Shown here in pieces: positions 1 through 58,845 of a stretch of DNA of 58,845 bases. Below the pieces are notes generated by a model. The model was given only the letters and a program-made list of their open reading frames with translations, was not told where the DNA came from and made no database searches. Each line of letters begins with the position of its first letter. The stretch's first letter is position 1. The translations under genes were made by a program, and so were the position numbers. Source of the stretch: Bifidobacterium breve (GTDB taxonomy: Bacteria; Actinomycetota; Actinomycetes; Nanopelagicales; Nanopelagicaceae); contig CAMCXX010000005.1 of NCBI GenBank assembly GCA_945883755.1, positions 1-58,845 on the forward strand. Reading direction: 5' to 3'.

Positions 1-692
1 CCTTTAGATCTATTTGTCCAGTGTAAAGCGCCTTGCCTAAGATCACACCATCTAAGTTAAGTGCTCTTAATTTAACTAAATCATCGGTATTGGCAACGCC
101 GCCACTTGCAACTATCTTTGCGTGGCTAGCCGAACTTACCTTTGATAACAATTGAAAATTTGGGCCAGTCAATGCGCCATCGGTATCAATATCAGTAACC
201 ACATATCTGGCACAACCCATTTGATCTAATTTACCTATCATCTCAATTAGATCACCAGCCCGCTCACCTGTTCCACGAGCTACCAAACTTGATCCCTGCA
301 CATCTAAGCTAACACTTAACAACTCCTTGTATTTTCCAATGACCATTTCTACCCATGGCAGATCAAGTAGAGCTGAGGTTGCCAGGTTTATCCGTTGTGC
401 CTTAGTAGAGATAGCAAAATCTAAACTCTCTTGATTTATGATGCCACCTGATAGTTGAAACTTTACCGATTTCAAATCAATTAGATCTTTGATCAGCATT
501 CGGTTATCACCAGAACCAAAAGCGGTATCTAAATCAACTAAGTGAATCCAACTTGCTCCTGCTTGGATGAAAGCATCAATAATCTCTGCCGGATTTCCGT
601 ACGAGGTAAGAGTTGCTAGTGAACCCTGTTGCAATCTGGCAGCTTGCCCAGAGCGAATATCAACCGCGGCCAGCAGTTCAATTGGTTTCATA
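1..692 (-). CDS. hisA: Phosphoribosyl isomerase HisA/PriA, C-terminus cut by window edge
   Basis: This enzyme isomerises ProFAR to PRFAR in histidine synthesis. In many Actinobacteria the same protein (PriA) also does the TrpF step of tryptophan synthesis. Translating the minus strand from ATG at 692 gives an open frame to the window edge, about 230 residues of a usual 240-245, so only the last few are missing. Visible (beta/alpha)8 signatures are AAVDIRSG near the N-terminus with the catalytic Asp, WIHLVDLD, LSGGI, VVTDIDTDGALTGPN with the second catalytic Asp, and the phosphate-binding ends VASGGV and VILGKALY. dnaE ends 29 bases upstream, so the two may be cotranscribed. Whether it is bifunctional cannot be decided by eye. 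Confidence 0.9.
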
Positions 693-721
693 GATCAATT
701 CTTAGTATCAAGTTTCAAAAA

Positions 722-3700
722 TCAAATCAGTAAACAATCAGGACCAAGCACAGTTTTTAGGTCGGCAGATAATGAGGGCGATGAGGTTACCTTTAATCCT
801 TCATCTAATTTTAGGGTTGTGAATTTTCCATTCTCATCTAATTGCAGATGAACCTCACGTGCGCCCGGATGTGATCGCAAGATCTCTTTCATTCGTTCGA
901 TGACTGGTGGAGTACACCTAGACATCGCCATTGAGATTGTTAATGGTCCAGTTGGAGTTTTGGTTAAATCAGGCATTGTTAAATCCAGAGCTGAGATTCT
1001 TGCCCGCTCCTCACGCTTATCAACTCTGCCTCTGATTGCGACGACTCGATCCTCTACCAGATTTACACCATGTGTTGCATAAGAGTTAGAAAAGAACATA
1101 ACATCAACAGCACCCTCTAGATCCTCGACCGTAACTATGGCCCAAGGTGTTCCCTGCCGAGAAACTTTTCGCTGTACTTGAGTGATCAATCCACCAATGG
1201 TAATTATTTGATCATGGTTAACATCAATTAACTGGCTAATTGTCATATCAGATGCCGCTCTTAAAATATGTTCGATACCAAGCAAGGGATGATCTGAAAC
1301 ATAAAGTCCAAGCATCTCTCTTTCATAGGATAGGAGCATCGCTTTATCCCATTCTGTCAGCGGAATATCAAGAGCCACTCCATTGATTGCAGTAGCTGAT
1401 GTTTCCAAACCAAAGAGATCAAACTGTCCAATTGACTCTGCCCGCTTGGCTTCTGAGACCGCATCAATTGCCTCTAAATAAACCATCATCAGACCTTTAC
1501 GAGAGTGCTTTAGTGAATCAAAAGCCCCTGCTTTAATTAAGGATTCAATAGTTTTCTTATTGCAAACTGATGCATCTACCTTGCTTAGAAAATCTCCGAA
1601 ACTTTGATACTTACCCTTGGCAACCCGATTGCTAACAATTGATCCAACTACATTCTCGCCAACATTTCTGATCGCCGTTAAACCAAAACGAATATCCGAT
1701 CCCCTTGGCGTGTACTCTGAATCAGATTCATTTACATCTGGCGCCAAAACCTTAATACCCATTCGGCGACACTCATTTAAATAGAGCGCGCTCTTATCTT
1801 TATCATCACGAACGCTGGTCAATAAAGCGGCCATGTACTCAGTTGGATAATTAGCCTTTAAATACGCAGTCCAAAATGAAAGTAGCCCGTAACCTGCACT
1901 GTGAGCACGGTTGAATGCGTAATCCGAGAAAGGAATTAGGGTCTGCCACAATTTTTCAACCGCATCTGCCGAAAACTTATTTGCCTTCATGCCTGATTCA
2001 AAGTGAACCCGCTCCTTGTCGAGGATCTCCTTATTCTTTTTACCCATAGCTTTACGAAGTAGATCTGCTCTACCAAGTGAAAAGCCAGCCACTTTCCTTG
2101 CAATCGAAAGCACTTGTTCCTGATAAACAATTAACCCATAGGTATCTTTTAAAATCTCATTGAGTGGTTGTTCAAGCTCTGGATGAATTGGAACCGGTAA
2201 TTTGCGACCATTTTTATAATCGGCATACTTATTATGTGAATCCTCACCCATTGGGCCAGGACGATATAAGGCAATAACCGCTGAAATATCCTCAAAACTA
2301 TCGGGCGCCATTGAGCGCAGTAGTGCTCTGATTGGAGCGCTATCTAATTGGAATACTCCAAGAGTGTCACCACGAGCTAACAGTTCAAAGGTTTTCTTAT
2401 CTGAAAGAGGTAACTCCTCAAGGACCACCTCTTTACCAAGATTGTTTTTAATATTAATTAAACAATCATCTAAGACCGATAAATTTCGAAGGCCGAGGAA
2501 ATCCATCTTCAATAATCCGGTTGCTTCACACGCGCCCATATCAAATTGGGTAATTATTGCGCCATCCGCCTCACGACGATGAATTGGAATAACATCCAAG
2601 AGCGGCTCTTTACTAAGAATTACACCAGCAGCATGAACGCCCCACTGACGTTTTAAACCTTCGATGCCAAGAGCGGTATCAACAATTTTCTTGGAGTCTG
2701 GATCTGAATCGTAAAGCGCTCTTAACTCGGTCGCCTCGCCATAACGATCATCATTAGGATCAAAGACTCCCTTTAGTGAAATATCCTTACCCATCACCGA
2801 TGGCGGTAGAGATTTAGTTAACCTCTCACCTAACGCATATGGGTAACCTAAAACGCGAGTTGAATCTTTGATCGCTTGCTTAGATTTGATTGTGCCGTAG
2901 GTAATGATTTGAGCAACTCGATCATCACCGTATTTTGTGGTTGCGTATTGAATCATCTCTGATCGCCGGCGCTCATCAAAATCCAAATCAATATCTGGCA
3001 TCGAAATTCGCTCTGGATTTAAAAATCTTTCAAACAATAGACCAAACTTAATTGGGTCTAATCCAGTGATACCAAGTGCATATGAAACTAGTGAACCAGC
3101 AGCTGAACCACGGCCTGGACCTACTCTGATTCCAACCTCACGAGCATGGTTGCAAAGATCTGAAACAACTAAGAAGTAACCAGGAAAACCCATTTTAATC
3201 ATGACATCTAATTCAAAATCTAGCCGCTGTTGATAATCAGCTGGAATCTTGCCTTCTAATCTTTTACTCAAACCAAGATTGGCCTGCTTGATCAGCCAAG
3301 AATCCTCACTTTCGCCATTTGGCACGGTGAATCTTGGCAGCAGATTTTCACCTTCACGCATTGTTGTATTACAACGCTGCGCAATTAATAATGTGTTATC
3401 GCAACTTTCGGGGAAATCCTTGAACAGCTCTCTCATCTGTTTGGCACTCTTCAAATAAAATTCAGAGTTCTCAAATTTAAATCGTTTTGGATCAGCCAAA
3501 GTAGATCCCGATTGAATGCACAAGAGCACCTCATGTGCAGCTGAATCTTCATGATGGGTGTAATGCAGATCATTAGTTGCCAGTAGCGGCATATTTAACT
3601 CTTTGCCTAATTTAATTAAATCCTTAAAACTTCGGCTTTCAATCTCAATATTGTGATCCATAATCTCCAAAAAGTAATTATCTCTTCCGAAGATATCTTG

Positions 3701-4249
3701 CAGCTCACTAGCCGCTTTAACCGCCTCTTTATAACCACCCATTCGAAGTCGAGTTTGTATTTCACCACCTGCGCAGCCGGTAGTTGCGATTATTCCTTTT
3801 GCGTACTGAGAGAGTAACTCTCGATCCATTCGAGGCTTGTAGTAAAAACCTTCAAGAGAGGCTAAAGATGAAAGCTTGAAGAGATTGGATAAACCTAAAT
3901 TATCCTCTGCCAGTAGCGTCATATGTGTGTATGCGCCACCACCAGATACATCATCTTCGCCACCCTCGGCCCACTTAACGCGACGCTTATCAAATCTTGA
4001 TTCTGGGGCAACGTAAGCTTCAATTCCAATTATTGGTTTAACTCCTGCTTTTTTAGCTAACTTATGAAATTCAAAGGCGCCAAAAACATTTCCATGATCG
4101 GTCATAGCCACTGCTGGCATTTGCTGCCGGGCGACCTCTTCTACTAACTCTGAGATCTTTGCTGCTCCATCAAGCATTGAGTATTCAGTGTGCACATGAA
4201 GATGCACAAAATTCTCACTATCTTTGAGATTGGATGGTTTATCAGACAT
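722..4249 (-). CDS. dnaE: DNA polymerase III subunit alpha (replicative, DnaE1)
   Basis: This is the catalytic subunit of the replicative DNA polymerase. At 1175 residues it has the usual DnaE1 length. The N-terminal PHP domain keeps its metal-ligand pattern (FVHLHVHTEYS, then AMTDHGNVFG). The palm carries the catalytic acidic motif PDIDLDFDERR, and the finger region includes GVHAAGVILS and YRPGPM. A C-terminal OB fold (ITIGGLITQVQRK) follows the helix-hairpin-helix region. The start ATG precedes MSDKPSN; rluD ends 31 bases upstream. A second, error-prone DnaE-type polymerase lies at 28553-31909, so this copy is the housekeeping one. Confidence 0.97.
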   Translation of the reverse strand: MSDKPSNLKDSENFVHLHVHTEYSMLDGAAKISELVEEVARQQMPAVAMTDHGNVFGAFEFHKLAKKAGVKPIIGIEAYVAPESRFDKRRVKWAEGGEDDVSGGGAYTHMTLLAEDNLGLSNLFKLSSLASLEGFYYKPRMDRELLSQYAKGIIATTGCAGGEIQTRLRMGGYKEAVKAASELQDIFGRDNYFLEIMDHNIEIESRSFKDLIKLGKELNMPLLATNDLHYTHHEDSAAHEVLLCIQSGSTLADPKRFKFENSEFYLKSAKQMRELFKDFPESCDNTLLIAQRCNTTMREGENLLPRFTVPNGESEDSWLIKQANLGLSKRLEGKIPADYQQRLDFELDVMIKMGFPGYFLVVSDLCNHAREVGIRVGPGRGSAAGSLVSYALGITGLDPIKFGLLFERFLNPERISMPDIDLDFDERRRSEMIQYATTKYGDDRVAQIITYGTIKSKQAIKDSTRVLGYPYALGERLTKSLPPSVMGKDISLKGVFDPNDDRYGEATELRALYDSDPDSKKIVDTALGIEGLKRQWGVHAAGVILSKEPLLDVIPIHRREADGAIITQFDMGACEATGLLKMDFLGLRNLSVLDDCLINIKNNLGKEVVLEELPLSDKKTFELLARGDTLGVFQLDSAPIRALLRSMAPDSFEDISAVIALYRPGPMGEDSHNKYADYKNGRKLPVPIHPELEQPLNEILKDTYGLIVYQEQVLSIARKVAGFSLGRADLLRKAMGKKNKEILDKERVHFESGMKANKFSADAVEKLWQTLIPFSDYAFNRAHSAGYGLLSFWTAYLKANYPTEYMAALLTSVRDDKDKSALYLNECRRMGIKVLAPDVNESDSEYTPRGSDIRFGLTAIRNVGENVVGSIVSNRVAKGKYQSFGDFLSKVDASVCNKKTIESLIKAGAFDSLKHSRKGLMMVYLEAIDAVSEAKRAESIGQFDLFGLETSATAINGVALDIPLTEWDKAMLLSYEREMLGLYVSDHPLLGIEHILRAASDMTISQLIDVNHDQIITIGGLITQVQRKVSRQGTPWAIVTVEDLEGAVDVMFFSNSYATHGVNLVEDRVVAIRGRVDKREERARISALDLTMPDLTKTPTGPLTISMAMSRCTPPVIERMKEILRSHPGAREVHLQLDENGKFTTLKLDEGLKVTSSPSLSADLKTVLGPDCLLI

Positions 4250-4280
4250 GGGATGGTGAGATTACTACTGCCAAGAATTT

Positions 4281-5219
4281 CTAGCGTTGATTATCGGCCA
4301 GTAGGGCAAGTGAGCGTGTCAGATCCTCTGGATACTGCGCTGTAAATGAGATTACCTGACCGGTTGCGGGGTGCTTAAAGGCTAGATCTTTCGCATGTAA
4401 CCATGGTCTGGTGATTTGCATTCTTTGCGCTAGCGAAGGATCTGCGCCATAAGTTAGATCGCCAACTAATGGATGGTGCAACGCCGAAAAGTGAACTCGG
4501 ATTTGGTGAGTCCTGCCAGTTTCCAACTCAATCTCCATTAGTGAAACTGCTGGAAATATCTCAAGGGTTTTGTAATGTGTAATTGAGGCCTTGCCATTAG
4601 CAACTACTGCAAAACGGTAATCCTCTCTGGGATGGCGATCAATCGGTGCATCGATGGTGCCAGTAGTTGGATCCATATGACCTTGAATTAATGCATGATA
4701 AATCTTTGAAACAGTGCGCTCTCTAAATTGATCCTTTAAACTGCTATAAGCCTTCTCATTTTTAGCAACAACCATTAAACCAGAGGTTCCGACATCTAAT
4801 CTATGTACGACTCCCTGTCGCTCTGCCGCACCTGATGTTGCCAATTGATACCCAGCTGCAAAGATCGCACCTACAACTGTGGCACCTCGCCAACCCGGGC
4901 TGGGATGGGCTGCAATACCGACTGGCTTATTTATGACAATCACATACTCATCATCATAAACAACATCTAATCCATCGATCGGCGTAGCGGTTAACTTCGC
5001 TTCTCCCTTAACAGCTGGCATCAAAATTTCGATTTGATCATTGGTACTTACCTTAAAAGATTTGCTGACCGGCTTTCCATCACAAGAAATTTCGGCTGCT
5101 TCGATTAAACCAACAACTACAGTTCTGGATAAACCTAGTAGTCGAGAGAGTGCGGTATCAATACGTTCATTATTTAAACCATCCGGGATGATTAAGGATC
5201 TTGATTCGCGTTCAATCAT
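4281..5219 (-). CDS. rluD: Ribosomal large subunit pseudouridine synthase, RluD/RluA family
   Basis: This enzyme converts uridines to pseudouridine in 23S rRNA. An N-terminal S4 RNA-binding domain (ERIDTALSRLLGLSR) is followed by the RluA-type catalytic domain with the HRLD motif, VVHRLDVGTSGLMVVAK, where the Asp is the nucleophile. GRTHQIRVH near the C-terminus is also characteristic. I chose ATG at 5219 (MIERESRS, 312 residues), which overlaps the end of lspA by 8 bases. Longer in-frame starts would only add residues overlapping lspA. Which uridines it modifies cannot be told from sequence, but lspA-rluD adjacency is common in Actinobacteria. Confidence 0.92.
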   Translation of the reverse strand: MIERESRSLIIPDGLNNERIDTALSRLLGLSRTVVVGLIEAAEISCDGKPVSKSFKVSTNDQIEILMPAVKGEAKLTATPIDGLDVVYDDEYVIVINKPVGIAAHPSPGWRGATVVGAIFAAGYQLATSGAAERQGVVHRLDVGTSGLMVVAKNEKAYSSLKDQFRERTVSKIYHALIQGHMDPTTGTIDAPIDRHPREDYRFAVVANGKASITHYKTLEIFPAVSLMEIELETGRTHQIRVHFSALHHPLVGDLTYGADPSLAQRMQITRPWLHAKDLAFKHPATGQVISFTAQYPEDLTRSLALLADNQR

Positions 5220-5712
5220 CTGGTTTCTCATTATTTTCACTAGGACCATAAAATTCAATATTTTTAATTGATAAAATCGTAACCAGAACTGCCGCGCAAA
5301 CAACAGCTGAATCAGCTATGTTAAAAATTGGCCAGTTTGGTAATTGAATCCAATCAACTACCTCTCCCCGCAACATGCCTGGCTCTCTAAATATTCGATC
5401 AGCTAAGTTTCCGAAGATGCCACCGAGCGCCAAACCCAGGGCAATCGCCCATGGCGTTGATTTAACTCTGCGACCATAGTAAAAAATAACAACTGCCATC
5501 GAAATGGCAAAAACCGAGAGAAAAATAGTTGCATTACTGGCCAAACTAAATGCAGCTCCAGAATTGAAAACTAGATTAAATCGTAGAAGATCACCAATTA
5601 CATTGATAGATCCATCTGATAGAAGTCTTATTGCTAGCTCTTTACTTGCATAATCAAAGAGAAAAACAAGCAATGCCGTTACAGCTAGCCATTTACGTTG
5701 GTATAAGTTCAG
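5212..5712 (-). CDS. lspA: Lipoprotein signal peptidase (signal peptidase II), probable CTG start
   Basis: This membrane aspartyl protease cleaves the signal peptide of prolipoproteins after lipid attachment. The two catalytic Asp regions are clear: GNLADRIF and VVDWIQ with FNIADSA; NSGAAFS is also conserved. Starting at the first ATG/GTG/TTG (TTG at 5673) removes half of the first membrane helix. The frame is open back to a CTG at 5712 that overlaps the TGA of the upstream dksA-like gene (CTGA). Starting there restores NLYQRKWLAVTALLVFLFDY as an ordinary LspA N-terminus of 166 residues. The CTG start is inference. It lies between the dksA-like gene and rluD in one operon. Confidence 0.88.
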   Translation of the reverse strand: MNLYQRKWLAVTALLVFLFDYASKELAIRLLSDGSINVIGDLLRFNLVFNSGAAFSLASNATIFLSVFAISMAVVIFYYGRRVKSTPWAIALGLALGGIFGNLADRIFREPGMLRGEVVDWIQLPNWPIFNIADSAVVCAAVLVTILSIKNIEFYGPSENNEKPDD

Positions 5713-6521
5713 CGACGTTCCTCTTTTTGTTTACACGCCATACATAGGGTCGCTCTAGGAAATACCTGCAAGCGAGCCTTGCCAATGTAATTTCCGCAAT
5801 CTTCGCACTTTCCATAAGTTTTACCATTGATACGATCTAAGGCACGTTCAGTTTGCTGGACCATATCCCGAGCGTTGTAAACCAAAGACATCTCATGCTC
5901 TCGTTCAAATGTTTTTGCGCCAGCATCTGCTTGATCATCGCCGGCACCGACGCCAGCGGCTTCAACTAGATCCTCCATCTCCGCTTCTGCGGTAGCCAAC
6001 TCTTTCTGTAATCGAATGAGATCCTTCGCCAACTCGGATTTTAAAGATTTAAGTTCAGTTGCGGTGAAAGCATTCTCGCCTTCTTCAATAATAAATGGAG
6101 CCGGTGCACTTTTAATTGGCTTGAGTGCAGCAGCTTTTTTTGATTTGATAACTGGTTTTGGTGGCGGCAACATCGTTAAACGACGTTCTGCAACAATCGG
6201 CGCCACATTTGCATTAGGCATTGTTGAAGTAACTGAGATTGTGGTTGATGATCCAGAGGTTGAAGTTTGTAACTTGGCTGGAAATGGTTTGCCCGGAGCC
6301 TTCTTAGCTGAACTTTTTGCAAGGGATGGCTTAACAATATTTGGTGAGCGAGTAGGGGCTTTTTTATTTGTAGCTTTTTTTGTTGTCGTTCTCTTGGCTG
6401 TTGATTTCTTGGCTGGTGCTTTCTTTGCTACCGCTTTCTTAGCAGCGCTCTTGGCTGGTTTTTTTGGAACCACTTTTTTAGATTGAGCCTTTTTGCCACT
6501 CTTTTTGAATAATTTTTTCAT
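5709..6521 (-). CDS. DksA/TraR-type zinc-finger protein with histone H1-like Lys/Ala-rich N-terminus
   Basis: The C-terminal half is a TraR/DksA domain: a predicted coiled coil (about residues 165-235) with DDQADAG near its tip, then a C4 zinc finger CEDCG...CMAC and the end KQKEERR. The N-terminal 85 residues are a low-complexity basic tail of AKK/APAKK-type repeats like histone H1. This architecture occurs in other Actinobacteria next to lspA, as far as I recall. The likely role is an RNA polymerase secondary-channel or nucleoid-associated regulator; the exact function is unknown. ATG at 6521 (MKKLFKKSGKK, 270 residues) was chosen because GGGGG lies about 12 bases upstream. It is divergent from ileS and first in an operon with lspA and rluD. 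Confidence 0.85.
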   Translation of the reverse strand: MKKLFKKSGKKAQSKKVVPKKPAKSAAKKAVAKKAPAKKSTAKRTTTKKATNKKAPTRSPNIVKPSLAKSSAKKAPGKPFPAKLQTSTSGSSTTISVTSTMPNANVAPIVAERRLTMLPPPKPVIKSKKAAALKPIKSAPAPFIIEEGENAFTATELKSLKSELAKDLIRLQKELATAEAEMEDLVEAAGVGAGDDQADAGAKTFEREHEMSLVYNARDMVQQTERALDRINGKTYGKCEDCGNYIGKARLQVFPRATLCMACKQKEERR

Positions 6522-6580
6522 TGTTGCAACTACCCCCTGAAGGGGCAAAGATTATGCGTTGTTATGCCTAATTACCAACC
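6522..6580 (-). promoter_or_regulatory. Candidate promoter and leader hairpin of the dksA-like operon
   Basis: Reading the minus strand, TTGGTA is followed after 18 bases by TAATCT, a plausible -35/-10 pair. The leader downstream contains CCCC-TTCA-GGGG, whose 3' arm includes the G-run serving as the ribosome binding site, so the hairpin could limit translation. This is pattern reading only. Confidence 0.4.
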
Positions 6581-6596
6581 GCCACCCGCATCAAGT

Positions 6597-6602
6597 TAGA
6601 AT
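6597..6602 (+). promoter_or_regulatory. -10 element of ileS (TAGAAT)
   Basis: TAGAAT lies 5 bases before the GTG at 6608. This fits the TANNNT-N6-start pattern repeated at many genes of this window and suggests a leaderless ileS mRNA. Only about 86 bases separate ileS from the divergent dksA-like gene, and no T-box motif is present. Confidence 0.5.
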
Positions 6603-6607
6603 GAAGG

Positions 6608-9600
6608 GTGAATATGAAGGGTAATCAAGATCAGGGTGCCACCAGAGGTAAAATTGGTGATAACTCTGTCAAACGCATTAGATCATTACCCGCACAAATT
6701 GATCTTCCAGCAATGGAGTCGCAGATCCTGCAATATTGGCAGGAGAATAATATTTTCGAAAAATCAGTTTCAACGCGTGATGGTTCACCACGTTGGAGCT
6801 TTTATGAAGGCCCACCAACTGCAAATGGTAAACCTGGGACTCATCACATTGAAGCTCGAGTCTTTAAGGATCTCTTTCCTCGCTTTCAAACAATGAAGGG
6901 AAAGCAGGTAATTCGAAAAGCTGGTTGGGATTGTCATGGCCTACCAGTTGAAATTGCAGTTGAAAAAGAATTGGGGTTTACTGGAAAAGCAGATATTGAA
7001 AAATACGGCGTTGCGCAGTTCAATGATAAGTGTCGAGAGTCGGTGCAACGACATGTAGGTGAGTTCACTGAGATGACAAAACGAATGGGTTTCTGGGTTG
7101 ATTTTGATGAAGCTTATTGGACCATGTCACCTGAGTATGTAGAGAGTGTCTGGTGGTCACTTCAACAAATTTGGAAAAAGGGCTTACTGGTTCAAGATCA
7201 TCGAGTTGCACCTTACTGCCCACGATGCGGCACCGGATTATCTGATCACGAGTTAGCACAAGGCTATGAAAATATTAAGGATCCATCGGTATTTGTAAGA
7301 TTTGCGGCAACATCTGGTGAATTAGCAAAATTAAAGGCATCACTCCTTGTTTGGACGACAACACCTTGGACATTGGTTGCTAACACCGCAATCGCAGTTA
7401 ATCCAAAGGTAGATTACCAAGTCGTAGAAGTAGCGGTTGATGAAAAGATGGAGCGTTTGGTAATTGCAGCTGATTTAGCAGCTGTGCTTGGTGATGATCG
7501 TAAAGTTATCGCCACCTTTAAGGGTACAGATCTTGAACATACAACTTACGCCAGACCCTTTGATTTTGTTGAAATTCCAAATGCTCATTTTATTGTTCTT
7601 GCCGATTATGTAACGGTCGAGGATGGCACCGGCTTGGTACATCAGTCACCAGCCTTTGGTGCAGATGATCTTGAAGTTTGCCGTCGCTACAACCTACCGG
7701 TTATCAATCCAATTAACCCAGATGGCCACTTTCAAAGTGATATTCCAATCGCGGGTGGCAAATTCTTTAAAGATGCTGATAAGGATTTAATCAAGGATTT
7801 AAAACAACGCGGCCTGTTGTATAAAAGCTCACAATTTGAACACTCCTATCCCCACTGTTGGCGTTGCCACACCGCATTGATGTATTACGCACAGCCATCT
7901 TGGTATATCAGAACAACCATGATCAAGGATGATCTACTTCGTGAAAATAAGAAAACCAATTGGCATCCAGAGACGATTAAAACTGGACGATTTGGCGATT
8001 GGTTAAATAACAATATTGACTGGGCGGTTTCTCGCAACCGTTACTGGGGAACCCCGCTTCCGATCTGGCGCTGCGAAAACAAACATGAGGTATGTATTGG
8101 ATCATTATCTGAGTTAAGTCAGCTATCAGGTAAGGAGCTAAGCAATTTAGATCCACACCGACCATTTGTTGATGACATTACCTTCCCATGCGCCGAATGT
8201 AATTTAATGATGAATCGAATCCCAGAAGTTATTGATTGCTGGTACGACTCCGGCGCTATGCCCTTTGCACAATGGGGTTATCCGCACAAGGAAGGTTCAA
8301 AACAATCATTTGAAGCTGCATATCCAGCTGATTTTATTTGTGAAGCAATAGATCAAACCCGTGGTTGGTTTTACACACTTATGGCGATTGGTACCTTAGT
8401 TTTTGAGAAATCATCTTATAAAACTGTTTTATGTTTAGGTCATATCTTGGACAAAGATGGCCGAAAGATGAGTAAGCATCTAGGAAATGTTCTAGAACCA
8501 ATGGCGCTGATGGATCAACATGGTGCAGATGCGGTTCGTTGGTACATGTTAGCTGCTGGCTCTCCGTGGAGTGCTCGCCGGGTTGGCCATGATGCAATTT
8601 CCGATGTAGTAAGAAAATCCTTATTGACCTACTGGAACACCATCTCTTTTTTCACCCTCTATGCAAAGGCGGCAAATTTTAAGGTCACCTCATTACCAAG
8701 TAAGCCCTCGGTTATGGATCGATGGATAATTTCAGAGTTGAACCGAGTAATCGATGGTGTTGATCAAGCATTAGAGAGTTTTGATTCGCAATTAGCAGGC
8801 AATCTACTTAGCGCCTTTATTGATGATTTATCCAATTGGTATGTGCGCAGATCTCGTAGAAGATTTTGGGATGGTGACCTAGATTCATTAAATACTCTTT
8901 ACTACTGTCTTAAGAATCTAACATTGCTGTTAGCGCCAATGGTCCCCTTTATCTCAGAGCATGTCTGGCAAGAGTTGGTAAAGCTGGCCGAAGATGATGA
9001 GTGTGAGTCTGTCCATTTAGCTAACTTTCCAGTTGCAAATAAGAAGGTAATTGATCAACAGCTCTCAATCTCTGTGGCATTATCTAGAAGATTAGTTGAG
9101 TTAGGTCGCGCAGCAAGAGCTGAATCCAAGGTTAAAATTCGCCAACCGCTAGCCAGAGCTCTGATCGCAGCGCCTGGTTGGCAGAAGATGGCGCCAGAGA
9201 TTCAAGCAGATATCGCTGATGAGTTAAACATCCTGCAGATTGCAGATATCAGCTCTGCCGGTGCCGACCTGGTTGATATTTCGATCAAGGCAAACTTCAA
9301 ATCAATTGGTGCTCGCTATGGTGGCGATGTACAACCAATTGCTAGCAAAATCTCTCAAATTGATGCCACTCAATTGGTTAAATCTCTGCGCCTAAAATCA
9401 CCTACGCAGATTGAATATCAAATTGATGGTCAAAGCAAGAGCGCCAGCATTGAGTTGGATGATCTGATAATTACTGAAACTCCAAAAAGTGGATGGTCGG
9501 TGAGCTCTCATAATGGTGAGTCGGTTGCTTTGGATTTAACACTGACGCCAGACTTAATTAAAGCTGGATTAGTTCGAGAAGCAATCCGTGCCATTCAAGA

Positions 9601-9799
9601 GGAGCGCAAAAGCATCGGCTTAGATATTAGTGATCGGATAATTGTAAATTGGAATGCGCCAGCTGATTTAGCGGAAGCGATTAATGGGGCTATCGATGAG
9701 ATCTCAACTGAGGTTTTAGCGACACAAATGATTCAAATTAAAGCTGAAAGCACAAGTAAGAGTGAGATTGGGCTTTGGTTAAAACTTACCAAAAGTTAA
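6608..9799 (+). CDS. ileS: Isoleucyl-tRNA synthetase, type 2
   Basis: This enzyme charges tRNA-Ile and edits mischarged Val-tRNA. The 1063-residue protein has the class I HIGH-equivalent in its type-2 form (PTANGKPGTHH), a CP1 editing domain (LLVWTTTPWTLVANT), zinc-ligand-like Cys pairs (CPRCG, CWRC) and the KMSKS-equivalent GRKMSKHLGN. GTHH and the length place it with the eukaryote-like type-2 enzymes typical of Actinobacteria, often less sensitive to mupirocin. GTG at 6608 is used because of the -10 element just upstream; ATG at 6614 is possible. Its 3' end converges on yggT with 8 bases between, and no terminator is visible. Confidence 0.97.
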   Translation: MNMKGNQDQGATRGKIGDNSVKRIRSLPAQIDLPAMESQILQYWQENNIFEKSVSTRDGSPRWSFYEGPPTANGKPGTHHIEARVFKDLFPRFQTMKGKQVIRKAGWDCHGLPVEIAVEKELGFTGKADIEKYGVAQFNDKCRESVQRHVGEFTEMTKRMGFWVDFDEAYWTMSPEYVESVWWSLQQIWKKGLLVQDHRVAPYCPRCGTGLSDHELAQGYENIKDPSVFVRFAATSGELAKLKASLLVWTTTPWTLVANTAIAVNPKVDYQVVEVAVDEKMERLVIAADLAAVLGDDRKVIATFKGTDLEHTTYARPFDFVEIPNAHFIVLADYVTVEDGTGLVHQSPAFGADDLEVCRRYNLPVINPINPDGHFQSDIPIAGGKFFKDADKDLIKDLKQRGLLYKSSQFEHSYPHCWRCHTALMYYAQPSWYIRTTMIKDDLLRENKKTNWHPETIKTGRFGDWLNNNIDWAVSRNRYWGTPLPIWRCENKHEVCIGSLSELSQLSGKELSNLDPHRPFVDDITFPCAECNLMMNRIPEVIDCWYDSGAMPFAQWGYPHKEGSKQSFEAAYPADFICEAIDQTRGWFYTLMAIGTLVFEKSSYKTVLCLGHILDKDGRKMSKHLGNVLEPMALMDQHGADAVRWYMLAAGSPWSARRVGHDAISDVVRKSLLTYWNTISFFTLYAKAANFKVTSLPSKPSVMDRWIISELNRVIDGVDQALESFDSQLAGNLLSAFIDDLSNWYVRRSRRRFWDGDLDSLNTLYYCLKNLTLLLAPMVPFISEHVWQELVKLAEDDECESVHLANFPVANKKVIDQQLSISVALSRRLVELGRAARAESKVKIRQPLARALIAAPGWQKMAPEIQADIADELNILQIADISSAGADLVDISIKANFKSIGARYGGDVQPIASKISQIDATQLVKSLRLKSPTQIEYQIDGQSKSASIELDDLIITETPKSGWSVSSHNGESVALDLTLTPDLIKAGLVREAIRAIQEERKSIGLDISDRIIVNWNAPADLAEAINGAIDEISTEVLATQMIQIKAESTSKSEIGLWLKLTKS

Positions 9800-9807
9800 T
9801 GGGAAAG

Positions 9808-10092
9808 TTAAAGAGCTAATACCAATCTGATTAGTAGTTGAACCACAAAGAAAACCACAATAAAGGATAGATCAAGTGCGATGCCGCCTAATTGCAATGG
9901 CGGAACAAACCTTCTTACATATCGCAGTGGGCGATCGGTAATTGTGTATATCAACTCTGCAAGAGCGAGAACTACACCTTGTGGTCGCCACTGTGGACGA
10001 AAAATGCGAACATAATCAAGAATTAAGCGGGCGATTAACGCAAATAGAAAAAGTTGCAGCAACCAAGCTATTGCATCAAATATTTGTCCCAC
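9808..10092 (-). CDS. YggT family membrane protein
   Basis: This 94-residue protein has two hydrophobic helices flanking a conserved amphipathic centre (YTITDRPLRYVRRFVPPL), the YggT pattern. The family sits beside sepF in most Actinobacteria and Firmicutes and is thought to be linked to division or membrane-protein insertion, but its activity is not established. It is the last gene of the division cluster, 6 bases after sepF. In many Actinobacteria divIVA/wag31 follows here; in this genome ileS is reached directly. Confidence 0.85.
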   Translation of the reverse strand: MGQIFDAIAWLLQLFLFALIARLILDYVRIFRPQWRPQGVVLALAELIYTITDRPLRYVRRFVPPLQLGGIALDLSFIVVFFVVQLLIRLVLAL

Positions 10093-10098
10093 TGCTTA

Positions 10099-10548
10099 TC
10101 AGCTTTGGTTAAAAAAACTTGCCTGCGCTGCGCTGTTCTTATCTTCAACCGAGACAGAGACATTTGGCGGCGTTAGCAAGAAAACTTTTGGTGTCACTCG
10201 TTCAATACTGCCGTGATGACCAAATACCAATCCTGAAGCAAAATCAACTAATCGCTTTCGCTCGGACTCCTCCATGTCACTTAAATTCATAATTACCGGT
10301 TTACCTTCACGGTAGTGCTCGCCAATTAATCTAGCCTCACTGTAGGTACGTGGTGTCAGCGAAATTATTCGATCCATACTTTGCGGTTCGATAACTGGTG
10401 AAGATATTGAGTTAGATTTTCCAACAATTTCAAAGCTTGGTTTACTGCGGGTTACACGGTTGGTTGGGGCTGCCACTGTTGCGTGGTCTAGCTCCTCTTC
10501 ATCCATTAAGCCGAGGTAACCAGCGACTCTCTTAAATGCATTAGCCAT
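10099..10548 (-). CDS. sepF: Cell division protein SepF
   Basis: SepF tethers FtsZ filaments to the membrane and is the main FtsZ anchor in Actinobacteria, which lack FtsA. The 149-residue protein has an N-terminal amphipathic membrane-binding stretch (MANAFKRVAGYLGLMDEEE), a variable linker and the conserved domain with TPRTYSEARLIGEHYREGKP and MNLSDMEESERKRLVDFASG. It lies between yggS (21 bases upstream) and yggT, in the standard order downstream of ftsZ. No ftsA is seen in the cluster, consistent with reliance on SepF. Confidence 0.95.
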   Translation of the reverse strand: MANAFKRVAGYLGLMDEEELDHATVAAPTNRVTRSKPSFEIVGKSNSISSPVIEPQSMDRIISLTPRTYSEARLIGEHYREGKPVIMNLSDMEESERKRLVDFASGLVFGHHGSIERVTPKVFLLTPPNVSVSVEDKNSAAQASFFNQS

Positions 10549-10569
10549 AGGTCAAGATTAGGTTAAGAG

Positions 10570-11265
10570 TTAGCGATTGCCGAGTATTGAACTACCTATT
10601 CGCAGATGTGTCGCACCATGCCTAATCGCCTCTTCAAAATCACCACTCATGCCGATCGATAATGCCCTTGCCTGGGGGTGGGTTTTTATAAGGGTGGATG
10701 AAAATTCTGAGAGCTGTGAAAAAGCTTCCGAGGCAGAGCCATTTAATGGCGCCACAGCCATTACCCCAAATAAATTCACCTTCGACAGTTGCGAGATTTG
10801 ATCAGCTAACTGCAATAAATTAGCTGGATTTACACCCCCTCTTATCTGAGAATCTTGATTATCTGTGATCTCATCCAATGAAATCTGAATAAAGATCGAG
10901 CGGTTATCACCCTCAGTAAAATCAGAGATCATCTTGGCGTATTTAAATTGATCAACAGAGTGTATGTAAGTAGCCCACCGAGTTATTGATTTCAATTTAT
11001 TGCTCTGAATTTGACCTTGAAAATGCCATTTAATATCAGTTGGTAGTTGCGCCACCTTTTCGCTGGCTTCTTGATCTCGATTTTCACCAAAATCTCTTAC
11101 GCCAGCCTCATAAAGAGTAAGTAGGTCTGGGATCGGAAAATTTTTAGTTACCGCAATTAAATTTATACCATCTGGATCTCTATTTGCAGTTATCGCTGCA
11201 GCAGAAATTCGCTCCTTCACCCGGTTTAAATTTTCAATGATCTGTGCCTTACGTGTTAAAGACAA
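10570..11265 (-). CDS. YggS/PLPBP family PLP-homeostasis protein
   Basis: This is an alanine-racemase-like single-domain PLP-binding protein that buffers free pyridoxal phosphate and has no known catalytic activity. Family marks are LIAVTKNFP with the PLP Lys, GENRDQEASEK, WHFQGQIQSNK, LFGVMAVAPL, LSIGMSGDFEEAI and the phosphate-binding end LRIGSSILG. At 231 residues it has the usual length. Its start overlaps the end of the pgeF-like gene by 10 bases, so they are translationally coupled in the ftsZ-sepF operon. Confidence 0.92.
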   Translation of the reverse strand: MSLTRKAQIIENLNRVKERISAAAITANRDPDGINLIAVTKNFPIPDLLTLYEAGVRDFGENRDQEASEKVAQLPTDIKWHFQGQIQSNKLKSITRWATYIHSVDQFKYAKMISDFTEGDNRSIFIQISLDEITDNQDSQIRGGVNPANLLQLADQISQLSKVNLFGVMAVAPLNGSASEAFSQLSEFSSTLIKTHPQARALSIGMSGDFEEAIRHGATHLRIGSSILGNR

Positions 11266-11882
11266 ATGACACCTACCTGTCGGCCACTCTCAGCGCCGCG
11301 ACGAAAGGAGAAATACCTGGAATTCTCTAAGGTGCAAATATTGAGATCTCTTAAACTTACCTGCGGAATTTGTGCAGCTAATCCAGCAAATAAATTTAAT
11401 CTGCGATCAGCAGATTTGGTCTGTGGATGCAAGGCTGTCACCTCATTAAAGAGCTGATCATCAACCTCATAACATCGGTGACATATATGGGGACCAACTA
11501 CCCCCGTGATTTTTTTTGCTCCTAGTTTTTGCATGGCTGCCACCGCATTAAGAGCGACACCATTTACTAACCCTTTTCGCCCAACATGCACCGCTGCAAT
11601 TGCAATCTCTAACCCATCTGCGCCGAGGCCACTCATTAATAATGGTAAACAATCAGCGGTTTGAACAATTAAGGCGGTAGCTTTTAAGGAGGTAACTAAA
11701 GCATCAGCTTCGATTAACTGTGTCGAGTTCTTATCAACTACCTCGACCACATTGCCATGTACTTGTTTCATAAAAGTAGAGTTTGAAAGAGTAAGTGTTT
11801 TTGCTAGATGATCTCGATTGCTCAACCCAGAGTTCGGATCAAAGGTGCCACTTGATTTGCCGGTAAATAACAGCCGTGCCAT
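11256..11882 (-). CDS. PgeF/YfiH family purine nucleoside phosphorylase-like (laccase-domain) protein
   Basis: Members of this copper/zinc family have shown peptidoglycan-editing (PgeF) or purine nucleoside phosphorylase activity; the cellular role in Actinobacteria is open. The His/Cys ligand signature is visible as MKQVHGN, VQTADCLPLL, AAVHVGRKGLVNG and GPHICHRCYEV. At 208 residues it is somewhat shorter than the usual 240-250, mainly at the N-terminus. It starts 7 bases downstream of ftsZ and overlaps yggS by 10 bases. Confidence 0.88.
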   Translation of the reverse strand: MARLLFTGKSSGTFDPNSGLSNRDHLAKTLTLSNSTFMKQVHGNVVEVVDKNSTQLIEADALVTSLKATALIVQTADCLPLLMSGLGADGLEIAIAAVHVGRKGLVNGVALNAVAAMQKLGAKKITGVVGPHICHRCYEVDDQLFNEVTALHPQTKSADRRLNLFAGLAAQIPQVSLRDLNICTLENSRYFSFRRGAESGRQVGVICL

Positions 11883-11889
11883 GAACTTT

Positions 11890-13029
11890 CTACTTCATGA
11901 AATCTGGAATATCGATCTCATCCTCTGCTACTAACTCCTCAAAGGAGACTCTTCTGCGAGAGCTTTGATTAGACTCGACATTTAAATCTAAGGCAACTGC
12001 AATTGGATCATTCGCAGCAATTGGATCTGCCTCACCACTTAACTCAGCGGTTGTAATAGATGGGCGTGCAACATACTTTGGTTGTCCACCTGCAAAGCCC
12101 GCAGCAATCACAGTTACCCGAACCTCATCGCCCAGAGCATCATCTATAACAGTTCCATAAATAATATTTGCATCTGGGTGCGCAGATTGTGCCACTAACT
12201 CTGCTGCCTCTGAGATTTCAAATAAACCAAGATCACTACCACCTGCAATTGAAAGTAGTACACCCCGAGCACCATCAATTGATGCTTCTAACAATGGGCT
12301 AGAGATAGCTAATTCAGCTGCACGTATTGATCGGGCCTCCCCTCGCGCTGAACCAATTCCCATTAATGCCGAACCAGCACCTGCCATCACACTTTTCACA
12401 TCGGCGAAATCTAAATTAATTAATCCAGGAGTTGTAATCAAATCTGTAATTCCCTGTACGCCAGATAGCAGTACTTGATCCGCAGTTTTAAATGCTTCAA
12501 GAGCGCTAATTGAGCGATCAGAGATTGCTAGTAAACGATCATTTGGAATAACAATTAATGTATCTACCTCACCGCGCAAATTCTCGATTCCCTCTTCAGC
12601 TTGTGCAGTTCTGCGCTTTCCTTCAAAACTAAATGGTTTGGTAACTACACCAACAGTTAATGCACCCAAATCTTTTGCTACCTTGGCAACGATAGGTGCG
12701 CCACCTGTACCGGTACCGCCACCTTCACCCGCAGTAACAAAAACCATATCTGCGCCACGCAAAACCTCTTCGATCTCATCAATATGATCAAGCGCTGCTT
12801 GACGTCCAATCTCTGGTGCAGCTCCTGCACCTAACCCTCTTGTTAATTTTCTACCAATATCTAATTTCACATCTGCATCTGACATTAACAATGCTTGTGC
12901 ATCTGTATTAATTGCAATGAACTCAACACCTTTTAATCCGACATCAATCATTCGGTTAACTGCATTTACGCCACCGCCGCCGATACCAACAACTTTGATA
13001 ACAGCTAGGTAGTTCTGTGGTGTTGCCAC
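11890..13029 (-). CDS. ftsZ: Cell division GTPase FtsZ
   Basis: FtsZ is the tubulin homologue that forms the cytokinetic ring. The protein carries [14 protein letters not shown], the tubulin signature [10 protein letters not shown], the T7-loop region ([11 protein letters not shown]) and the C-terminal partner-binding peptide [12 protein letters not shown] chose GTG at 13029 (379 residues) because [12 protein letters not shown] aligns with the start of other actinobacterial FtsZ proteins and GAGG sits 6 bases before it. A start at 13041 would add four residues. The 5' flank carries its own promoter candidate. Its C-terminal peptide is expected to bind SepF. Confidence 0.97.
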
Positions 13030-13041
13030 TTCACGCCTCAT

Positions 13042-13205
13042 CCCTTACTTTAAACCTCTACTTTAGAGTTAAAGTTATTGCTTTTACGATTAAGCAAAAG
13101 TAGGCATTAGAACCTAATCAATCAAACACCGACACGATTTAAAGTTAAGTAAATTTAGAGCGGATTTAAATCCAATATTTCAAGTGAAAAATACCGTTTC
13201 ACTTA
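13042..13205 (-). promoter_or_regulatory. ftsQ-ftsZ intergenic region with candidate ftsZ promoter
   Basis: This is the longest gap inside the wall cluster. On the minus strand TTGATT (13125-13120) is followed after 17 bases by TACTTT (13102-13097), placing transcription start about 60 bases before ftsZ. A perfect palindrome GGATTTAAATCC lies at 13162-13173, upstream of the -35, and a small hairpin TTGCTT/AAGCAA spans 13078-13097 over the -10. An internal ftsZ promoter in this position is known in other Actinobacteria; the elements here are inferred. Confidence 0.5.
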
Positions 13206-13925
13206 TCAAGAAACTACTGGTGAATCTGGCAGGGACAAGTCAAATCTCTTTGCTTTTTTATTCTCGGGCAGATCAAATAATGCCTGTAAAACCTCACTTT
13301 TTTGGGGTATTTCAGAGGGCGCTCCCCAGTTAATAAATACCTCGCGATTACCAACTTTACTTTGCATGTTAATAAAGCCTGATTCGCCAATTGAAATTCC
13401 AATCAAATCATCGATCAAGGGTTGGGATTGCGCAGGCAGCTCCTTTAAAAATTTTGCCACAGCAGATAGTTGGCCTTGATCATTGGATTTTGAGGTAACT
13501 AATGGCAGTTTCAAACTTAAGGCCAGTTGCTTAGCTGATGTTGGTGCGAAAAGTTTGCCCTGATTATCAAAATTTACTATCTTGAGGTTTGAATCAACCG
13601 CCTTTGCCACTGCAATCTTCTCGACTACCTCAACTGTGATTGAGCGATTAAACCAACTACGATTTACATCAGCTTTTGCCAGCCACTCTAGATCACCTGT
13701 TACCCGTTTTATCGCTCTAACATCAACCCTGGCAAGTTTCATATCAGGCTGGAGATTTAGATTATTTTTGGATAACTCTCTCTTAACAATAGATTGAGAG
13801 GCGGTGCCAGTTATCTCTATCTTTTTAACAGTTAGAAGCTCTGACCAACCCAGTAAATAGGATGTTGCTGCGATGGTTAAAAGAAGGATAAATCCAATTA
13901 ATCCCTTTGTTGATCTGGATTTCAT
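13206..13925 (-). CDS. ftsQ: Cell division protein FtsQ
   Basis: FtsQ/DivIB is a bitopic divisome protein that joins the FtsL complex to the late septal synthases. The 239-residue protein has a short basic cytoplasmic N-terminus, one membrane helix (GLIGFILLLTIAATSYLLGW), a POTRA domain beginning LTVKKIEITGTAS, and a beta domain ending near the C-terminus. It starts 9 bases after murC, in the standard murC-ftsQ-ftsZ order. Confidence 0.9.
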   Translation of the reverse strand: MKSRSTKGLIGFILLLTIAATSYLLGWSELLTVKKIEITGTASQSIVKRELSKNNLNLQPDMKLARVDVRAIKRVTGDLEWLAKADVNRSWFNRSITVEVVEKIAVAKAVDSNLKIVNFDNQGKLFAPTSAKQLALSLKLPLVTSKSNDQGQLSAVAKFLKELPAQSQPLIDDLIGISIGESGFINMQSKVGNREVFINWGAPSEIPQKSEVLQALFDLPENKKAKRFDLSLPDSPVVS

Positions 13926-13934
13926 TGTTCTGCT

Positions 13935-15344
13935 TTAATTCAAAGCAAGTTGTTCAAGTATTGGCCCGCTGAGCGAGGAGACATCACCAGCACCTAAAAG
14001 AATGATCAAATCCCCTGGTTTGGCGGCACTGCTTACATCACTTACTACCTGCAACATCGATGGTTCAAATTTAACCTTACTTTGATTCATCTTTTTACTG
14101 ATCAAAAGTGAGGAAACGCCATCCATTGGTTTTTCGCTGGCGGAGTAAATCTCAAGAAGGTAGACAAAATCAGCTGCTTCTAAAGCCTGAGCGAACTCTG
14201 CAGCAAAGACAGCGGTCCGGGAGTAACGATGAGGTTGAAATACTGCATAAAGACTCCCAGCACCTACTAAATTTCGAGCAGCTTTTAATGTAACTATTAA
14301 CTCAGTTGGATGATGACCATAATCATCAATTACTTTGATGGAGTTGACCTCACCCTTTAACTCAAAGCGACGACGAGTTCCGGAGAATGTCTTGAGACCG
14401 ACAAGTAATCGATCTACTGCAACTCCTAAAGAGTTCGCGGCGGCAAAGGCGGCCAAGGCATTTAGAAGATTGTGTAGGCCCGGGACAACTAGATTCAACT
14501 CCCCTACCTTTCTGCCATTTTGCATGACTAAGGCAGATGAGCTTGTTGGCGCAAGATTTACTCGTGTTAATTGGAAATCATTTTCAGGGTTCTGGCCATA
14601 TGTGATTACTTGGACACCTTGCAAATTCATGCCAGTTAAAATCCGTTGGCATCCTGGATCATCGCCACAAATGATCAAGTAGCCGCCTGATTGGATTGAT
14701 GAGATGAAATCATTAAAGGTGGCAAATAATTGATCCTCGCTCTGAAAATGATCGACATGATCCATCTCGATATTGGTGATGATCGCAGCGCTGGGTTTAT
14801 AGGCTAAAAATGAGCCATCCGATTCATCCGCCTCAACAACAAAGAATTTTCCGCTTCCACTATGGGCATTTGTTCCAGCTGAGTTGATTGTGCCGCCAAT
14901 AGCAAAGGAGGGATCCTCACCAGCAGATTGCAGGGCAACGGTGAGCATCGCAGTTGTCGTAGTTTTGCCATGGGTACCCGCAATCGCAATGGATGTTGAC
15001 TCGGTCAACAACCAGGAAAGAGCGGTAGCGCGAGATGTAATCGGAATGCCTAATTTTCTAGCTGCGAGTAATTCTGGGTTGTTCTCTGCAATCGCCGCCG
15101 AAACGATCACCAATTGCGCATCACCAATATTTTCGGCGGAGTGACCGACTGAGATTTTTGCACCAAGTGTTTTTAGAGATAACAAGATCTGTGAATCTTT
15201 TGCATCTGAGCCTGATACCTCAATTGATTTCGCCAGCATAATTCGGGCGATCCCACTCATTCCAGCGCCGCCAATACCAATAAAATGTAACTTGATTTTT
15301 TGTAACTCAGCGATTGAATAATCCTTCAAGGATGGGTTACTCAT
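13935..15344 (-). CDS. murC: UDP-N-acetylmuramate--L-alanine ligase
   Basis: MurC adds L-alanine to UDP-MurNAc, the first stem-peptide step, in the cytoplasm. The 469-residue protein shows the N-terminal Rossmann motif HFIGIGGAGMSGIA, the ATP-binding loop AGTHGKTTTTAM, VVEADESDGSF and the C-terminal domain start DDYGHHPTEL. It overlaps murG by 4 bases. murB and ddl are not in this window. Confidence 0.97.
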   Translation of the reverse strand: MSNPSLKDYSIAELQKIKLHFIGIGGAGMSGIARIMLAKSIEVSGSDAKDSQILLSLKTLGAKISVGHSAENIGDAQLVIVSAAIAENNPELLAARKLGIPITSRATALSWLLTESTSIAIAGTHGKTTTTAMLTVALQSAGEDPSFAIGGTINSAGTNAHSGSGKFFVVEADESDGSFLAYKPSAAIITNIEMDHVDHFQSEDQLFATFNDFISSIQSGGYLIICGDDPGCQRILTGMNLQGVQVITYGQNPENDFQLTRVNLAPTSSSALVMQNGRKVGELNLVVPGLHNLLNALAAFAAANSLGVAVDRLLVGLKTFSGTRRRFELKGEVNSIKVIDDYGHHPTELIVTLKAARNLVGAGSLYAVFQPHRYSRTAVFAAEFAQALEAADFVYLLEIYSASEKPMDGVSSLLISKKMNQSKVKFEPSMLQVVSDVSSAAKPGDLIILLGAGDVSSLSGPILEQLALN

Positions 15345-16429
15345 GACTTTGATAACCTATTAATTATTGCCTTACTGATTACCATGCTGGCTGATGTGTC
15401 TGGCATCGGCTTTGGTTGATAACTCTTGGCGTTACGAACCAACTCACTCCAGTTGCCAATTAACCAATCTGAGTTAAATTTGTTATCACTAATAACTAAG
15501 GCTGCTCCAGAGTTCTTAAGATCTTGAGCATTTGCAGATTGCTCGCCATTGCCAACTGGTAGTGGGATTAAGAGTGCAAATTTTCCTACCGCCGCTAGCT
15601 CTGCACATGTTAAGGCACCGCTACGGGCTATTACGAGATCACTTGCGGTGTAAGCCGCTGCCATATCTTCGATGTAAGGCACTGGAAGATAATTCTCAGT
15701 AGATGTTGGTAGTGGGTTATTCCTGCCAACTGAATGCACAACTTGAATATCATTTTCAGTAAAGAATGAGAGAGATTGAAGTATTGCCTCATTTATATGG
15801 CGAGAGCCTTGAGAGCCACCGAAAACCAATAAAATAAACTTATCTGGCGAGAGCCGCCACTTTTCGATTTGGTCAGAACGTACTTTTGATCGATCTTCAC
15901 CAGCTAATTTATGATTATTTAAAATCTCAGCTTTTAGTGGCATACCAATTAACTTAGCGTTACGCCATTTTCCAATCCTCTTTGCTGGCGAATCAAAGGC
16001 AATGAAAACCTCCTTTGCAGAAAGCACCCCTAACCGATTAGCCCAACCTGGTATTGCATTTGCTTCATGAATCAGGATTGGTTTACCGAGGAGGGCGGCA
16101 GCGAGGTAAACCGGTGGACAGGCGTAACCGCCAAATCCAATTACTAAATCCGCTTTTCGACAGAGTTTAACTCCCTGCCAAATTGCAGCCATAAATTTAA
16201 ATGGCCAAACCAGTAGCGAGAGCGATACCTCTCTGGGCAACAGAAGCTTAGGAATATGGTTTACAGGAAAACCAGCTTTTGGAACTAATTGATTCTCTAA
16301 ACCGTTCTTAGTCCCAATAAATGAAATTTCATAGCTTGGCTCCAACATTTGCAACTGATTGGCGACCGCAAGTGCAGGCTCAACATGTCCTGCAGTGCCG
16401 CCGCCAGCAAAGATTATTTTCTTACTCAT
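15341..16429 (-). CDS. murG: Lipid II synthase MurG (UDP-GlcNAc transferase)
   Basis: MurG transfers GlcNAc to lipid I at the inner membrane face, giving lipid II. The GT28 protein (362 residues) has the N-terminal loop FAGGGTAGHVEPALAVA, the second G-loop VFGGSQGSRHINEA and the UDP-GlcNAc-binding region with ARSGALTCAELAAVG and ANAQDL. Four-base overlaps with ftsW upstream and murC downstream indicate one coupled operon. Confidence 0.97.
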   Translation of the reverse strand: MSKKIIFAGGGTAGHVEPALAVANQLQMLEPSYEISFIGTKNGLENQLVPKAGFPVNHIPKLLLPREVSLSLLVWPFKFMAAIWQGVKLCRKADLVIGFGGYACPPVYLAAALLGKPILIHEANAIPGWANRLGVLSAKEVFIAFDSPAKRIGKWRNAKLIGMPLKAEILNNHKLAGEDRSKVRSDQIEKWRLSPDKFILLVFGGSQGSRHINEAILQSLSFFTENDIQVVHSVGRNNPLPTSTENYLPVPYIEDMAAAYTASDLVIARSGALTCAELAAVGKFALLIPLPVGNGEQSANAQDLKNSGAALVISDNKFNSDWLIGNWSELVRNAKSYQPKPMPDTSASMVISKAIINRLSKS

Positions 16430-17619
16430 CTCCCTAATTTTCGCATGCGGTTGGCTTTAATCCCCTCAGCGATCTCAGGAGTTCGCCTGGCCACGCTTAA
16501 AACAAAGCCAATTGCTAGGAAATTAGCCATTAGGGATGATCCACCATAGGAGATAAATGGCAATGTAACTCCGATTACTGGCAAGGTTGAAGTAACCGAA
16601 CCAACATTTACAGTTACTTGAACAATAAACCAGCAAGCCACTCCCGCGGTTGCATACCTGGAGAATGAATCCTTTGTTTTCAAAGCAACTCGGAGAATGC
16701 CAAAAATAAGAGCAGCAAATAAAAGTAGAACTATTAAGGTGCCTAGCAATCCAAGCTCTTCGCCGATGACTGCAAAGATAAAATCTGTATGAGCCTCAGC
16801 TAAGTTAGACCATTTTTGTTTACTTGCACCTAAACCTGAACCAAATAATCCACCACTTGCTAATCCCATAACGCTATGAGCGGGCTGCCATCCAGAAAAT
16901 TTATAGTACTGATCATCAAATGGATCAAGGAAAGCGGCAAATCGATTGACGCGATTAGGTGTAGTTATAACCATAACTGCGATAACCGATCCCACGGCCA
17001 AAACTGCGTAGCCAAACTGCTTTAAAGGCGCACCGGAAACAAAAAGTAACCCACCTAAAATTCCAAAGATTAGAATTGCGGTACCTAGATCTCGTTGTAC
17101 TAAGACAAAACTCTCAATCACTATCGCTCCTGGCAAAATCACAATTAGTGGATTTTGGATAAAGCCATCCGCACTCTTGCTCTCACTTTTTCGCAGATGC
17201 AGGGCACACCATAAAATTAAGGCAAATTTTGCAAATTCTGATGGTTGCAAAGTAAAGCCAGCAAACTCAACCCAGTTACGGTTTCCATTTACATTTTTGC
17301 CTAAACCTGGAACAAATGGCAGAGCTAAAAAGAGGATTGAAAGAAGTAGTGAAAACCTCGCAACTACCAACCAAATAGCACCCTTTACCCGGTACGCCCA
17401 ATAAGCGCTGGCTCCGCCCAGGATAAAAAATAGAAATTGTTTGATAAAGATTGAATAAGTAGAACCATTGTCCTGCAGCGACTCCACAGCTGAAGCTGAA
17501 AGCACCATCGTTAAACCGATGCCAGATAATGCGATGACTGACCAAAGAATTAAGTAAAACGGTAGCTCTGGGCGAAGGAAAACTCCTCGATACCCTTTAC
17601 TGCTAGTAGCACTTCTCAT
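16426..17619 (-). CDS. ftsW: Septal peptidoglycan glycosyltransferase FtsW
   Basis: FtsW is the SEDS-family glycosyltransferase that polymerises lipid II at the septum together with FtsI. The 397-residue protein is predicted to have about ten membrane helices and shows NVNGNRNWVEFAGFTLQPSEFAKF-type SEDS sequence (read in parts: NRNWVEF, QPSEFAK), HTDFIFAVIGEELG and the end motif LPFISYGGSSL. It overlaps murD and murG by 4 bases each. Confidence 0.95.
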   Translation of the reverse strand: MRSATSSKGYRGVFLRPELPFYLILWSVIALSGIGLTMVLSASAVESLQDNGSTYSIFIKQFLFFILGGASAYWAYRVKGAIWLVVARFSLLLSILFLALPFVPGLGKNVNGNRNWVEFAGFTLQPSEFAKFALILWCALHLRKSESKSADGFIQNPLIVILPGAIVIESFVLVQRDLGTAILIFGILGGLLFVSGAPLKQFGYAVLAVGSVIAVMVITTPNRVNRFAAFLDPFDDQYYKFSGWQPAHSVMGLASGGLFGSGLGASKQKWSNLAEAHTDFIFAVIGEELGLLGTLIVLLLFAALIFGILRVALKTKDSFSRYATAGVACWFIVQVTVNVGSVTSTLPVIGVTLPFISYGGSSLMANFLAIGFVLSVARRTPEIAEGIKANRMRKLGR

Positions 17620-18995
17620 TTGAGCACACCTGAATTCAACTCCTTTACCGCATCAGCAAATAGCTCTCCCCGTTCTGCATAAGAGGAGAATTGATCCATA
17701 GAGGCACACGCTGGTGCTAGCAATACGGTATCCCCTGCTTTAGCTAAGTTAGCAGCTAACTTCACTACCTCAACTAGCATCTTCTCTTTACTCTCCGTTA
17801 AATCAATTAGGTATGTTGGAGTATCTGGTGCAAATTTGCTTAATGATTCCTTGATTAAATCTCTATCTTTTCCAATCAAAATAGCTGCCTTGATTCGTGG
17901 TGCGCATCGCTTTACCAACTCATCCATACTTGCTCCTTTAGCAAGTCCGCCAGCGATCCAGATAACATTCAAATTTGCCATAATCGCGGCGGATGCAGCG
18001 TGTGGATTTGTTGCCTTTGAATCATCGATCCAAGTAATTTGATTAAAGTTACTTATGATCTCCATTCTGTGGTGATCTGTTGAAAATGATTTCAATCCAG
18101 CTTTGATATCGGAGTAGGAGATCTTTAGCGAGAGTGCCAATGATGCTGCCGCCATCGCATTTAAAATATTATGTGGAACAGTTGGTTTTACATCAACAAC
18201 CTCTGCGATCTCACCAGCCTGAACTTTGGCGGGCGAAAAGGCGCGGTCAACAATCAACTCCTCAACCAATCCAATCTCACCTGGGGCTGGCGTATCAAGC
18301 GAAAACCAAATAACACCACTTTGATTCATCTGCCGGTTAGCCAGGAATGGGTCTGATTTGTTAATGAAGCTCTGTTTGCTTTGAGATAGAAGTTTTAACT
18401 TAGCCTTTGCATAATTTTCAAATGAACCATGCCAATCAATATGATCCTCTGCGATATTTAAGATTGCAATCGATTCATACTCTGGCAGTTCACTCCAATC
18501 TATTTGAAAAGAGGAGAGCTCTAGCGCCAGTATCTCAAGAGCCGGAGTTCGGCAGACCGCAGAGATCACTGGTTCCCCTAGATTGCCGCATGCAAGTGCT
18601 TTCATGCCTGCTGCATCAAAAATGCTTTGCACCATCTGAATGGTGGTTGTTTTACCGTTAGTGCCAGTTAGTCCTACCCACTTTTGATTAGGCGCAATCT
18701 CTTTTTTAATTAGCCAGGCCAAATCCAGCTCACTTTTTACTGAAATACCAGAATCAATCATTTTCTTTACAACTGGATGATCTTTTCGCCAACCTGGTGA
18801 AACAATTGCCATTTCAATGGTACTTGGCAGCGAATCAATGCTGGAGATAATTTGAGATTGAAGCTGCTTTACTTTCTCATCAAAAAAAACAACTTTTGCG
18901 CCAAAGTTAAGTAAAACTTTTGCTACAGCTTGCCCAGTAACTCCGGCACCAACTACTAAACACTCCTTGCCCGCTAGTTGGGCAATAAATGACAT
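17616..18995 (-). CDS. murD: UDP-N-acetylmuramoylalanine--D-glutamate ligase
   Basis: MurD adds D-glutamate to UDP-MurNAc-L-Ala. Visible motifs are the N-terminal VVGAGVTGQAVAKVL, the ATP loop GLTGTNGKTTTIQM, LELSSFQ, NIAEDHIDWHG and WIDDSKATNPHA. I placed the start at ATG 18995 (MSFIAQLAGK, 459 residues), one base after the mraY stop. An upstream in-frame start would run into mraY and add no family sequence. Confidence 0.96.
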   Translation of the reverse strand: MSFIAQLAGKECLVVGAGVTGQAVAKVLLNFGAKVVFFDEKVKQLQSQIISSIDSLPSTIEMAIVSPGWRKDHPVVKKMIDSGISVKSELDLAWLIKKEIAPNQKWVGLTGTNGKTTTIQMVQSIFDAAGMKALACGNLGEPVISAVCRTPALEILALELSSFQIDWSELPEYESIAILNIAEDHIDWHGSFENYAKAKLKLLSQSKQSFINKSDPFLANRQMNQSGVIWFSLDTPAPGEIGLVEELIVDRAFSPAKVQAGEIAEVVDVKPTVPHNILNAMAAASLALSLKISYSDIKAGLKSFSTDHHRMEIISNFNQITWIDDSKATNPHAASAAIMANLNVIWIAGGLAKGASMDELVKRCAPRIKAAILIGKDRDLIKESLSKFAPDTPTYLIDLTESKEKMLVEVVKLAANLAKAGDTVLLAPACASMDQFSSYAERGELFADAVKELNSGVLK

Positions 18996-18996
18996 G

Positions 18997-20055
18997 TTAT
19001 GAAACCACCCATTGGGCGTAAAACAAACCAAGTCCGGCGGCAACGCCTAGGCTGGCAATAATCCAAAAGCGAATAACAATTGTTACTTCGCCCCAGCCGA
19101 GTAACTCGAAATGATGCTGAAGTGGTGCCATTTTAAATACTCGTTTGCCACCACTGATTTTGAAATATGCGACTTGAATTATCACTGATGCAGTAATTAA
19201 AACAAATAGGAATCCAAGAACTGCCAATAGAAGTTGAATTCTTAATGTGATTGCAATTCCCGCTAACGCACCACCTAGCGCCAAAGAGCCAACATCGCCC
19301 ATAAATATCTTTGCCGGAGAAGCGTTCCACCATAGAAATCCACCGCAAGCTCCTGCAAATGCAGCTGCTAGCACCGCAAGATCAAGTGGATCTCGAACGT
19401 TGTAACACTTTAATCCAGGAGATACCGCGCAACTTTGACCAAACTCCCAAACACCAATCAAGATAAATGCAATAAAGACCATAACTGCGGCACCAGTAGC
19501 TAAGCCATCTAGCCCATCAGTTAAATTCACGCCGTTGCTTGTACCAAGCACCATAAAAACTACCCAAATGATTACTAACAAAATAGAGAGTTTGATTGAT
19601 GTATCTCGAACGGTTGATAGGTTAGTTGAAATTGGAGTTAAACCATCTCTATCTGGAAATTGCAATCCAGCGTAGGCAAATCCACTTGCCGCCACTACCT
19701 GCCCAAATATCTTCTGCCTAGCGGTTAAGCCGAGTGATCTCTTTTTTGCAACCTTTAAATAATCATCAATAAAGCCTACGAAACCCAGTGCGATAACTAA
19801 ACCCAGAACTAAAAGTGCAGATGTGGTCATCGCAATTGAGGTAATTAAATGACTTAAACCATAACCAAGAGTGGATGCTGAAATTAAGATCAAGCCACCC
19901 ATGGTTGGAGTTCCACGTTTTATATGGTGAGTTGTTGGTCCATCCTCTCTGATGAATTGACCAAAACCCTTTTTTGCTAAAAATTTGATTAGTACCGGAG
20001 TCGCAAAAAATGCAAAAAGAGCAGAGATTCCGCCAGCTAGCAAAATACCTCTCAA
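18997..20055 (-). CDS. mraY: Phospho-N-acetylmuramoyl-pentapeptide-transferase MraY
   Basis: MraY moves phospho-MurNAc-pentapeptide onto undecaprenyl phosphate, giving lipid I in the membrane. The 352-residue polytopic protein has THHIKRGTPTMGGL, FIDDYLKV with the Asp pair, NLTDGLDGLA, FMGDVGSLALGG and FKMAPLQHHFE, all standard MraY signatures. It overlaps murF by 4 bases and ends one base before murD. Confidence 0.97.
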   Translation of the reverse strand: MRGILLAGGISALFAFFATPVLIKFLAKKGFGQFIREDGPTTHHIKRGTPTMGGLILISASTLGYGLSHLITSIAMTTSALLVLGLVIALGFVGFIDDYLKVAKKRSLGLTARQKIFGQVVAASGFAYAGLQFPDRDGLTPISTNLSTVRDTSIKLSILLVIIWVVFMVLGTSNGVNLTDGLDGLATGAAVMVFIAFILIGVWEFGQSCAVSPGLKCYNVRDPLDLAVLAAAFAGACGGFLWWNASPAKIFMGDVGSLALGGALAGIAITLRIQLLLAVLGFLFVLITASVIIQVAYFKISGGKRVFKMAPLQHHFELLGWGEVTIVIRFWIIASLGVAAGLGLFYAQWVVS

Positions 20056-21455
20056 GAGCGCTCCTCCTCTTGCCTCTTTTGTAACTGTAATTTAATTTGA
20101 TCTGCCAGTTCCTCAAATTTTTCAGCCCTTGATGCTTTTAGTAATAAAACATCCCCAGCTGAAAAATTACTAACCAACTGTAAAACAGCGTTGTGGTCTA
20201 GGCAGTAATGAAAACTCATCTGCGCCAAGGTTTCTTTTAAATCCGGATTGTTATCCATACCCCTGCCACCATAAAGATCGCATTCCACCGCCACAAAATG
20301 ATCCACGCCCATTTCAGCACCGTAATTGAGTACCTCTAGGTGGCGCTCCGATTCAGTGCTGCCTAATTCATGCATCTTGCCAAGTATCGACCAGGAGGCC
20401 CCGCCACTTATTTGCGTCAAAATAACTAAACTCTTAAGGGCAGCCTTCATACTCTCAGGATTAGCATTGTAATAATCATGAATTATGGTGATACCAGCAA
20501 CCTCTTCAACCTGCATGCGCCATTTACTCATCGAATCAGATGTAGTTAATCCATCTGCAATTTTTTCATTACTTACCCCTAAAGCAAATGCTGCGGTTGC
20601 AGCTGCAAGGGCATTAAGGAGTTGGTGCTCTCCCAGTTGTGCGAGAGAAACTGGCACTCGACCAGTTGGCGTAACTAAATCAAAGTGGGCGTAACCACCA
20701 GGCAGTTCGAGGTTGCCAGCACGCACATCTTCACCAATTATCAATCTCTTCAAATCCAAACCATCAGCCATCTTCGGCGTGAACTTATCTTGATTACCTA
20801 GTACCGCAGTGGCTCCGGCAGGTAAAGCTCTAATTAGCTCGCCCTTAGTTTTTGCAATAGATTCAACAGAGCCGAACTCAGAGAGGTGAGCACTTCCTAC
20901 AACGAGAACAACTCCAATGTTTGGCGAACTTACTTTGGTAAGCAAATCAATATCGCCAGGGTGTCTTGCTCCCATTTCGAGAATACAGAATTGAGTTTTT
21001 TCATCTGCCCTTAAAATGGTTAAAGGTAGGCCAATGTCGGTGTTTAAATTTGCCTCAGTTGCCACAGTATCGCCAACTTGGCTAAGGATTGAGGCGAGGT
21101 ACTCCTTGGTTGTCGTCTTGCCTTGTGATCCAGTAATTCCAATTACCTTCATGTTAGGTAGTCGATCTCGTACCGCTTTACTCAATTGTAAAAGTGCGGC
21201 TCCAACATCCGTTACTAGAATTGATGGTTGAGATACCGGCTTTGAAACTAAGGCAAATTTTGCACCATTTGATAATGCCTCCGCGACATAATCATGGCCA
21301 TCTACTTTTTCACCAATAAATGCAGCAAAGAAATTATCCGCAGTAGCAATCTTTGAGTTTATGACTGGAGTCTGATTAAGTATTTCATTATCTGCAATTG
21401 CAACTAGTTCACCAGAAACAATCTGGGCAAACTCCTTAGCTGATATTTTAATCAT
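20052..21455 (-). CDS. murF: UDP-N-acetylmuramoyl-tripeptide--D-alanyl-D-alanine ligase
   Basis: MurF adds D-Ala-D-Ala to complete the UDP-MurNAc-pentapeptide. The 467-residue protein has the ATP loop GITGSQGKTTTKEYL, EMGARHPGDI, NLNTDIGLP and HDYYNANPESM, which separates MurF from the other Mur ligases. It starts 5 bases after murE and overlaps mraY by 4 bases. Confidence 0.96.
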   Translation of the reverse strand: MIKISAKEFAQIVSGELVAIADNEILNQTPVINSKIATADNFFAAFIGEKVDGHDYVAEALSNGAKFALVSKPVSQPSILVTDVGAALLQLSKAVRDRLPNMKVIGITGSQGKTTTKEYLASILSQVGDTVATEANLNTDIGLPLTILRADEKTQFCILEMGARHPGDIDLLTKVSSPNIGVVLVVGSAHLSEFGSVESIAKTKGELIRALPAGATAVLGNQDKFTPKMADGLDLKRLIIGEDVRAGNLELPGGYAHFDLVTPTGRVPVSLAQLGEHQLLNALAAATAAFALGVSNEKIADGLTTSDSMSKWRMQVEEVAGITIIHDYYNANPESMKAALKSLVILTQISGGASWSILGKMHELGSTESERHLEVLNYGAEMGVDHFVAVECDLYGGRGMDNNPDLKETLAQMSFHYCLDHNAVLQLVSNFSAGDVLLLKASRAEKFEELADQIKLQLQKRQEEERS

Positions 21456-21460
21456 GAGTA

Positions 21461-22969
21461 TTACTTTTTCTTCATCTGAGTTTTTATCTTTGACTTAATT
21501 GCACTTTCGAGCTCAATAAAATCATCAAATGGGTAAATATGACCATTTATTTCTTGGCCAATTTCATGACCTTTACCAAGGAGCAACACCGTATCCCCTT
21601 GCTCTGCCACTGAAACAGCATATGCAATCGCATCTTTTCGATCTGTAATAACCATATTGGGGGTGTTTATCTCATTATCACCCACCATTTGCAGGAGTAT
21701 TGCTTCGGCAGATTCACCTCGTGGATTATCACTTGTAAAGATTGCTACATCAGATCCGATTAGTAGTGAGTTACCCATAATGGCACGTTTGCTTTGATCA
21801 CGATCACCACCACATCCCAGGACAGCAATTACCTTGCCAGATGTAAAAGCTTGGGCGCTCTTTAACACTCGATCAACCGCATCTGGGGTGTGGGCATAAT
21901 CGATCACGGCATTAAAACTTTGGCCGAGCTCTAATTTCTCAAGTCGACCAGGGATGCTCTGCAACAATGGAATAGCATGCTCAATCTGCGAAGTGGTTAA
22001 ACCAGTTTCGAAGACAATTGCTACCGCCAAAAGTAGATTATCAAGGTTGTACTCCCCTAATAATTTGTAATCACAATTTATTACCTCAATACCAAGGTGT
22101 GCAATAGAGATTTTGTACCCATCAACCTGTGATTCATAGGATGCATAGCTCCAGTCAGCAGCTTTGCTTTGACGAGAGACGGTAATAGTGGGGTTTTTAA
22201 CTTCAGATTGCAGGCGCTTACCGTACGGGTCATCAATATTTACCACCATCTTGTTGCTTAGCTTTTGATTAAATAATTTCGCTTTAGCTAGGTAGTAACT
22301 CTCCATATTGCCATGAAAATCTAGATGATCTTGAGTTAAATTTGAGAAAGCGCTTACTTGAAAATAGGCGCCATTTACTCGACCAAGCTCTAAAGCATGG
22401 CTAGAAACCTCCATTGCCAGATGGCTTACATTTTTTTGTACCATCATCGCTGCAATTGATTGAAGATCATTTGCTTCAGGAGTAGTTCTGCTCGATTTAA
22501 ACTTATCGCTTCCTACCTCGACCCCAAGTGTTCCAATAAGACCGGATGAATGGCCAGCTAATTGCCACAACTGTTTAACTAGATTTGAAGTGGTTGTTTT
22601 TCCATTTGTCCCAGTGATACCAACTGCAATTAATGATTTAAATGGTGAGTTATACAACCATGCACTAATCTCACCAACTAGCTCTCGCGGATTAGGTGCA
22701 ACAAAGTACGGCACCTTAATCTCTGCTGCCTGCTGGGATTTATCGGAGAGTATTGCTACCGCCCCATTTTTAATTGCTAAGTGAGCAAAATTTAAGCCAT
22801 GAGTTTTGGCGCCCGGCAATGCGATAAATAAATCACCTGGTTGTACTGATTGAGCATTTAATTTAACACCGGAGATTAAAAGATCTTGCGTAAATACTGA
22901 AGGGTTAAAATCTGCCAAATTTCTTGCAGAGATCTTTGGGGTTGGTAGCGCAGCGCTCAATTTACTCAC
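21461..22969 (-). CDS. murE: UDP-N-acetylmuramoyl-L-alanyl-D-glutamate--2,6-diaminopimelate ligase
   Basis: MurE adds the third stem residue. The motif SDNPRGE is the DNPR signature of meso-diaminopimelate enzymes, so this organism probably makes meso-DAP peptidoglycan. Other marks are GITGTNGKTTTSNLV, SSHALELGRVNG, FSNLTQDHLDFHG and DYAHTPDAVDRVL. GTG at 22969 (VSKLSAALP, 502 residues) overlaps the ftsI stop by 8 bases and is preferred. A longer frame extends 90 bases into ftsI but carries no conserved sequence. Confidence 0.95.
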   Translation of the reverse strand: MSKLSAALPTPKISARNLADFNPSVFTQDLLISGVKLNAQSVQPGDLFIALPGAKTHGLNFAHLAIKNGAVAILSDKSQQAAEIKVPYFVAPNPRELVGEISAWLYNSPFKSLIAVGITGTNGKTTTSNLVKQLWQLAGHSSGLIGTLGVEVGSDKFKSSRTTPEANDLQSIAAMMVQKNVSHLAMEVSSHALELGRVNGAYFQVSAFSNLTQDHLDFHGNMESYYLAKAKLFNQKLSNKMVVNIDDPYGKRLQSEVKNPTITVSRQSKAADWSYASYESQVDGYKISIAHLGIEVINCDYKLLGEYNLDNLLLAVAIVFETGLTTSQIEHAIPLLQSIPGRLEKLELGQSFNAVIDYAHTPDAVDRVLKSAQAFTSGKVIAVLGCGGDRDQSKRAIMGNSLLIGSDVAIFTSDNPRGESAEAILLQMVGDNEINTPNMVITDRKDAIAYAVSVAEQGDTVLLLGKGHEIGQEINGHIYPFDDFIELESAIKSKIKTQMKKK

Positions 22970-24770
22970 TTTGTTTCTTGTTTTTTGATGATTTACTTTG
23001 AAGCGCAAATATACTTTCAGCTGCAGCTGTTGGTTTAACCCTCTCATTTTGTAAAACAAAACTCATCACCTTTTTAAATACCGGTCCAGCGAGTAAGCCT
23101 CCCCAGTGCATCCCTTTCGGATCCTGGATAGTTACGCTAATAACATATTTTGGTTGATCAGCTGGTGCAAAACCAATAAAAGAGGCGGTGTATCCGCTGT
23201 AACAGCCGCATCTAGTGTTGTATCTCTGTGCGGTTCCTGTTTTTCCAGCAACCCGATAACCATCAATCGCAGCAGATGGCGCGGTTCCAGTTGTAGAAAC
23301 TACTCCCTCCATCATAAGTCTCATCTGCGCCGCTGTTTCATCACTTAAAACGCGAAGCCCATCTACAGCTTTTGCTGGGGTATACCGCCCATTTTGATCA
23401 ACAACTCCAGCCAAAATCGTGGGGTTAACTCTGATGCCATTATTTGCAATAGTGGCAAAAACTGCGGTGGCCTGCATTGCGGTTAATGCGTAGCCCTGAC
23501 CAAATGAGATTGTTGGTAGTGAAACTCCCGACCAATCTTTAACTGGGTGCAATATGCCAGCTGATTCGCCAGGTAATTTTGAGTTTGTGCTTTCACCAAT
23601 TCCAAATTTACGAAGATAATCATAAAGTGTGTTCTTTCCAAGCATTTGTCCCACTTGAATAGAACCGGTATTGCTTGATACCGCTAACATTTTAGTTGTT
23701 GTCATTTTTACAGTTGGATGCTTCTCATGATCGCTAAAGGTTCGATCGTAGATTTTCATTGAGTATGGAATAGTAAATACGGTATCCGGCGTAATTTTCC
23801 GCTCCTCCAGGGCGGCAGCCACAGTTATAACCTTGCCGGTAGAGCCTGGTTCAAAAACCTCTTGCACCGAAGGATTGTTTAGTTTTTCTAAAGTTATGCT
23901 CTTTGAATTATTTGGATCAAATGTAGGTGCACTAGCTTGCGCCAGAATATGCCCAGTCTTTGGATCCATTACAACTACCGTGCCTGATTGTGCCCTTGAT
24001 GATGCAACCGCTTGATTGATGGCATTTTGTGCTACCCATTGCACATCACGATCAATCGTTAACCTAATACTGGTACCTGACTTTGCTTCTACTTGAACCT
24101 GTTGTGAGCCAGGAATAATGCTGCCACGACCATTTGCGTAAAGATACTTACCATTTACACCACTTAGCATTGGATTTAATGATGACTCAACACCAGAGGC
24201 GCCGACTCCTTGATCATTAATAATTCCAACAAGGGATGCGGTTAATGGCCCACTTGGATAATCTCTAATAAAAGAACGCTCTGGCACAAAGCCGCCTATT
24301 CGCTTTGTAATGCCATCACTCTCTGACATGACCGATTCATTGTAGGCAGATATCGTGGCGTTTACCTCTCGCCAAATTGCAGGAGCAACATCTTTTGCAA
24401 TTAAAACATAACGTCGTACTCCAGTTAGTTTAGGCTCGAGCTGCTCTGGAGTTACTCCTAAGATCGGTGCTACTAAATTCGCCGCTGTTTGTGGGTCATT
24501 TATTAATAATTGATCTACGGCAATATTGATCGCAGAAACACTTCTTGCTAATTCGATGCCATTGATATCGTAAATAGTTCCACGAGGTGCAAGTAAGGTA
24601 CCGGATTTTGTTAATTCATTTTGAGCGCGCTCAACAAAACCTGCTGCTCTAACCGCTTGTAAATCAATCAAACGAAGAGAAAATAACATAAGTATTACAA
24701 GGGCGATCGCTACCACCTTGCGAATGCGATCTTGCACTAATTGTTGTTGAGTTAAATTTAATTTACTCAT
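22962..24770 (-). CDS. ftsI: Septal peptidoglycan transpeptidase FtsI (class B PBP3/PbpB)
   Basis: FtsI cross-links septal peptidoglycan in complex with FtsW. The 602-residue class B PBP has a short cytoplasmic N-terminus, a single membrane helix (VVAIALVILMLFSLRL), a dimerisation domain and the transpeptidase motifs STGK (SxxK nucleophile), SSNTG (SxN) and KTGTAQ (KTG). The tail is Ser/Lys-rich. It overlaps the ftsL-like gene by 4 bases and murE by 8. Confidence 0.96.
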   Translation of the reverse strand: MSKLNLTQQQLVQDRIRKVVAIALVILMLFSLRLIDLQAVRAAGFVERAQNELTKSGTLLAPRGTIYDINGIELARSVSAINIAVDQLLINDPQTAANLVAPILGVTPEQLEPKLTGVRRYVLIAKDVAPAIWREVNATISAYNESVMSESDGITKRIGGFVPERSFIRDYPSGPLTASLVGIINDQGVGASGVESSLNPMLSGVNGKYLYANGRGSIIPGSQQVQVEAKSGTSIRLTIDRDVQWVAQNAINQAVASSRAQSGTVVVMDPKTGHILAQASAPTFDPNNSKSITLEKLNNPSVQEVFEPGSTGKVITVAAALEERKITPDTVFTIPYSMKIYDRTFSDHEKHPTVKMTTTKMLAVSSNTGSIQVGQMLGKNTLYDYLRKFGIGESTNSKLPGESAGILHPVKDWSGVSLPTISFGQGYALTAMQATAVFATIANNGIRVNPTILAGVVDQNGRYTPAKAVDGLRVLSDETAAQMRLMMEGVVSTTGTAPSAAIDGYRVAGKTGTAQRYNTRCGCYSGYTASFIGFAPADQPKYVISVTIQDPKGMHWGGLLAGPVFKKVMSFVLQNERVKPTAAAESIFALQSKSSKNKKQSE

Positions 24771-25156
24771 GGCTTAATCTCACCTGCAGTAAGGTCAAGA
24801 AATTTTGGATTGATATTTACCATCATGCCCATCTCTACTGCGCTTTGCGCTAACTTATGAGGTGAAGATTTTGCTGCTACCTCTCTTAAAATAGCTTCTC
24901 GCTGATCAGCCAAAGTAGTAGCTTCGATCTTTAACTCCTGCAATCTAAATGCATCCTGCGTGAGGGCGGTATTGATGATTAACAGCGAGATTAAGCCCCC
25001 AATAAAAACTCCACCTACTACAAATCCAAAGGTGTGGTTGTCAGCCTTTTTTCCATTTTGTAGCTCTGGCACCAGGCGAAGAACTACCTTGGTAGTGTTT
25101 TGACTGACTACCTTCCGAGATCGCTCGATGGCAGGTGCAAAATCAAAGATTGCCAT
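24767..25156 (-). CDS. FtsL-like septum formation protein
   Basis: This 129-residue bitopic protein has a basic cytoplasmic N-terminus, one membrane helix near residues 43-62 (FVVGGVFIGGLISLLIINTA) and a coiled-coil segment (LQELKIEATTLADQREAIL). Its position between rsmH and ftsI is that of FtsL, a component of the FtsQ-FtsL-FtsB complex. FtsL proteins are poorly conserved, so the call rests on position and topology. Its ATG overlaps the rsmH stop (TAATG). Confidence 0.8.
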   Translation of the reverse strand: MAIFDFAPAIERSRKVVSQNTTKVVLRLVPELQNGKKADNHTFGFVVGGVFIGGLISLLIINTALTQDAFRLQELKIEATTLADQREAILREVAAKSSPHKLAQSAVEMGMMVNINPKFLDLTAGEIKP

Positions 25157-26109
25157 TATGCAGCCACCCGCTCGATAGCGCGCAAGCGCATAGATTGAGA
25201 GCGCGGATTTAAATCTTGTTCAGCTAAATCGGCACCTTCACTGCCATTTAAAAGTAATTTAAATTTTGCAGCAGAGTTAGGCAGATCCATTGGTAAACCA
25301 AGTGGAGTGGTTCCTTGGGTTGCTTCGGCAAATAACTTTTTGATTATTCGATCCTCTAAAGATTGGTATGACATAACCACTATTCGGCCACCAACCTTTA
25401 AAGCGTTAAGCGCTGCCGGAATTGCACTCTCTAAGATTGATAACTCTTGATTGACCTCAATGCGAAGTGCCTGAAAGGTGCGCTTAGCTGGATTTCCACC
25501 TGTGCGACGAGCTGGGGCTGGAATTGAATTCTTCACTATCTCGGCTAGATCTTTAGTTGTGTTTAAATCTCCTGAAGTTCTGGCTTTGATTATGTTTTCC
25601 GCAATCTTGCTAGCAAATTTCTCTTCACCAAATCGCTGAAGTAATTTAGCTAATTGACCGTGTGAGTAGGTGTTTAAAATTATTGCCGCAGTTAACGATG
25701 CGCTTTGATCCATGCGCATATCTAGTGAAGCCTCTTGTGAGTAGGCGAATCCGCGTGCTGCATTATCTAGCTGCATTGATGAGACACCAAGATCAAAGAG
25801 AATGCCATCTACTTTTGCAATATTTAGATTGGCAAGTATTTCCTCAATTTGATCATAAGTAGAGTGAAGCAAAGTTATGCGATCTGCATATGACAATAGA
25901 TTGGCAGCTGCTAGATCCAGTGCTGATTGATCTCGATCGATCCCAATTAAGTGCAGATTGCTAAATCTTTCTAGTAAAAGCTTGGCATGGCCACCAGCCC
26001 CAAGGGTGCAATCAATTACTACTGCATTTGGATTTTCTTCAATTACTGGAGTTAATAACTGAATGCAACGCTCTAATGCAACTGGTATATGATTTAACTC
26101 TGCATTCAT
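25156..26109 (-). CDS. rsmH: 16S rRNA (cytosine1402-N4)-methyltransferase RsmH (MraW)
   Basis: RsmH methylates C1402 in the ribosomal decoding centre using SAM. The 317-residue protein has HIPVALERCIQLLTP, the SAM-binding DCTLGAGGHAKLLLER, LFDLGVSSMQLD, TFQALRIEVN and SYQSLEDRIIKK, all RsmH signatures. ATG at 26109 follows an AGGGG ribosome binding site. The 209 bases between mraZ and rsmH carry a strongly structured RNA, described separately, that probably controls this gene. Confidence 0.96.
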   Translation of the reverse strand: MNAELNHIPVALERCIQLLTPVIEENPNAVVIDCTLGAGGHAKLLLERFSNLHLIGIDRDQSALDLAAANLLSYADRITLLHSTYDQIEEILANLNIAKVDGILFDLGVSSMQLDNAARGFAYSQEASLDMRMDQSASLTAAIILNTYSHGQLAKLLQRFGEEKFASKIAENIIKARTSGDLNTTKDLAEIVKNSIPAPARRTGGNPAKRTFQALRIEVNQELSILESAIPAALNALKVGGRIVVMSYQSLEDRIIKKLFAEATQGTTPLGLPMDLPNSAAKFKLLLNGSEGADLAEQDLNPRSQSMRLRAIERVAA

Positions 26110-26161
26110 TTACTTCCCCTTTCATCTAGAAGATCTGTATTTACTTACTTTTTAAAGATTT

Positions 26162-26319
26162 GATATCAACTTTGGTCACCGCCACTAGGTGGCTTGAAAG
26201 ATCTAGCAAATAAATTCGCTAGATCAGGCCGACGGAGTCGAACTCTTTAAAGTTATGCGCGGCACCGGGGAAGTGGCGCCGCGAATCTTTAGTGAGTGGC
26301 GGTGGCCGAAATTGATATC
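26162..26319 (-). ncRNA. Structured leader RNA between mraZ and rsmH, candidate mraW motif
   Basis: The minus-strand RNA begins at the mraZ stop codon. Its two ends, 26295-26319 and 26162-26186, pair over 25 positions with one G-U pair and two C-A mismatches. Inside are a 9-bp hairpin at 26258-26283 (GCGGCGCC paired with GGTGCCGC) and an 8-bp hairpin at 26200-26225 (GATCTAGC/GCTAGATC). The closing stem is too long and precise to be chance. A conserved mraW RNA motif is known upstream of mraW (rsmH) in Actinobacteria; position and strand agree, but I could not run the covariance model. About 50 bases separate it from the rsmH start, so it is a likely cis-regulator. Confidence 0.7.
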
Positions 26320-26750
26320 TAGAACAGTCCGGGTAGTACCTCCTCAGATACATCTGCGAAGGTTTTTTCACGATCTGATAAGTAGGCGTTCCAAGTTGTT
26401 GAATCCCAAATCTCTAATCTGGTGTTAGCGCCAATAACTACACAATTTTTTTCAAGTGAGGCGTAGGTACGAAGTCCTGATGGAATAGTTACGCGACCTT
26501 GATTATCTGGAACCTCATCATGGGCGCCGGCAAACATCACACGTAAGTAATCTCGTGATTTTTTCTCAGTAACTGGTGCTTGACGCAAACGCTCGGTGAT
26601 TAAGGAGAACTCATTTGCAGGAAATACATAGAGACAGCGCTCTTGACCTTTAGTAATTACTAAACCCTCTGATAACTCATCGCGAAAGCGGGCGGGCAGG
26701 ATCAAACGACCCTTCTCATCAAGCTTTGGCTCATGAGTACCCAAGAACAT
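26319..26750 (-). CDS. mraZ: Transcriptional regulator MraZ
   Basis: MraZ is a ring-forming DNA-binding regulator with two SpoVT/AbrB-like repeats that controls its own division and cell-wall operon. The 143-residue protein begins [20 protein letters not shown]; the second repeat contains [13 protein letters not shown]. An AGGGGG ribosome binding site precedes the ATG. Upstream lies a phased set of repeats matching the known MraZ-box core. It is the first gene of the cluster running down to yggT. Confidence 0.95.
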
Positions 26751-26788
26751 TGATGACCCCCTTTCACGCTCAGTAAAAAGCTCAGGTC

Positions 26789-26855
26789 ACCACTTTACTC
26801 CCTTTTTCCCCACTTTCAACCCCCCTCACCCACTTCTCCTCCAAATCCTCCACAC
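26789..26855 (-). promoter_or_regulatory. MraZ operator: AGTGG boxes spaced 20 bp
   Basis: On the plus strand CACTT starts at 26791, 26811 and 26831, and CACAC at 26851, exactly 20 bases apart. Read on the minus strand these are AAAGTGGT, AAAGTGGGG, GAAGTGGG and GTGTGG. C-rich blocks fall midway at about 26801, 26821 and 26841, giving an overall 10-bp period. AAAGTGG[T/G] repeats are the reported MraZ boxes in other bacteria. The array lies 40-105 bases upstream of the mraZ start. Confidence 0.65.
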
Positions 26856-26914
26856 TCTCCCCCCTTTCTTATTGATTCTTATTGACGGATACCTCAGGGC
26901 TTTGGATTTGGGCA

Positions 26915-26941
26915 TAAAAAAACCGCCCTAAGCGGGCGGTT
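26915..26941 (-). terminator. Rho-independent terminator after the DUF3040 gene
   Basis: Read on the minus strand, AACCGCCC-GCTTA-GGGCGGTT is followed by a run of seven T. It isolates the mraZ promoter region from the upstream DUF3040 gene. It is one of only two clear intrinsic terminators in the window. Confidence 0.9.
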
Positions 26942-26966
26942 GATTTGAAGCTTTACCTATATTGAT

Positions 26967-27323
26967 CTATCGATCCTCACCACGTTGATCCCAGCGCTCA
27001 TTTAAGCTCGCTGACCAGCCTGGCCGCTTCGCCTTTTTAGCGCCTCGAGGAGTTGCTCCACCTAGATTTAAATTGCTTAGGATCAAAATCAAACCAATTA
27101 GTGAGAGCAGGAAGGCTACAACTCCAATTGGAGTGGATTTCGCGACTAAGGCGGTTACTAGGGTTAGTAAACCCAGGAAAAATGTTGCAGCCCCGATTAG
27201 CGCTTTAGATGACTCCTTGGTTCGGGCCTTACCAGTCAGGGTTGATTGCAGCTTTGGATCCTCCGCCCCCAGGGCGGCCTCCATCTCGGCAAGTACCTTG
27301 CGCTCGTGATCTGTTAAACCCAT
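26967..27323 (-). CDS. DUF3040 family membrane protein
   Basis: This 118-residue protein matches the actinobacterial DUF3040 family, whose function is unknown. The N-terminus MGLTDHERKVLAEMEAAL is the family hallmark (LSxHEqrxLxeiE). Two membrane helices follow at about residues 41-62 and 65-84 (AATFFLGLLTLVTALVA and VVAFLLSLIGLILIL), then a basic tail. It sits between dinB and mraZ as in mycobacteria. TATATT lies 6 bases before the ATG, and the gene has its own terminator, so it is probably transcribed alone from a leaderless promoter. Confidence 0.85.
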   Translation of the reverse strand: MGLTDHERKVLAEMEAALGAEDPKLQSTLTGKARTKESSKALIGAATFFLGLLTLVTALVAKSTPIGVVAFLLSLIGLILILSNLNLGGATPRGAKKAKRPGWSASLNERWDQRGEDR

Positions 27324-27380
27324 ATTCGAAATATAGAGCAGATTTCAAATCTAGGGAAACCAATTTTGGGCTACCTTGAA

Positions 27381-28556
27381 TTAATCTTCATCACTGGGTG
27401 ATACCAGACGTGCTGGGCGGACGCTACCTCGACCAAATTTTGCCTTGACTCGATCGATCGCTGAATCTGCCTGTCGCCAACCAATATCGCGCTGGCCAAT
27501 CAGCAACTGCTCAGCTGCCTCCTCGGCAGGAGTTAACCCTTCTAATGAAACTCCCACCAACCTAATTCTTGCCCGATCAAGTTTTAGAGCTAGATAAAGT
27601 TGCTTTGCAACCTCAAAACTCTCATTTGTTCCAGAGATTGGTTGATCTAATTTTTTAGATCTAGTGATTGTTTTAAAATCTGCAAATCTAACTTTGATCG
27701 AAATGGTTTTGGCACAGAATCCAGCATCTCGCATTCGTAATGTTGCCTTTTCGCACAACCTTAAAAACTCTCGCAAAATCTCCTCTGGATCATCAATATC
27801 ACTTGCAAAGGTTTCAGCTGCACTAATACTTTTTTCAGGTTCGTAACTAATCACCTCTCGATTATCTCTACCCCACGCCAACTCATACAGTGATGAGCCA
27901 GTTGCCTCACCCAACGCTCTAATTAATGTATTGCGTGGTGTATTTGCAATCTCTCCTACTGTGCGCAGGCCTAATTTTTCTAACTGCTCATTTGTCTTAG
28001 GACCAACTCCCCAGATTGCATTTGCTGGTAATGGGTGCAAAAAGGTTAAAATCTGATCGGTTGCAATCTCAAGTAACCCATTTGGTTTGCAGTGCTGGGA
28101 TGCTAGCTTTGCGATAAATTTATTATGGGCAATTCCAACTGAACAGGTTATGCCTTGCTCTTTCTCTACCTTTGCTCTGATCATCATTGCGATCTCACGG
28201 CCGCTTCCCAATAATCTTTTAGCACCAGTTACATCGATAAATGCCTCATCTAATGAGATCGGTTCGACATGTGGAGAGACATCTCGAAATATTTTCATTA
28301 CCTCCTCCGACACCTGGTTGTAACGGGTGTGATCAGGTGGAATAAAGATGGCGGTTGGTGCTAATCGTTGTGCCCGTCCAACTGGCATAGCCGCACGGAT
28401 TCCAAATTTTCGAGCCTCATAATTTGCAGAAAGTACGACTCCACGAACTCCGGCACCAACTACAACCGCTTTACCTTCTAACTTGGGATTATCCTTAATT
28501 GATACGGAGGCATAAAAGGCATCCATATCAACATGTAAAATTGTGGAGTCGCTCAT
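27381..28556 (-). CDS. dinB: DNA polymerase IV (Y-family translesion polymerase)
   Basis: This is a low-fidelity polymerase for bypass of damaged bases. The 391-residue protein keeps the Y-family catalytic residues (HVDMDAFYASVS and SLDEAFIDVTG), the steric and fingers region with LSANYEARKFGIRAAMP, an HhH region (IWGVGPKTNEQLEKLG) and a little-finger domain. Because the acidic residues are intact it should be an active polymerase, not the inactive ImuB often paired with DnaE2. It overlaps dnaE2 by 4 bases in the same operon and lacks an evident beta-clamp motif at its extreme C-terminus. Confidence 0.93.
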   Translation of the reverse strand: MSDSTILHVDMDAFYASVSIKDNPKLEGKAVVVGAGVRGVVLSANYEARKFGIRAAMPVGRAQRLAPTAIFIPPDHTRYNQVSEEVMKIFRDVSPHVEPISLDEAFIDVTGAKRLLGSGREIAMMIRAKVEKEQGITCSVGIAHNKFIAKLASQHCKPNGLLEIATDQILTFLHPLPANAIWGVGPKTNEQLEKLGLRTVGEIANTPRNTLIRALGEATGSSLYELAWGRDNREVISYEPEKSISAAETFASDIDDPEEILREFLRLCEKATLRMRDAGFCAKTISIKVRFADFKTITRSKKLDQPISGTNESFEVAKQLYLALKLDRARIRLVGVSLEGLTPAEEAAEQLLIGQRDIGWRQADSAIDRVKAKFGRGSVRPARLVSPSDED

Positions 28557-31500
28557 GCATTACTACTTTTCACAGTTGTTTCCGAAGTTGTTTCCACAGT
28601 TGGCAGATTACGCCAACTTACTTGTGATTTCTCGGTAAGCCATCTGGTGTAGGCGCTAGATAACTCCCAGGCTTCGGTAGCTCTGATTGAAACCCCTCTG
28701 GGTCCAGTACGTCGTACTGCACCACGAATTAAAAATAGATTTGAGGTACGAAGCAGTTGAGCATAACTTTGTTGGGTATCCTCAAAAAAGGTTACATCAT
28801 TACAGCCATACCCATCATCTATAGTTAAAAACATTACTCGCTTGCCAGATCGCACCGGTGGTGTTTGTAGCGCTGACTTAACTCCGGCTATCAAAATCTG
28901 AGCGCCAGATCGTTGTTTTATTACATCACTTGATTTGACTGCACCAATTGCATTTAAGAAATCTCCATAAAAGTTAAGCAGGTGGGAGGTGACCTCCATT
29001 CCTAAAATTGCTACCTCATTTTGTATCTGCTCTATTGCGGTTAAGTTAGGTAGCCCCGCTGTTACAAGGGGCGGTGGAAGTAACCCCAGGGTTAATTGAG
29101 TTTGGCCCACCTTATTGCTACTTGATTTACCAGTTATTTTGTAGAGATCTTGCAGATGTAAAAGTAGATCTCGCCGATTTAACTTTTCACTTGATTGATT
29201 TATTTGATGTAGTTGATCAAAGCCACCAACCATAATTAAGGACTCTGTTGTAGTAATACTTGCCCCAGAGCGATGAACAAAATCTGCTAAATCTACAAAT
29301 GGCCGGGCGGTAATTATTGATTCAATCTCGCGCTCTGATATGCCCCCTAAATCAGCAAGTGATAGACGAAGTGCATACCCATTTGCATCTGGTAATTGAA
29401 GTGAGCGACCAGTGCTTTTTAAATCTGGTGCGGTGTATACAGCTTGCTTATTTATTTCAGTCTGCTCGATCTTTTCTACTGTGACTGTGCGGTGTGATTG
29501 ATTAACATCAATACCTTTAATCTGGATTCCCCACTGTCTAGCATCATCGAGAATTAATCGCTTTGGATACATGCCTGGATCATGAGTTAACACCCCTGCT
29601 ATAAATGCGGCGGTGTAATGAGTTTTCAGCCAGGCAGATTGATAGGTTGGAAGTGCAAAAGCCGCAGCGTGCGCCTTACAAAAACCAAAGGAGGCAAAGG
29701 CGCGCAGTATCTGCCAGATCTCTTCCACTACATTTAATTGATAACCCTGAGATAAGGCTGCTGGATAAAACCAATCACATACCTCTTGTTGGCCATCAAG
29801 TGAGCCAAGCAAGCGCCGTTTTTCATCTGCTTGCGCCAATGTAATACCGCTCATTACGGAGATTAATCTAATTACCTGTTCATGAAATACAACTACGCCA
29901 TGTGTTTGCGCCATGATCGGATCTAAATCAGGATGAATACTTTTTACAGTACTTAACCCATGTCGGACTGATAAAAATGGGCGAATCATGTCGCTCTTTA
30001 CGGGACCTGGCCTAAATAATGAGATATCAATAATTAAATCGGTAAAGCTGCTGGGTGCAAATTTACCAATTAACTCACGCTGGCCAGGAGATTCGATTTG
30101 AAAGACACCAAGGGTTCGAGTTGATGCAATTAGATCAAAGGTCTTTGGATCAGATAATGATATTTGATCAATATCTAACTGCACACCTTCTACTCGTTTT
30201 ATCTCGGAGATTGTGTAAGTAATCGCTGATTGCATTCGGACCCCAAGCACATCTAATTTTAAAAAGCCCACCGCTTCAACATCATCTTTATCAAATTGCA
30301 CCATCGGGTAACCACTGGCATTTACTTCTAGTGGCGCATGATCGCGCAGACCAATATCTGATAACACAATCGCGCATGGGTGCATCGATAGATGGCGTGG
30401 TAAGCCATCTAATTTTTGCGCTAAATCAATCGCCATTTTTAAAATTGGTGTATCTAACTTTAAACTTTTTAGCTCTGGTAAGTTTTCTAGCGCTTTAGCA
30501 ATATTGCGGGCTCTGATATGTGGCAGGGATTTAGCAATTAAATCAATCTCTATTGGTGAAATACCAAGCGCTGCTCCGACATCACGGATCGCATGGCGAG
30601 ATCGATAGGTTTCAACCATTGAAACTGTGGCAACTCGAGCGCCATACCTTTCAAATATCGCATCATAAATCTCTAGCCTTCTGGCAGATTCAACATCAAT
30701 ATCAATATCTGGCAACTCATTGCGAAGTGGTGAACAAAAGCGCTCCATTAACAAGCCATGCTCAATTGGCTCAACTCCTGAGATGCCCAATAGGTAGCAA
30801 ATTAATGAACCGGCACCACTTCCCCGCGCTGCTACTCGGATTGATTTATTTCTAGCTAAATCAGTTATGTCAGCAACTGTTAAAAAATATGATTCATAGC
30901 CCAGGGTACGTACCGTATTTAACTCATCAGCTAATCGATCGGCAGCAATAATTGATTGTTCGCCAACATACTTAGTAGATAGCCCAGCCTGGCACCTTTG
31001 TTTTAATTGAGCGGTTAAATCACTTTGGCTTTTGCCACCAACTACTTCAGCCTCTGGCAGATGGATCTTGCCAATTCCAACATCACGACGTGGGTCTAGT
31101 ACCGCCATTTCAGCCCATTGCATTGTGGTCTTAATCAATGCATGTGGTGTGCTTTCGCCAGCTGCTTGTGAAATCTCAGTAGCAAGTTGGTGCATCTGTT
31201 TTATATTCTTTAGATACGCCTCGCTATTTTGACGTTCTACATGACGTTTATGCAGTGGCACTAAATTACGTGCTGAATCTAAAACATCAGCTAGTGGGCC
31301 ATCGCTGCGATTTAACATTCGAACTGAGTTTGTTAAAACTGCTGGTAGATCATTGCTTCGAGCAAAGGCCAAGATTCGGGCGGCAAATGGTGTGGAGAGT
31401 GGGCCATCACCACGAATGCGGTGGGAAAGCACCTCTATGCCCTGCTTGAAAAAGTAATCCTTGCTTGAGTTAAAGATTGATAAAGCCTGGGTTAATTGGC

Positions 31501-31909
31501 GAGCGCTAATTGCTGTTGCAAGTTGGGATTCTGGGCCGTGAATCGCAAGTAGTTTTTTACTGTACTGAAAGTTTTGCTGAAGTATTTCATGTGTAAGTAG
31601 GCCACCGGCAAAATTAACTGCGGTTAATAATCGATATAGCGCTGGCAACCCACCATCGCTACTTGCTAATAATGTGATTCGGTACTTTGGTTGCAAAAAG
31701 CTTAAGTTGATACCAAGGATGGGTTTGATTGATGCGCTCTCGCAAGCTTGTACAAATCTGATAGCACCCGCCATATTGTTGCGATCAGTTAGAGCAAGTG
31801 ATTGCATACCAAACTGGGCGGCACGTTCTGCTAATTGATCTGCAGTTGCTGTGCCGTACTTAAATGAGTAACCACTGCAGGTGCGCAGGTGGGTGAAGTT
31901 AACTGGCAC
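28553..31909 (-). CDS. dnaE2: Error-prone DNA polymerase DnaE2 (ImuC)
   Basis: DnaE2 is the damage-inducible C-family polymerase used in SOS mutagenesis. The 1118-residue protein has the palm motif LPDIDIDVESARRLE with the catalytic Asp residues, GSGAGSLICYLLGI and FRPGPVKSDM. It lacks the long C-terminal tail of DnaE1. The PHP domain is altered: HLRTCSGYSF replaces the HxH pattern, so metal binding there is probably lost. The gene overlaps the DUF6504 gene upstream by 11 bases and dinB downstream by 4. A LexA box precedes the operon. Confidence 0.93.
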   Translation of the reverse strand: MPVNFTHLRTCSGYSFKYGTATADQLAERAAQFGMQSLALTDRNNMAGAIRFVQACESASIKPILGINLSFLQPKYRITLLASSDGGLPALYRLLTAVNFAGGLLTHEILQQNFQYSKKLLAIHGPESQLATAISARQLTQALSIFNSSKDYFFKQGIEVLSHRIRGDGPLSTPFAARILAFARSNDLPAVLTNSVRMLNRSDGPLADVLDSARNLVPLHKRHVERQNSEAYLKNIKQMHQLATEISQAAGESTPHALIKTTMQWAEMAVLDPRRDVGIGKIHLPEAEVVGGKSQSDLTAQLKQRCQAGLSTKYVGEQSIIAADRLADELNTVRTLGYESYFLTVADITDLARNKSIRVAARGSGAGSLICYLLGISGVEPIEHGLLMERFCSPLRNELPDIDIDVESARRLEIYDAIFERYGARVATVSMVETYRSRHAIRDVGAALGISPIEIDLIAKSLPHIRARNIAKALENLPELKSLKLDTPILKMAIDLAQKLDGLPRHLSMHPCAIVLSDIGLRDHAPLEVNASGYPMVQFDKDDVEAVGFLKLDVLGVRMQSAITYTISEIKRVEGVQLDIDQISLSDPKTFDLIASTRTLGVFQIESPGQRELIGKFAPSSFTDLIIDISLFRPGPVKSDMIRPFLSVRHGLSTVKSIHPDLDPIMAQTHGVVVFHEQVIRLISVMSGITLAQADEKRRLLGSLDGQQEVCDWFYPAALSQGYQLNVVEEIWQILRAFASFGFCKAHAAAFALPTYQSAWLKTHYTAAFIAGVLTHDPGMYPKRLILDDARQWGIQIKGIDVNQSHRTVTVEKIEQTEINKQAVYTAPDLKSTGRSLQLPDANGYALRLSLADLGGISEREIESIITARPFVDLADFVHRSGASITTTESLIMVGGFDQLHQINQSSEKLNRRDLLLHLQDLYKITGKSSSNKVGQTQLTLGLLPPPLVTAGLPNLTAIEQIQNEVAILGMEVTSHLLNFYGDFLNAIGAVKSSDVIKQRSGAQILIAGVKSALQTPPVRSGKRVMFLTIDDGYGCNDVTFFEDTQQSYAQLLRTSNLFLIRGAVRRTGPRGVSIRATEAWELSSAYTRWLTEKSQVSWRNLPTVETTSETTVKSSNA

Positions 31910-32246
31910 GAGATGTTGGGCGAATTCGCCAATCGCCAGTTACCTCATCTAACTCGATCTCAAAGGTGGCGAGCGCTCCTACTGGTGCCGCTTCCACCCG
32001 CCATACAGCACGTGCTTGGTCATCAATCTTTAGACCACTCTTTCTATCTGCATTTGTATCTGCATTTGTATCTGCATTTGTATCTGTGTGTGTATTCCCA
32101 TCACTGATTCGATTCCACCAGCCACCTGATTCACTCCACCTTGATGTAATGGCATGGATATGAAAGTGATGGCCTTGATAGATGAACTCAACTGGTTCAC
32201 CCTCTGGCGCAAGCACCCGATTTGAATTTACACCCTTATCGAACAT
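31899..32246 (-). CDS. DUF6504 family protein, first gene of the SOS polymerase operon
   Basis: This is a 115-residue protein of the small family commonly encoded beside actinobacterial translesion polymerases; its function is unknown. Family-like segments are GEPVEFIYQGHHFHIHAITSRW and GGWWNRIS in the first half, and RAVWRVEAAPVGALATFEIE near the end. In the middle a tetrapeptide TNAD is repeated three times, encoded by a 12-bp tandem repeat. ATG at 32246 lies inside the LexA box, 8 bases after TATCTT, which suits a leaderless mRNA. GTG at 32216 is an alternative start. It overlaps dnaE2 by 11 bases. Confidence 0.75.
   Translation of the reverse strand: MFDKGVNSNRVLAPEGEPVEFIYQGHHFHIHAITSRWSESGGWWNRISDGNTHTDTNADTNADTNADRKSGLKIDDQARAVWRVEAAPVGALATFEIELDEVTGDWRIRPTSRAS
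32045..32092 (-). repeat. In-frame 12-bp tandem repeat in the DUF6504 gene
   Basis: Three perfect copies of TATCTGCATTTG (plus strand) at 32045-32080 are followed by a degenerate fourth. Each unit encodes one TNAD tetrapeptide, so changes in copy number keep the reading frame. Confidence 0.9.
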
Positions 32247-32254
32247 ATGTTCGA
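32239..32254 (-). promoter_or_regulatory. LexA (SOS) box
   Basis: TCGAACATATGTTCGA is a perfect 16-bp palindrome that fits the LexA consensus of Actinobacteria and Bacillus, CGAACRNRYGTTYG. It covers the ATG of the DUF6504 gene and adjoins a TATCTT -10 element (32260-32255). Bound LexA would therefore block transcription of DUF6504-dnaE2-dinB directly. Confidence 0.9.
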
Positions 32255-32292
32255 AAGATACTCATAACCTCCGACAGTGGTCAAGCGGCTAC

Positions 32293-32304
32293 TACCCGTG
32301 GGTA
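32293..32304. promoter_or_regulatory. TACCC-GT-GGGTA inverted repeat (CsoR/CstR-like operator candidate)
   Basis: The repeat lies in the intergenic region between the SOS operon and doxX. Short G/C-tract inverted repeats ending in TA are typical of CsoR/RcnR/CstR-family operators, which sense metals or sulfane sulfur. No such regulator is encoded in the window, so the assignment is speculative. Confidence 0.35.
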
Positions 32305-32326
32305 TACATCCCAGACACACCCCAAT

Positions 32327-32348
32327 ATTAGTTGAAACTTCAACTAAT
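32327..32348. promoter_or_regulatory. 10-bp inverted repeat upstream of doxX
   Basis: Arms ATTAGTTGAA and TTCAACTAAT are perfectly complementary and separated by AC. The site ends 7 bases before a TACCTT that could be the doxX -10, so a bound dimer would cover the -35 region. The form suits a MarR- or TetR-type repressor; which one is unknown. Confidence 0.55.
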
Positions 32349-32404
32349 CTCCCCTACCTTGTAGGTAAGCGGATCGATCTGGATCCTCTAATTAAAGGAT
32401 GGTT

Positions 32405-32836
32405 ATGGATATCTCTTTTACCGATGTAGTTTTATTAGTAGGTCGTGTTCTTTTTGCACTGATCTTTATTAACTCCGGAATCGCTCACTTTGCAAAAAGC
32501 AGCGCAATGACAGGTTATGCCCAATACAAGAAGGTGCCATTTGCTAAGGCATCGGTTTACCTAAGTGGTGCGATGATCGTACTTGGTGGCGTTTATATAG
32601 TTCTTGGCTTCTTTGCCGATCTAGGTGCCCTACTAATCGCAGCCTTCCTAATTCCAACCGCTTTTCTTATGCACGCTTTCTGGAAAGAGAGTGATGCCAC
32701 CGCTAAGCAAAATGAGACTATTAGCTTCTTTAAAAATCTCTCTCTAGCAGGTGCCGCATTAATCATCTTCGCCCTCCTTCGCAATGGTGCAGATTTTGGG
32801 CCAAATGTTGGAACATTACTTTTCTGGGCTAATTAA
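32405..32836 (+). CDS. DoxX family membrane protein
   Basis: This 143-residue protein has four predicted membrane helices and the DoxX N-terminal pattern GRVLFALIFINSGIAHFA. DoxX-type proteins have been linked to oxidative and thiol stress complexes and quinone metabolism; the role here is not determined. I prefer ATG at 32405 because AAAGG lies 6 bases upstream; ATG at 32399 would overlap that site. It is monocistronic, between an operator-like palindrome and an intrinsic terminator. Confidence 0.8.
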   Translation: MDISFTDVVLLVGRVLFALIFINSGIAHFAKSSAMTGYAQYKKVPFAKASVYLSGAMIVLGGVYIVLGFFADLGALLIAAFLIPTAFLMHAFWKESDATAKQNETISFFKNLSLAGAALIIFALLRNGADFGPNVGTLLFWAN

Positions 32837-32870
32837 AAGTAAATAAAGGTAAATAAAGGAAAATAAAGGT
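32831..32870 (+). repeat. Four 10-bp A-rich direct repeats after doxX
   Basis: AATTAAAAGT is followed by AAATAAAGGT, AAATAAAGGA and AAATAAAGGT, each exactly 10 bases, beginning at the doxX stop codon and ending just before the terminator. A-tracts at helical period can bend DNA. No function is known. Confidence 0.8.
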
Positions 32871-32875
32871 TAATC

Positions 32876-32911
32876 AAACCGCTCTTGGCACTCGCCAGGG
32901 GCGGTTTTTTT
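32876..32911 (+). terminator. Rho-independent terminator after doxX
   Basis: AAACCGC pairs with GCGGTTT around an inner TGGC/GCCA stem, followed by a T-run. It separates doxX from the TauE-like permease gene. Confidence 0.88.
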
Positions 32912-32927
32912 ATGGAAGCATGCAGAC

Positions 32928-33680
32928 ATGAGTAGCGCCTTGATTATCACCGCACTAGCTAGTGGCGTATTTATCGGAAGCGTTCTCGGCTTTATCGGTG
33001 CCGGTGGTGCGATGGTAACTGTACCTATTTTGGTTTACCTCTTTGATTTCTCGCCATTTCAAGCAACAACTGCAGCTTTGGCGGTGGTATTAGTTACAGC
33101 GATCGCCAGCTTAATTCCTCGTTATAGAAGTAAGGATCTCTTAATCAAAGAGGCGTTAATAATTTGGGCACTTGGCTTGCTGACAAATATTGGCTTGAGC
33201 GCTGTTGCCGATTCGCTACCAGATAGGTTGATCTTAATTGGATTCTCACTTGTTTTAATTGGCGCTGGCATCTCAATGCTGCAACCACCACTGCAAAATC
33301 AGCCAGAGCGCAAGCTCTCAACTGGCTACTTAATTTTACTCTCCTTAATAACTGGATCATTAACTGGCTTGTTTGGCATTGGTGGCGGTTTTGTTGCAAT
33401 TCCAATTCTTATCCTATTTTTTCAGACACCACCAAATAAAGCAGCTGGCACCTCACTTTTAATCATCGCTCTAAACAGTGCAACTGCATTTATCGTGAAA
33501 TTTAATCAATGGAGTGAGATCAACTGGCGCTATCCAGTAATTATTGCGGTGGCTGCAGTAATTACCGCCTCCTTAACCTCAAGATTGGCCCTTAAGTTAC
33601 CTACTGTTCATCTTAAAAAAGGGTTTGCATATCTTCTATTTCTCCTTGCTGCATTTACGATCCTCACAGAGATTTTTTAA
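32928..33680 (+). CDS. TauE/SafE family permease (sulfite/organosulfur-type exporter)
   Basis: This 250-residue inner-membrane protein has about eight predicted helices in two homologous halves. Each half starts with a glycine-rich motif: GSVLGFIGAGGAMVTVPIL and GSLTGLFGIGGGFVAIPIL. That duplication defines the TauE/SafE (DUF81) family, which moves sulfite, sulfoacetate or other anions. The substrate cannot be read from sequence. It lies between the doxX terminator and the aquaporin gene (22 bases downstream). Confidence 0.9.
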   Translation: MSSALIITALASGVFIGSVLGFIGAGGAMVTVPILVYLFDFSPFQATTAALAVVLVTAIASLIPRYRSKDLLIKEALIIWALGLLTNIGLSAVADSLPDRLILIGFSLVLIGAGISMLQPPLQNQPERKLSTGYLILLSLITGSLTGLFGIGGGFVAIPILILFFQTPPNKAAGTSLLIIALNSATAFIVKFNQWSEINWRYPVIIAVAAVITASLTSRLALKLPTVHLKKGFAYLLFLLAAFTILTEIF

Positions 33681-33702
33681 AGAAGGTTAGAAGGAGCCCC
33701 TT

Positions 33703-34359
33703 ATGGCCGATGTCGGAGCTTTAAAAGCACCAGCGACTGAGTTTGTGGCAACAGCTTTATTGGCCTTAGCCATTGTTGGCTCCGGTCATATGGCTAGTGG
33801 TTTAACTGATGATCTTGCTCTGACCTTACTTATAAATGGTTTGGCGATCGCAGCAGGCCTAGCCGTTGCAATTAAATTGGCTGCACCAATAAGTGGTGCT
33901 CACTTAAATCCGGTAGTTACCTTGGTGATGGCGTTTTATAAAAAAATTACCCCGGTTAAAGGATTGTTTTATGTGGTGGCTCAAATCAGCGGTGCGGTAT
34001 CTGGTGTTTTAATTGCAAATTACCTATTTGGTGAGAACTTTGTGCAGAGCGCCAGTCAATTAAGATCTGGTACAAATTTATTTATTGCTGAAATCATTGC
34101 AACCGCTGGATTGATCTGGATAATCCTGGCTTATCTGAAGAAACCAGAGGTAATTGGAATCTATGTTCCGCTTTGGATATTTAGTGCAATCTTCTTTACA
34201 TCATCTACCGCTTTTGCCAATCCAGCGATAAGTATCGCTCGCACTTTTACCGATTCATTTACCGGTATTGCGATTGAATCTATACCTGCCTTTATCCTGG
34301 CTCAATTAATCGGCGCCTCATTAGGGGTAGCTCTGGCTAAGGGATTTAAAAATGAGTAA
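33703..34359 (+). CDS. Aquaporin/MIP family channel, AqpS-like by context
   Basis: This 218-residue, six-helix MIP channel has the two pore boxes GAHLNPV (first, with Val for Ala) and FANPA (second), followed by the selectivity Arg in SIAR. It overlaps the arsenate reductase gene by 8 bases. In some bacteria (for example Sinorhizobium aqpS-arsC) such a channel replaces ArsB, releasing arsenite made by ArsC by downhill flow. That function is inferred from the pairing. An AAGGAG ribosome binding site precedes the ATG. Confidence 0.85.
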   Translation: MADVGALKAPATEFVATALLALAIVGSGHMASGLTDDLALTLLINGLAIAAGLAVAIKLAAPISGAHLNPVVTLVMAFYKKITPVKGLFYVVAQISGAVSGVLIANYLFGENFVQSASQLRSGTNLFIAEIIATAGLIWIILAYLKKPEVIGIYVPLWIFSAIFFTSSTAFANPAISIARTFTDSFTGIAIESIPAFILAQLIGASLGVALAKGFKNE

Positions 34360-34744
34360 ACCCTCAGTTTTATTTGTCTGTGTACATAATGCTGGCCGAT
34401 CTCAAATGGCAGCGGCTTGGCTTACTAAATTAGCTGGTGAAAAGGTTGATGTTAGATCAGCCGGATCGGCACCCGCAGATTCGATAAATCCAGCGGTCGT
34501 TGAAGCGATGTTAGAGGTAGGCATAGATATTTCACATGAGATGCCAAAGGTATTAACCACCACCGCAGTTGAACAATCTGATGTTGTAATAACTATGGGC
34601 TGTGGTGATGCCTGTCCATTTTTTCCAGGCAAGAGGTACCTAGATTGGCCATTAACAGATCCAGCTGGGCAGGGCGTTGCAGCAATTAGACCCATACGTG
34701 ATCAAATAAAGGTATTAGTAGAGGAATTAATTTCTACGCTCTAA
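34352..34744 (+). CDS. arsC: Arsenate reductase, low-molecular-weight phosphatase fold (ArsC)
   Basis: This enzyme reduces arsenate to arsenite. The 130-residue protein has the P-loop CVHNAGRS (CX5RS), DISHEMPK, and the redox pair in MGCGDACP followed by DWPLTDPAG, as in thioredoxin- or mycothiol-linked actinobacterial ArsC. It overlaps the aquaporin gene by 8 bases, so the two are translationally coupled. No arsR or arsB is present nearby. Confidence 0.92.
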   Translation: MSKPSVLFVCVHNAGRSQMAAAWLTKLAGEKVDVRSAGSAPADSINPAVVEAMLEVGIDISHEMPKVLTTTAVEQSDVVITMGCGDACPFFPGKRYLDWPLTDPAGQGVAAIRPIRDQIKVLVEELISTL

Positions 34745-34754
34745 AGTTGGTTAA

Positions 34755-35543
34755 GTGAAGTTATCAATTGAAAAATTTGGCAGTGGTGAACCAATAGTTT
34801 TGCTCCACGGCATGGGCTCGGCGGCGACCGCTTGGAAACCATTAATTCCAGAGTTATCAAAACAATTTGAGATTTACACAGTTGATCTGCCCGGTCATGG
34901 AAAATCACCGCTAACTCCAACAACTGCGATGGATCCGCAATCACTTGCAAATTTAGTTTTAGAAAATCTTCAACAAAAAGGTTTAACCTCTTTTCACTTA
35001 GTAGGAAACTCATTGGGTGGTTGGATCTGCCTTGAGATTGCCGCGGCACATCCGGAGAAGGTTTTATCACTAACTGGTTTAGCACCAGCTGGTTTATGGA
35101 TCGCCCCCTTTAACTCTAGATATCCTGGTGAGTTAGCGGTTCGAGCTATGGCTAAGGGATTAAATAAGGTGGCGCCAAGAACATTAAATTACAACTGGAG
35201 CAAGAAAATTGGTTTTGAAACTGTCTCACCTAGATGGCAATCACTTGATTATCAAATCTGTGTTGATGCGGTTAAAGCGATGGCTGATTCAGAGGGGTAC
35301 TTTCCAGCTTGGGATGGCATGTTAAAAAAGAGATTTGATAAACCGATACCACCAAAAATTCCAATCACAATTATTTTTGGCGATACCGACCACACCCTGC
35401 CAGCAAAGACCTGCCAAGAGCGATCTCTCGCCCCATCGCATGCTAAGTGGATCATCCTGCCAGAGACTGGACACGCTCCGATGTGGGATAGCACTAATGA
35501 GGTGTTAGCTGAAATTTTAGATACTGCTAAGTTAGCAAGATGA
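34755..35543 (+). CDS. Alpha/beta hydrolase
   Basis: This is a 262-residue alpha/beta-fold hydrolase. The oxyanion region is VLLHGMGSAATAW, the nucleophile elbow GNSLGG (Ser), the acid probably the Asp in FGDTDHTLP and the His in PETGHAPMWD. The substrate is unknown. It begins 10 bases after arsC and its TGA overlaps the ATG of the CrtA-like gene (ATGA), so it belongs physically to the late carotenoid operon. A carotenoid-acyl or ester role is possible but not shown. Confidence 0.85.
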   Translation: MKLSIEKFGSGEPIVLLHGMGSAATAWKPLIPELSKQFEIYTVDLPGHGKSPLTPTTAMDPQSLANLVLENLQQKGLTSFHLVGNSLGGWICLEIAAAHPEKVLSLTGLAPAGLWIAPFNSRYPGELAVRAMAKGLNKVAPRTLNYNWSKKIGFETVSPRWQSLDYQICVDAVKAMADSEGYFPAWDGMLKKRFDKPIPPKIPITIIFGDTDHTLPAKTCQERSLAPSHAKWIILPETGHAPMWDSTNEVLAEILDTAKLAR

Positions 35544-36202
35544 TCACCCTTATATATTTCTGGCGGATTAAGAAGATCTATATTCCGATAGCTATTTTGT
35601 TTATGGCGATACATCGCCGATTTATCAAGAGATTTCCATCAGTTGGTTTTGTTAAATTACTTGGCACCGGTAAAGGAAAGAGTTTTACACCTAAGGATGC
35701 CGATGCAACTCGTTGGGGCCTACTAGTAACTATTGCTGAGGATAATTTAAATGATTTTGAAAAAACACTTCCGCTTAGGCAGTGGCGATCAATTTCAACC
35801 TCCCAATACTGCGCAACCTTGCAACCAATTTCAGCTCATGGGCTTTGGTCTAAGAAACAACCCTTTGAGATCTGGCAACAAAGTTGGGATGGCAAAGTTG
35901 CTGCGATTACCCGCGCCCGCATCTCTTGGCGACAAAATTTTAAATTCTGGCGAGCGGTTCCGCCAGTGACGCAAAGTTTGCACCAATCCCCTGGGTTGAT
36001 AAATGCAATCGGAATTGGTGAAGCGCCAATAGGTCTACAAGGTACATTTTCAATTTGGCAGGATGGCCGATCCCTAAGGGATTTTGCATACAAAGGACCG
36101 GCCCACACCCAGGCAATTACCGCCACTGCAGAAAATAATTGGTACTCCGAGGAGCTTTTCGCCAGATTTGCCATCATCAGAGAGTCGGGCAACTTGCAGT
36201 AA
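35540..36202 (+). CDS. CrtA-like (spheroidene monooxygenase family) carotenoid oxygenase
   Basis: This 220-residue protein resembles the CrtA/spheroidene monooxygenase family, which adds keto groups to acyclic carotenoid ends. Matching regions are AIHRRFIKRFPSVGFVKLLG, TGKGKSFTPKDADATRWGLL and the C-terminal TATAENNWYSEELFARFA. It starts inside the stop of the hydrolase gene and is followed by cruF-like, glycosyltransferase and crtD-like genes, which supports a carotenoid role. Substrate and regiochemistry are inferred only. Confidence 0.75.
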   Translation: MITLIYFWRIKKIYIPIAILFMAIHRRFIKRFPSVGFVKLLGTGKGKSFTPKDADATRWGLLVTIAEDNLNDFEKTLPLRQWRSISTSQYCATLQPISAHGLWSKKQPFEIWQQSWDGKVAAITRARISWRQNFKFWRAVPPVTQSLHQSPGLINAIGIGEAPIGLQGTFSIWQDGRSLRDFAYKGPAHTQAITATAENNWYSEELFARFAIIRESGNLQ

Positions 36203-36232
36203 GGCTGGCAAGAGTTGAGGCACAATTACCCC

Positions 36233-37045
36233 ATGTCGCTTCGTCAATTTTACCCAAAGCGCAATACTCGCAAAACAATCTCAAATCAAAAGTTGTTTCT
36301 GCTCTATGCAATTGCAGTTATTGCAATTTTGTTGCAAATCTCCTACCCATTACTTGAGGCAGAGCCACTTAGGCTGGTAACTATCGCAACTGTTTACTGG
36401 GCAGCGGGGGCGATGTGTTTACATGCACTTCTGGCTTATGGCACAACTTACGCATTAACCTTTCTTGGCACAACCTTTACTTACGCCTTAATAATTGAAC
36501 AGATTGGCAGCAAAACTGGTTGGCCGTTTGGTACTTACGAGTACTCAGGCTCACTTGGATATCAAATATATGGAGTCCCATTGGTTGTCCCATTTGCTTG
36601 GGTGATGATGGCGCACCCAATTTTAATCGCTGCTAGAAAAGTTACTAAAAATTGGGTCTTCTTGTATGGCGGCATTGGATTAATGGCTTGGGATCTATTT
36701 CTAGATCCGCAAATGGTTTTATCTGGCCGGTGGGAGTGGAGCTTTACCGGAGCACATGTGCCATTTCAACCGATGATTCCACTATCCAACCTCTTTGGCT
36801 GGTTATTAACTGGAATGGGCCTGATGGCAATTTTAAATTTGATTTTAAAACATGATCGCCGGCGTACTGGAACATCAACTGCAGTTCCAGATTTTTTCTT
36901 AATCTGGTGTTGGTTTGGTGGCGTAGTAGGCAACATCTTCTTCTTTGATCAACCAGGCGTAGCCTTAATCGGTGGTGTTGTCTTTGGTCTCTTCCTAATT
37001 CCCTACCTATTTATGTTGCGCTTTGGGCCACCCGATACCTTTTAA
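36233..37045 (+). CDS. CruF-like carotenoid biosynthesis membrane protein (carotenoid hydratase family)
   Basis: This 270-residue polytopic protein of the DUF422/CruF family includes members that hydrate the psi-end of carotenoids (carotenoid 1,2-hydratase, bisanhydrobacterioruberin hydratase). Characteristic segments are TKTGWPFGTYEYS-like sequence (GSKTGWPFGTYEYSGSLG), PFAWVMMAHP, MAWDLFLDPQMV and the hydrophobic C-terminus. ATG at 36233 (MSLRQFYPK) is preferred to an upstream TTG at 36215. It abuts the glycosyltransferase gene with a 1-base overlap. Confidence 0.82.
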   Translation: MSLRQFYPKRNTRKTISNQKLFLLYAIAVIAILLQISYPLLEAEPLRLVTIATVYWAAGAMCLHALLAYGTTYALTFLGTTFTYALIIEQIGSKTGWPFGTYEYSGSLGYQIYGVPLVVPFAWVMMAHPILIAARKVTKNWVFLYGGIGLMAWDLFLDPQMVLSGRWEWSFTGAHVPFQPMIPLSNLFGWLLTGMGLMAILNLILKHDRRRTGTSTAVPDFFLIWCWFGGVVGNIFFFDQPGVALIGGVVFGLFLIPYLFMLRFGPPDTF

Positions 37046-38109
37046 TGCTATCTCTCCTAATTGTAAGTGCCTTAGCCTTTCTACTTTCGCTACTTAATTT
37101 TTTAACCATCAGAAGAGTTAGAGATATACCAGCTACCATTAATAAAAAGGTCTCAATTTTGATTCCGATGCGCAATGAGGCGCGGAATGTTCGAGATTGC
37201 ATAAACACCGTAATGGCCCAAAAGGGTTTAACTGATTTTGAAGTTATTGTTTTAGATGATCACTCAACTGATGATACTTCCGCACTTCTATCTGAGTTTA
37301 AAGAGATTAAAACCATCACCGGTCAATCACTGCCTCAAGGTTGGCTTGGAAAGAATTGGGCCTGTCACCAATTAAGCCAAGCCGCTAGTGGTGAGATTTT
37401 GGTCTTTTTTGATGCAGATGTGCGGTTGCGCGAGAATGCAGTTGCCAGCGCTATCTTGGCCATGGGTAGTTGGGATTTTATCTCTCCTTATCCAAGACAG
37501 TTAAGCATAGGTTTTATCGAATCGATCTTTCAGCCACTTTTGCACTGGTCTTGGTTTGCCTCTGTGCCGCTAATTATTTCGCAGAGATTTAAAGTTAAAT
37601 CGATGGTGGTTGCAAATGGTCAATTTCTAGTAATCAACAAAATGGCTTATTTAACAGCTGGTGGTCATGCTGAAATTAAAGGTGAAGTTTTGGATGATCT
37701 TGAGTTAGCAAAGTTGCTGGTAACAAATGGCTTTAGTGGAAATGTGGCCGAGGGTTCAGATGTTGCTGATTGTTTGATGTATCAAACTCCGATGGAGTTG
37801 TTTTCCGGTTACCAAAAATCACTGTGGCGAGCCTTTGGTGGCCTAGCTGGCAGTATTTTTGTCGCACTTTTACTTCTTTCAACTGGCCCACTCTCTTTAA
37901 TCCTGGCACTTGCTGGCTCTGGATTAGCTGCCCTTTCATTTATCTTAATTTTGTGCAGTCGCACTCTCTCATCTATCAGGGCGAAGAACTCAATTACCAA
38001 AGGAATTTGGCATCCAGTTGCAATTCTTATCTTTGTTGGAGTTCTTACTTACTCTTGGATCGGTAAATACCGTGGCAGTTTAAAGTGGCGAGATAGAGTG
38101 ATTTCCTAA
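37045..38109 (+). CDS. Family 2 glycosyltransferase, CruG-like
   Basis: This 354-residue membrane-anchored GT2 enzyme has an N-terminal helix, then SILIPMRNEARNVRDCI, VLDDHSTDDT, the DxD-type FFDADVRL and C-terminal membrane helices. Placed directly after a cruF-like gene it matches the CruF-CruG pair that hydrates and then glycosylates carotenoid ends. The sugar donor cannot be told. It overlaps the genes on both sides by a single base (TAATG). Confidence 0.82.
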   Translation: MLSLLIVSALAFLLSLLNFLTIRRVRDIPATINKKVSILIPMRNEARNVRDCINTVMAQKGLTDFEVIVLDDHSTDDTSALLSEFKEIKTITGQSLPQGWLGKNWACHQLSQAASGEILVFFDADVRLRENAVASAILAMGSWDFISPYPRQLSIGFIESIFQPLLHWSWFASVPLIISQRFKVKSMVVANGQFLVINKMAYLTAGGHAEIKGEVLDDLELAKLLVTNGFSGNVAEGSDVADCLMYQTPMELFSGYQKSLWRAFGGLAGSIFVALLLLSTGPLSLILALAGSGLAALSFILILCSRTLSSIRAKNSITKGIWHPVAILIFVGVLTYSWIGKYRGSLKWRDRVIS

Positions 38110-39602
38110 TGGCAAAGATTGCAGTAATTGGTGCAGGTATCGGCGGATTAAGTGTTGCTGCTCGATTAGCTAAAGCTGGCCATATTGTTGAAATTTATGA
38201 GGCCTCCGATCGAAGTGGTGGCAAATGTCGAACTGAATGGTTTGGTGATTATGGATTTGATACTGGTCCATCGCTACTAACCATTCCTGCGGTTTATCGT
38301 GATTTGTTTATAAAGACTGGTAAAAGATTAGAGCACACCTTAGATGTAAAGCCGGTGGATCCCGCCTTTACCTACAACTTTGCAGATGGTCAGCGGGTGA
38401 CATTTGCAAATTTATCAAACCCAAAGACCTACCTAGAGATTGAAAAATCCTTTGGTAAGGATGCTGCTAGACAATGGCGAGCATTAATGGATCGCGCAGA
38501 TGCAATGTGGGAGGTCTCTCGCGAACCGTTTGTTGAGTCAGAGTTAAAATCAATTTGGTCATTAGTCAAAAGCAAAAACTTTCTTAGGGATCTGCGAATC
38601 ATCGCCCCATTTTCTACACTTAGAGCGCTAAGTAAAAAGTATAAGTTGCATCCAAATCTTGCGATGATCGTGGATAGATACGCCACCTATACCGGAAGTG
38701 ATCCAAGGCGGGCCCCTGCGGTACTGCTCACCATTGCATATGTTGAAGCTGCATTTGGCGCCTGGCACATCACTGGCGGTATTGGAAGTTTATCTAAAGC
38801 GCTAGAACAGCGGTGTCTTGAACTTGGCGTGAACATTCACTTAAAAAGTAAGGTAGCCAAAATTAATGTGGTCAATGAAAGTGCAACTGGCTTAACACTT
38901 GAGAGTGGCCAAATTATTGATGCAGATTTAGTGGTGGCAAACGCCGATGCAGAGCTGGTCTACAACCAACTAGTAGATGCGGGCGTAAAGAGTGCAAAGC
39001 GGGAGCGAAGCAAGTTGGAGCGAGCCAGTAAATCATTATCTGGTTTCTCATTGCTACTTGGCTTAGATAACACAAAGGGTGACGCGATAGAGCTTTCCCA
39101 TCACAATATATTTTTTCCAAAAGATTATGATGCTGAGTTTGATCAAATCTTTGATCAAAAGATTGCAGTATCTGATCCAACAATCTATGTCTGCGCACCC
39201 AAGGATTCCACAATGGTCAAGGGCGCTAATAAGGAGTCCTGGTTTGTATTGGTAAATGCACCTAGGCATGATCCAAAAAATGGAATGGATTGGCGCACGG
39301 GCGGGGCTGAGTATGCTCAAATGTTAATTAAAAAATTGGATGCACTTGGTTTAAATGTTTCATCAAGATTGGATCTGTTGGAGTTTCGCACTCCCCTTGA
39401 TTTAGAAAATTACGCTTTAGCGCCAGGTGGCTCTATTTATGGAACTTCAAGTAACTCAGCTAGTAGTGCCTTTTTAAGAGCTAGCAACCGTTCAAATGTA
39501 AAAAATTTATACTGTGTTGGCGGTTCATCTCATCCAGGTGGTGGCTTGCCATTGGTTGGGATTAGTGCCGAGATCGTTGCGCAGATGATCGGGAAGGCTT
39601 AA
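38109..39602 (+). CDS. CrtI/CrtD-type carotenoid desaturase (FAD)
   Basis: This 497-residue phytoene-desaturase-family flavoprotein has the FAD-binding N-terminus AVIGAGIGGLSVAARLAKAG, EASDRSGGKCRTEWF, GFDTGPSLLTIP and the C-terminal VGGSSHPGGGLPLVGISAE. A second family member at 42218 sits beside crtE and crtB and is the better phytoene desaturase. This copy follows cruF/cruG-like genes and probably acts as a CrtD-type 3,4-desaturase of hydroxylated carotenoids. Its TAA overlaps the TAA of the convergent phosphatidyltransferase gene through a shared TTAA. Confidence 0.82.
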   Translation: MAKIAVIGAGIGGLSVAARLAKAGHIVEIYEASDRSGGKCRTEWFGDYGFDTGPSLLTIPAVYRDLFIKTGKRLEHTLDVKPVDPAFTYNFADGQRVTFANLSNPKTYLEIEKSFGKDAARQWRALMDRADAMWEVSREPFVESELKSIWSLVKSKNFLRDLRIIAPFSTLRALSKKYKLHPNLAMIVDRYATYTGSDPRRAPAVLLTIAYVEAAFGAWHITGGIGSLSKALEQRCLELGVNIHLKSKVAKINVVNESATGLTLESGQIIDADLVVANADAELVYNQLVDAGVKSAKRERSKLERASKSLSGFSLLLGLDNTKGDAIELSHHNIFFPKDYDAEFDQIFDQKIAVSDPTIYVCAPKDSTMVKGANKESWFVLVNAPRHDPKNGMDWRTGGAEYAQMLIKKLDALGLNVSSRLDLLEFRTPLDLENYALAPGGSIYGTSSNSASSAFLRASNRSNVKNLYCVGGSSHPGGGLPLVGISAEIVAQMIGKA

Positions 39603-40216
39603 CCAAACCTGTTGTAAGCAAAGCGTGAGATCGTAAGAAAGCTAAAGCTTTGTAAAATTAACCACAGCGCAGCTAAAAAGTTAATGATCTGCAGATCAAT
39701 AGTAAATGCGATTAAAGATACAAATAAAATTGAGGCTCGAACCGGCCGCTCTGCAATTGTTACGACTCCGACTTCAGTTAGACCTAAGCCACCTGCTCTG
39801 GCTCTTAAATACTCTTGGGCAAAGGCCAGAATTGCCGCACCAATAACAATGTACTCATTACCGCCAATGCTGATAAAGGTAAGTACCCAAAATACTTCGG
39901 TAGTGCGATCTAAAATTGAATCTAGTGCCGCTCCCCATTTACTAGCCTTGTTAGTAATTATTGCCAAACTGCCATCAATACCATCGCAAAGCAGCGATGC
40001 AACTAACAAGCCGATCGCCCAAGGGCTTTGTGCATTTAGGTAAAGTGCAATACCAAAAATTAATCCCGCGATACTTAACATATTTGGGGTGACTCTTAAT
40101 TTAGCCAATGGTCTTACTAAGTAATACGAGATAGTCAGCCAACCTTTAACGATGCCAGATATTTGCGCATCTCCATGTAATTTGCTCCAGGCTTGAAAGA
40201 AGTTTGCTTTAATCAT
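39599..40216 (-). CDS. CDP-alcohol phosphatidyltransferase family membrane enzyme
   Basis: This 205-residue membrane protein joins an alcohol to a CDP-activated lipid, probably in phospholipid synthesis (PgsA/PIP-synthase-like). The catalytic motif reads DGIDGSLAI...G...D...D (CDGIDGSLAIITNKAS, then WGAALDSILDR). The Arg of the canonical DGxxAR is Ile here, as I recall also occurs in an actinobacterial subgroup. The alcohol substrate is unknown. Its ATG overlaps the end of metF by 8 bases, so it is probably expressed with metF. Confidence 0.82.
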   Translation of the reverse strand: MIKANFFQAWSKLHGDAQISGIVKGWLTISYYLVRPLAKLRVTPNMLSIAGLIFGIALYLNAQSPWAIGLLVASLLCDGIDGSLAIITNKASKWGAALDSILDRTTEVFWVLTFISIGGNEYIVIGAAILAFAQEYLRARAGGLGLTEVGVVTIAERPVRASILFVSLIAFTIDLQIINFLAALWLILQSFSFLTISRFAYNRFG

Positions 40217-41075
40217 TTTTAATTAAACCTAGATTCTGAGCAATCTCAATTGTCGATTGCGCAGAGTTCATTGTGTAAAAATGAATACCTGGTGCGCCAC
40301 GTCGCAGCAACTCTGCTCCTAAATTTGTTGCTAATTCAACTCCTAGCTTTCTTGTGGCATCAGCATCATCAGCTACCTTTGCGAATTTTTCAGCGATATC
40401 ATCAGGTACCTGCATGCCACTTAATTGCACCATTCGATTTAATTGCTTTACATTAGTAATTGGTAAAATTCCAGCAATTACAGGTAAGGATGAGTTTGTA
40501 GCCGCTAACTTATCTACGATCGCCTGCCACTTATCTATTTCAAAGAAAAATTGTGTGGTTGCAAAGGAGGCGCCGGCCCGCTCCTTTGACAATAAGACCG
40601 TGATGTCCTTTGCTAAATCATGATTTGATGCTGGATGGCCATCTGGATATGCACCTACTCCAACCTTAAATCCCATTTCAACGGCAATCTCAACCAACTC
40701 TTGCGCGTAATTTAAGCCACCTGGCGTTGGCTCCCATGGTGCGGTTGGTCCACCAACTGGATCTCCGCGAAGTGCCAAAATACTTTTGATGCCGGAGTTT
40801 TTAAATTGATTTAAGATTTGGATTAACTCATCCTTGCTTGAACCAACACATGTTAGGTGTGCAACTGTTGGTATCTGGGTTCGCTTTGTTATCTCTGAGG
40901 TAACACGAATAGTTCTATCTCTAGTTGATCCGCCGGCACCATAAGTAACCGATACAAAATCTGGCGCCAGTGGGGCGAGCTCAGATAAGGCCAGCCACAA
41001 TCTCTGCTCGCCCGCCTCATCTTTAGGCGGAAAGAACTCCAAAGAGAAGGAGGTGGCTCGTAGTTTTGTGCCCAT
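40209..41075 (-). CDS. metF: Methylenetetrahydrofolate reductase
   Basis: MetF reduces 5,10-methylene-THF to 5-methyl-THF with a flavin, for methionine synthesis. The 288-residue protein shows FSLEFFPPKDEAGEQRLW, VSVTYGAGGSTRDRT, HLTCVG, LALRGDP and AGILPITN. ATG at 41075 (MGTKLRATSF) is preferred: TACCCT lies 7 bases upstream as a leaderless -10. An ATG at 41117 would extend into crtE and add 14 non-conserved residues. It is divergent from crtE with only 23 bases between the chosen starts. Confidence 0.94.
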   Translation of the reverse strand: MGTKLRATSFSLEFFPPKDEAGEQRLWLALSELAPLAPDFVSVTYGAGGSTRDRTIRVTSEITKRTQIPTVAHLTCVGSSKDELIQILNQFKNSGIKSILALRGDPVGGPTAPWEPTPGGLNYAQELVEIAVEMGFKVGVGAYPDGHPASNHDLAKDITVLLSKERAGASFATTQFFFEIDKWQAIVDKLAATNSSLPVIAGILPITNVKQLNRMVQLSGMQVPDDIAEKFAKVADDADATRKLGVELATNLGAELLRRGAPGIHFYTMNSAQSTIEIAQNLGLIKND

Positions 41076-41082
41076 GGCAAGC

Positions 41083-41092
41083 AGGGTACCGT
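41083..41092. promoter_or_regulatory. Overlapping divergent -10 elements of metF and crtE
   Basis: The sequence AGGGTACCGT reads TACCGT on the plus strand (41087-41092, 6 bases before the crtE GTG) and TACCCT on the minus strand (41088-41083, 7 bases before the metF ATG). Both fit the TANNNT pattern seen at other starts here. The two promoters could not be occupied at the same time. Confidence 0.45.
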
Positions 41093-41098
41093 TGCGCT

Positions 41099-42199
41099 GT
41101 GAGTTTTTCGCCATCATCTGATCCAGTTGCCGATATCAATTTTCTTCGCAATGAGATAAACCATGCATTGGGTCAGTTTATTAAGGATGAGAACCGAGAT
41201 TTAGCCAGAATCGGAAGTGAGTTAGATCCGGTATCACAGCATCTAGAGCGATTTCTATTGGATAGTGGCAAGAGATTGCGACCACTCTTTGCTTATGTTG
41301 GTTATTTGGGTGTTGCCAAAAATCCCACACCAGAAATGATTACCGCCTTTGCCTCACTTGAATTGGTGCATGTGTGTGCCTTAATTCATGATGATGTGAT
41401 GGATGGTTCAGATACCAGACGTGGTGCACCAGCAATTCATAAATCATTTGAAAGCTTGCATAAGGATCAAAGGTTAAATGGATCGGCAGCACAATTTGGT
41501 ATCTCTGCTGCGATATTGCTGGGCGATTTAGCATTAATCTGGTCCGATCAAATGTTGCACAATGCTGGCTTATCAGATCAACAATTAATTAATGGCTTAA
41601 AGATTTATGATGAGATGCGAGTTGAGTTAATGGCTGGGCAGTACCTAGATGTCTACGAACAAGCGCTTGGTTCAAACTCAACACCAAAAGAGGCGCTTGA
41701 AAGAGCATTAAGAGTTGCTCGATTTAAATCTGGTAAGTACACAATTGAAAGACCATTGCACTTTGGAGCTGCGATCGCTGGCAGCCATCCATCAATGGAG
41801 AAGCTCTACTCAGATTACGGCTTACCACTCGGTGAGGCTTTTCAACTTCGTGATGATCTGCTCGGAGTATTTGGCGACCCATCTGAAACTGGTAAGCCAG
41901 CTGGTGATGATATGCGAGAGGGAAAGCGCACAGTGTTGATGGCAATTGCCAATGAGCGCGCCGATCAAGCGGGTCAAAAATTGCTCAGCCAATTACTGGG
42001 AAATCCCGCCCTTACCGTCGAGCAGATCCAAGAGCTACAGCAGGTGATTATTAAAAGTGGTGCAGTTGAAAAGGTTGAAGAGATGATCCTAAATCTGACA
42101 AATCAAGCCTTACTTGCTTTAACTCACAGTGGGCTCTCTCCAGTAGGAAAGAATTTATTAACCACAATGGCTAATATCGCCACTAAGCGCAACACCTAA
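41099..42199 (+). CDS. crtE: Polyprenyl diphosphate synthase (geranylgeranyl diphosphate synthase, CrtE type)
   Basis: This enzyme condenses IPP units, probably to C20 GGPP for carotenoids. The 366-residue class I prenyltransferase has the first Asp-rich motif IHDDVMDGSDTRRG and the second FQLRDDLLGVFGD, plus DSGKRLRPLFAY for IPP binding. GTG at 41099 is chosen from the -10 element upstream; an earlier in-frame start would overlap metF. It heads crtE-crtI-crtB. Its place next to metF and a pknL-type kinase matches idsA2 of mycobacteria. Chain length is inferred from context. Confidence 0.9.
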   Translation: MSFSPSSDPVADINFLRNEINHALGQFIKDENRDLARIGSELDPVSQHLERFLLDSGKRLRPLFAYVGYLGVAKNPTPEMITAFASLELVHVCALIHDDVMDGSDTRRGAPAIHKSFESLHKDQRLNGSAAQFGISAAILLGDLALIWSDQMLHNAGLSDQQLINGLKIYDEMRVELMAGQYLDVYEQALGSNSTPKEALERALRVARFKSGKYTIERPLHFGAAIAGSHPSMEKLYSDYGLPLGEAFQLRDDLLGVFGDPSETGKPAGDDMREGKRTVLMAIANERADQAGQKLLSQLLGNPALTVEQIQELQQVIIKSGAVEKVEEMILNLTNQALLALTHSGLSPVGKNLLTTMANIATKRNT

Positions 42200-42217
42200 G
42201 AAACGGTTGTAATTTGA

Positions 42218-43702
42218 ATGGCGAAACAGGTTAAAGGTCCAACTGATCATGTAGTTGTTGTTGGCGCAGGCCTTGCCGGATTAAGTGCAGCTCTTCGTCT
42301 TGCTGGTGCTGGGCGCAAGGTAACTGTTGTTGAGCGCGAGAGTGTTCCTGGTGGTCGTAATGGATTATTAAATAAATCTGGCTACTCATTTGATACCGGC
42401 CCCTCTGTTTTAACCATGCCAGATCTAATTGCCGATGCACTTGCCTGTGTTGGTGAGGATTTAAAGGATTGGTTAGATCTAGTACCGCTGGAACCGCTGT
42501 ACCGCGCCTTTTATGCAGATGGCACTCAATTAGATGTTCACGCTAATACAAATCAAATGCAGGCAGAGATTGCTAAAAATATCAGCCCAGAAGAGGCGAT
42601 CGGTTATGGCAAGTATGTAGATTTTGTGACCAAACTTTATAAGTATGAGATGAAGGATTTTATTGATCGCAATATTGATTCTCCACTTAATCTACTTACA
42701 CCAAATTTAGCGAGATTAATTGCATTGGGTGGTTTCCGGCGATTAGCACCAAAGGTAAATCAATTCCTGAAGGATCCACGGCTACAAAAGGTTTACTCAT
42801 TCCAAGCAATGTACGCCGGCGTAAGTCCGCAACAAGCGTTAGCGATTTATGCAGTCATTGCTTATATGGATTCAGTTAATGGTGTCTTTTTCCCAAAGGG
42901 TGGAATGCATGCGGTTCCAAGAGCGTTAGCTGGCGCAGCTGAGAAACATGGTGTTACCTTTAAATACAACACCACAGTTACTGGAATTGAAAAAAGTAAT
43001 GGCCGAGCAACTGCAGTCTTAACAGATTCTGGTGAGCGAATTGCATGTGATGTAGTAGTTCTAAATCCTGATCTGCCAGTTGCCTGGAAAGATCTGCTTG
43101 GAAAGGAGCCACTCTCAATTAAGCGATTGAAGTACTCTCCTTCTTGTGCGACCTTATTGATTGGTTCAAATAAAAGTTACGACCATCTTGCCCACCACAA
43201 TATTCACTTCGGAGAGTCCTGGAGTGGTGTCTTTGATGAATTAATCAAGAAGAAAACCTTAATGTCTGATCCAAGTATTTTAGTGACGGTACCTAGCCGC
43301 GATGACGCATCATTAGCGCCCGCTGGAAAAACCTCATATTATGTTTTATTTCCAACTCCAAATCTTTCAGCTGATATTGATTGGAAAAAAATTGGACCTA
43401 AGTATCGCGATGAGATGATTAAAGCGCTAGAGGATCGTGGCTACAAAGGTTTTGGCGATTCAATTGAGTTTGAACATATGACTACCCCGCTAGATTGGAA
43501 GGAGCAAGGAATGGAGATGGGCGCACCATTTGCTAGCGCACACACCTTCTTCCAAACTGGACCATTTAGACCTAAAAATTTAGCTGCAGGTTATGAAAAT
43601 GTTGTCTTTGCTGGCTCCGGCACTCAGCCAGGAGTTGGCGTGCCAATGGTTTTAATCTCAGGCAGATTAGCAGCAGAAAGAATTGTTGGTCCGGTTAAGT
43701 AA
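42218..43702 (+). CDS. crtI: Phytoene desaturase CrtI
   Basis: CrtI converts phytoene to lycopene by successive FAD-dependent desaturations. The 494-residue protein has VVVVGAGLAGLSAALRLAGA, ERESVPGGRNG, GYSFDTGPSVLTMPDL, MYAGVSPQQALAIYAV, FFPKGGMHAVPRAL and the C-terminal AGSGTQPGVGVPMVLISG. Position between crtE and crtB (2 bases before crtB) supports this role over that of the second homologue at 38109. Confidence 0.93.
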   Translation: MAKQVKGPTDHVVVVGAGLAGLSAALRLAGAGRKVTVVERESVPGGRNGLLNKSGYSFDTGPSVLTMPDLIADALACVGEDLKDWLDLVPLEPLYRAFYADGTQLDVHANTNQMQAEIAKNISPEEAIGYGKYVDFVTKLYKYEMKDFIDRNIDSPLNLLTPNLARLIALGGFRRLAPKVNQFLKDPRLQKVYSFQAMYAGVSPQQALAIYAVIAYMDSVNGVFFPKGGMHAVPRALAGAAEKHGVTFKYNTTVTGIEKSNGRATAVLTDSGERIACDVVVLNPDLPVAWKDLLGKEPLSIKRLKYSPSCATLLIGSNKSYDHLAHHNIHFGESWSGVFDELIKKKTLMSDPSILVTVPSRDDASLAPAGKTSYYVLFPTPNLSADIDWKKIGPKYRDEMIKALEDRGYKGFGDSIEFEHMTTPLDWKEQGMEMGAPFASAHTFFQTGPFRPKNLAAGYENVVFAGSGTQPGVGVPMVLISGRLAAERIVGPVK

Positions 43703-43704
43703 GT

Positions 43705-44604
43705 ATGAATGAGCTAAAAGCTGCTGGTATCACCGATCCAGAGTTAATAAAATCCTATACAGAGTGCAAAACGTTAAATGCTCGACATGGAAAAACCTAC
43801 TACTTAGCAACACTGCTGCTGCCGCCATCGAAGCGACCATTTGTACATGCGCTATATGGATTTGCCCGTTACGCCGACGAGATAGTTGATGATCTAGCCT
43901 CAACTTTATCTGCAAGTGAAAAGGCTGCGAGTTTAGAGAGATGGGGCGCTGGAGTTTTAGCTGATATTAAAGCTGGTCGAAGCCATGATCATATTGGAGC
44001 AGCTTTAGTAGATACAGTTCAAAGATTTAACATTCCGATCTCCTACTTTGAAGCATTTTTAAAATCTATGCAGATGGATTTAACGGTAACGCAGTACCAA
44101 AGTTATGAAGATTTAATGGAGTATGTTTATGGATCAGCTGCGGTTATTGGCTTACAGATGCTGCCCATCTTAGGTACATCATCAGATCAGGCTTATCCAG
44201 CGGCGGAGAAATTGGGAATTGCTTTTCAATTAGCAAATTTCATCAGAGATGTTGGCGAGGATTTAGATAGAGGAAGAGTTTATCTGCCATTAAATGAGCT
44301 GAAAAAACATGGTGTATCCAGAGAGATGCTAGAGGCTCGAATTCTTACCCCTGAAATAAAATCAGCGCTAAAGGAGCAGATAGCAAGAGTTCGACAGTTA
44401 CAAAAGGAGGCGGAGATTGGAATTAAGTTTTTATCTCCAGAAAGTCAGCCATGTATCGAACTTGCTAGCGAGCTTTACTGTGGAATAGTTGATGAGGTTG
44501 AGAAGATTGATTATCAAGTATTTAATAAGAGAGCGAAGACATCTACATTTCGAAGAGTTAAGGGCGCGCTTCGTGCCTATAGTCGGGCAATTAAGGCGAG
44601 GTAG
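43705..44604 (+). CDS. crtB: Phytoene synthase CrtB
   Basis: CrtB joins two GGPP molecules to phytoene. The 299-residue squalene/phytoene synthase family protein has YGFARYADEIVDDL (first Asp-rich motif), YVYGSAAVIGLQMLP and QLANFIRDVGEDLDRGRVYLP in parts (ANFIRDVGEDLDRGR, second Asp-rich motif). It is translated just after crtI. Its TAG is directly followed by the stop codon of the convergent crtYd, with no base between, and no terminator is seen. Confidence 0.95.
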   Translation: MNELKAAGITDPELIKSYTECKTLNARHGKTYYLATLLLPPSKRPFVHALYGFARYADEIVDDLASTLSASEKAASLERWGAGVLADIKAGRSHDHIGAALVDTVQRFNIPISYFEAFLKSMQMDLTVTQYQSYEDLMEYVYGSAAVIGLQMLPILGTSSDQAYPAAEKLGIAFQLANFIRDVGEDLDRGRVYLPLNELKKHGVSREMLEARILTPEIKSALKEQIARVRQLQKEAEIGIKFLSPESQPCIELASELYCGIVDEVEKIDYQVFNKRAKTSTFRRVKGALRAYSRAIKAR

Positions 44605-44910
44605 TTACCGACGCTGTACACCTTTTTTACCCCAGTAGACCCAAAGATTTAAAACAGATAAAACCATAGCAAAGCCAAAGAGCAGATCCTCTGCCGGTGC
44701 TGATGCAATTCGCCAGCCAATTATCTTCTCCTCTGAGTACATAACAATCTCTCTGGAGGTAAGCCACCAATTTGTAATTAATTGAAAGAAAATAATAATT
44801 GAATATGATGTCCAAAATACTTTCCGAGTAGTCAATCGGCTCTTAATAATAAATAGATCTAAGATCACCGCCGCAATAACAGCGCAGATTGCTAGTTGCG
44901 TATAGCTCAT
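44605..44910 (-). CDS. crtYd: Lycopene cyclase subunit CrtYd
   Basis: This is the second half of the heterodimeric actinobacterial-type lycopene cyclase. The 101-residue protein has three membrane helices and the domain motif PAEDLLFGFAM near residues 75-85. It overlaps crtYc by 4 bases. The pair cyclises psi ends, most likely to beta rings; whether one or both ends are cyclised in vivo cannot be read here. It is convergent to crtEIB instead of cotranscribed with them. Confidence 0.88.
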   Translation of the reverse strand: MSYTQLAICAVIAAVILDLFIIKSRLTTRKVFWTSYSIIIFFQLITNWWLTSREIVMYSEEKIIGWRIASAPAEDLLFGFAMVLSVLNLWVYWGKKGVQRR

Positions 44911-45239
44911 GCCTCATCTCCTACGATCCATTTTTTCTTCACCGTACGTACCGCCTCTATTGTCATGATGGCGGCGATTGGGACTATTAAAAAGAAGAGG
45001 TACTCCTCAACCGGTATGCCGAAGGGTCCAAATACGCCGAGGATTTGTTCAGAATCAAAGTGCCAATGATCTTGTGAGATTGCATAAGAATCCCAAATTA
45101 CAAATATGGTGGCTACCGGCAAGACGCTTAGTAGTACCCGTTTAAATCGACGCAGTACCCCAACCTTTAAGACAATCTCTAACCAAAAGGAGCCAACCAC
45201 GGTGAAGGCCAACATTGCCACATATCCGAATCTGAGCAC
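44907..45239 (-). CDS. crtYc: Lycopene cyclase subunit CrtYc
   Basis: This is the first half of the split lycopene cyclase, with three membrane helices and the domain motif PVEEYLFFLIVP. I chose GTG at 45239 (110 residues): TATAGT lies 6 bases before it, and the resulting N-terminus VLRFGYVAMLAFTVVGSFWL aligns with the first helix of the family. A TTG at 45278 would add 13 residues and overlap the pnuT promoter and hairpin region. It overlaps crtYd by 4 bases. Confidence 0.87.
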   Translation of the reverse strand: MLRFGYVAMLAFTVVGSFWLEIVLKVGVLRRFKRVLLSVLPVATIFVIWDSYAISQDHWHFDSEQILGVFGPFGIPVEEYLFFLIVPIAAIMTIEAVRTVKKKWIVGDEA

Positions 45240-45245
45240 TCCATA

Positions 45246-45253
45246 ACTATAAT
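45246..45253. promoter_or_regulatory. Overlapping divergent -10 elements of crtYc and the pnuT leader
   Basis: ACTATAAT reads TATAAT on the plus strand (45248-45253, about 28 bases before the TPP aptamer) and TATAGT on the minus strand (45251-45246, 6 bases before the crtYc GTG). A perfect hairpin TATTGCTA/TAGCAATA at 45261-45280 lies between the promoter and the aptamer. Confidence 0.5.
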
Positions 45254-45280
45254 CAAAATTTATTGCTATCGTTAGCAATA

Positions 45281-45366
45281 CGGGAGCTAAGAAATTTGGC
45301 TGAGAGGATCTGAAATTCAGATCGACCGGGTGACCAGTTCGGTAATGCGAACTGGAAAAGGAGTAA
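45281..45366 (+). promoter_or_regulatory. TPP (thiamine pyrophosphate) riboswitch
   Basis: The thi-box landmarks appear in order: CGGGAGC, GGCTGAGA (45298-45305), a variable hairpin GATCTG/CAGATC (45307-45323), GACCGGGTGACC, and the long stem CCAGTTCG-GTAATG-CGAACTGG (45334-45355), which shows the conserved TAAT in its loop. The 3' end AAAAGGAG is the ribosome binding site of the next gene, 6 bases before its ATG, so ligand binding would most simply block translation. No covariance model was run. Confidence 0.82.
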
Positions 45367-45369
45367 GTA

Positions 45370-45933
45370 ATGAGCGCATTAGAAATAGCAGCTTTTTTAA
45401 TCTCACTGGTAGCGGTAACGCTAGGTGCATTAGGTATGAGATTTGCCTGGCCATGGTGGGTTACTGGATCAGTTTTATACGGAGCTCTTTTCTACCAATC
45501 TGAGTACTACGCCAGTGCGCTTCTGCAACTAGTTTTCATAGCTGCGGCGATCTGGGGATGGATTGGTTGGGGTAAAGAGGGAGCAAAGCCAAGGTACAGT
45601 AAAAATAATGAGCGAATAATAATCGCTACAGTTTTAATTCTAGCTACCTTAATTTTGTACCCAGTACTGATTGATATTGGTGCAACATCATCTTTGATTG
45701 AAGCATTTGGATTTACTGGAAGCGTGATCGCGCAGGTATTAATGGTGCTACAAAGATTTGAAGCATGGCCGTTGTGGCTAGTGGTGGATCTGGCTTATAC
45801 CTATCAGTACTTTAAAGGTGAGCTATATCTAACCTCAGCTTTGTACTTAATTTTTTCAGTCATTGCCGTATTTGGCTGGGTACGTTGGCAGAAAGAGTCA
45901 AAGGTAAATGCAGTACCAAACTTTATTAAGTAA
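45370..45933 (+). CDS. pnuT: PnuC-family transporter, predicted thiamine transporter PnuT
   Basis: This 187-residue protein has about seven predicted membrane helices and two PnuC half-motifs: WWVTGSVLYGALFYQSEYYA with GWIGW, and WPLWLVVDLAYTYQYFKGEL with GWVRW. PnuC-family proteins carry nicotinamide riboside, riboflavin or thiamine by facilitated diffusion. A TPP riboswitch directly upstream points to thiamine (PnuT), the reasoning originally used to define PnuT. The next gene, a P-loop kinase, overlaps it by 26 bases; such channels usually need a kinase to trap the substrate. Confidence 0.82.
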   Translation: MSALEIAAFLISLVAVTLGALGMRFAWPWWVTGSVLYGALFYQSEYYASALLQLVFIAAAIWGWIGWGKEGAKPRYSKNNERIIIATVLILATLILYPVLIDIGATSSLIEAFGFTGSVIAQVLMVLQRFEAWPLWLVVDLAYTYQYFKGELYLTSALYLIFSVIAVFGWVRWQKESKVNAVPNFIK

Positions 45934-46456
45934 TCTGGCGAAGGTTAAGCACGGAGATTTAATTGCAATTGATGGACCGGCTGGCTCTGGTAAATCCACT
46001 CTTGCCAGATCTCTTGTAAAGGATTTGCCCAACTCGGTAATCATCGCAGTTGATGATTTATATGATGGCTGGGCGGATGCATTCACACCCAGATTAACCG
46101 CCAGAGTAATTGAACAAGTGCTTTTGCCAATCTCAAAAAATCAGGAGTTTAGATATGATATTTATGATTGGCATAAGGCAAAGTTTGTTAAATCTAATGT
46201 AGTTCCACGAGACCAGATTTACATCCTGGAAGGGGTCTGTGCTGGACACCAGCAATTTCGCGGATTTATTGATCTATTGATCTGGCTAAATGTCTCAGAT
46301 GAGATTGGATTAAAACGTGTTTTAGATAGAGATGGAGATCTGATTCGCGATCAAATGATCCAGTTCCAGCAGGCACAAAGAAGCCACTTTGCCCAAGATT
46401 TAACTGAAGCTGCAGCGGATTATAAATTTGATGGCGTGCCGAAAACTAACCTTTAG
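45908..46456 (+). CDS. Uridine-kinase-like P-loop kinase, candidate vitamin-trapping kinase
   Basis: This 182-residue P-loop NTPase has Walker A GPAGSGKST, the lid/acceptor region VDDLYDGW, YDWHKAKF and LEGVCAGH, and resembles uridine kinase/nucleoside kinase-like proteins found across Actinobacteria. The substrate is unassigned. It overlaps the pnuT-like gene by 26 bases and must share its riboswitch-controlled transcript, so a role in phosphorylating imported thiamine is plausible. A nucleoside kinase or a merely accidental neighbour are the alternatives. AAAGG precedes the ATG. Confidence 0.7.
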   Translation: MQYQTLLSNLAKVKHGDLIAIDGPAGSGKSTLARSLVKDLPNSVIIAVDDLYDGWADAFTPRLTARVIEQVLLPISKNQEFRYDIYDWHKAKFVKSNVVPRDQIYILEGVCAGHQQFRGFIDLLIWLNVSDEIGLKRVLDRDGDLIRDQMIQFQQAQRSHFAQDLTEAAADYKFDGVPKTNL

Positions 46457-46467
46457 CTTAAATTACC

Positions 46468-46473
46468 TAATAT
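46468..46473 (+). promoter_or_regulatory. -10 element of the PASTA kinase gene (TAATAT)
   Basis: TAATAT lies exactly 6 bases before GTG 46480, with no ribosome binding site, which suggests a leaderless transcript. This decides GTG 46480 over the TTG at 46474. Confidence 0.55.
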
Positions 46474-46479
46474 TTGCAG

Positions 46480-48399
46480 GTGGCTGATCTAACTGGTGAA
46501 TTAATCGATAATCGGTATTTGCTACAACGCAGCTTAGCCGCCGGTGGCATGGCAAGTATTTACGCCGCTTTAGATACTCGGTTAGATCGCCAAGTAGCGG
46601 TCAAAATAATGCACCCCCACTTAGCAAATGATGAAGCATTTGTATCTAGATTTATTAAAGAGGCAAAGGCAACAGCTGCGCTATCTCATCCAAATATTGT
46701 TTCAATTCAAGATCAGGGATGGAATGAGGGTGGCGTTCCGGCAGTTTTTATCGTGATGGAGCTAGTTGAAGGCAGCACTTTGCGCGATTTAATCAATGAG
46801 CAAGCACCAGTAAGTATTGAGAGTTTATTTCGATATTTAAGTCCAGTAGTTTCAGCGCTTGCTGCAGCACATCAAATTGGAATTGTTCATCGTGATATCA
46901 AACCTGAAAATATTTTAATCTCCCATGATGGCAGAGTTAAGGTAGCGGATTTTGGTTTGGCGGTAGGTGCGGTAATTGGTCAAACCTTAACCGCTGAATC
47001 AAGTGTGGTACTTGGCAGCGTTTCATATCTATCCCCAGAACAGGTCCAACGTGGTGTTGCTGATGCTCGCAGTGATATCTATGCATTGGGGATTGTTATT
47101 TTCGAGATGTTGACTGGCAAGAAACCATATGATGGTCAAACTCCAATTCAAATTGCATACAAACATGTAAATGAGCGCATTCCAAATCTGCGTGAGATAA
47201 ATCCAAATACTCCGCAAGAGGTTGCTGATCTAATTTATGCAGCCACTGCTCCCAACCCAGATGATCGTCCCAAAGATGCCCAGGAGTTTCTGAGCCAATT
47301 AAGAGGGATTGAGGTAAAGATTGATCCAAAACGTAGGCAGATGAGTTTAGAGCTTGATCTGCCACCAATAAAAAGTAGTGTTTTGAATAAGGCAAATAAA
47401 AGAGCGAAGGTTAAGGTTGGATCAGCTTTAGCAGGATTAAAAGAGAAGACATCTCAGATCATTACTTTAAAAGGTAACACTCAGCAGTTGGAAGGAGCGC
47501 CGGCGGTGGTTACAAAAACTCGCAAAACATCACGCCGAGTCAAACGTAATCGAGCTATTGCGTTAGTACTTCTTCTATCTCTCATCTTCGGTGGCTACAC
47601 ATTATTTAACGCCGGCCGAGTTACGGTGCCATCTCTTGCTGGCATGAGCCAAAAGGAGGCGGCGGCGGCTGTTGCAGAGATTGGCTTAAGCGCGGAGATT
47701 GGTGAGGAGATATTTAGTGAGGATATTCCAGCTGGCCGGGTGATCTCATCAACTCCGGCAGGAGGAGGCAAGATCGCTCAAGCAGGCATAGTTAAGTTAA
47801 TAATTTCTAAAGGTAAAGAGCGAATTCTTATTCCAAATCTAATTGAGTTAACACCTGATATTGCTACACAACAATTAGCAGATCTTGGCTTAAGGGTTGG
47901 TGAAATCTTTGAGGTATTTTCAGCACAAATCAAAAAGGGTTTCGTCGCAAAAATTGAACCAGCAGTTGGCGCAGAGGTTAAGCCAAACTCGATAGTTAAT
48001 CTCTTTGTCAGTAAAGGAAATGAACAGGTACCGCTTGCATCTTATGTTGGCCTCGGCGGGGAGCAAGCATTAAGTGAGTTAACGCAAGCTGGCTTTGATG
48101 TATCACCTACCTACAAATTCAGCGACACTGTATTAACCGGATTGGTGATCTCTCAGACACCTGAAAGTGCCCCGCTGGTAGATAAAGGCAGTGAGATTAC
48201 TTTAGATATTTCTAAAGGACCAGAGTTTGTATTTATTCCAAATGTAATCTCAAAGAGTTCAAATCAAGCCACATTGGATTTAGAGAACAATGGATTAAAG
48301 GTTGTTGTGAAAGGCAGAGGAGATAAAGTAATTAGCATCTCACCAAAACAAGGATCCAAAGTAAAGGTTGGATCTACTGTGACAATCTCACTAGGTTAG
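46480..48399 (+). CDS. PASTA-domain Ser/Thr protein kinase (PknB/PknL type)
   Basis: This is a transmembrane eukaryote-like kinase of about 639 residues. The kinase domain has the Gly loop SLAAGGMASIYAA, VAVKIMHPHL with the ATP Lys, HRDIKPENIL, DFGLA and SYLSPEQ. A basic linker is followed by one membrane helix (AIALVLLLSLIFGGYTLF) and four extracellular PASTA repeats, starting VTVPSLAG, ILIPNLIE, VPLASYVG and VFIPNVIS. PASTA repeats bind muropeptides or lipid II, so it probably links wall status to phosphorylation of division proteins. Its position near crtE and aroG matches mycobacterial pknL, which lacks PASTA repeats. Confidence 0.93.
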   Translation: MADLTGELIDNRYLLQRSLAAGGMASIYAALDTRLDRQVAVKIMHPHLANDEAFVSRFIKEAKATAALSHPNIVSIQDQGWNEGGVPAVFIVMELVEGSTLRDLINEQAPVSIESLFRYLSPVVSALAAAHQIGIVHRDIKPENILISHDGRVKVADFGLAVGAVIGQTLTAESSVVLGSVSYLSPEQVQRGVADARSDIYALGIVIFEMLTGKKPYDGQTPIQIAYKHVNERIPNLREINPNTPQEVADLIYAATAPNPDDRPKDAQEFLSQLRGIEVKIDPKRRQMSLELDLPPIKSSVLNKANKRAKVKVGSALAGLKEKTSQIITLKGNTQQLEGAPAVVTKTRKTSRRVKRNRAIALVLLLSLIFGGYTLFNAGRVTVPSLAGMSQKEAAAAVAEIGLSAEIGEEIFSEDIPAGRVISSTPAGGGKIAQAGIVKLIISKGKERILIPNLIELTPDIATQQLADLGLRVGEIFEVFSAQIKKGFVAKIEPAVGAEVKPNSIVNLFVSKGNEQVPLASYVGLGGEQALSELTQAGFDVSPTYKFSDTVLTGLVISQTPESAPLVDKGSEITLDISKGPEFVFIPNVISKSSNQATLDLENNGLKVVVKGRGDKVISISPKQGSKVKVGSTVTISLG

Positions 48400-48417
48400 G
48401 TGCAGTAGGCTCTCCAA

Positions 48418-49275
48418 ATGCTTACACCCCGAATCGGTGCACATGTGCCGACATCTGGTGGCATGGCAACTCGATCAATTGAGTATGCATTAACAATTAA
48501 GGCTGAAGCGATTCAAGTATTTGCATCTAGTCCAAGAACTTGGGCAACCTCCGCCCCAAACCCAGCAATGGATGAGGCCTTCAAAACTAAGACAGCTGAA
48601 CACAACATTGAGCCATATGTTCATGCCTCATTTCTGATTAATTTAGGATCCCCTACTACTTCCACATATGAAAACTCGCTAGCGGCAACCGCTTACTCAT
48701 TAAAGCGTGGTCGCGAGATTGGCGCTAAAGGTGTTGTTGTCCACACCGGCTCTGCCGTAGATGAATCACATATTGATCAAGCTTGGAAACAGATTCATGA
48801 GGGCGTGATGCCTATTCTAAATAATTTAACTGATGAAGATCCATGGTTATTACTAGAACCAACCGCTGGGCAAGGTCAATCTTTAGTTAAAAAATTAGAT
48901 GATCTAACAAAGTACTTTGATGCACTTGAATGGCACCCAAAGGTTGGTGTTTGTCTAGATACCTGCCATGTCTTTGCCGCTGGTCATGATATTAAAAAGG
49001 TGGGAGGCATGACGCAGACATTGGATTTATTGGTGAAGATTGCCGGAGTTGAACGAATTCAACTAATTCATGCCAATGATTCGATGGATATCTGCGGAAA
49101 TTTAAAGGATCGTCACCAAAATATTGGTAAAGGTGAGATCGGCAGTAAACCATTTGCTGAATTACTATCCCATCCAGCAATTAAAAACGCTCCCCTAATT
49201 TTAGAAACACCAGGTGCAGAAGCTGAGCATGGTAGCGAGGTTGCCTTGTTGAAAAAATACAGAGGTAAAAAGTGA
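48418..49275 (+). CDS. nfo: Endonuclease IV (AP endonuclease Nfo)
   Basis: This enzyme incises DNA 5' to abasic sites in base-excision repair. The 285-residue TIM-barrel protein has RIGAHVPTSGGM at the N-terminus, VVHTGSA, LLLEPTAGQG, the zinc-ligand motif GVCLDTCHVFAAGHD, HANDSMD and ETPG. TAGGCT lies 6 bases before the ATG (leaderless pattern). The stop overlaps the start of the downstream EamA gene. Confidence 0.95.
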   Translation: MLTPRIGAHVPTSGGMATRSIEYALTIKAEAIQVFASSPRTWATSAPNPAMDEAFKTKTAEHNIEPYVHASFLINLGSPTTSTYENSLAATAYSLKRGREIGAKGVVVHTGSAVDESHIDQAWKQIHEGVMPILNNLTDEDPWLLLEPTAGQGQSLVKKLDDLTKYFDALEWHPKVGVCLDTCHVFAAGHDIKKVGGMTQTLDLLVKIAGVERIQLIHANDSMDICGNLKDRHQNIGKGEIGSKPFAELLSHPAIKNAPLILETPGAEAEHGSEVALLKKYRGKK

Positions 49276-50129
49276 TTACTAGAAACCTGCTTTACCTTGC
49301 GATGCTAGCCACAGCTGCGGTTTGGGGTGGCTCCTTTGTACTAATGAAGGATGCGATTGTTCAGCAGGATGTGTACTCATTTTTATCAACTAGATTTATT
49401 GTGGCTGCACTCTTAATGATCGCTTATAGGCCAACTGTTTTTCACGGTTTAAGCTCTAGATTTATCAAGCACGGAGTTTTGGCAGGAGTTCTGCTCAGTG
49501 GAGGATACATATTTCAAACCCTAGGCTTGGCCAAAACTACAGTTTCTAACACTGGATTTATCACCGGTATGTACCTGGTTTTCACACCCTTAATCTCACT
49601 GGTGATTTTAAAACGTAAAGTTTTGATTGTTCAATGGCTTGCAGTTGCCATTGCCATGATTGGTTTAATTCTTATCACTTACAACGGAATTTCAATCGGA
49701 ACAGGTGAGATCCTGGTCTTAATCTCTGCCTTAGCCTTTGGCGCTCATTTTGTAGCCCTGGGTGAGTGGAGTAATGGTAAAAATACCTACGCTCTAACCT
49801 TGATCCAGATTTTAACAGTCAGCGCTATCGCAACAGTTTGTGCATTTATTAATGGCTTTGAAATACCGCCATCGGCGAGTGTCTGGCAAGCAATTGCCTT
49901 TACCGCAGTATTTGCCACTTTCTTAGCATTCTTAGTTCAAACCAAGGCGCAATCAGTAATGAGTGCAACTGCGGCTAGTGTTCTTTTAGCGATGGAGACG
50001 CCATTTGCAGTAGTTCTAGGAGTTTTGATTCTAAATGAACCATTAACAATTCGAATCGCAGTTGGCGGCGCCATGGTGATGTTTGCTATGGGAGTTGTAA
50101 TCTGGAGTGATAAGAAGAAGGCTCCTTAG
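49272..50129 (+). CDS. EamA/DMT family transporter
   Basis: This 285-residue membrane protein has ten predicted helices in two EamA repeats. It begins LLYLAMLATAAVWGGSFVLM with the typical WGGSF motif, and the C-terminal half contains METPFAVVLGVLILNEPLT. It is probably a metabolite or amino-acid exporter; the substrate is unknown. GTG at 49272 overlaps the nfo stop (GTGA). Its 3' end converges on ogt with 31 bases between and no terminator. A second EamA gene lies at 55851. Confidence 0.88.
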   Translation: MITRNLLYLAMLATAAVWGGSFVLMKDAIVQQDVYSFLSTRFIVAALLMIAYRPTVFHGLSSRFIKHGVLAGVLLSGGYIFQTLGLAKTTVSNTGFITGMYLVFTPLISLVILKRKVLIVQWLAVAIAMIGLILITYNGISIGTGEILVLISALAFGAHFVALGEWSNGKNTYALTLIQILTVSAIATVCAFINGFEIPPSASVWQAIAFTAVFATFLAFLVQTKAQSVMSATAASVLLAMETPFAVVLGVLILNEPLTIRIAVGGAMVMFAMGVVIWSDKKKAP

Positions 50130-50160
50130 TTATACCCGCAGTACTTGTATTCTTCCAGAA

Positions 50161-50655
50161 TTATTGCAGTGCACCTTCGTGGTTTAGTAACCACTCCTTT
50201 ATCTCAACCCCATAACCATAATTTCCCAACGCCCCGCCGCTTTTCACAATTCGATGGCATGGAATAATCGGTGCAATTAAATTATTTCCACAAGCTGTGC
50301 CAGCTGCTCTAACCGCATCAGCTGAGCCAGCTCGTTTTGCAAGTTCGGCATAACTCCAGGTTTTTCCAGCCGGTATTTTTCGCATCGCCTTCCAAGCATT
50401 TTGCGAGAATTTGCCACCTGGCTGCCGCACACTTATGCCATTTAATGCAAGCAAATCACCATCAAAGTAATCAGTGATTAAGTCGGAGATAATTGGAATT
50501 GATTTGATTTGTTTAATCTCTATCTTGGCATCAGATGGATCAAATCGATCAATTAAACTCTTAAAACTTTTAAATCCCGCCCCTAGCAATACCTGTTCAT
50601 CCGCTATTAGAAATAGATTTCCAATGGGGGTTTTATGAGTGGTGGCTGAGAACAC
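50161..50655 (-). CDS. ogt: Methylated-DNA--protein-cysteine methyltransferase
   Basis: This suicide enzyme removes methyl groups from O6-methylguanine. The 164-residue protein has the DNA-binding helix region TWSYAELAKRAG, VRAAGTACGNN and the active-site motif IPCHRIVKSGG with the acceptor Cys. The N-terminal domain is of the short Ogt type. GTG at 50655 has TACAGT 7 bases upstream. It converges on the EamA gene. Confidence 0.92.
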   Translation of the reverse strand: MFSATTHKTPIGNLFLIADEQVLLGAGFKSFKSLIDRFDPSDAKIEIKQIKSIPIISDLITDYFDGDLLALNGISVRQPGGKFSQNAWKAMRKIPAGKTWSYAELAKRAGSADAVRAAGTACGNNLIAPIIPCHRIVKSGGALGNYGYGVEIKEWLLNHEGALQ

Positions 50656-50694
50656 GCTTACAACTGTAAACCTGAATTTGCTGAAAGGGAATAC

Positions 50695-52032
50695 TTACTT
50701 TTTGCGATCCCGTAACATTTCAGCAACTAAAAAGGCGAGTTCAAGTGATTGGGTATGGTTTAGCCGAGGATCGCAGGCGCTCTCATATCTTGAGGCAAGA
50801 TCTTCATGGGAGATCTGATCTCCGCCGCCGACGCACTCAGTTACATCATCACCAGTTAATTCAATATGAATCCCGCCAGGGTGGGTTCCTAAGCTCTTGT
50901 GTACCTCAAAAAATCCACGAACCTCATCTAGGACATCATCAAACTTACGGGTTTTATACCCGCTCGGTGCCTCGTAGGTGTTGCCATGCATTGGATCGCA
51001 AACCCAAAGAACTATGGCACCAGATTTATTTACCGTTTCAATTAAGGCCGGTAACTTCTCTCTAATTAAACCAGCACCCATTCGAGTAATAAAGGTCAAT
51101 CGGCCAGCCTCATTATCTGGATTTAATTTAGCAATAATCGCTAGTACATCCTCGGGTGTGCTCTTTGGCCCAAGCTTTACACCAATTGGGTTATGAATCT
51201 TTTGTGCAAAATCCATATGTGCACCATCTAATTGTCGAGTTCGCTCACCAATCCATACGAAGTGTGCTGATACATCGTAAGGATTATCGGTTCGCGAATC
51301 GATTCTGGTTAATGCTTTTTCATATTCGAGTATTAACGCCTCATGGCTTGAGTAAAAATCAACAGATTTAAATGATTCAGGATCAACGCCAGCTGACTCC
51401 ATAAATTGAAGCGCCCGGCCAATCTCATTCGCCATCTCCTCATAGCGTGCACTAAATCTGGCATCTGCTGCAAAACCTCGGTTCCAGGTATGAACCTGTC
51501 GAAGATCTGCAAAACCTCCTTGAGTAAATGCTCGAACTAAATTTAAGGTGGCAGATGAGGTGTTGTATACCCGCACTAAACGTTTTGGATCAGGAGTTCT
51601 AGATTTTGTTGTGAACTCTAAATCATTTACCGCATCTCCGCGGTAGGCAGGAAGGGTTACACCCTCGCGGGTTTCATTATCATTGCTGCGCGGCTTGGCA
51701 AATTGGCCAGCCATTCGGCCTACTTTAATTACTGGCAGAGATGAGAAGTACTGAAGCACCGCTGCCATCTGCAAAATTGTTTTGATTCGATTGCGAATTG
51801 AATCAGCGGTAGCGCCGGCAAAAGTCTCAGCACAATCTCCACCTTGCAACCAAAATGCATTTCCCTTTGCCGCCTGTGCAATCTTTGCCTTGAGGTTGTC
51901 ACACTCACCGGCAAAAACTAAGGGTGGAAATGATTCCAGCTCTGCAACCGCCTCTTTTACAGCAGCAGCATCTGGCCAGGTTGGTTGCTGGGCCGCAGTT
52001 AGGCCCGGAGTAAAAATCTGATCACTCTTCAT
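50695..52032 (-). CDS. aroG: 3-deoxy-7-phosphoheptulonate synthase, class II (DAHP synthase)
   Basis: This is the first enzyme of the shikimate pathway, joining PEP and erythrose 4-phosphate. The 445-residue plant-like class II protein has FAGECDNLKAKI, LQGGDCAETFA, VGRMAGQFAKPRS, RAFTQGGFADLRQVHTWN in parts, WIGERTRQLDGAHM, WVCDPMHGNT and GGIHIELTGDDVTEC. TAGAAT sits exactly 6 bases before the ATG, a clear leaderless promoter pattern. The aroG-pknL neighbourhood is conserved in mycobacteria. Confidence 0.96.
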   Translation of the reverse strand: MKSDQIFTPGLTAAQQPTWPDAAAVKEAVAELESFPPLVFAGECDNLKAKIAQAAKGNAFWLQGGDCAETFAGATADSIRNRIKTILQMAAVLQYFSSLPVIKVGRMAGQFAKPRSNDNETREGVTLPAYRGDAVNDLEFTTKSRTPDPKRLVRVYNTSSATLNLVRAFTQGGFADLRQVHTWNRGFAADARFSARYEEMANEIGRALQFMESAGVDPESFKSVDFYSSHEALILEYEKALTRIDSRTDNPYDVSAHFVWIGERTRQLDGAHMDFAQKIHNPIGVKLGPKSTPEDVLAIIAKLNPDNEAGRLTFITRMGAGLIREKLPALIETVNKSGAIVLWVCDPMHGNTYEAPSGYKTRKFDDVLDEVRGFFEVHKSLGTHPGGIHIELTGDDVTECVGGGDQISHEDLASRYESACDPRLNHTQSLELAFLVAEMLRDRKK

Positions 52033-52079
52033 AGTTAAATTCTAGGGAATGTTAATTAACTGCCGTGGGCAATTAATTA

Positions 52080-53105
52080 TCAACCAAAGAAGATCTCCGC
52101 CTCTTTGTATAACGCTGGATCAACCGTCTTCAACTTCTCTGTTGCAGAGGCCAATGGAACCCGTTCAATCTTTGTGCCATGCAACGCCACCATCTTGCCC
52201 CAATCACCCTCATGGGCGGCGGTAATTGCATGCAATCCAAATCTAGTTGCAAGGACTCGGTCAAAGGCGGTTGGAGTTCCACCTCTTTGGATATGACCTA
52301 GTACTGAGGTTCTCGCCTCTTTACCGGTTTTTGTTTCAATCTGTTTTGCTAACCACTCGCCAATTCCAGATAACTTAACATGACCAAATGCATCAAGTGT
52401 TTGATCCTTAGTTACTAGGTCACCCTCTTGTGGGATGGCACCCTCTGCGATCACAATAATTGGCGCATAGCTTTGTTCAAATCTTGTCTCAACCCATTTA
52501 CAAACTTGATCTACCGAGAACTTAACCTCAGGAATCAAAATACAAGATGCACCGCCAGCTAAACCTGAGTGCAACGCAATCCAACCTGCATGCCGACCCA
52601 TTACCTCAACAATTAATGCTCGGTGATGTGATTCAGCTGTTGTATGCAGGCGATCAATCGCTTCAACTGCAATATTTACTGCGGTGTCAAAACCAAATGT
52701 GTAATCAGTGTTGTTTAAATCATTATCAATTGTCTTTGGAACACCAATTACCTTGACGCCTAGTGAATCTAACTTTGTAGCAACACCTAATGTGTCCTCG
52801 CCACCAATTGCAATCAGCGCATCCACACCCATTTTTTCAAGATTTGCTTTAATTTTTTCGACGCCACCCTCGATCTTAAATGGATTGGTGCGAGATGATC
52901 CAAGAATGGTTCCACCCTTTGGCAAAATTCCACGGGTTGCCGGAATATCTAACGGCATAGTTAGACCTTCAAGCGGACCACGCCAACCATCCCGGAAGCC
53001 AATAAACTCGTAGCCATACTCTTTAACGCCTTTGCGCACAACGGCACGGATAACTGCATTTAATCCTGGGCAATCACCACCACCAGTTAAAACTCCGAAA
53101 CGCAT
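52080..53105 (-). CDS. 6-phosphofructokinase, PPi-dependent signature
   Basis: This enzyme phosphorylates fructose 6-phosphate in glycolysis. The 341-residue protein aligns colinearly with E. coli PfkA: GGGDCPGLNAVIRA, the phosphoryl-donor region GGEDT (residues 101-105), PKTIDND (123-129, catalytic Asp127) and MGRHAGW. Position 104 is Asp and 124 is Lys; that pair marks pyrophosphate-dependent enzymes, while ATP enzymes have Gly104. So PPi is the likely donor and the reaction may be reversible. AGGAG precedes the ATG. It is divergent from the DUF2256-photolyase genes. Confidence 0.93.
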   Translation of the reverse strand: MRFGVLTGGGDCPGLNAVIRAVVRKGVKEYGYEFIGFRDGWRGPLEGLTMPLDIPATRGILPKGGTILGSSRTNPFKIEGGVEKIKANLEKMGVDALIAIGGEDTLGVATKLDSLGVKVIGVPKTIDNDLNNTDYTFGFDTAVNIAVEAIDRLHTTAESHHRALIVEVMGRHAGWIALHSGLAGGASCILIPEVKFSVDQVCKWVETRFEQSYAPIIVIAEGAIPQEGDLVTKDQTLDAFGHVKLSGIGEWLAKQIETKTGKEARTSVLGHIQRGGTPTAFDRVLATRFGLHAITAAHEGDWGKMVALHGTKIERVPLASATEKLKTVDPALYKEAEIFFG

Positions 53106-53128
53106 TAAATACTCCTACTCATTTCCAT

Positions 53129-53214
53129 TTGAGGTAAATATCGGTTAATCAAATAGAGTTGGCCAATTATGAAGGCTAAGTCTACTCTGCTTTTTATAAC
53201 CGATTTGTACTCAA
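53129..53214. promoter_or_regulatory. Inverted promoter elements shared by the phosphofructokinase and photolyase operons
   Basis: TAACCGAT occurs on each strand facing outward: at 53147-53140 toward the phosphofructokinase gene (35 bases before its ATG) and at 53197-53204 toward DUF2256 (30 bases before its ATG). Similarity continues beyond the core, ATTTACCTCAA against TTGTACTCAA. The 128-base gap holds nothing else I can identify. Confidence 0.5.
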
Positions 53215-53233
53215 CCCAGATCTGGCTTGCTTG

Positions 53234-53380
53234 ATGAAAAATGCCCGAGTGGCCAAAGTTAAAAATGGCATAGCGCCCAAAAAATGTCTCACCTGTGGCC
53301 TGGAGTTCGAATGGCGAAAAAAATGGCGCAAGGATTGGGATCAGGTTAAGTACTGCTCTGAGCGTTGTCGGCGAGCATGA
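53234..53380 (+). CDS. DUF2256 mini zinc-ribbon protein
   Basis: This 48-residue gene has its ATG at 53234 and its TGA overlapping the ATG of the photolyase gene (ATGA). Four cysteines (C18, C21, C41, C45) form a CxxC...CxxxC ribbon, and the core [18 protein letters not shown] followed by [10 protein letters not shown] is the DUF2256 pattern. Function is unknown. DUF2256 genes recur beside this photolyase class in other bacteria, as I recall. Coupling suggests a partner, cluster-loading or RNA/DNA-binding accessory role, none shown. Confidence 0.85.
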
Positions 53381-54867
53381 ACCGAATCATCTATGTCCCA
53401 CATGATCTACTTAATAAGAATTTTGGTGCGCTAAAAAAAGCTGATAAGAAAAATGATTTGATTGTTTTGATCGAAAGTGCGCAAACGATAAACAGTAAGA
53501 GATGGCACAGCCAGCGGTTGCAATTTATTATCTCCAGCGCCCGTCACTTTGCCCAAGAGTTAACTGATTCTGGCTTTAATGTAATTTACCAAAAAAGTGC
53601 CACCACAATCCAAGGTTTAACGCAGATCGGCAAGCAGCATAAGATCAATAAGTTTCTAACCACATATCCAACTAGCTTTAGACGATTAGAGAGCTTTAAA
53701 GATTTTTCAATTGAGTTTGTTGATAATGATTTCTTTATCACGCCAATAAGTGAATTTACCGATTGGGCTAAATCACAAAAGAGTTTCAAAATGGAAGGGT
53801 TTTATCGCCAGCAACGGGTAAAGCTAAATGTCTTAATGGAAGGTAAGGATCCACTGGGGGGTGAGTGGAATTACGACCATGAAAATCGAAACCCAGTTCC
53901 GAAGGGTTATAAATCTCATGAATTAGTTGAGTTTAAATTTGATGAGATAGATAACCAGGTTGCGCAGGAGATTTCGCAGCTAACAACTTGGGGCGAAGGT
54001 CAAAATAAGTACTGGGCAACCACTAGAAAGCAAGCGTTAAAGCGGTTGGATGAGTTTTTAAAGTACAACTTTAAAGAGTTTGGTGCATATGAAGATGCGA
54101 TGCCAATTGATAATTGGTCGGTTAATCACTCAGTAATCTCCCCCTACCTAAATAATGGGCTGCTCCATCCGCTAGAGGTGGTAGATGCCGCACTAAAAAA
54201 GTTTGAGAGTGGTGAGATACCAATCGCTTCCTGCGAGGGATTTATTAGACAAATTATTGGTTGGCGCGAGTATGTAAATGGTATGTACTGGTTTCTAGGC
54301 AGTGAATATCAATATGAGAATCAATTAGCTGCCAAACGAGATCTGCTGCCCTTATTTGATGATCCAAGTAAAACTAAGATGAATTGCCTTGCCACCATTG
54401 TTACAGATATCCAGGAGCGGGCCTGGACTCATCACATACCTCGCTTAATGGTCTTATCTAATCTGGCAAATTTAACAGGAGTTGAACCAATCCAGTTTTT
54501 AGATTGGATGCGCCGAGTTTTTATTGATGCCACAGATTGGGTTATGGTGCCAAATATCATTGGCATGGGGCTTCACGCCGATGGCGGAGTGATGATGACT
54601 AAGCCGTATATCTCCGGTGGTTCTTATATTTCAAAGATGGGCCAGTACTGCAAGGGTTGTGCTTATGATCCAAAGATTCGAGTTGGTGAAAAAGCTTGTC
54701 CATTTACCACCTTGTACTGGAATTACCTCGATGAACATCAGGATAAATTCAAAAAAAATCACCGAATGTTTCAACAATTAAATGGTTTAAAACGCTTAAA
54801 TGATTTAGGTGAGGTCAGAAAGCAAGCTAGCCTCTTCTTGAAGCAATTAAGTGCAGGAGAAATTTAA
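53377..54867 (+). CDS. Iron-sulfur bacterial photolyase/cryptochrome (FeS-BCP, PhrB/CryB type)
   Basis: This 496-residue flavoprotein belongs to the photolyase-related DPRP/FeS-BCP family; members repair (6-4) photoproducts or act as light sensors. The four cluster cysteines are C337 (MNCLATIV), C425 and C428 (QYCKGCAYD) and C441 (KACPF). Their spacing equals that of Agrobacterium PhrB (350, 438, 441, 454) as I recall it. FAD-pocket sequences include [27 protein letters not shown] and [18 protein letters not shown] 53377 is chosen because it overlaps the DUF2256 stop. FAD and a lumazine antenna are expected from the family. Confidence 0.92.
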
Positions 54868-54882
54868 GATAATCTGCACCTT

Positions 54883-55854
54883 GTGAGTTTAAAACCGGAG
54901 ATTATCCAATACCTAGCCCAGCGTGCAGCCCTAAATCTGCCAGCACTATGGGCAGCTCCGATCGCCACTCATCGTGCAAACTCTCAATTAAATGTTGCTC
55001 TAAATCAGCCACTTATGGATATTTACAGTGTTGATCATAAGAGCATTGCTGGTCCTAGTAGTGATCTACTTATTCGCATCTACCGGCCAAATGATAAATC
55101 GGATTTACCAGCACTTGTTTTCTTTCATGGCGGAGGTTGGGTTCTTAATTTTTTAGATATTTACGAGCCAGCGCTACGAAAGCTGAGCAATTTAGCGGAG
55201 ATAGTAATTATCGCCGTGCAATACCAAAAAGCACCTGAGTGCCCATTTCCTACTCCATTTGATGATTGTTATGCCACGCTAAATTGGGTAGTAACAAATG
55301 CACAGCAATTAGGAGTTGATAAAGCCGCCATTGGTGTTGGTGGCGATAGCGCGGGCGGAAACCTGGCCGCAGCGGTTGCTTTAAAAAATCGAGATACCCA
55401 GCTAATAGATCTAGCTTTTCAATTGTTGATTTATCCTTGCAATGAGATCAGTATGAATTATGCAAGTGCGATTGATAATGCAGATAATTATGGACTTACT
55501 ACTAAATCAATGCGATGGTTTTGGGAGCAATATCTACCAAATAGTGCAGATCACACCAATCCATACGCCGTTCCCGCACTAGCCTCCACTCATTCAATGC
55601 TGCCACCAAGTATTGTTCTGGCAGCGCAGTACGATCCACTAACTGATGATGCAAGAAATTATCATCAAAAATTATTAGATGATGGGGTTATGTCTTTTTA
55701 CAAAGAGTATGCCGGGCAGATCCATGGCCTCTTTAACCTTGGCGGCGTAACGCCAGATGCAGATTTGATGTACTTAGATATTGCAACACAGATCAACTCC
55801 ATACTTGGTCGGTCGAAAATTGGTCGGTCGAAAATTGGTCGGTCAAAAAATTGA
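54883..55854 (+). CDS. Alpha/beta hydrolase of the HSL/acetyl-esterase family
   Basis: This 323-residue family IV esterase/lipase has the oxyanion motif FFHGGGW and the nucleophile elbow GGDSAGGN; the acid/His region is YDPLTDDA and QIHGLF. Substrate is unknown. GTG at 54883 has TAATCT 7 bases upstream, so it may be transcribed separately from the photolyase gene 15 bases before it. The C-terminus ends in three GRSKI-like pentapeptides from a 15-bp tandem repeat, absent from the family core. It overlaps the EamA gene by 4 bases. Confidence 0.88.
   Translation: MSLKPEIIQYLAQRAALNLPALWAAPIATHRANSQLNVALNQPLMDIYSVDHKSIAGPSSDLLIRIYRPNDKSDLPALVFFHGGGWVLNFLDIYEPALRKLSNLAEIVIIAVQYQKAPECPFPTPFDDCYATLNWVVTNAQQLGVDKAAIGVGGDSAGGNLAAAVALKNRDTQLIDLAFQLLIYPCNEISMNYASAIDNADNYGLTTKSMRWFWEQYLPNSADHTNPYAVPALASTHSMLPPSIVLAAQYDPLTDDARNYHQKLLDDGVMSFYKEYAGQIHGLFNLGGVTPDADLMYLDIATQINSILGRSKIGRSKIGRSKN
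55805..55849 (+). repeat. 15-bp tandem repeat at the esterase C-terminus
   Basis: Three copies of TTGGTCGGTCGAAAA, the last with one G-to-A change, encode GRSKI-GRSKI-GRSKN. The array ends 2 bases before the start codon of the next gene. Confidence 0.92.
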
Positions 55855-56714
55855 GTAGAAAAGGCTGGTTTCAATTTGCCATCATCGGCTTTATTTGGGG
55901 AGTTCCATACCTATTCTTAAAGATTGCAGTAGAAGAGATACCGCCTGCGGTTGTGGTCTTTGGGCGAGTAGCAATTGGAGCCATGATTCTTTTGCCGATA
56001 GCAATTCATCGCAAAGTACTTAACCTACCCCGTAAGTACTGGCCATTTGTTTCGTTATACGCACTCACCGAGTTAATTGGACCCTGGTACTTAATTACCG
56101 CTGCTGAACGAGATATCACCTCGGGATTAGCTGGTTTATTGATTGCAACTGTTCCGATCTGGTCGGCAATCCTGGCATCATTCTTTGGTGATCACACCGT
56201 TTGGCACTCCGGTAGATTATTTGGATTAATTATTGGTTTCATCGGTGTAGTTGCAGTTGTTGGTATTGAATCAATTAGTGGTCGTCAGGATATTGTTGCA
56301 ATCGGGATGGTTATCTTGGCAGCGATTGGCTATGCGTATGCAATTAATATGGTGATGCGCCGAATTCCTGAAGTTTCTGGCTTGGGATTAAATACCTGGG
56401 CGATGATTATTGCCTCTATTGCATTTCTTCCATTCGCAATTTTCGGCTGGCCAGCTGAGCAACCTTCACTAGAGGCGATTGGTTCAGTAGTTGTACTAGG
56501 TGTGCTTTGTACAGCGGTTGCATTTATTATCTTCTTCAAATTAATAGCAGAGATTGGCCCACCACGAGCCTCATTTGTTACCTATATCAGTACCGCAGTT
56601 GCAGTAGTTCTTGGAGTTTTGATTCTAAGTGAACCATTCACCTTAGGTATTGCGATTGGATTGCCATTGGTACTAGTTGGTTCATACTTTGCTAGTCGGA
56701 AGGTGAATCGGTAA
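55851..56714 (+). CDS. EamA/DMT family transporter (second copy)
   Basis: This 287-residue protein has ten helices and two EamA repeats: FAIIGFIWGVPYLFLKIA at the start and AVAVVLGVLILSEPFTLG late. The substrate is unknown. It is clearly divergent from the EamA gene at 49272 and not a recent duplicate. The start is TTG at 55851, overlapping the esterase stop (TTGA). Its 3' end runs 23 bases into the end of era on the opposite strand. Confidence 0.87.
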   Translation: MSRKGWFQFAIIGFIWGVPYLFLKIAVEEIPPAVVVFGRVAIGAMILLPIAIHRKVLNLPRKYWPFVSLYALTELIGPWYLITAAERDITSGLAGLLIATVPIWSAILASFFGDHTVWHSGRLFGLIIGFIGVVAVVGIESISGRQDIVAIGMVILAAIGYAYAINMVMRRIPEVSGLGLNTWAMIIASIAFLPFAIFGWPAEQPSLEAIGSVVVLGVLCTAVAFIIFFKLIAEIGPPRASFVTYISTAVAVVLGVLILSEPFTLGIAIGLPLVLVGSYFASRKVNR

Positions 56715-57609
56715 ATCCCAACCTAGCTAGCATCTTTGGATCCTTCTGCCACTCCTTTGAAACCTTTACATGTATTTGAAGAAATACCTGTGTGCCTACT
56801 AAATTCTCAATTGATTTTCTAGCTAAGGTTCCAATTGCCTTTAACCGAGAGCCTTGTGGCCCAATGATTATTCCCTTTTGACTATCTCGTTCAACATGCA
56901 AGGTAGCGCTAACATCATAAATGCTACCGCCACTTCGCTCGCCCATCTCTTCAATAGTCACCATTACCGAATGTGGCAGCTCTTCATATAGCTCTTCAAT
57001 CGCCGCCTCGCGAATTAGATCAGCAAACATTAACTCTTGTGCCTGATCTGTTGTGATCTCATCTGGATAGAGCTGTGGCGAAAGTGGCAACTCCTTTGAG
57101 ATTAAATCCAGAATTAAATCCGTTTGTTCAAGATTCTTCGCCGAGATTGGAATAATCTCTGCCTTCTGTAATCCCACCTTTTTTGTGAACTCACCCACTG
57201 CTACTAACTTCGCTGCTAGATCTGACTTACTGAGTTTATCTACCTTTGTTACTGCAATAAATGTTGGAGTTCGATCATTTAATTGAGCTGCTATGTACTC
57301 ATCTCCTGCGCCAATTGTTTCATCAGCTGGTAGGCACAAAACTACAGCATCTGTTGAGTTTATATTCTCATTGACCATCTGATTTAAGCGAGTACCAAGA
57401 GCTGTCTTTGGCTTATGCATGCCAGGTGTATCAACCACGATCATCTGAAACTCATCCCTGGTGATAATTCCGCGAATTGGATTTCGAGTGGTGTTTGGAT
57501 GATGAGAGGTAATTACGATCTTGCTACCAACTAGAGCGTTTACAAGGGTTGATTTACCAACATTTGGTCGGCCAACAATGGCGACAAAACCCGCTCTAAA
57601 ATTACTCAT
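56692..57609 (-). CDS. era: GTPase Era
   Basis: Era is an essential GTPase of 16S rRNA processing and 30S assembly. The 305-residue protein has G1 GRPNVGKSTL, G2 TTRNPIRG, G3 DTPGMHKP, G4 TKVD, G5 ISAKN and a C-terminal KH domain with GIIIGPQGSRLKAIG. It lies 12 bases after dprA. Its last 23 bases overlap the convergent EamA gene. Confidence 0.96.
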   Translation of the reverse strand: MSNFRAGFVAIVGRPNVGKSTLVNALVGSKIVITSHHPNTTRNPIRGIITRDEFQMIVVDTPGMHKPKTALGTRLNQMVNENINSTDAVVLCLPADETIGAGDEYIAAQLNDRTPTFIAVTKVDKLSKSDLAAKLVAVGEFTKKVGLQKAEIIPISAKNLEQTDLILDLISKELPLSPQLYPDEITTDQAQELMFADLIREAAIEELYEELPHSVMVTIEEMGERSGGSIYDVSATLHVERDSQKGIIIGPQGSRLKAIGTLARKSIENLVGTQVFLQIHVKVSKEWQKDPKMLARLGFTDSPSD

Positions 57610-57621
57610 CGCCTAATTCTC

Positions 57622-58503
57622 TCACCTTAAATGCAGTGGCATCACCATCTCTAGAATCTCATCAACACTTGTTGCAATCTCAGCCACTCGCTCAGCGATT
57701 AATCGATGACAACCATCACTAAGTGGTGATGTGATTGGTCCAGGCACCGCAAAAACTGGCCTCAGGATCTCCGCTGCATCCCTTGCTGTTCTAATCGAGC
57801 CACTGACATAAGCTGCTTCAACTACCACCGTAGCTTTTGAAATTGCTGCGATCAATCGATTGCGAACTAAGAATCGAAAGGGCTGTGATCTAATGTTTGG
57901 CATTACCTCACTAATCAACAGACCGCGCTCACATATCTTTTCAAATAAATCGATATTCTCTTTTGGATAAAGATGATTAAAGCCACCAGCAAGTACTGAC
58001 ATGGTTACTCCATTATTTGTAACCGCACTTAGATGAGCAGTGGTATCTATCCCGTAGGCGCCACCACTTACGATGCAATAGCCAGAATTGATAAAACTTT
58101 CTGCAATCTGCCTAGTTATCTCAACTCCATAGTTTGAAGGCTGCCTGGAGCCAACTATTGAGATTGAACTTGAGATATCAAATAATGCTTTGCGATCACC
58201 CTTAATCAATAAGCCAATTGGCGGCATTGAAAGATCATCCAGTGAGGCTGGCCAATCTAGGTCGACCGGTGTTATGAACTCACACTTTGAAGCTGATAAC
58301 TCTTCTCGTAGGCGATTTAAATTTAGCGACAATAAATCATTTTGAAGCCAATTTAAATCTTTATGTCTTTGGTATCTGACTCCATCCAAGATTGCCTCAT
58401 ACACATCTTGGGCGCCCCGAGTAGCGATCTCCTGGGCCCAAAATGAATCACCAGGTGATATTGCAGTGAATAACTTTAATCTTGCCTCAGTCTCTGTGAT
58501 CAC
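57622..58503 (-). CDS. dprA: DNA processing protein DprA (Smf)
   Basis: DprA binds incoming single-stranded DNA and loads RecA during transformation; it is also conserved in bacteria not known to be competent. The 293-residue protein has the Rossmann-type core: SIVGSRQPSNYG, IVSGGAYGIDTTAHL, VLAGGFNHLYPKEN, SEVMP, FLVRNRLIAAISKATVVVEA in parts and AVPGPITSPLSDGCH. The usual C-terminal winged helix is missing or very short. TAACTT lies 6 bases before GTG 58503. Confidence 0.93.
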   Translation of the reverse strand: MITETEARLKLFTAISPGDSFWAQEIATRGAQDVYEAILDGVRYQRHKDLNWLQNDLLSLNLNRLREELSASKCEFITPVDLDWPASLDDLSMPPIGLLIKGDRKALFDISSSISIVGSRQPSNYGVEITRQIAESFINSGYCIVSGGAYGIDTTAHLSAVTNNGVTMSVLAGGFNHLYPKENIDLFEKICERGLLISEVMPNIRSQPFRFLVRNRLIAAISKATVVVEAAYVSGSIRTARDAAEILRPVFAVPGPITSPLSDGCHRLIAERVAEIATSVDEILEMVMPLHLR

Positions 58504-58559
58504 TTGGCAAAGTTAGCCAGCCCATAGATAAATCTTTAAAGATCAGTACAGCCTGTGTA

Positions 58560-58845
58560 TCAATTACCTTTGTTAATAATCTCGGCAATATTTGAAAAGG
58601 ATTTACGATGAATCGGCAGTACACCCAGCGTATTGATGGCATCGGTATGTGTTTTAGTTATGTACCCCTTATGGCCAGCTAAACCATAGCCAGGGTACTT
58701 TTTATCTAACTCAATCATGATCCGATCTCGAGTGACCTTAGCCAAGATAGAGGCGGCACTAATGGAGATTGCGACCTGATCGCCTTTCCACACCGCTAAA
58801 TTTGGAGTTAACAAACCTGGTATTGCATATCCATCAGTTAATACA
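58560..58845 (-). CDS. rnhB: Ribonuclease HII, N-terminus cut by window edge
   Basis: RNase HII removes ribonucleotides and RNA primers from DNA-RNA hybrids. Only the C-terminal 94 or so residues lie in the window; the frame stays open to the edge. Recognisable sequence is LTDGYAIPGL, KGDQVAISISAASILAKVTR and PGYGLAGHKGYITKTH. It is followed by dprA after 56 bases. The yraN and comM genes found between rnhB and dprA in many bacteria are absent here. Confidence 0.93.
   Translation of the reverse strand, partial: VLTDGYAIPGLLTPNLAVWKGDQVAISISAASILAKVTRDRIMIELDKKYPGYGLAGHKGYITKTHTDAINTLGVLPIHRKSFSNIAEIINKGN

Follow-up and report, generated by a model that had tools for sequence, protein, structure and literature searches.

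In fresh water, actinobacteria of the acI group rank with the most abundant bacteria, and they rely on external vitamin B1. Published acI genomes have been described as those of thiamine auxotrophs, in which nearly all biosynthetic and salvage enzymes are missing and a THI element lies ahead of a putative pnuT (PMC5301498). The locus described here raises the question of how thiamine, once imported, reaches TPP in such a cell, and whether the small kinase gene that overlaps pnuT supplies the first step. The window, by which is meant the whole stretch of 58,845 nucleotides that was analysed, belongs to an acI/Nanopelagicaceae-like actinobacterium, to judge by its gene content, by PMC5301498, and by named relatives. 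In it, carotenoid genes are followed by a riboswitch, pnuT, the kinase gene and a gene for a Ser/Thr protein kinase (STPK) (Table 1). The kinase reading frame, said in the earlier note to start 26 bases inside pnuT, overlaps the 3′-end of pnuT by exactly 26 nt, and is separated from the STPK gene by 17 nt. The genome itself is 80.8% complete, and the same pattern is found in near-complete single-contig relatives (G001, G005, G013, and G032). The transporter passes the NCBIfam cut-off for PnuC (63.1 vs. 42.45 bits), and its acI orthologues have already been put forward as PnuT (PMC5301498). The best-supported function of the overlapping gene is that of a thiamine kinase making thiamine phosphate, and the evidence set out below makes this function probable.

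Table 1. Features of the riboswitch-pnuT-kinase locus in the window.
Feature	Position	Strand	Evidence or remark
TPP-type riboswitch aptamer, variant form	45281..45360	+	Rfam envelope 45270-45374, RF00059
CUGAGA core, pyrimidine-sensing T-loop	45300..45305	+	Invariant in all 29 rows of alignment A4
Fused P4-P5 helix, J4/5 and J5/4 absent	45334..45355	+	Alignment to RF00059
pnuT, Pnu-type transporter, predicted thiamine channel	45370..45933	+	PF04973, 1e-36
Candidate thiamine kinase gene, P-loop, UCK/PRK fold	45908..46456	+	182 aa, ATG start, overlap with pnuT
Walker A GPAGSGKS (aa 23-30)	45974..45997	+	G23, G26, G28, and K29 invariant in alignments A1 and A2
Asp49-Asp50, VDDLY/HMDDLY motif	46052..46057	+	D49 invariant in both alignments
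Trp88, (Y)DW motif	46169..46171	+	Aligns with the YDF motif of uridine kinases (profile alignment)
PASTA-type Ser/Thr protein kinase (STPK) gene	46474..48399	+	Fixed syntenic neighbour, outside the proposed pathway

Judged by its sequence, the encoded protein is an intact small-molecule kinase, the substrate of which is not readable from that sequence. It had been described earlier as a uridine-kinase-like P-loop kinase that is not a recognizable thiamine pyrophosphokinase (TPK), and both descriptions hold. PRK (PF00485; 2.7e-8, 34.3 bits against a cut-off of 22) and AAA_18 (1.6e-9) both match above their cut-offs, the predicted fold is that of UCK/PRK enzymes, and no TPK model, PF04263 included, is among the family matches listed for the protein. 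Against the equivalog model for the uridine kinase Udk (TIGR00235), the score is far under the cut-off (34.8 vs. 220.3 bits). The best NCBIfam match is the unnamed family PRK06547 (1.8e-25; 89 bits, under its cut-off of 173), which is also matched, at about 3e-27, by relatives from a second family, f39, and from genomes with ABC importers. A profile of 32 homologues retrieves uridine kinases, phosphoribulokinases, and nicotinamide riboside kinase 1 (1.3e-10) from the PDB, and an AlphaFold2 model (pLDDT 94.8) is matched by Foldseek to the TTM1 kinase domain, UCK2 (E about 1e-9, TM up to 0.75), PRK, and pantothenate kinase. Asp49, compared with uridine-cytidine kinase, is presumably the catalytic base. 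The alignment of 25 sequences shows Trp88 without exception, that of 32 sequences keeps it in at least 90%, and Glu108-Gly109, Arg137, and Arg141 are invariant. On the best reading, the gene encodes a thiamine kinase that shares neither sequence nor fold with the thiamine kinases and pyrophosphokinases already known.

What such a kinase might act on is suggested by the thiamine enzymes encoded around it in the family, for which TPK (PF04263), ThiE, ThiC, and ThiL were searched. No PF04263 TPK was found in any of 37 family genomes, near-complete single-contig ones included, and only two of them have ThiE and one ThiC. ThiL is above its cut-off in 32 of the 37 and is represented in two others by fragments, either split or at contig ends; in the genome of the window it reaches 235.5 bits against a cut-off of 184.15. 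ThiL requires thiamine phosphate and is useless without a source of it. Since ThiL is kept without ThiE, the missing step is specifically that from thiamine to thiamine phosphate, and since ThiE is absent, thiamine phosphate can come only from outside the cell or from a kinase acting on thiamine. In a wider sample of 60 genomes (the 37 of the family plus 23 from elsewhere in the class), none showed a TPK catalytic domain of full length, and ThiL is above cut-off in 52; the TPK-model matches outside the family cover 33–38 of 113 positions and lie inside longer proteins, which we take to be probably SteA-like. As a separate observation, one genome (G034) carries a very divergent kinase (branch 4.4; L046 4294-4842; L062) together with a ThiB-ThiP importer under a TPP riboswitch. 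ThiL was not found in this genome, which is 89% complete, despite the kinase, and the organism may import TPP directly.

The kinase is tied to pnuT far beyond the window. The order pnuT-kinase-STPK is kept in 30 of 30 loci of the family, and a kinase is present in 191 of 201 family genomes at E ≤ 5e-39, so that the arrangement is not due to chance. In 99 of 102 loci, some of them duplicates, the two reading frames overlap or lie 30 nt or less apart, with a median of −8 nt. The [THI element]-pnuT-kinase unit also occurs in family f39 (G341, G517, G551, and G563). The G517 locus is identical in sequence to the named locus L072, where the unit has a tRNA on one side and on the other an SDR gene, after which comes the gene for 2-oxoglutarate dehydrogenase E1; in a related genome (L071), the kinase is found at the same place without pnuT. 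Because the unit recurs in f39, at least once in an unrelated neighborhood, the linkage is more than block synteny, and synteny alone as its cause is weakened by f39 and L072. It may be recorded separately that the E1 gene near the kinase, with or without pnuT, encodes a TPP-dependent enzyme (kinase at L071 7968-8525 and L072 7929-8495). A literature search found no paper joining pnuT with a uridine kinase. The earlier note, in proposing a non-orthologous thiamine kinase, had looked to a co-occurrence of the kinase with riboswitch-controlled pnuT, and had counted a canonical TPK elsewhere in the genome combined with an unconserved linkage against the proposal; the linkage to riboswitch-pnuT is in fact conserved across two families, and the count of TPK in the family is zero of 37.

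The distribution of the kinase follows thiamine import more closely than it follows PnuT. Among 61 family genomes examined, PnuT is present in 43 and the kinase in 41 of these, the two exceptions (G015 and G172) being genomes in which pnuT reaches a contig end on the kinase side. Ten of the 61 have the kinase without PnuT: eight possess a ThiB-ThiP ABC importer under a TPP riboswitch (in G026, ThiB is above the TIGR01254 cut-off), one (G096) possesses YkoE/YkoD under a TPP riboswitch, and in one with 6% contamination (G222) no importer was found. ThiE and the kinase occur together only in G026 and G096, both of which have an importer. Since the kinase is kept where ThiBP or YkoE/D replaces PnuT, it tracks thiamine import and not PnuT as such, and a dependence of the kinase on PnuT was rejected on this ground. 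PnuT and ABC importers have been exchanged at least two or three times with the kinase kept. In six genomes (G026, G129, G157, G164, G136, and G096) the kinase adjoins the STPK gene with neither PnuT nor a riboswitch in the slot; where ABC-importer genomes were examined, as in G026, no riboswitch stands directly upstream of the kinase.

The ten of the 201 genomes without a kinase match comprise four of genus g5, one of genus g40, the two with contig ends, and three (G181, G208, and G229) that are 79–86% complete and also miss strong PnuT matches. ThiE is present in all five genomes of g5 and g40 (G028, G110, G154, G198, and G174). It lies there with [TPP riboswitch]-ThiO-ThiG and, where the contig covers this region, takes the same slot ahead of the STPK gene; ThiE in g40 was forecast from g5 beforehand and then confirmed. 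No thiamine importer was found under the TPP riboswitches of these genomes, and in g5 a CytX-like HMP permease, under the CytX cut-off, is preceded by a TPP riboswitch. The kinase is thus present with thiamine import and absent without it, the absence resting on one clade: in a tree of the STPK neighbor, g5 and g40 form a single clade (99/99), so that the absence counts as one evolutionary contrast and not five. The site is also an instance of operon replacement, ThiE and [TPP riboswitch]-ThiO-ThiG (g5 and g40; L066 3473-6759, L200, and L201) occupying the place that [THI]-pnuT-kinase has in the auxotrophs.

The TPP-type control element that the earlier note placed ahead of pnuT is borne out, in an unusual form. 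In a permissive search of 351 bases, RF00059 scores 37.9 bits (E 4.2e-6); the gathering score of 54.3 is not reached, which is why a default Rfam scan gives no match. A covariance model of the variant, R1, built partly from the window aptamer, gives that aptamer 94.7 bits and has its best scores in family f1 and the next in f39. Over the whole aptamer, 98.2% of cells are paired, with 8 double-change pairs and none of 500 shuffles as high, and P4-P5 forms one covarying helix (98.3% of cells paired, two double-change pairs). The pyrophosphate-pocket nucleotides of J4/5 and J5/4 are both deleted in the window aptamer, and shortened P4-P5 strands without canonical J4/5 and J5/4 are found in all 79 distinct pnuT-linked aptamers as classified by pattern (loci L001-L030, L055-L080, L162-L178, and L232-L235). 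In the E. coli thiM riboswitch, the metal coordinating the pyrophosphate is bound by G60, C77, and G78, which stand at these places, and G78 also contacts the pyrophosphate (PMC3764141). Within the same family, the riboswitches of thiB, thiC, thiO, and cytX are canonical in form, L189 deviating. The molecule sensed by the pnuT-linked aptamer may be thiamine or thiamine phosphate. Because similar shortened aptamers precede genes for CytX (f14), YkoE (f32), and ThiO (f33) in other families, a change of ligand is offered as a hypothesis, and the idea that the collapsed P4-P5 is specific to pnuT was dropped. One of these aptamers, of the TPP type with shortened P4-P5, lies ahead of a YkoE-YkoD fusion gene (L239 1939-3924; G538, f32).

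The reading in which the kinase phosphorylates thiamine has to be set against three others. The gene could serve some general function outside thiamine metabolism, acting for instance on a nucleoside or a cofactor precursor, and simply lie in a conserved block next to the STPK gene, pnuT having moved in at its side. This is unlikely: the kinase does remain a neighbor of the STPK gene where PnuT is missing, and other Actinomycetota have homologues without thiamine context, but the kinase is missing exactly from the importer-less prototroph clade, whose slot is filled by thiamine biosynthesis genes, the overlapping or abutting pnuT-kinase unit appears again elsewhere in f39, and the step from thiamine to TMP would be left without an enzyme. 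The homologues in question form a separate clade. A search of 46 named loci, a set that includes some from the family itself, turned up neither thiamine genes nor THI elements within 8 kb of homologues in Streptomyces, Cellulomonas, and others, the false matches that the THI-element regular expression gives in high-GC loci being disregarded. In one locus a PRK06547-type kinase domain is fused to PabB, component I of aminodeoxychorismate synthase (L052 5051-7159; G038). With homologues outside thiamine contexts and one fused to PabB, the wider family may have other substrates.

Two alternatives remain. A thiamine pyrophosphokinase yielding TPP directly would fit the co-occurrence with thiamine import too, and the genome that retains the kinase though ThiL was not found (G034) would be explained by it. 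It is nevertheless quite improbable, as almost every family member without ThiE retains ThiL, which is sensible only where thiamine monophosphate is produced or taken up, and UCK/PRK-fold kinases transfer one phosphate. Hardly to be expected, finally, is the pairing of a PnuC-type nicotinamide riboside channel with a kinase for nicotinamide riboside or a nucleoside: the transporter passes the PnuC cut-off and the profile of the kinase extends to nicotinamide riboside kinase 1 and uridine kinases, but a THI element stands ahead of pnuT in the family pnuT loci examined, and nine of the ten genomes that retain the kinase without PnuT have a thiamine-type importer. Many genomes have a separate PnuC-like gene (about 30% identical) as well, and in the one case examined no kinase lies beside it. 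The THI element and the replacement of the transporter thus weaken this pairing.

The thiamine kinase proposed at the outset, and earlier guessed at, draws its support by inference from the lack of TPK in all 37 genomes, the linkage to pnuT, the tracking of import, and the presence of ThiL without ThiE. For the module as a whole, we infer a substrate, a product, and a riboswitch response as follows. Thiamine would equilibrate across the membrane through PnuT, and the kinase, produced from the overlapping message that also encodes PnuT, would use the γ-phosphate of ATP to phosphorylate thiamine at its hydroxyethyl group and so trap the vitamin as thiamine phosphate. ThiL, encoded elsewhere in the genome, would add the second phosphate to yield TPP, and the TPP-type riboswitch ahead of pnuT would switch off the module once the vitamin is in ample supply. 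A more far-reaching version, in which an undescribed fold class of thiamine kinases works with PnuT or ABC importers and ThiL under a pocket-less TPP-riboswitch variant that senses thiamine or thiamine phosphate and not TPP, is doubtful as a whole. If the thiamine kinase is real, it closes the gap in acI salvage by which imported thiamine reaches TPP, shows an essential vitamin step to have been solved by a non-homologous enzyme, and gives a function to part of an unassigned family of actinobacterial kinases.

Compared with known systems, the module is a new solution to a known step and not a new kind of system. It resembles the pairing of a PnuT/PnuC channel with a cognate kinase, where facilitated diffusion is combined with metabolic trapping, in that a Pnu-type gene and a small-molecule kinase gene form an overlapping unit with a THI element; it differs in that the candidate is neither TPK nor NadR/NRK by sequence and its substrate is predicted. 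With the PF00485 superfamily of UCK, PRK, and pantothenate kinase it shares the fold, the Walker A motif, the region of the catalytic Asp, and invariant arginines on the C-terminal side; compared with uridine kinases, it is shorter, has YDW in place of YDF, and stays far under the Udk cut-off. PRK06547, a family of unnamed actinobacterial kinases, is its top family match over almost the whole length, with a score below the cut-off of that family. Closest in proposed chemistry is E. coli ThiK (YcfN), which has the same reaction from thiamine to thiamine phosphate and the same partner, ThiL, but whose fold is aminoglycoside-phosphotransferase-like, whereas that predicted for the candidate is the P-loop fold of UCK/PRK.
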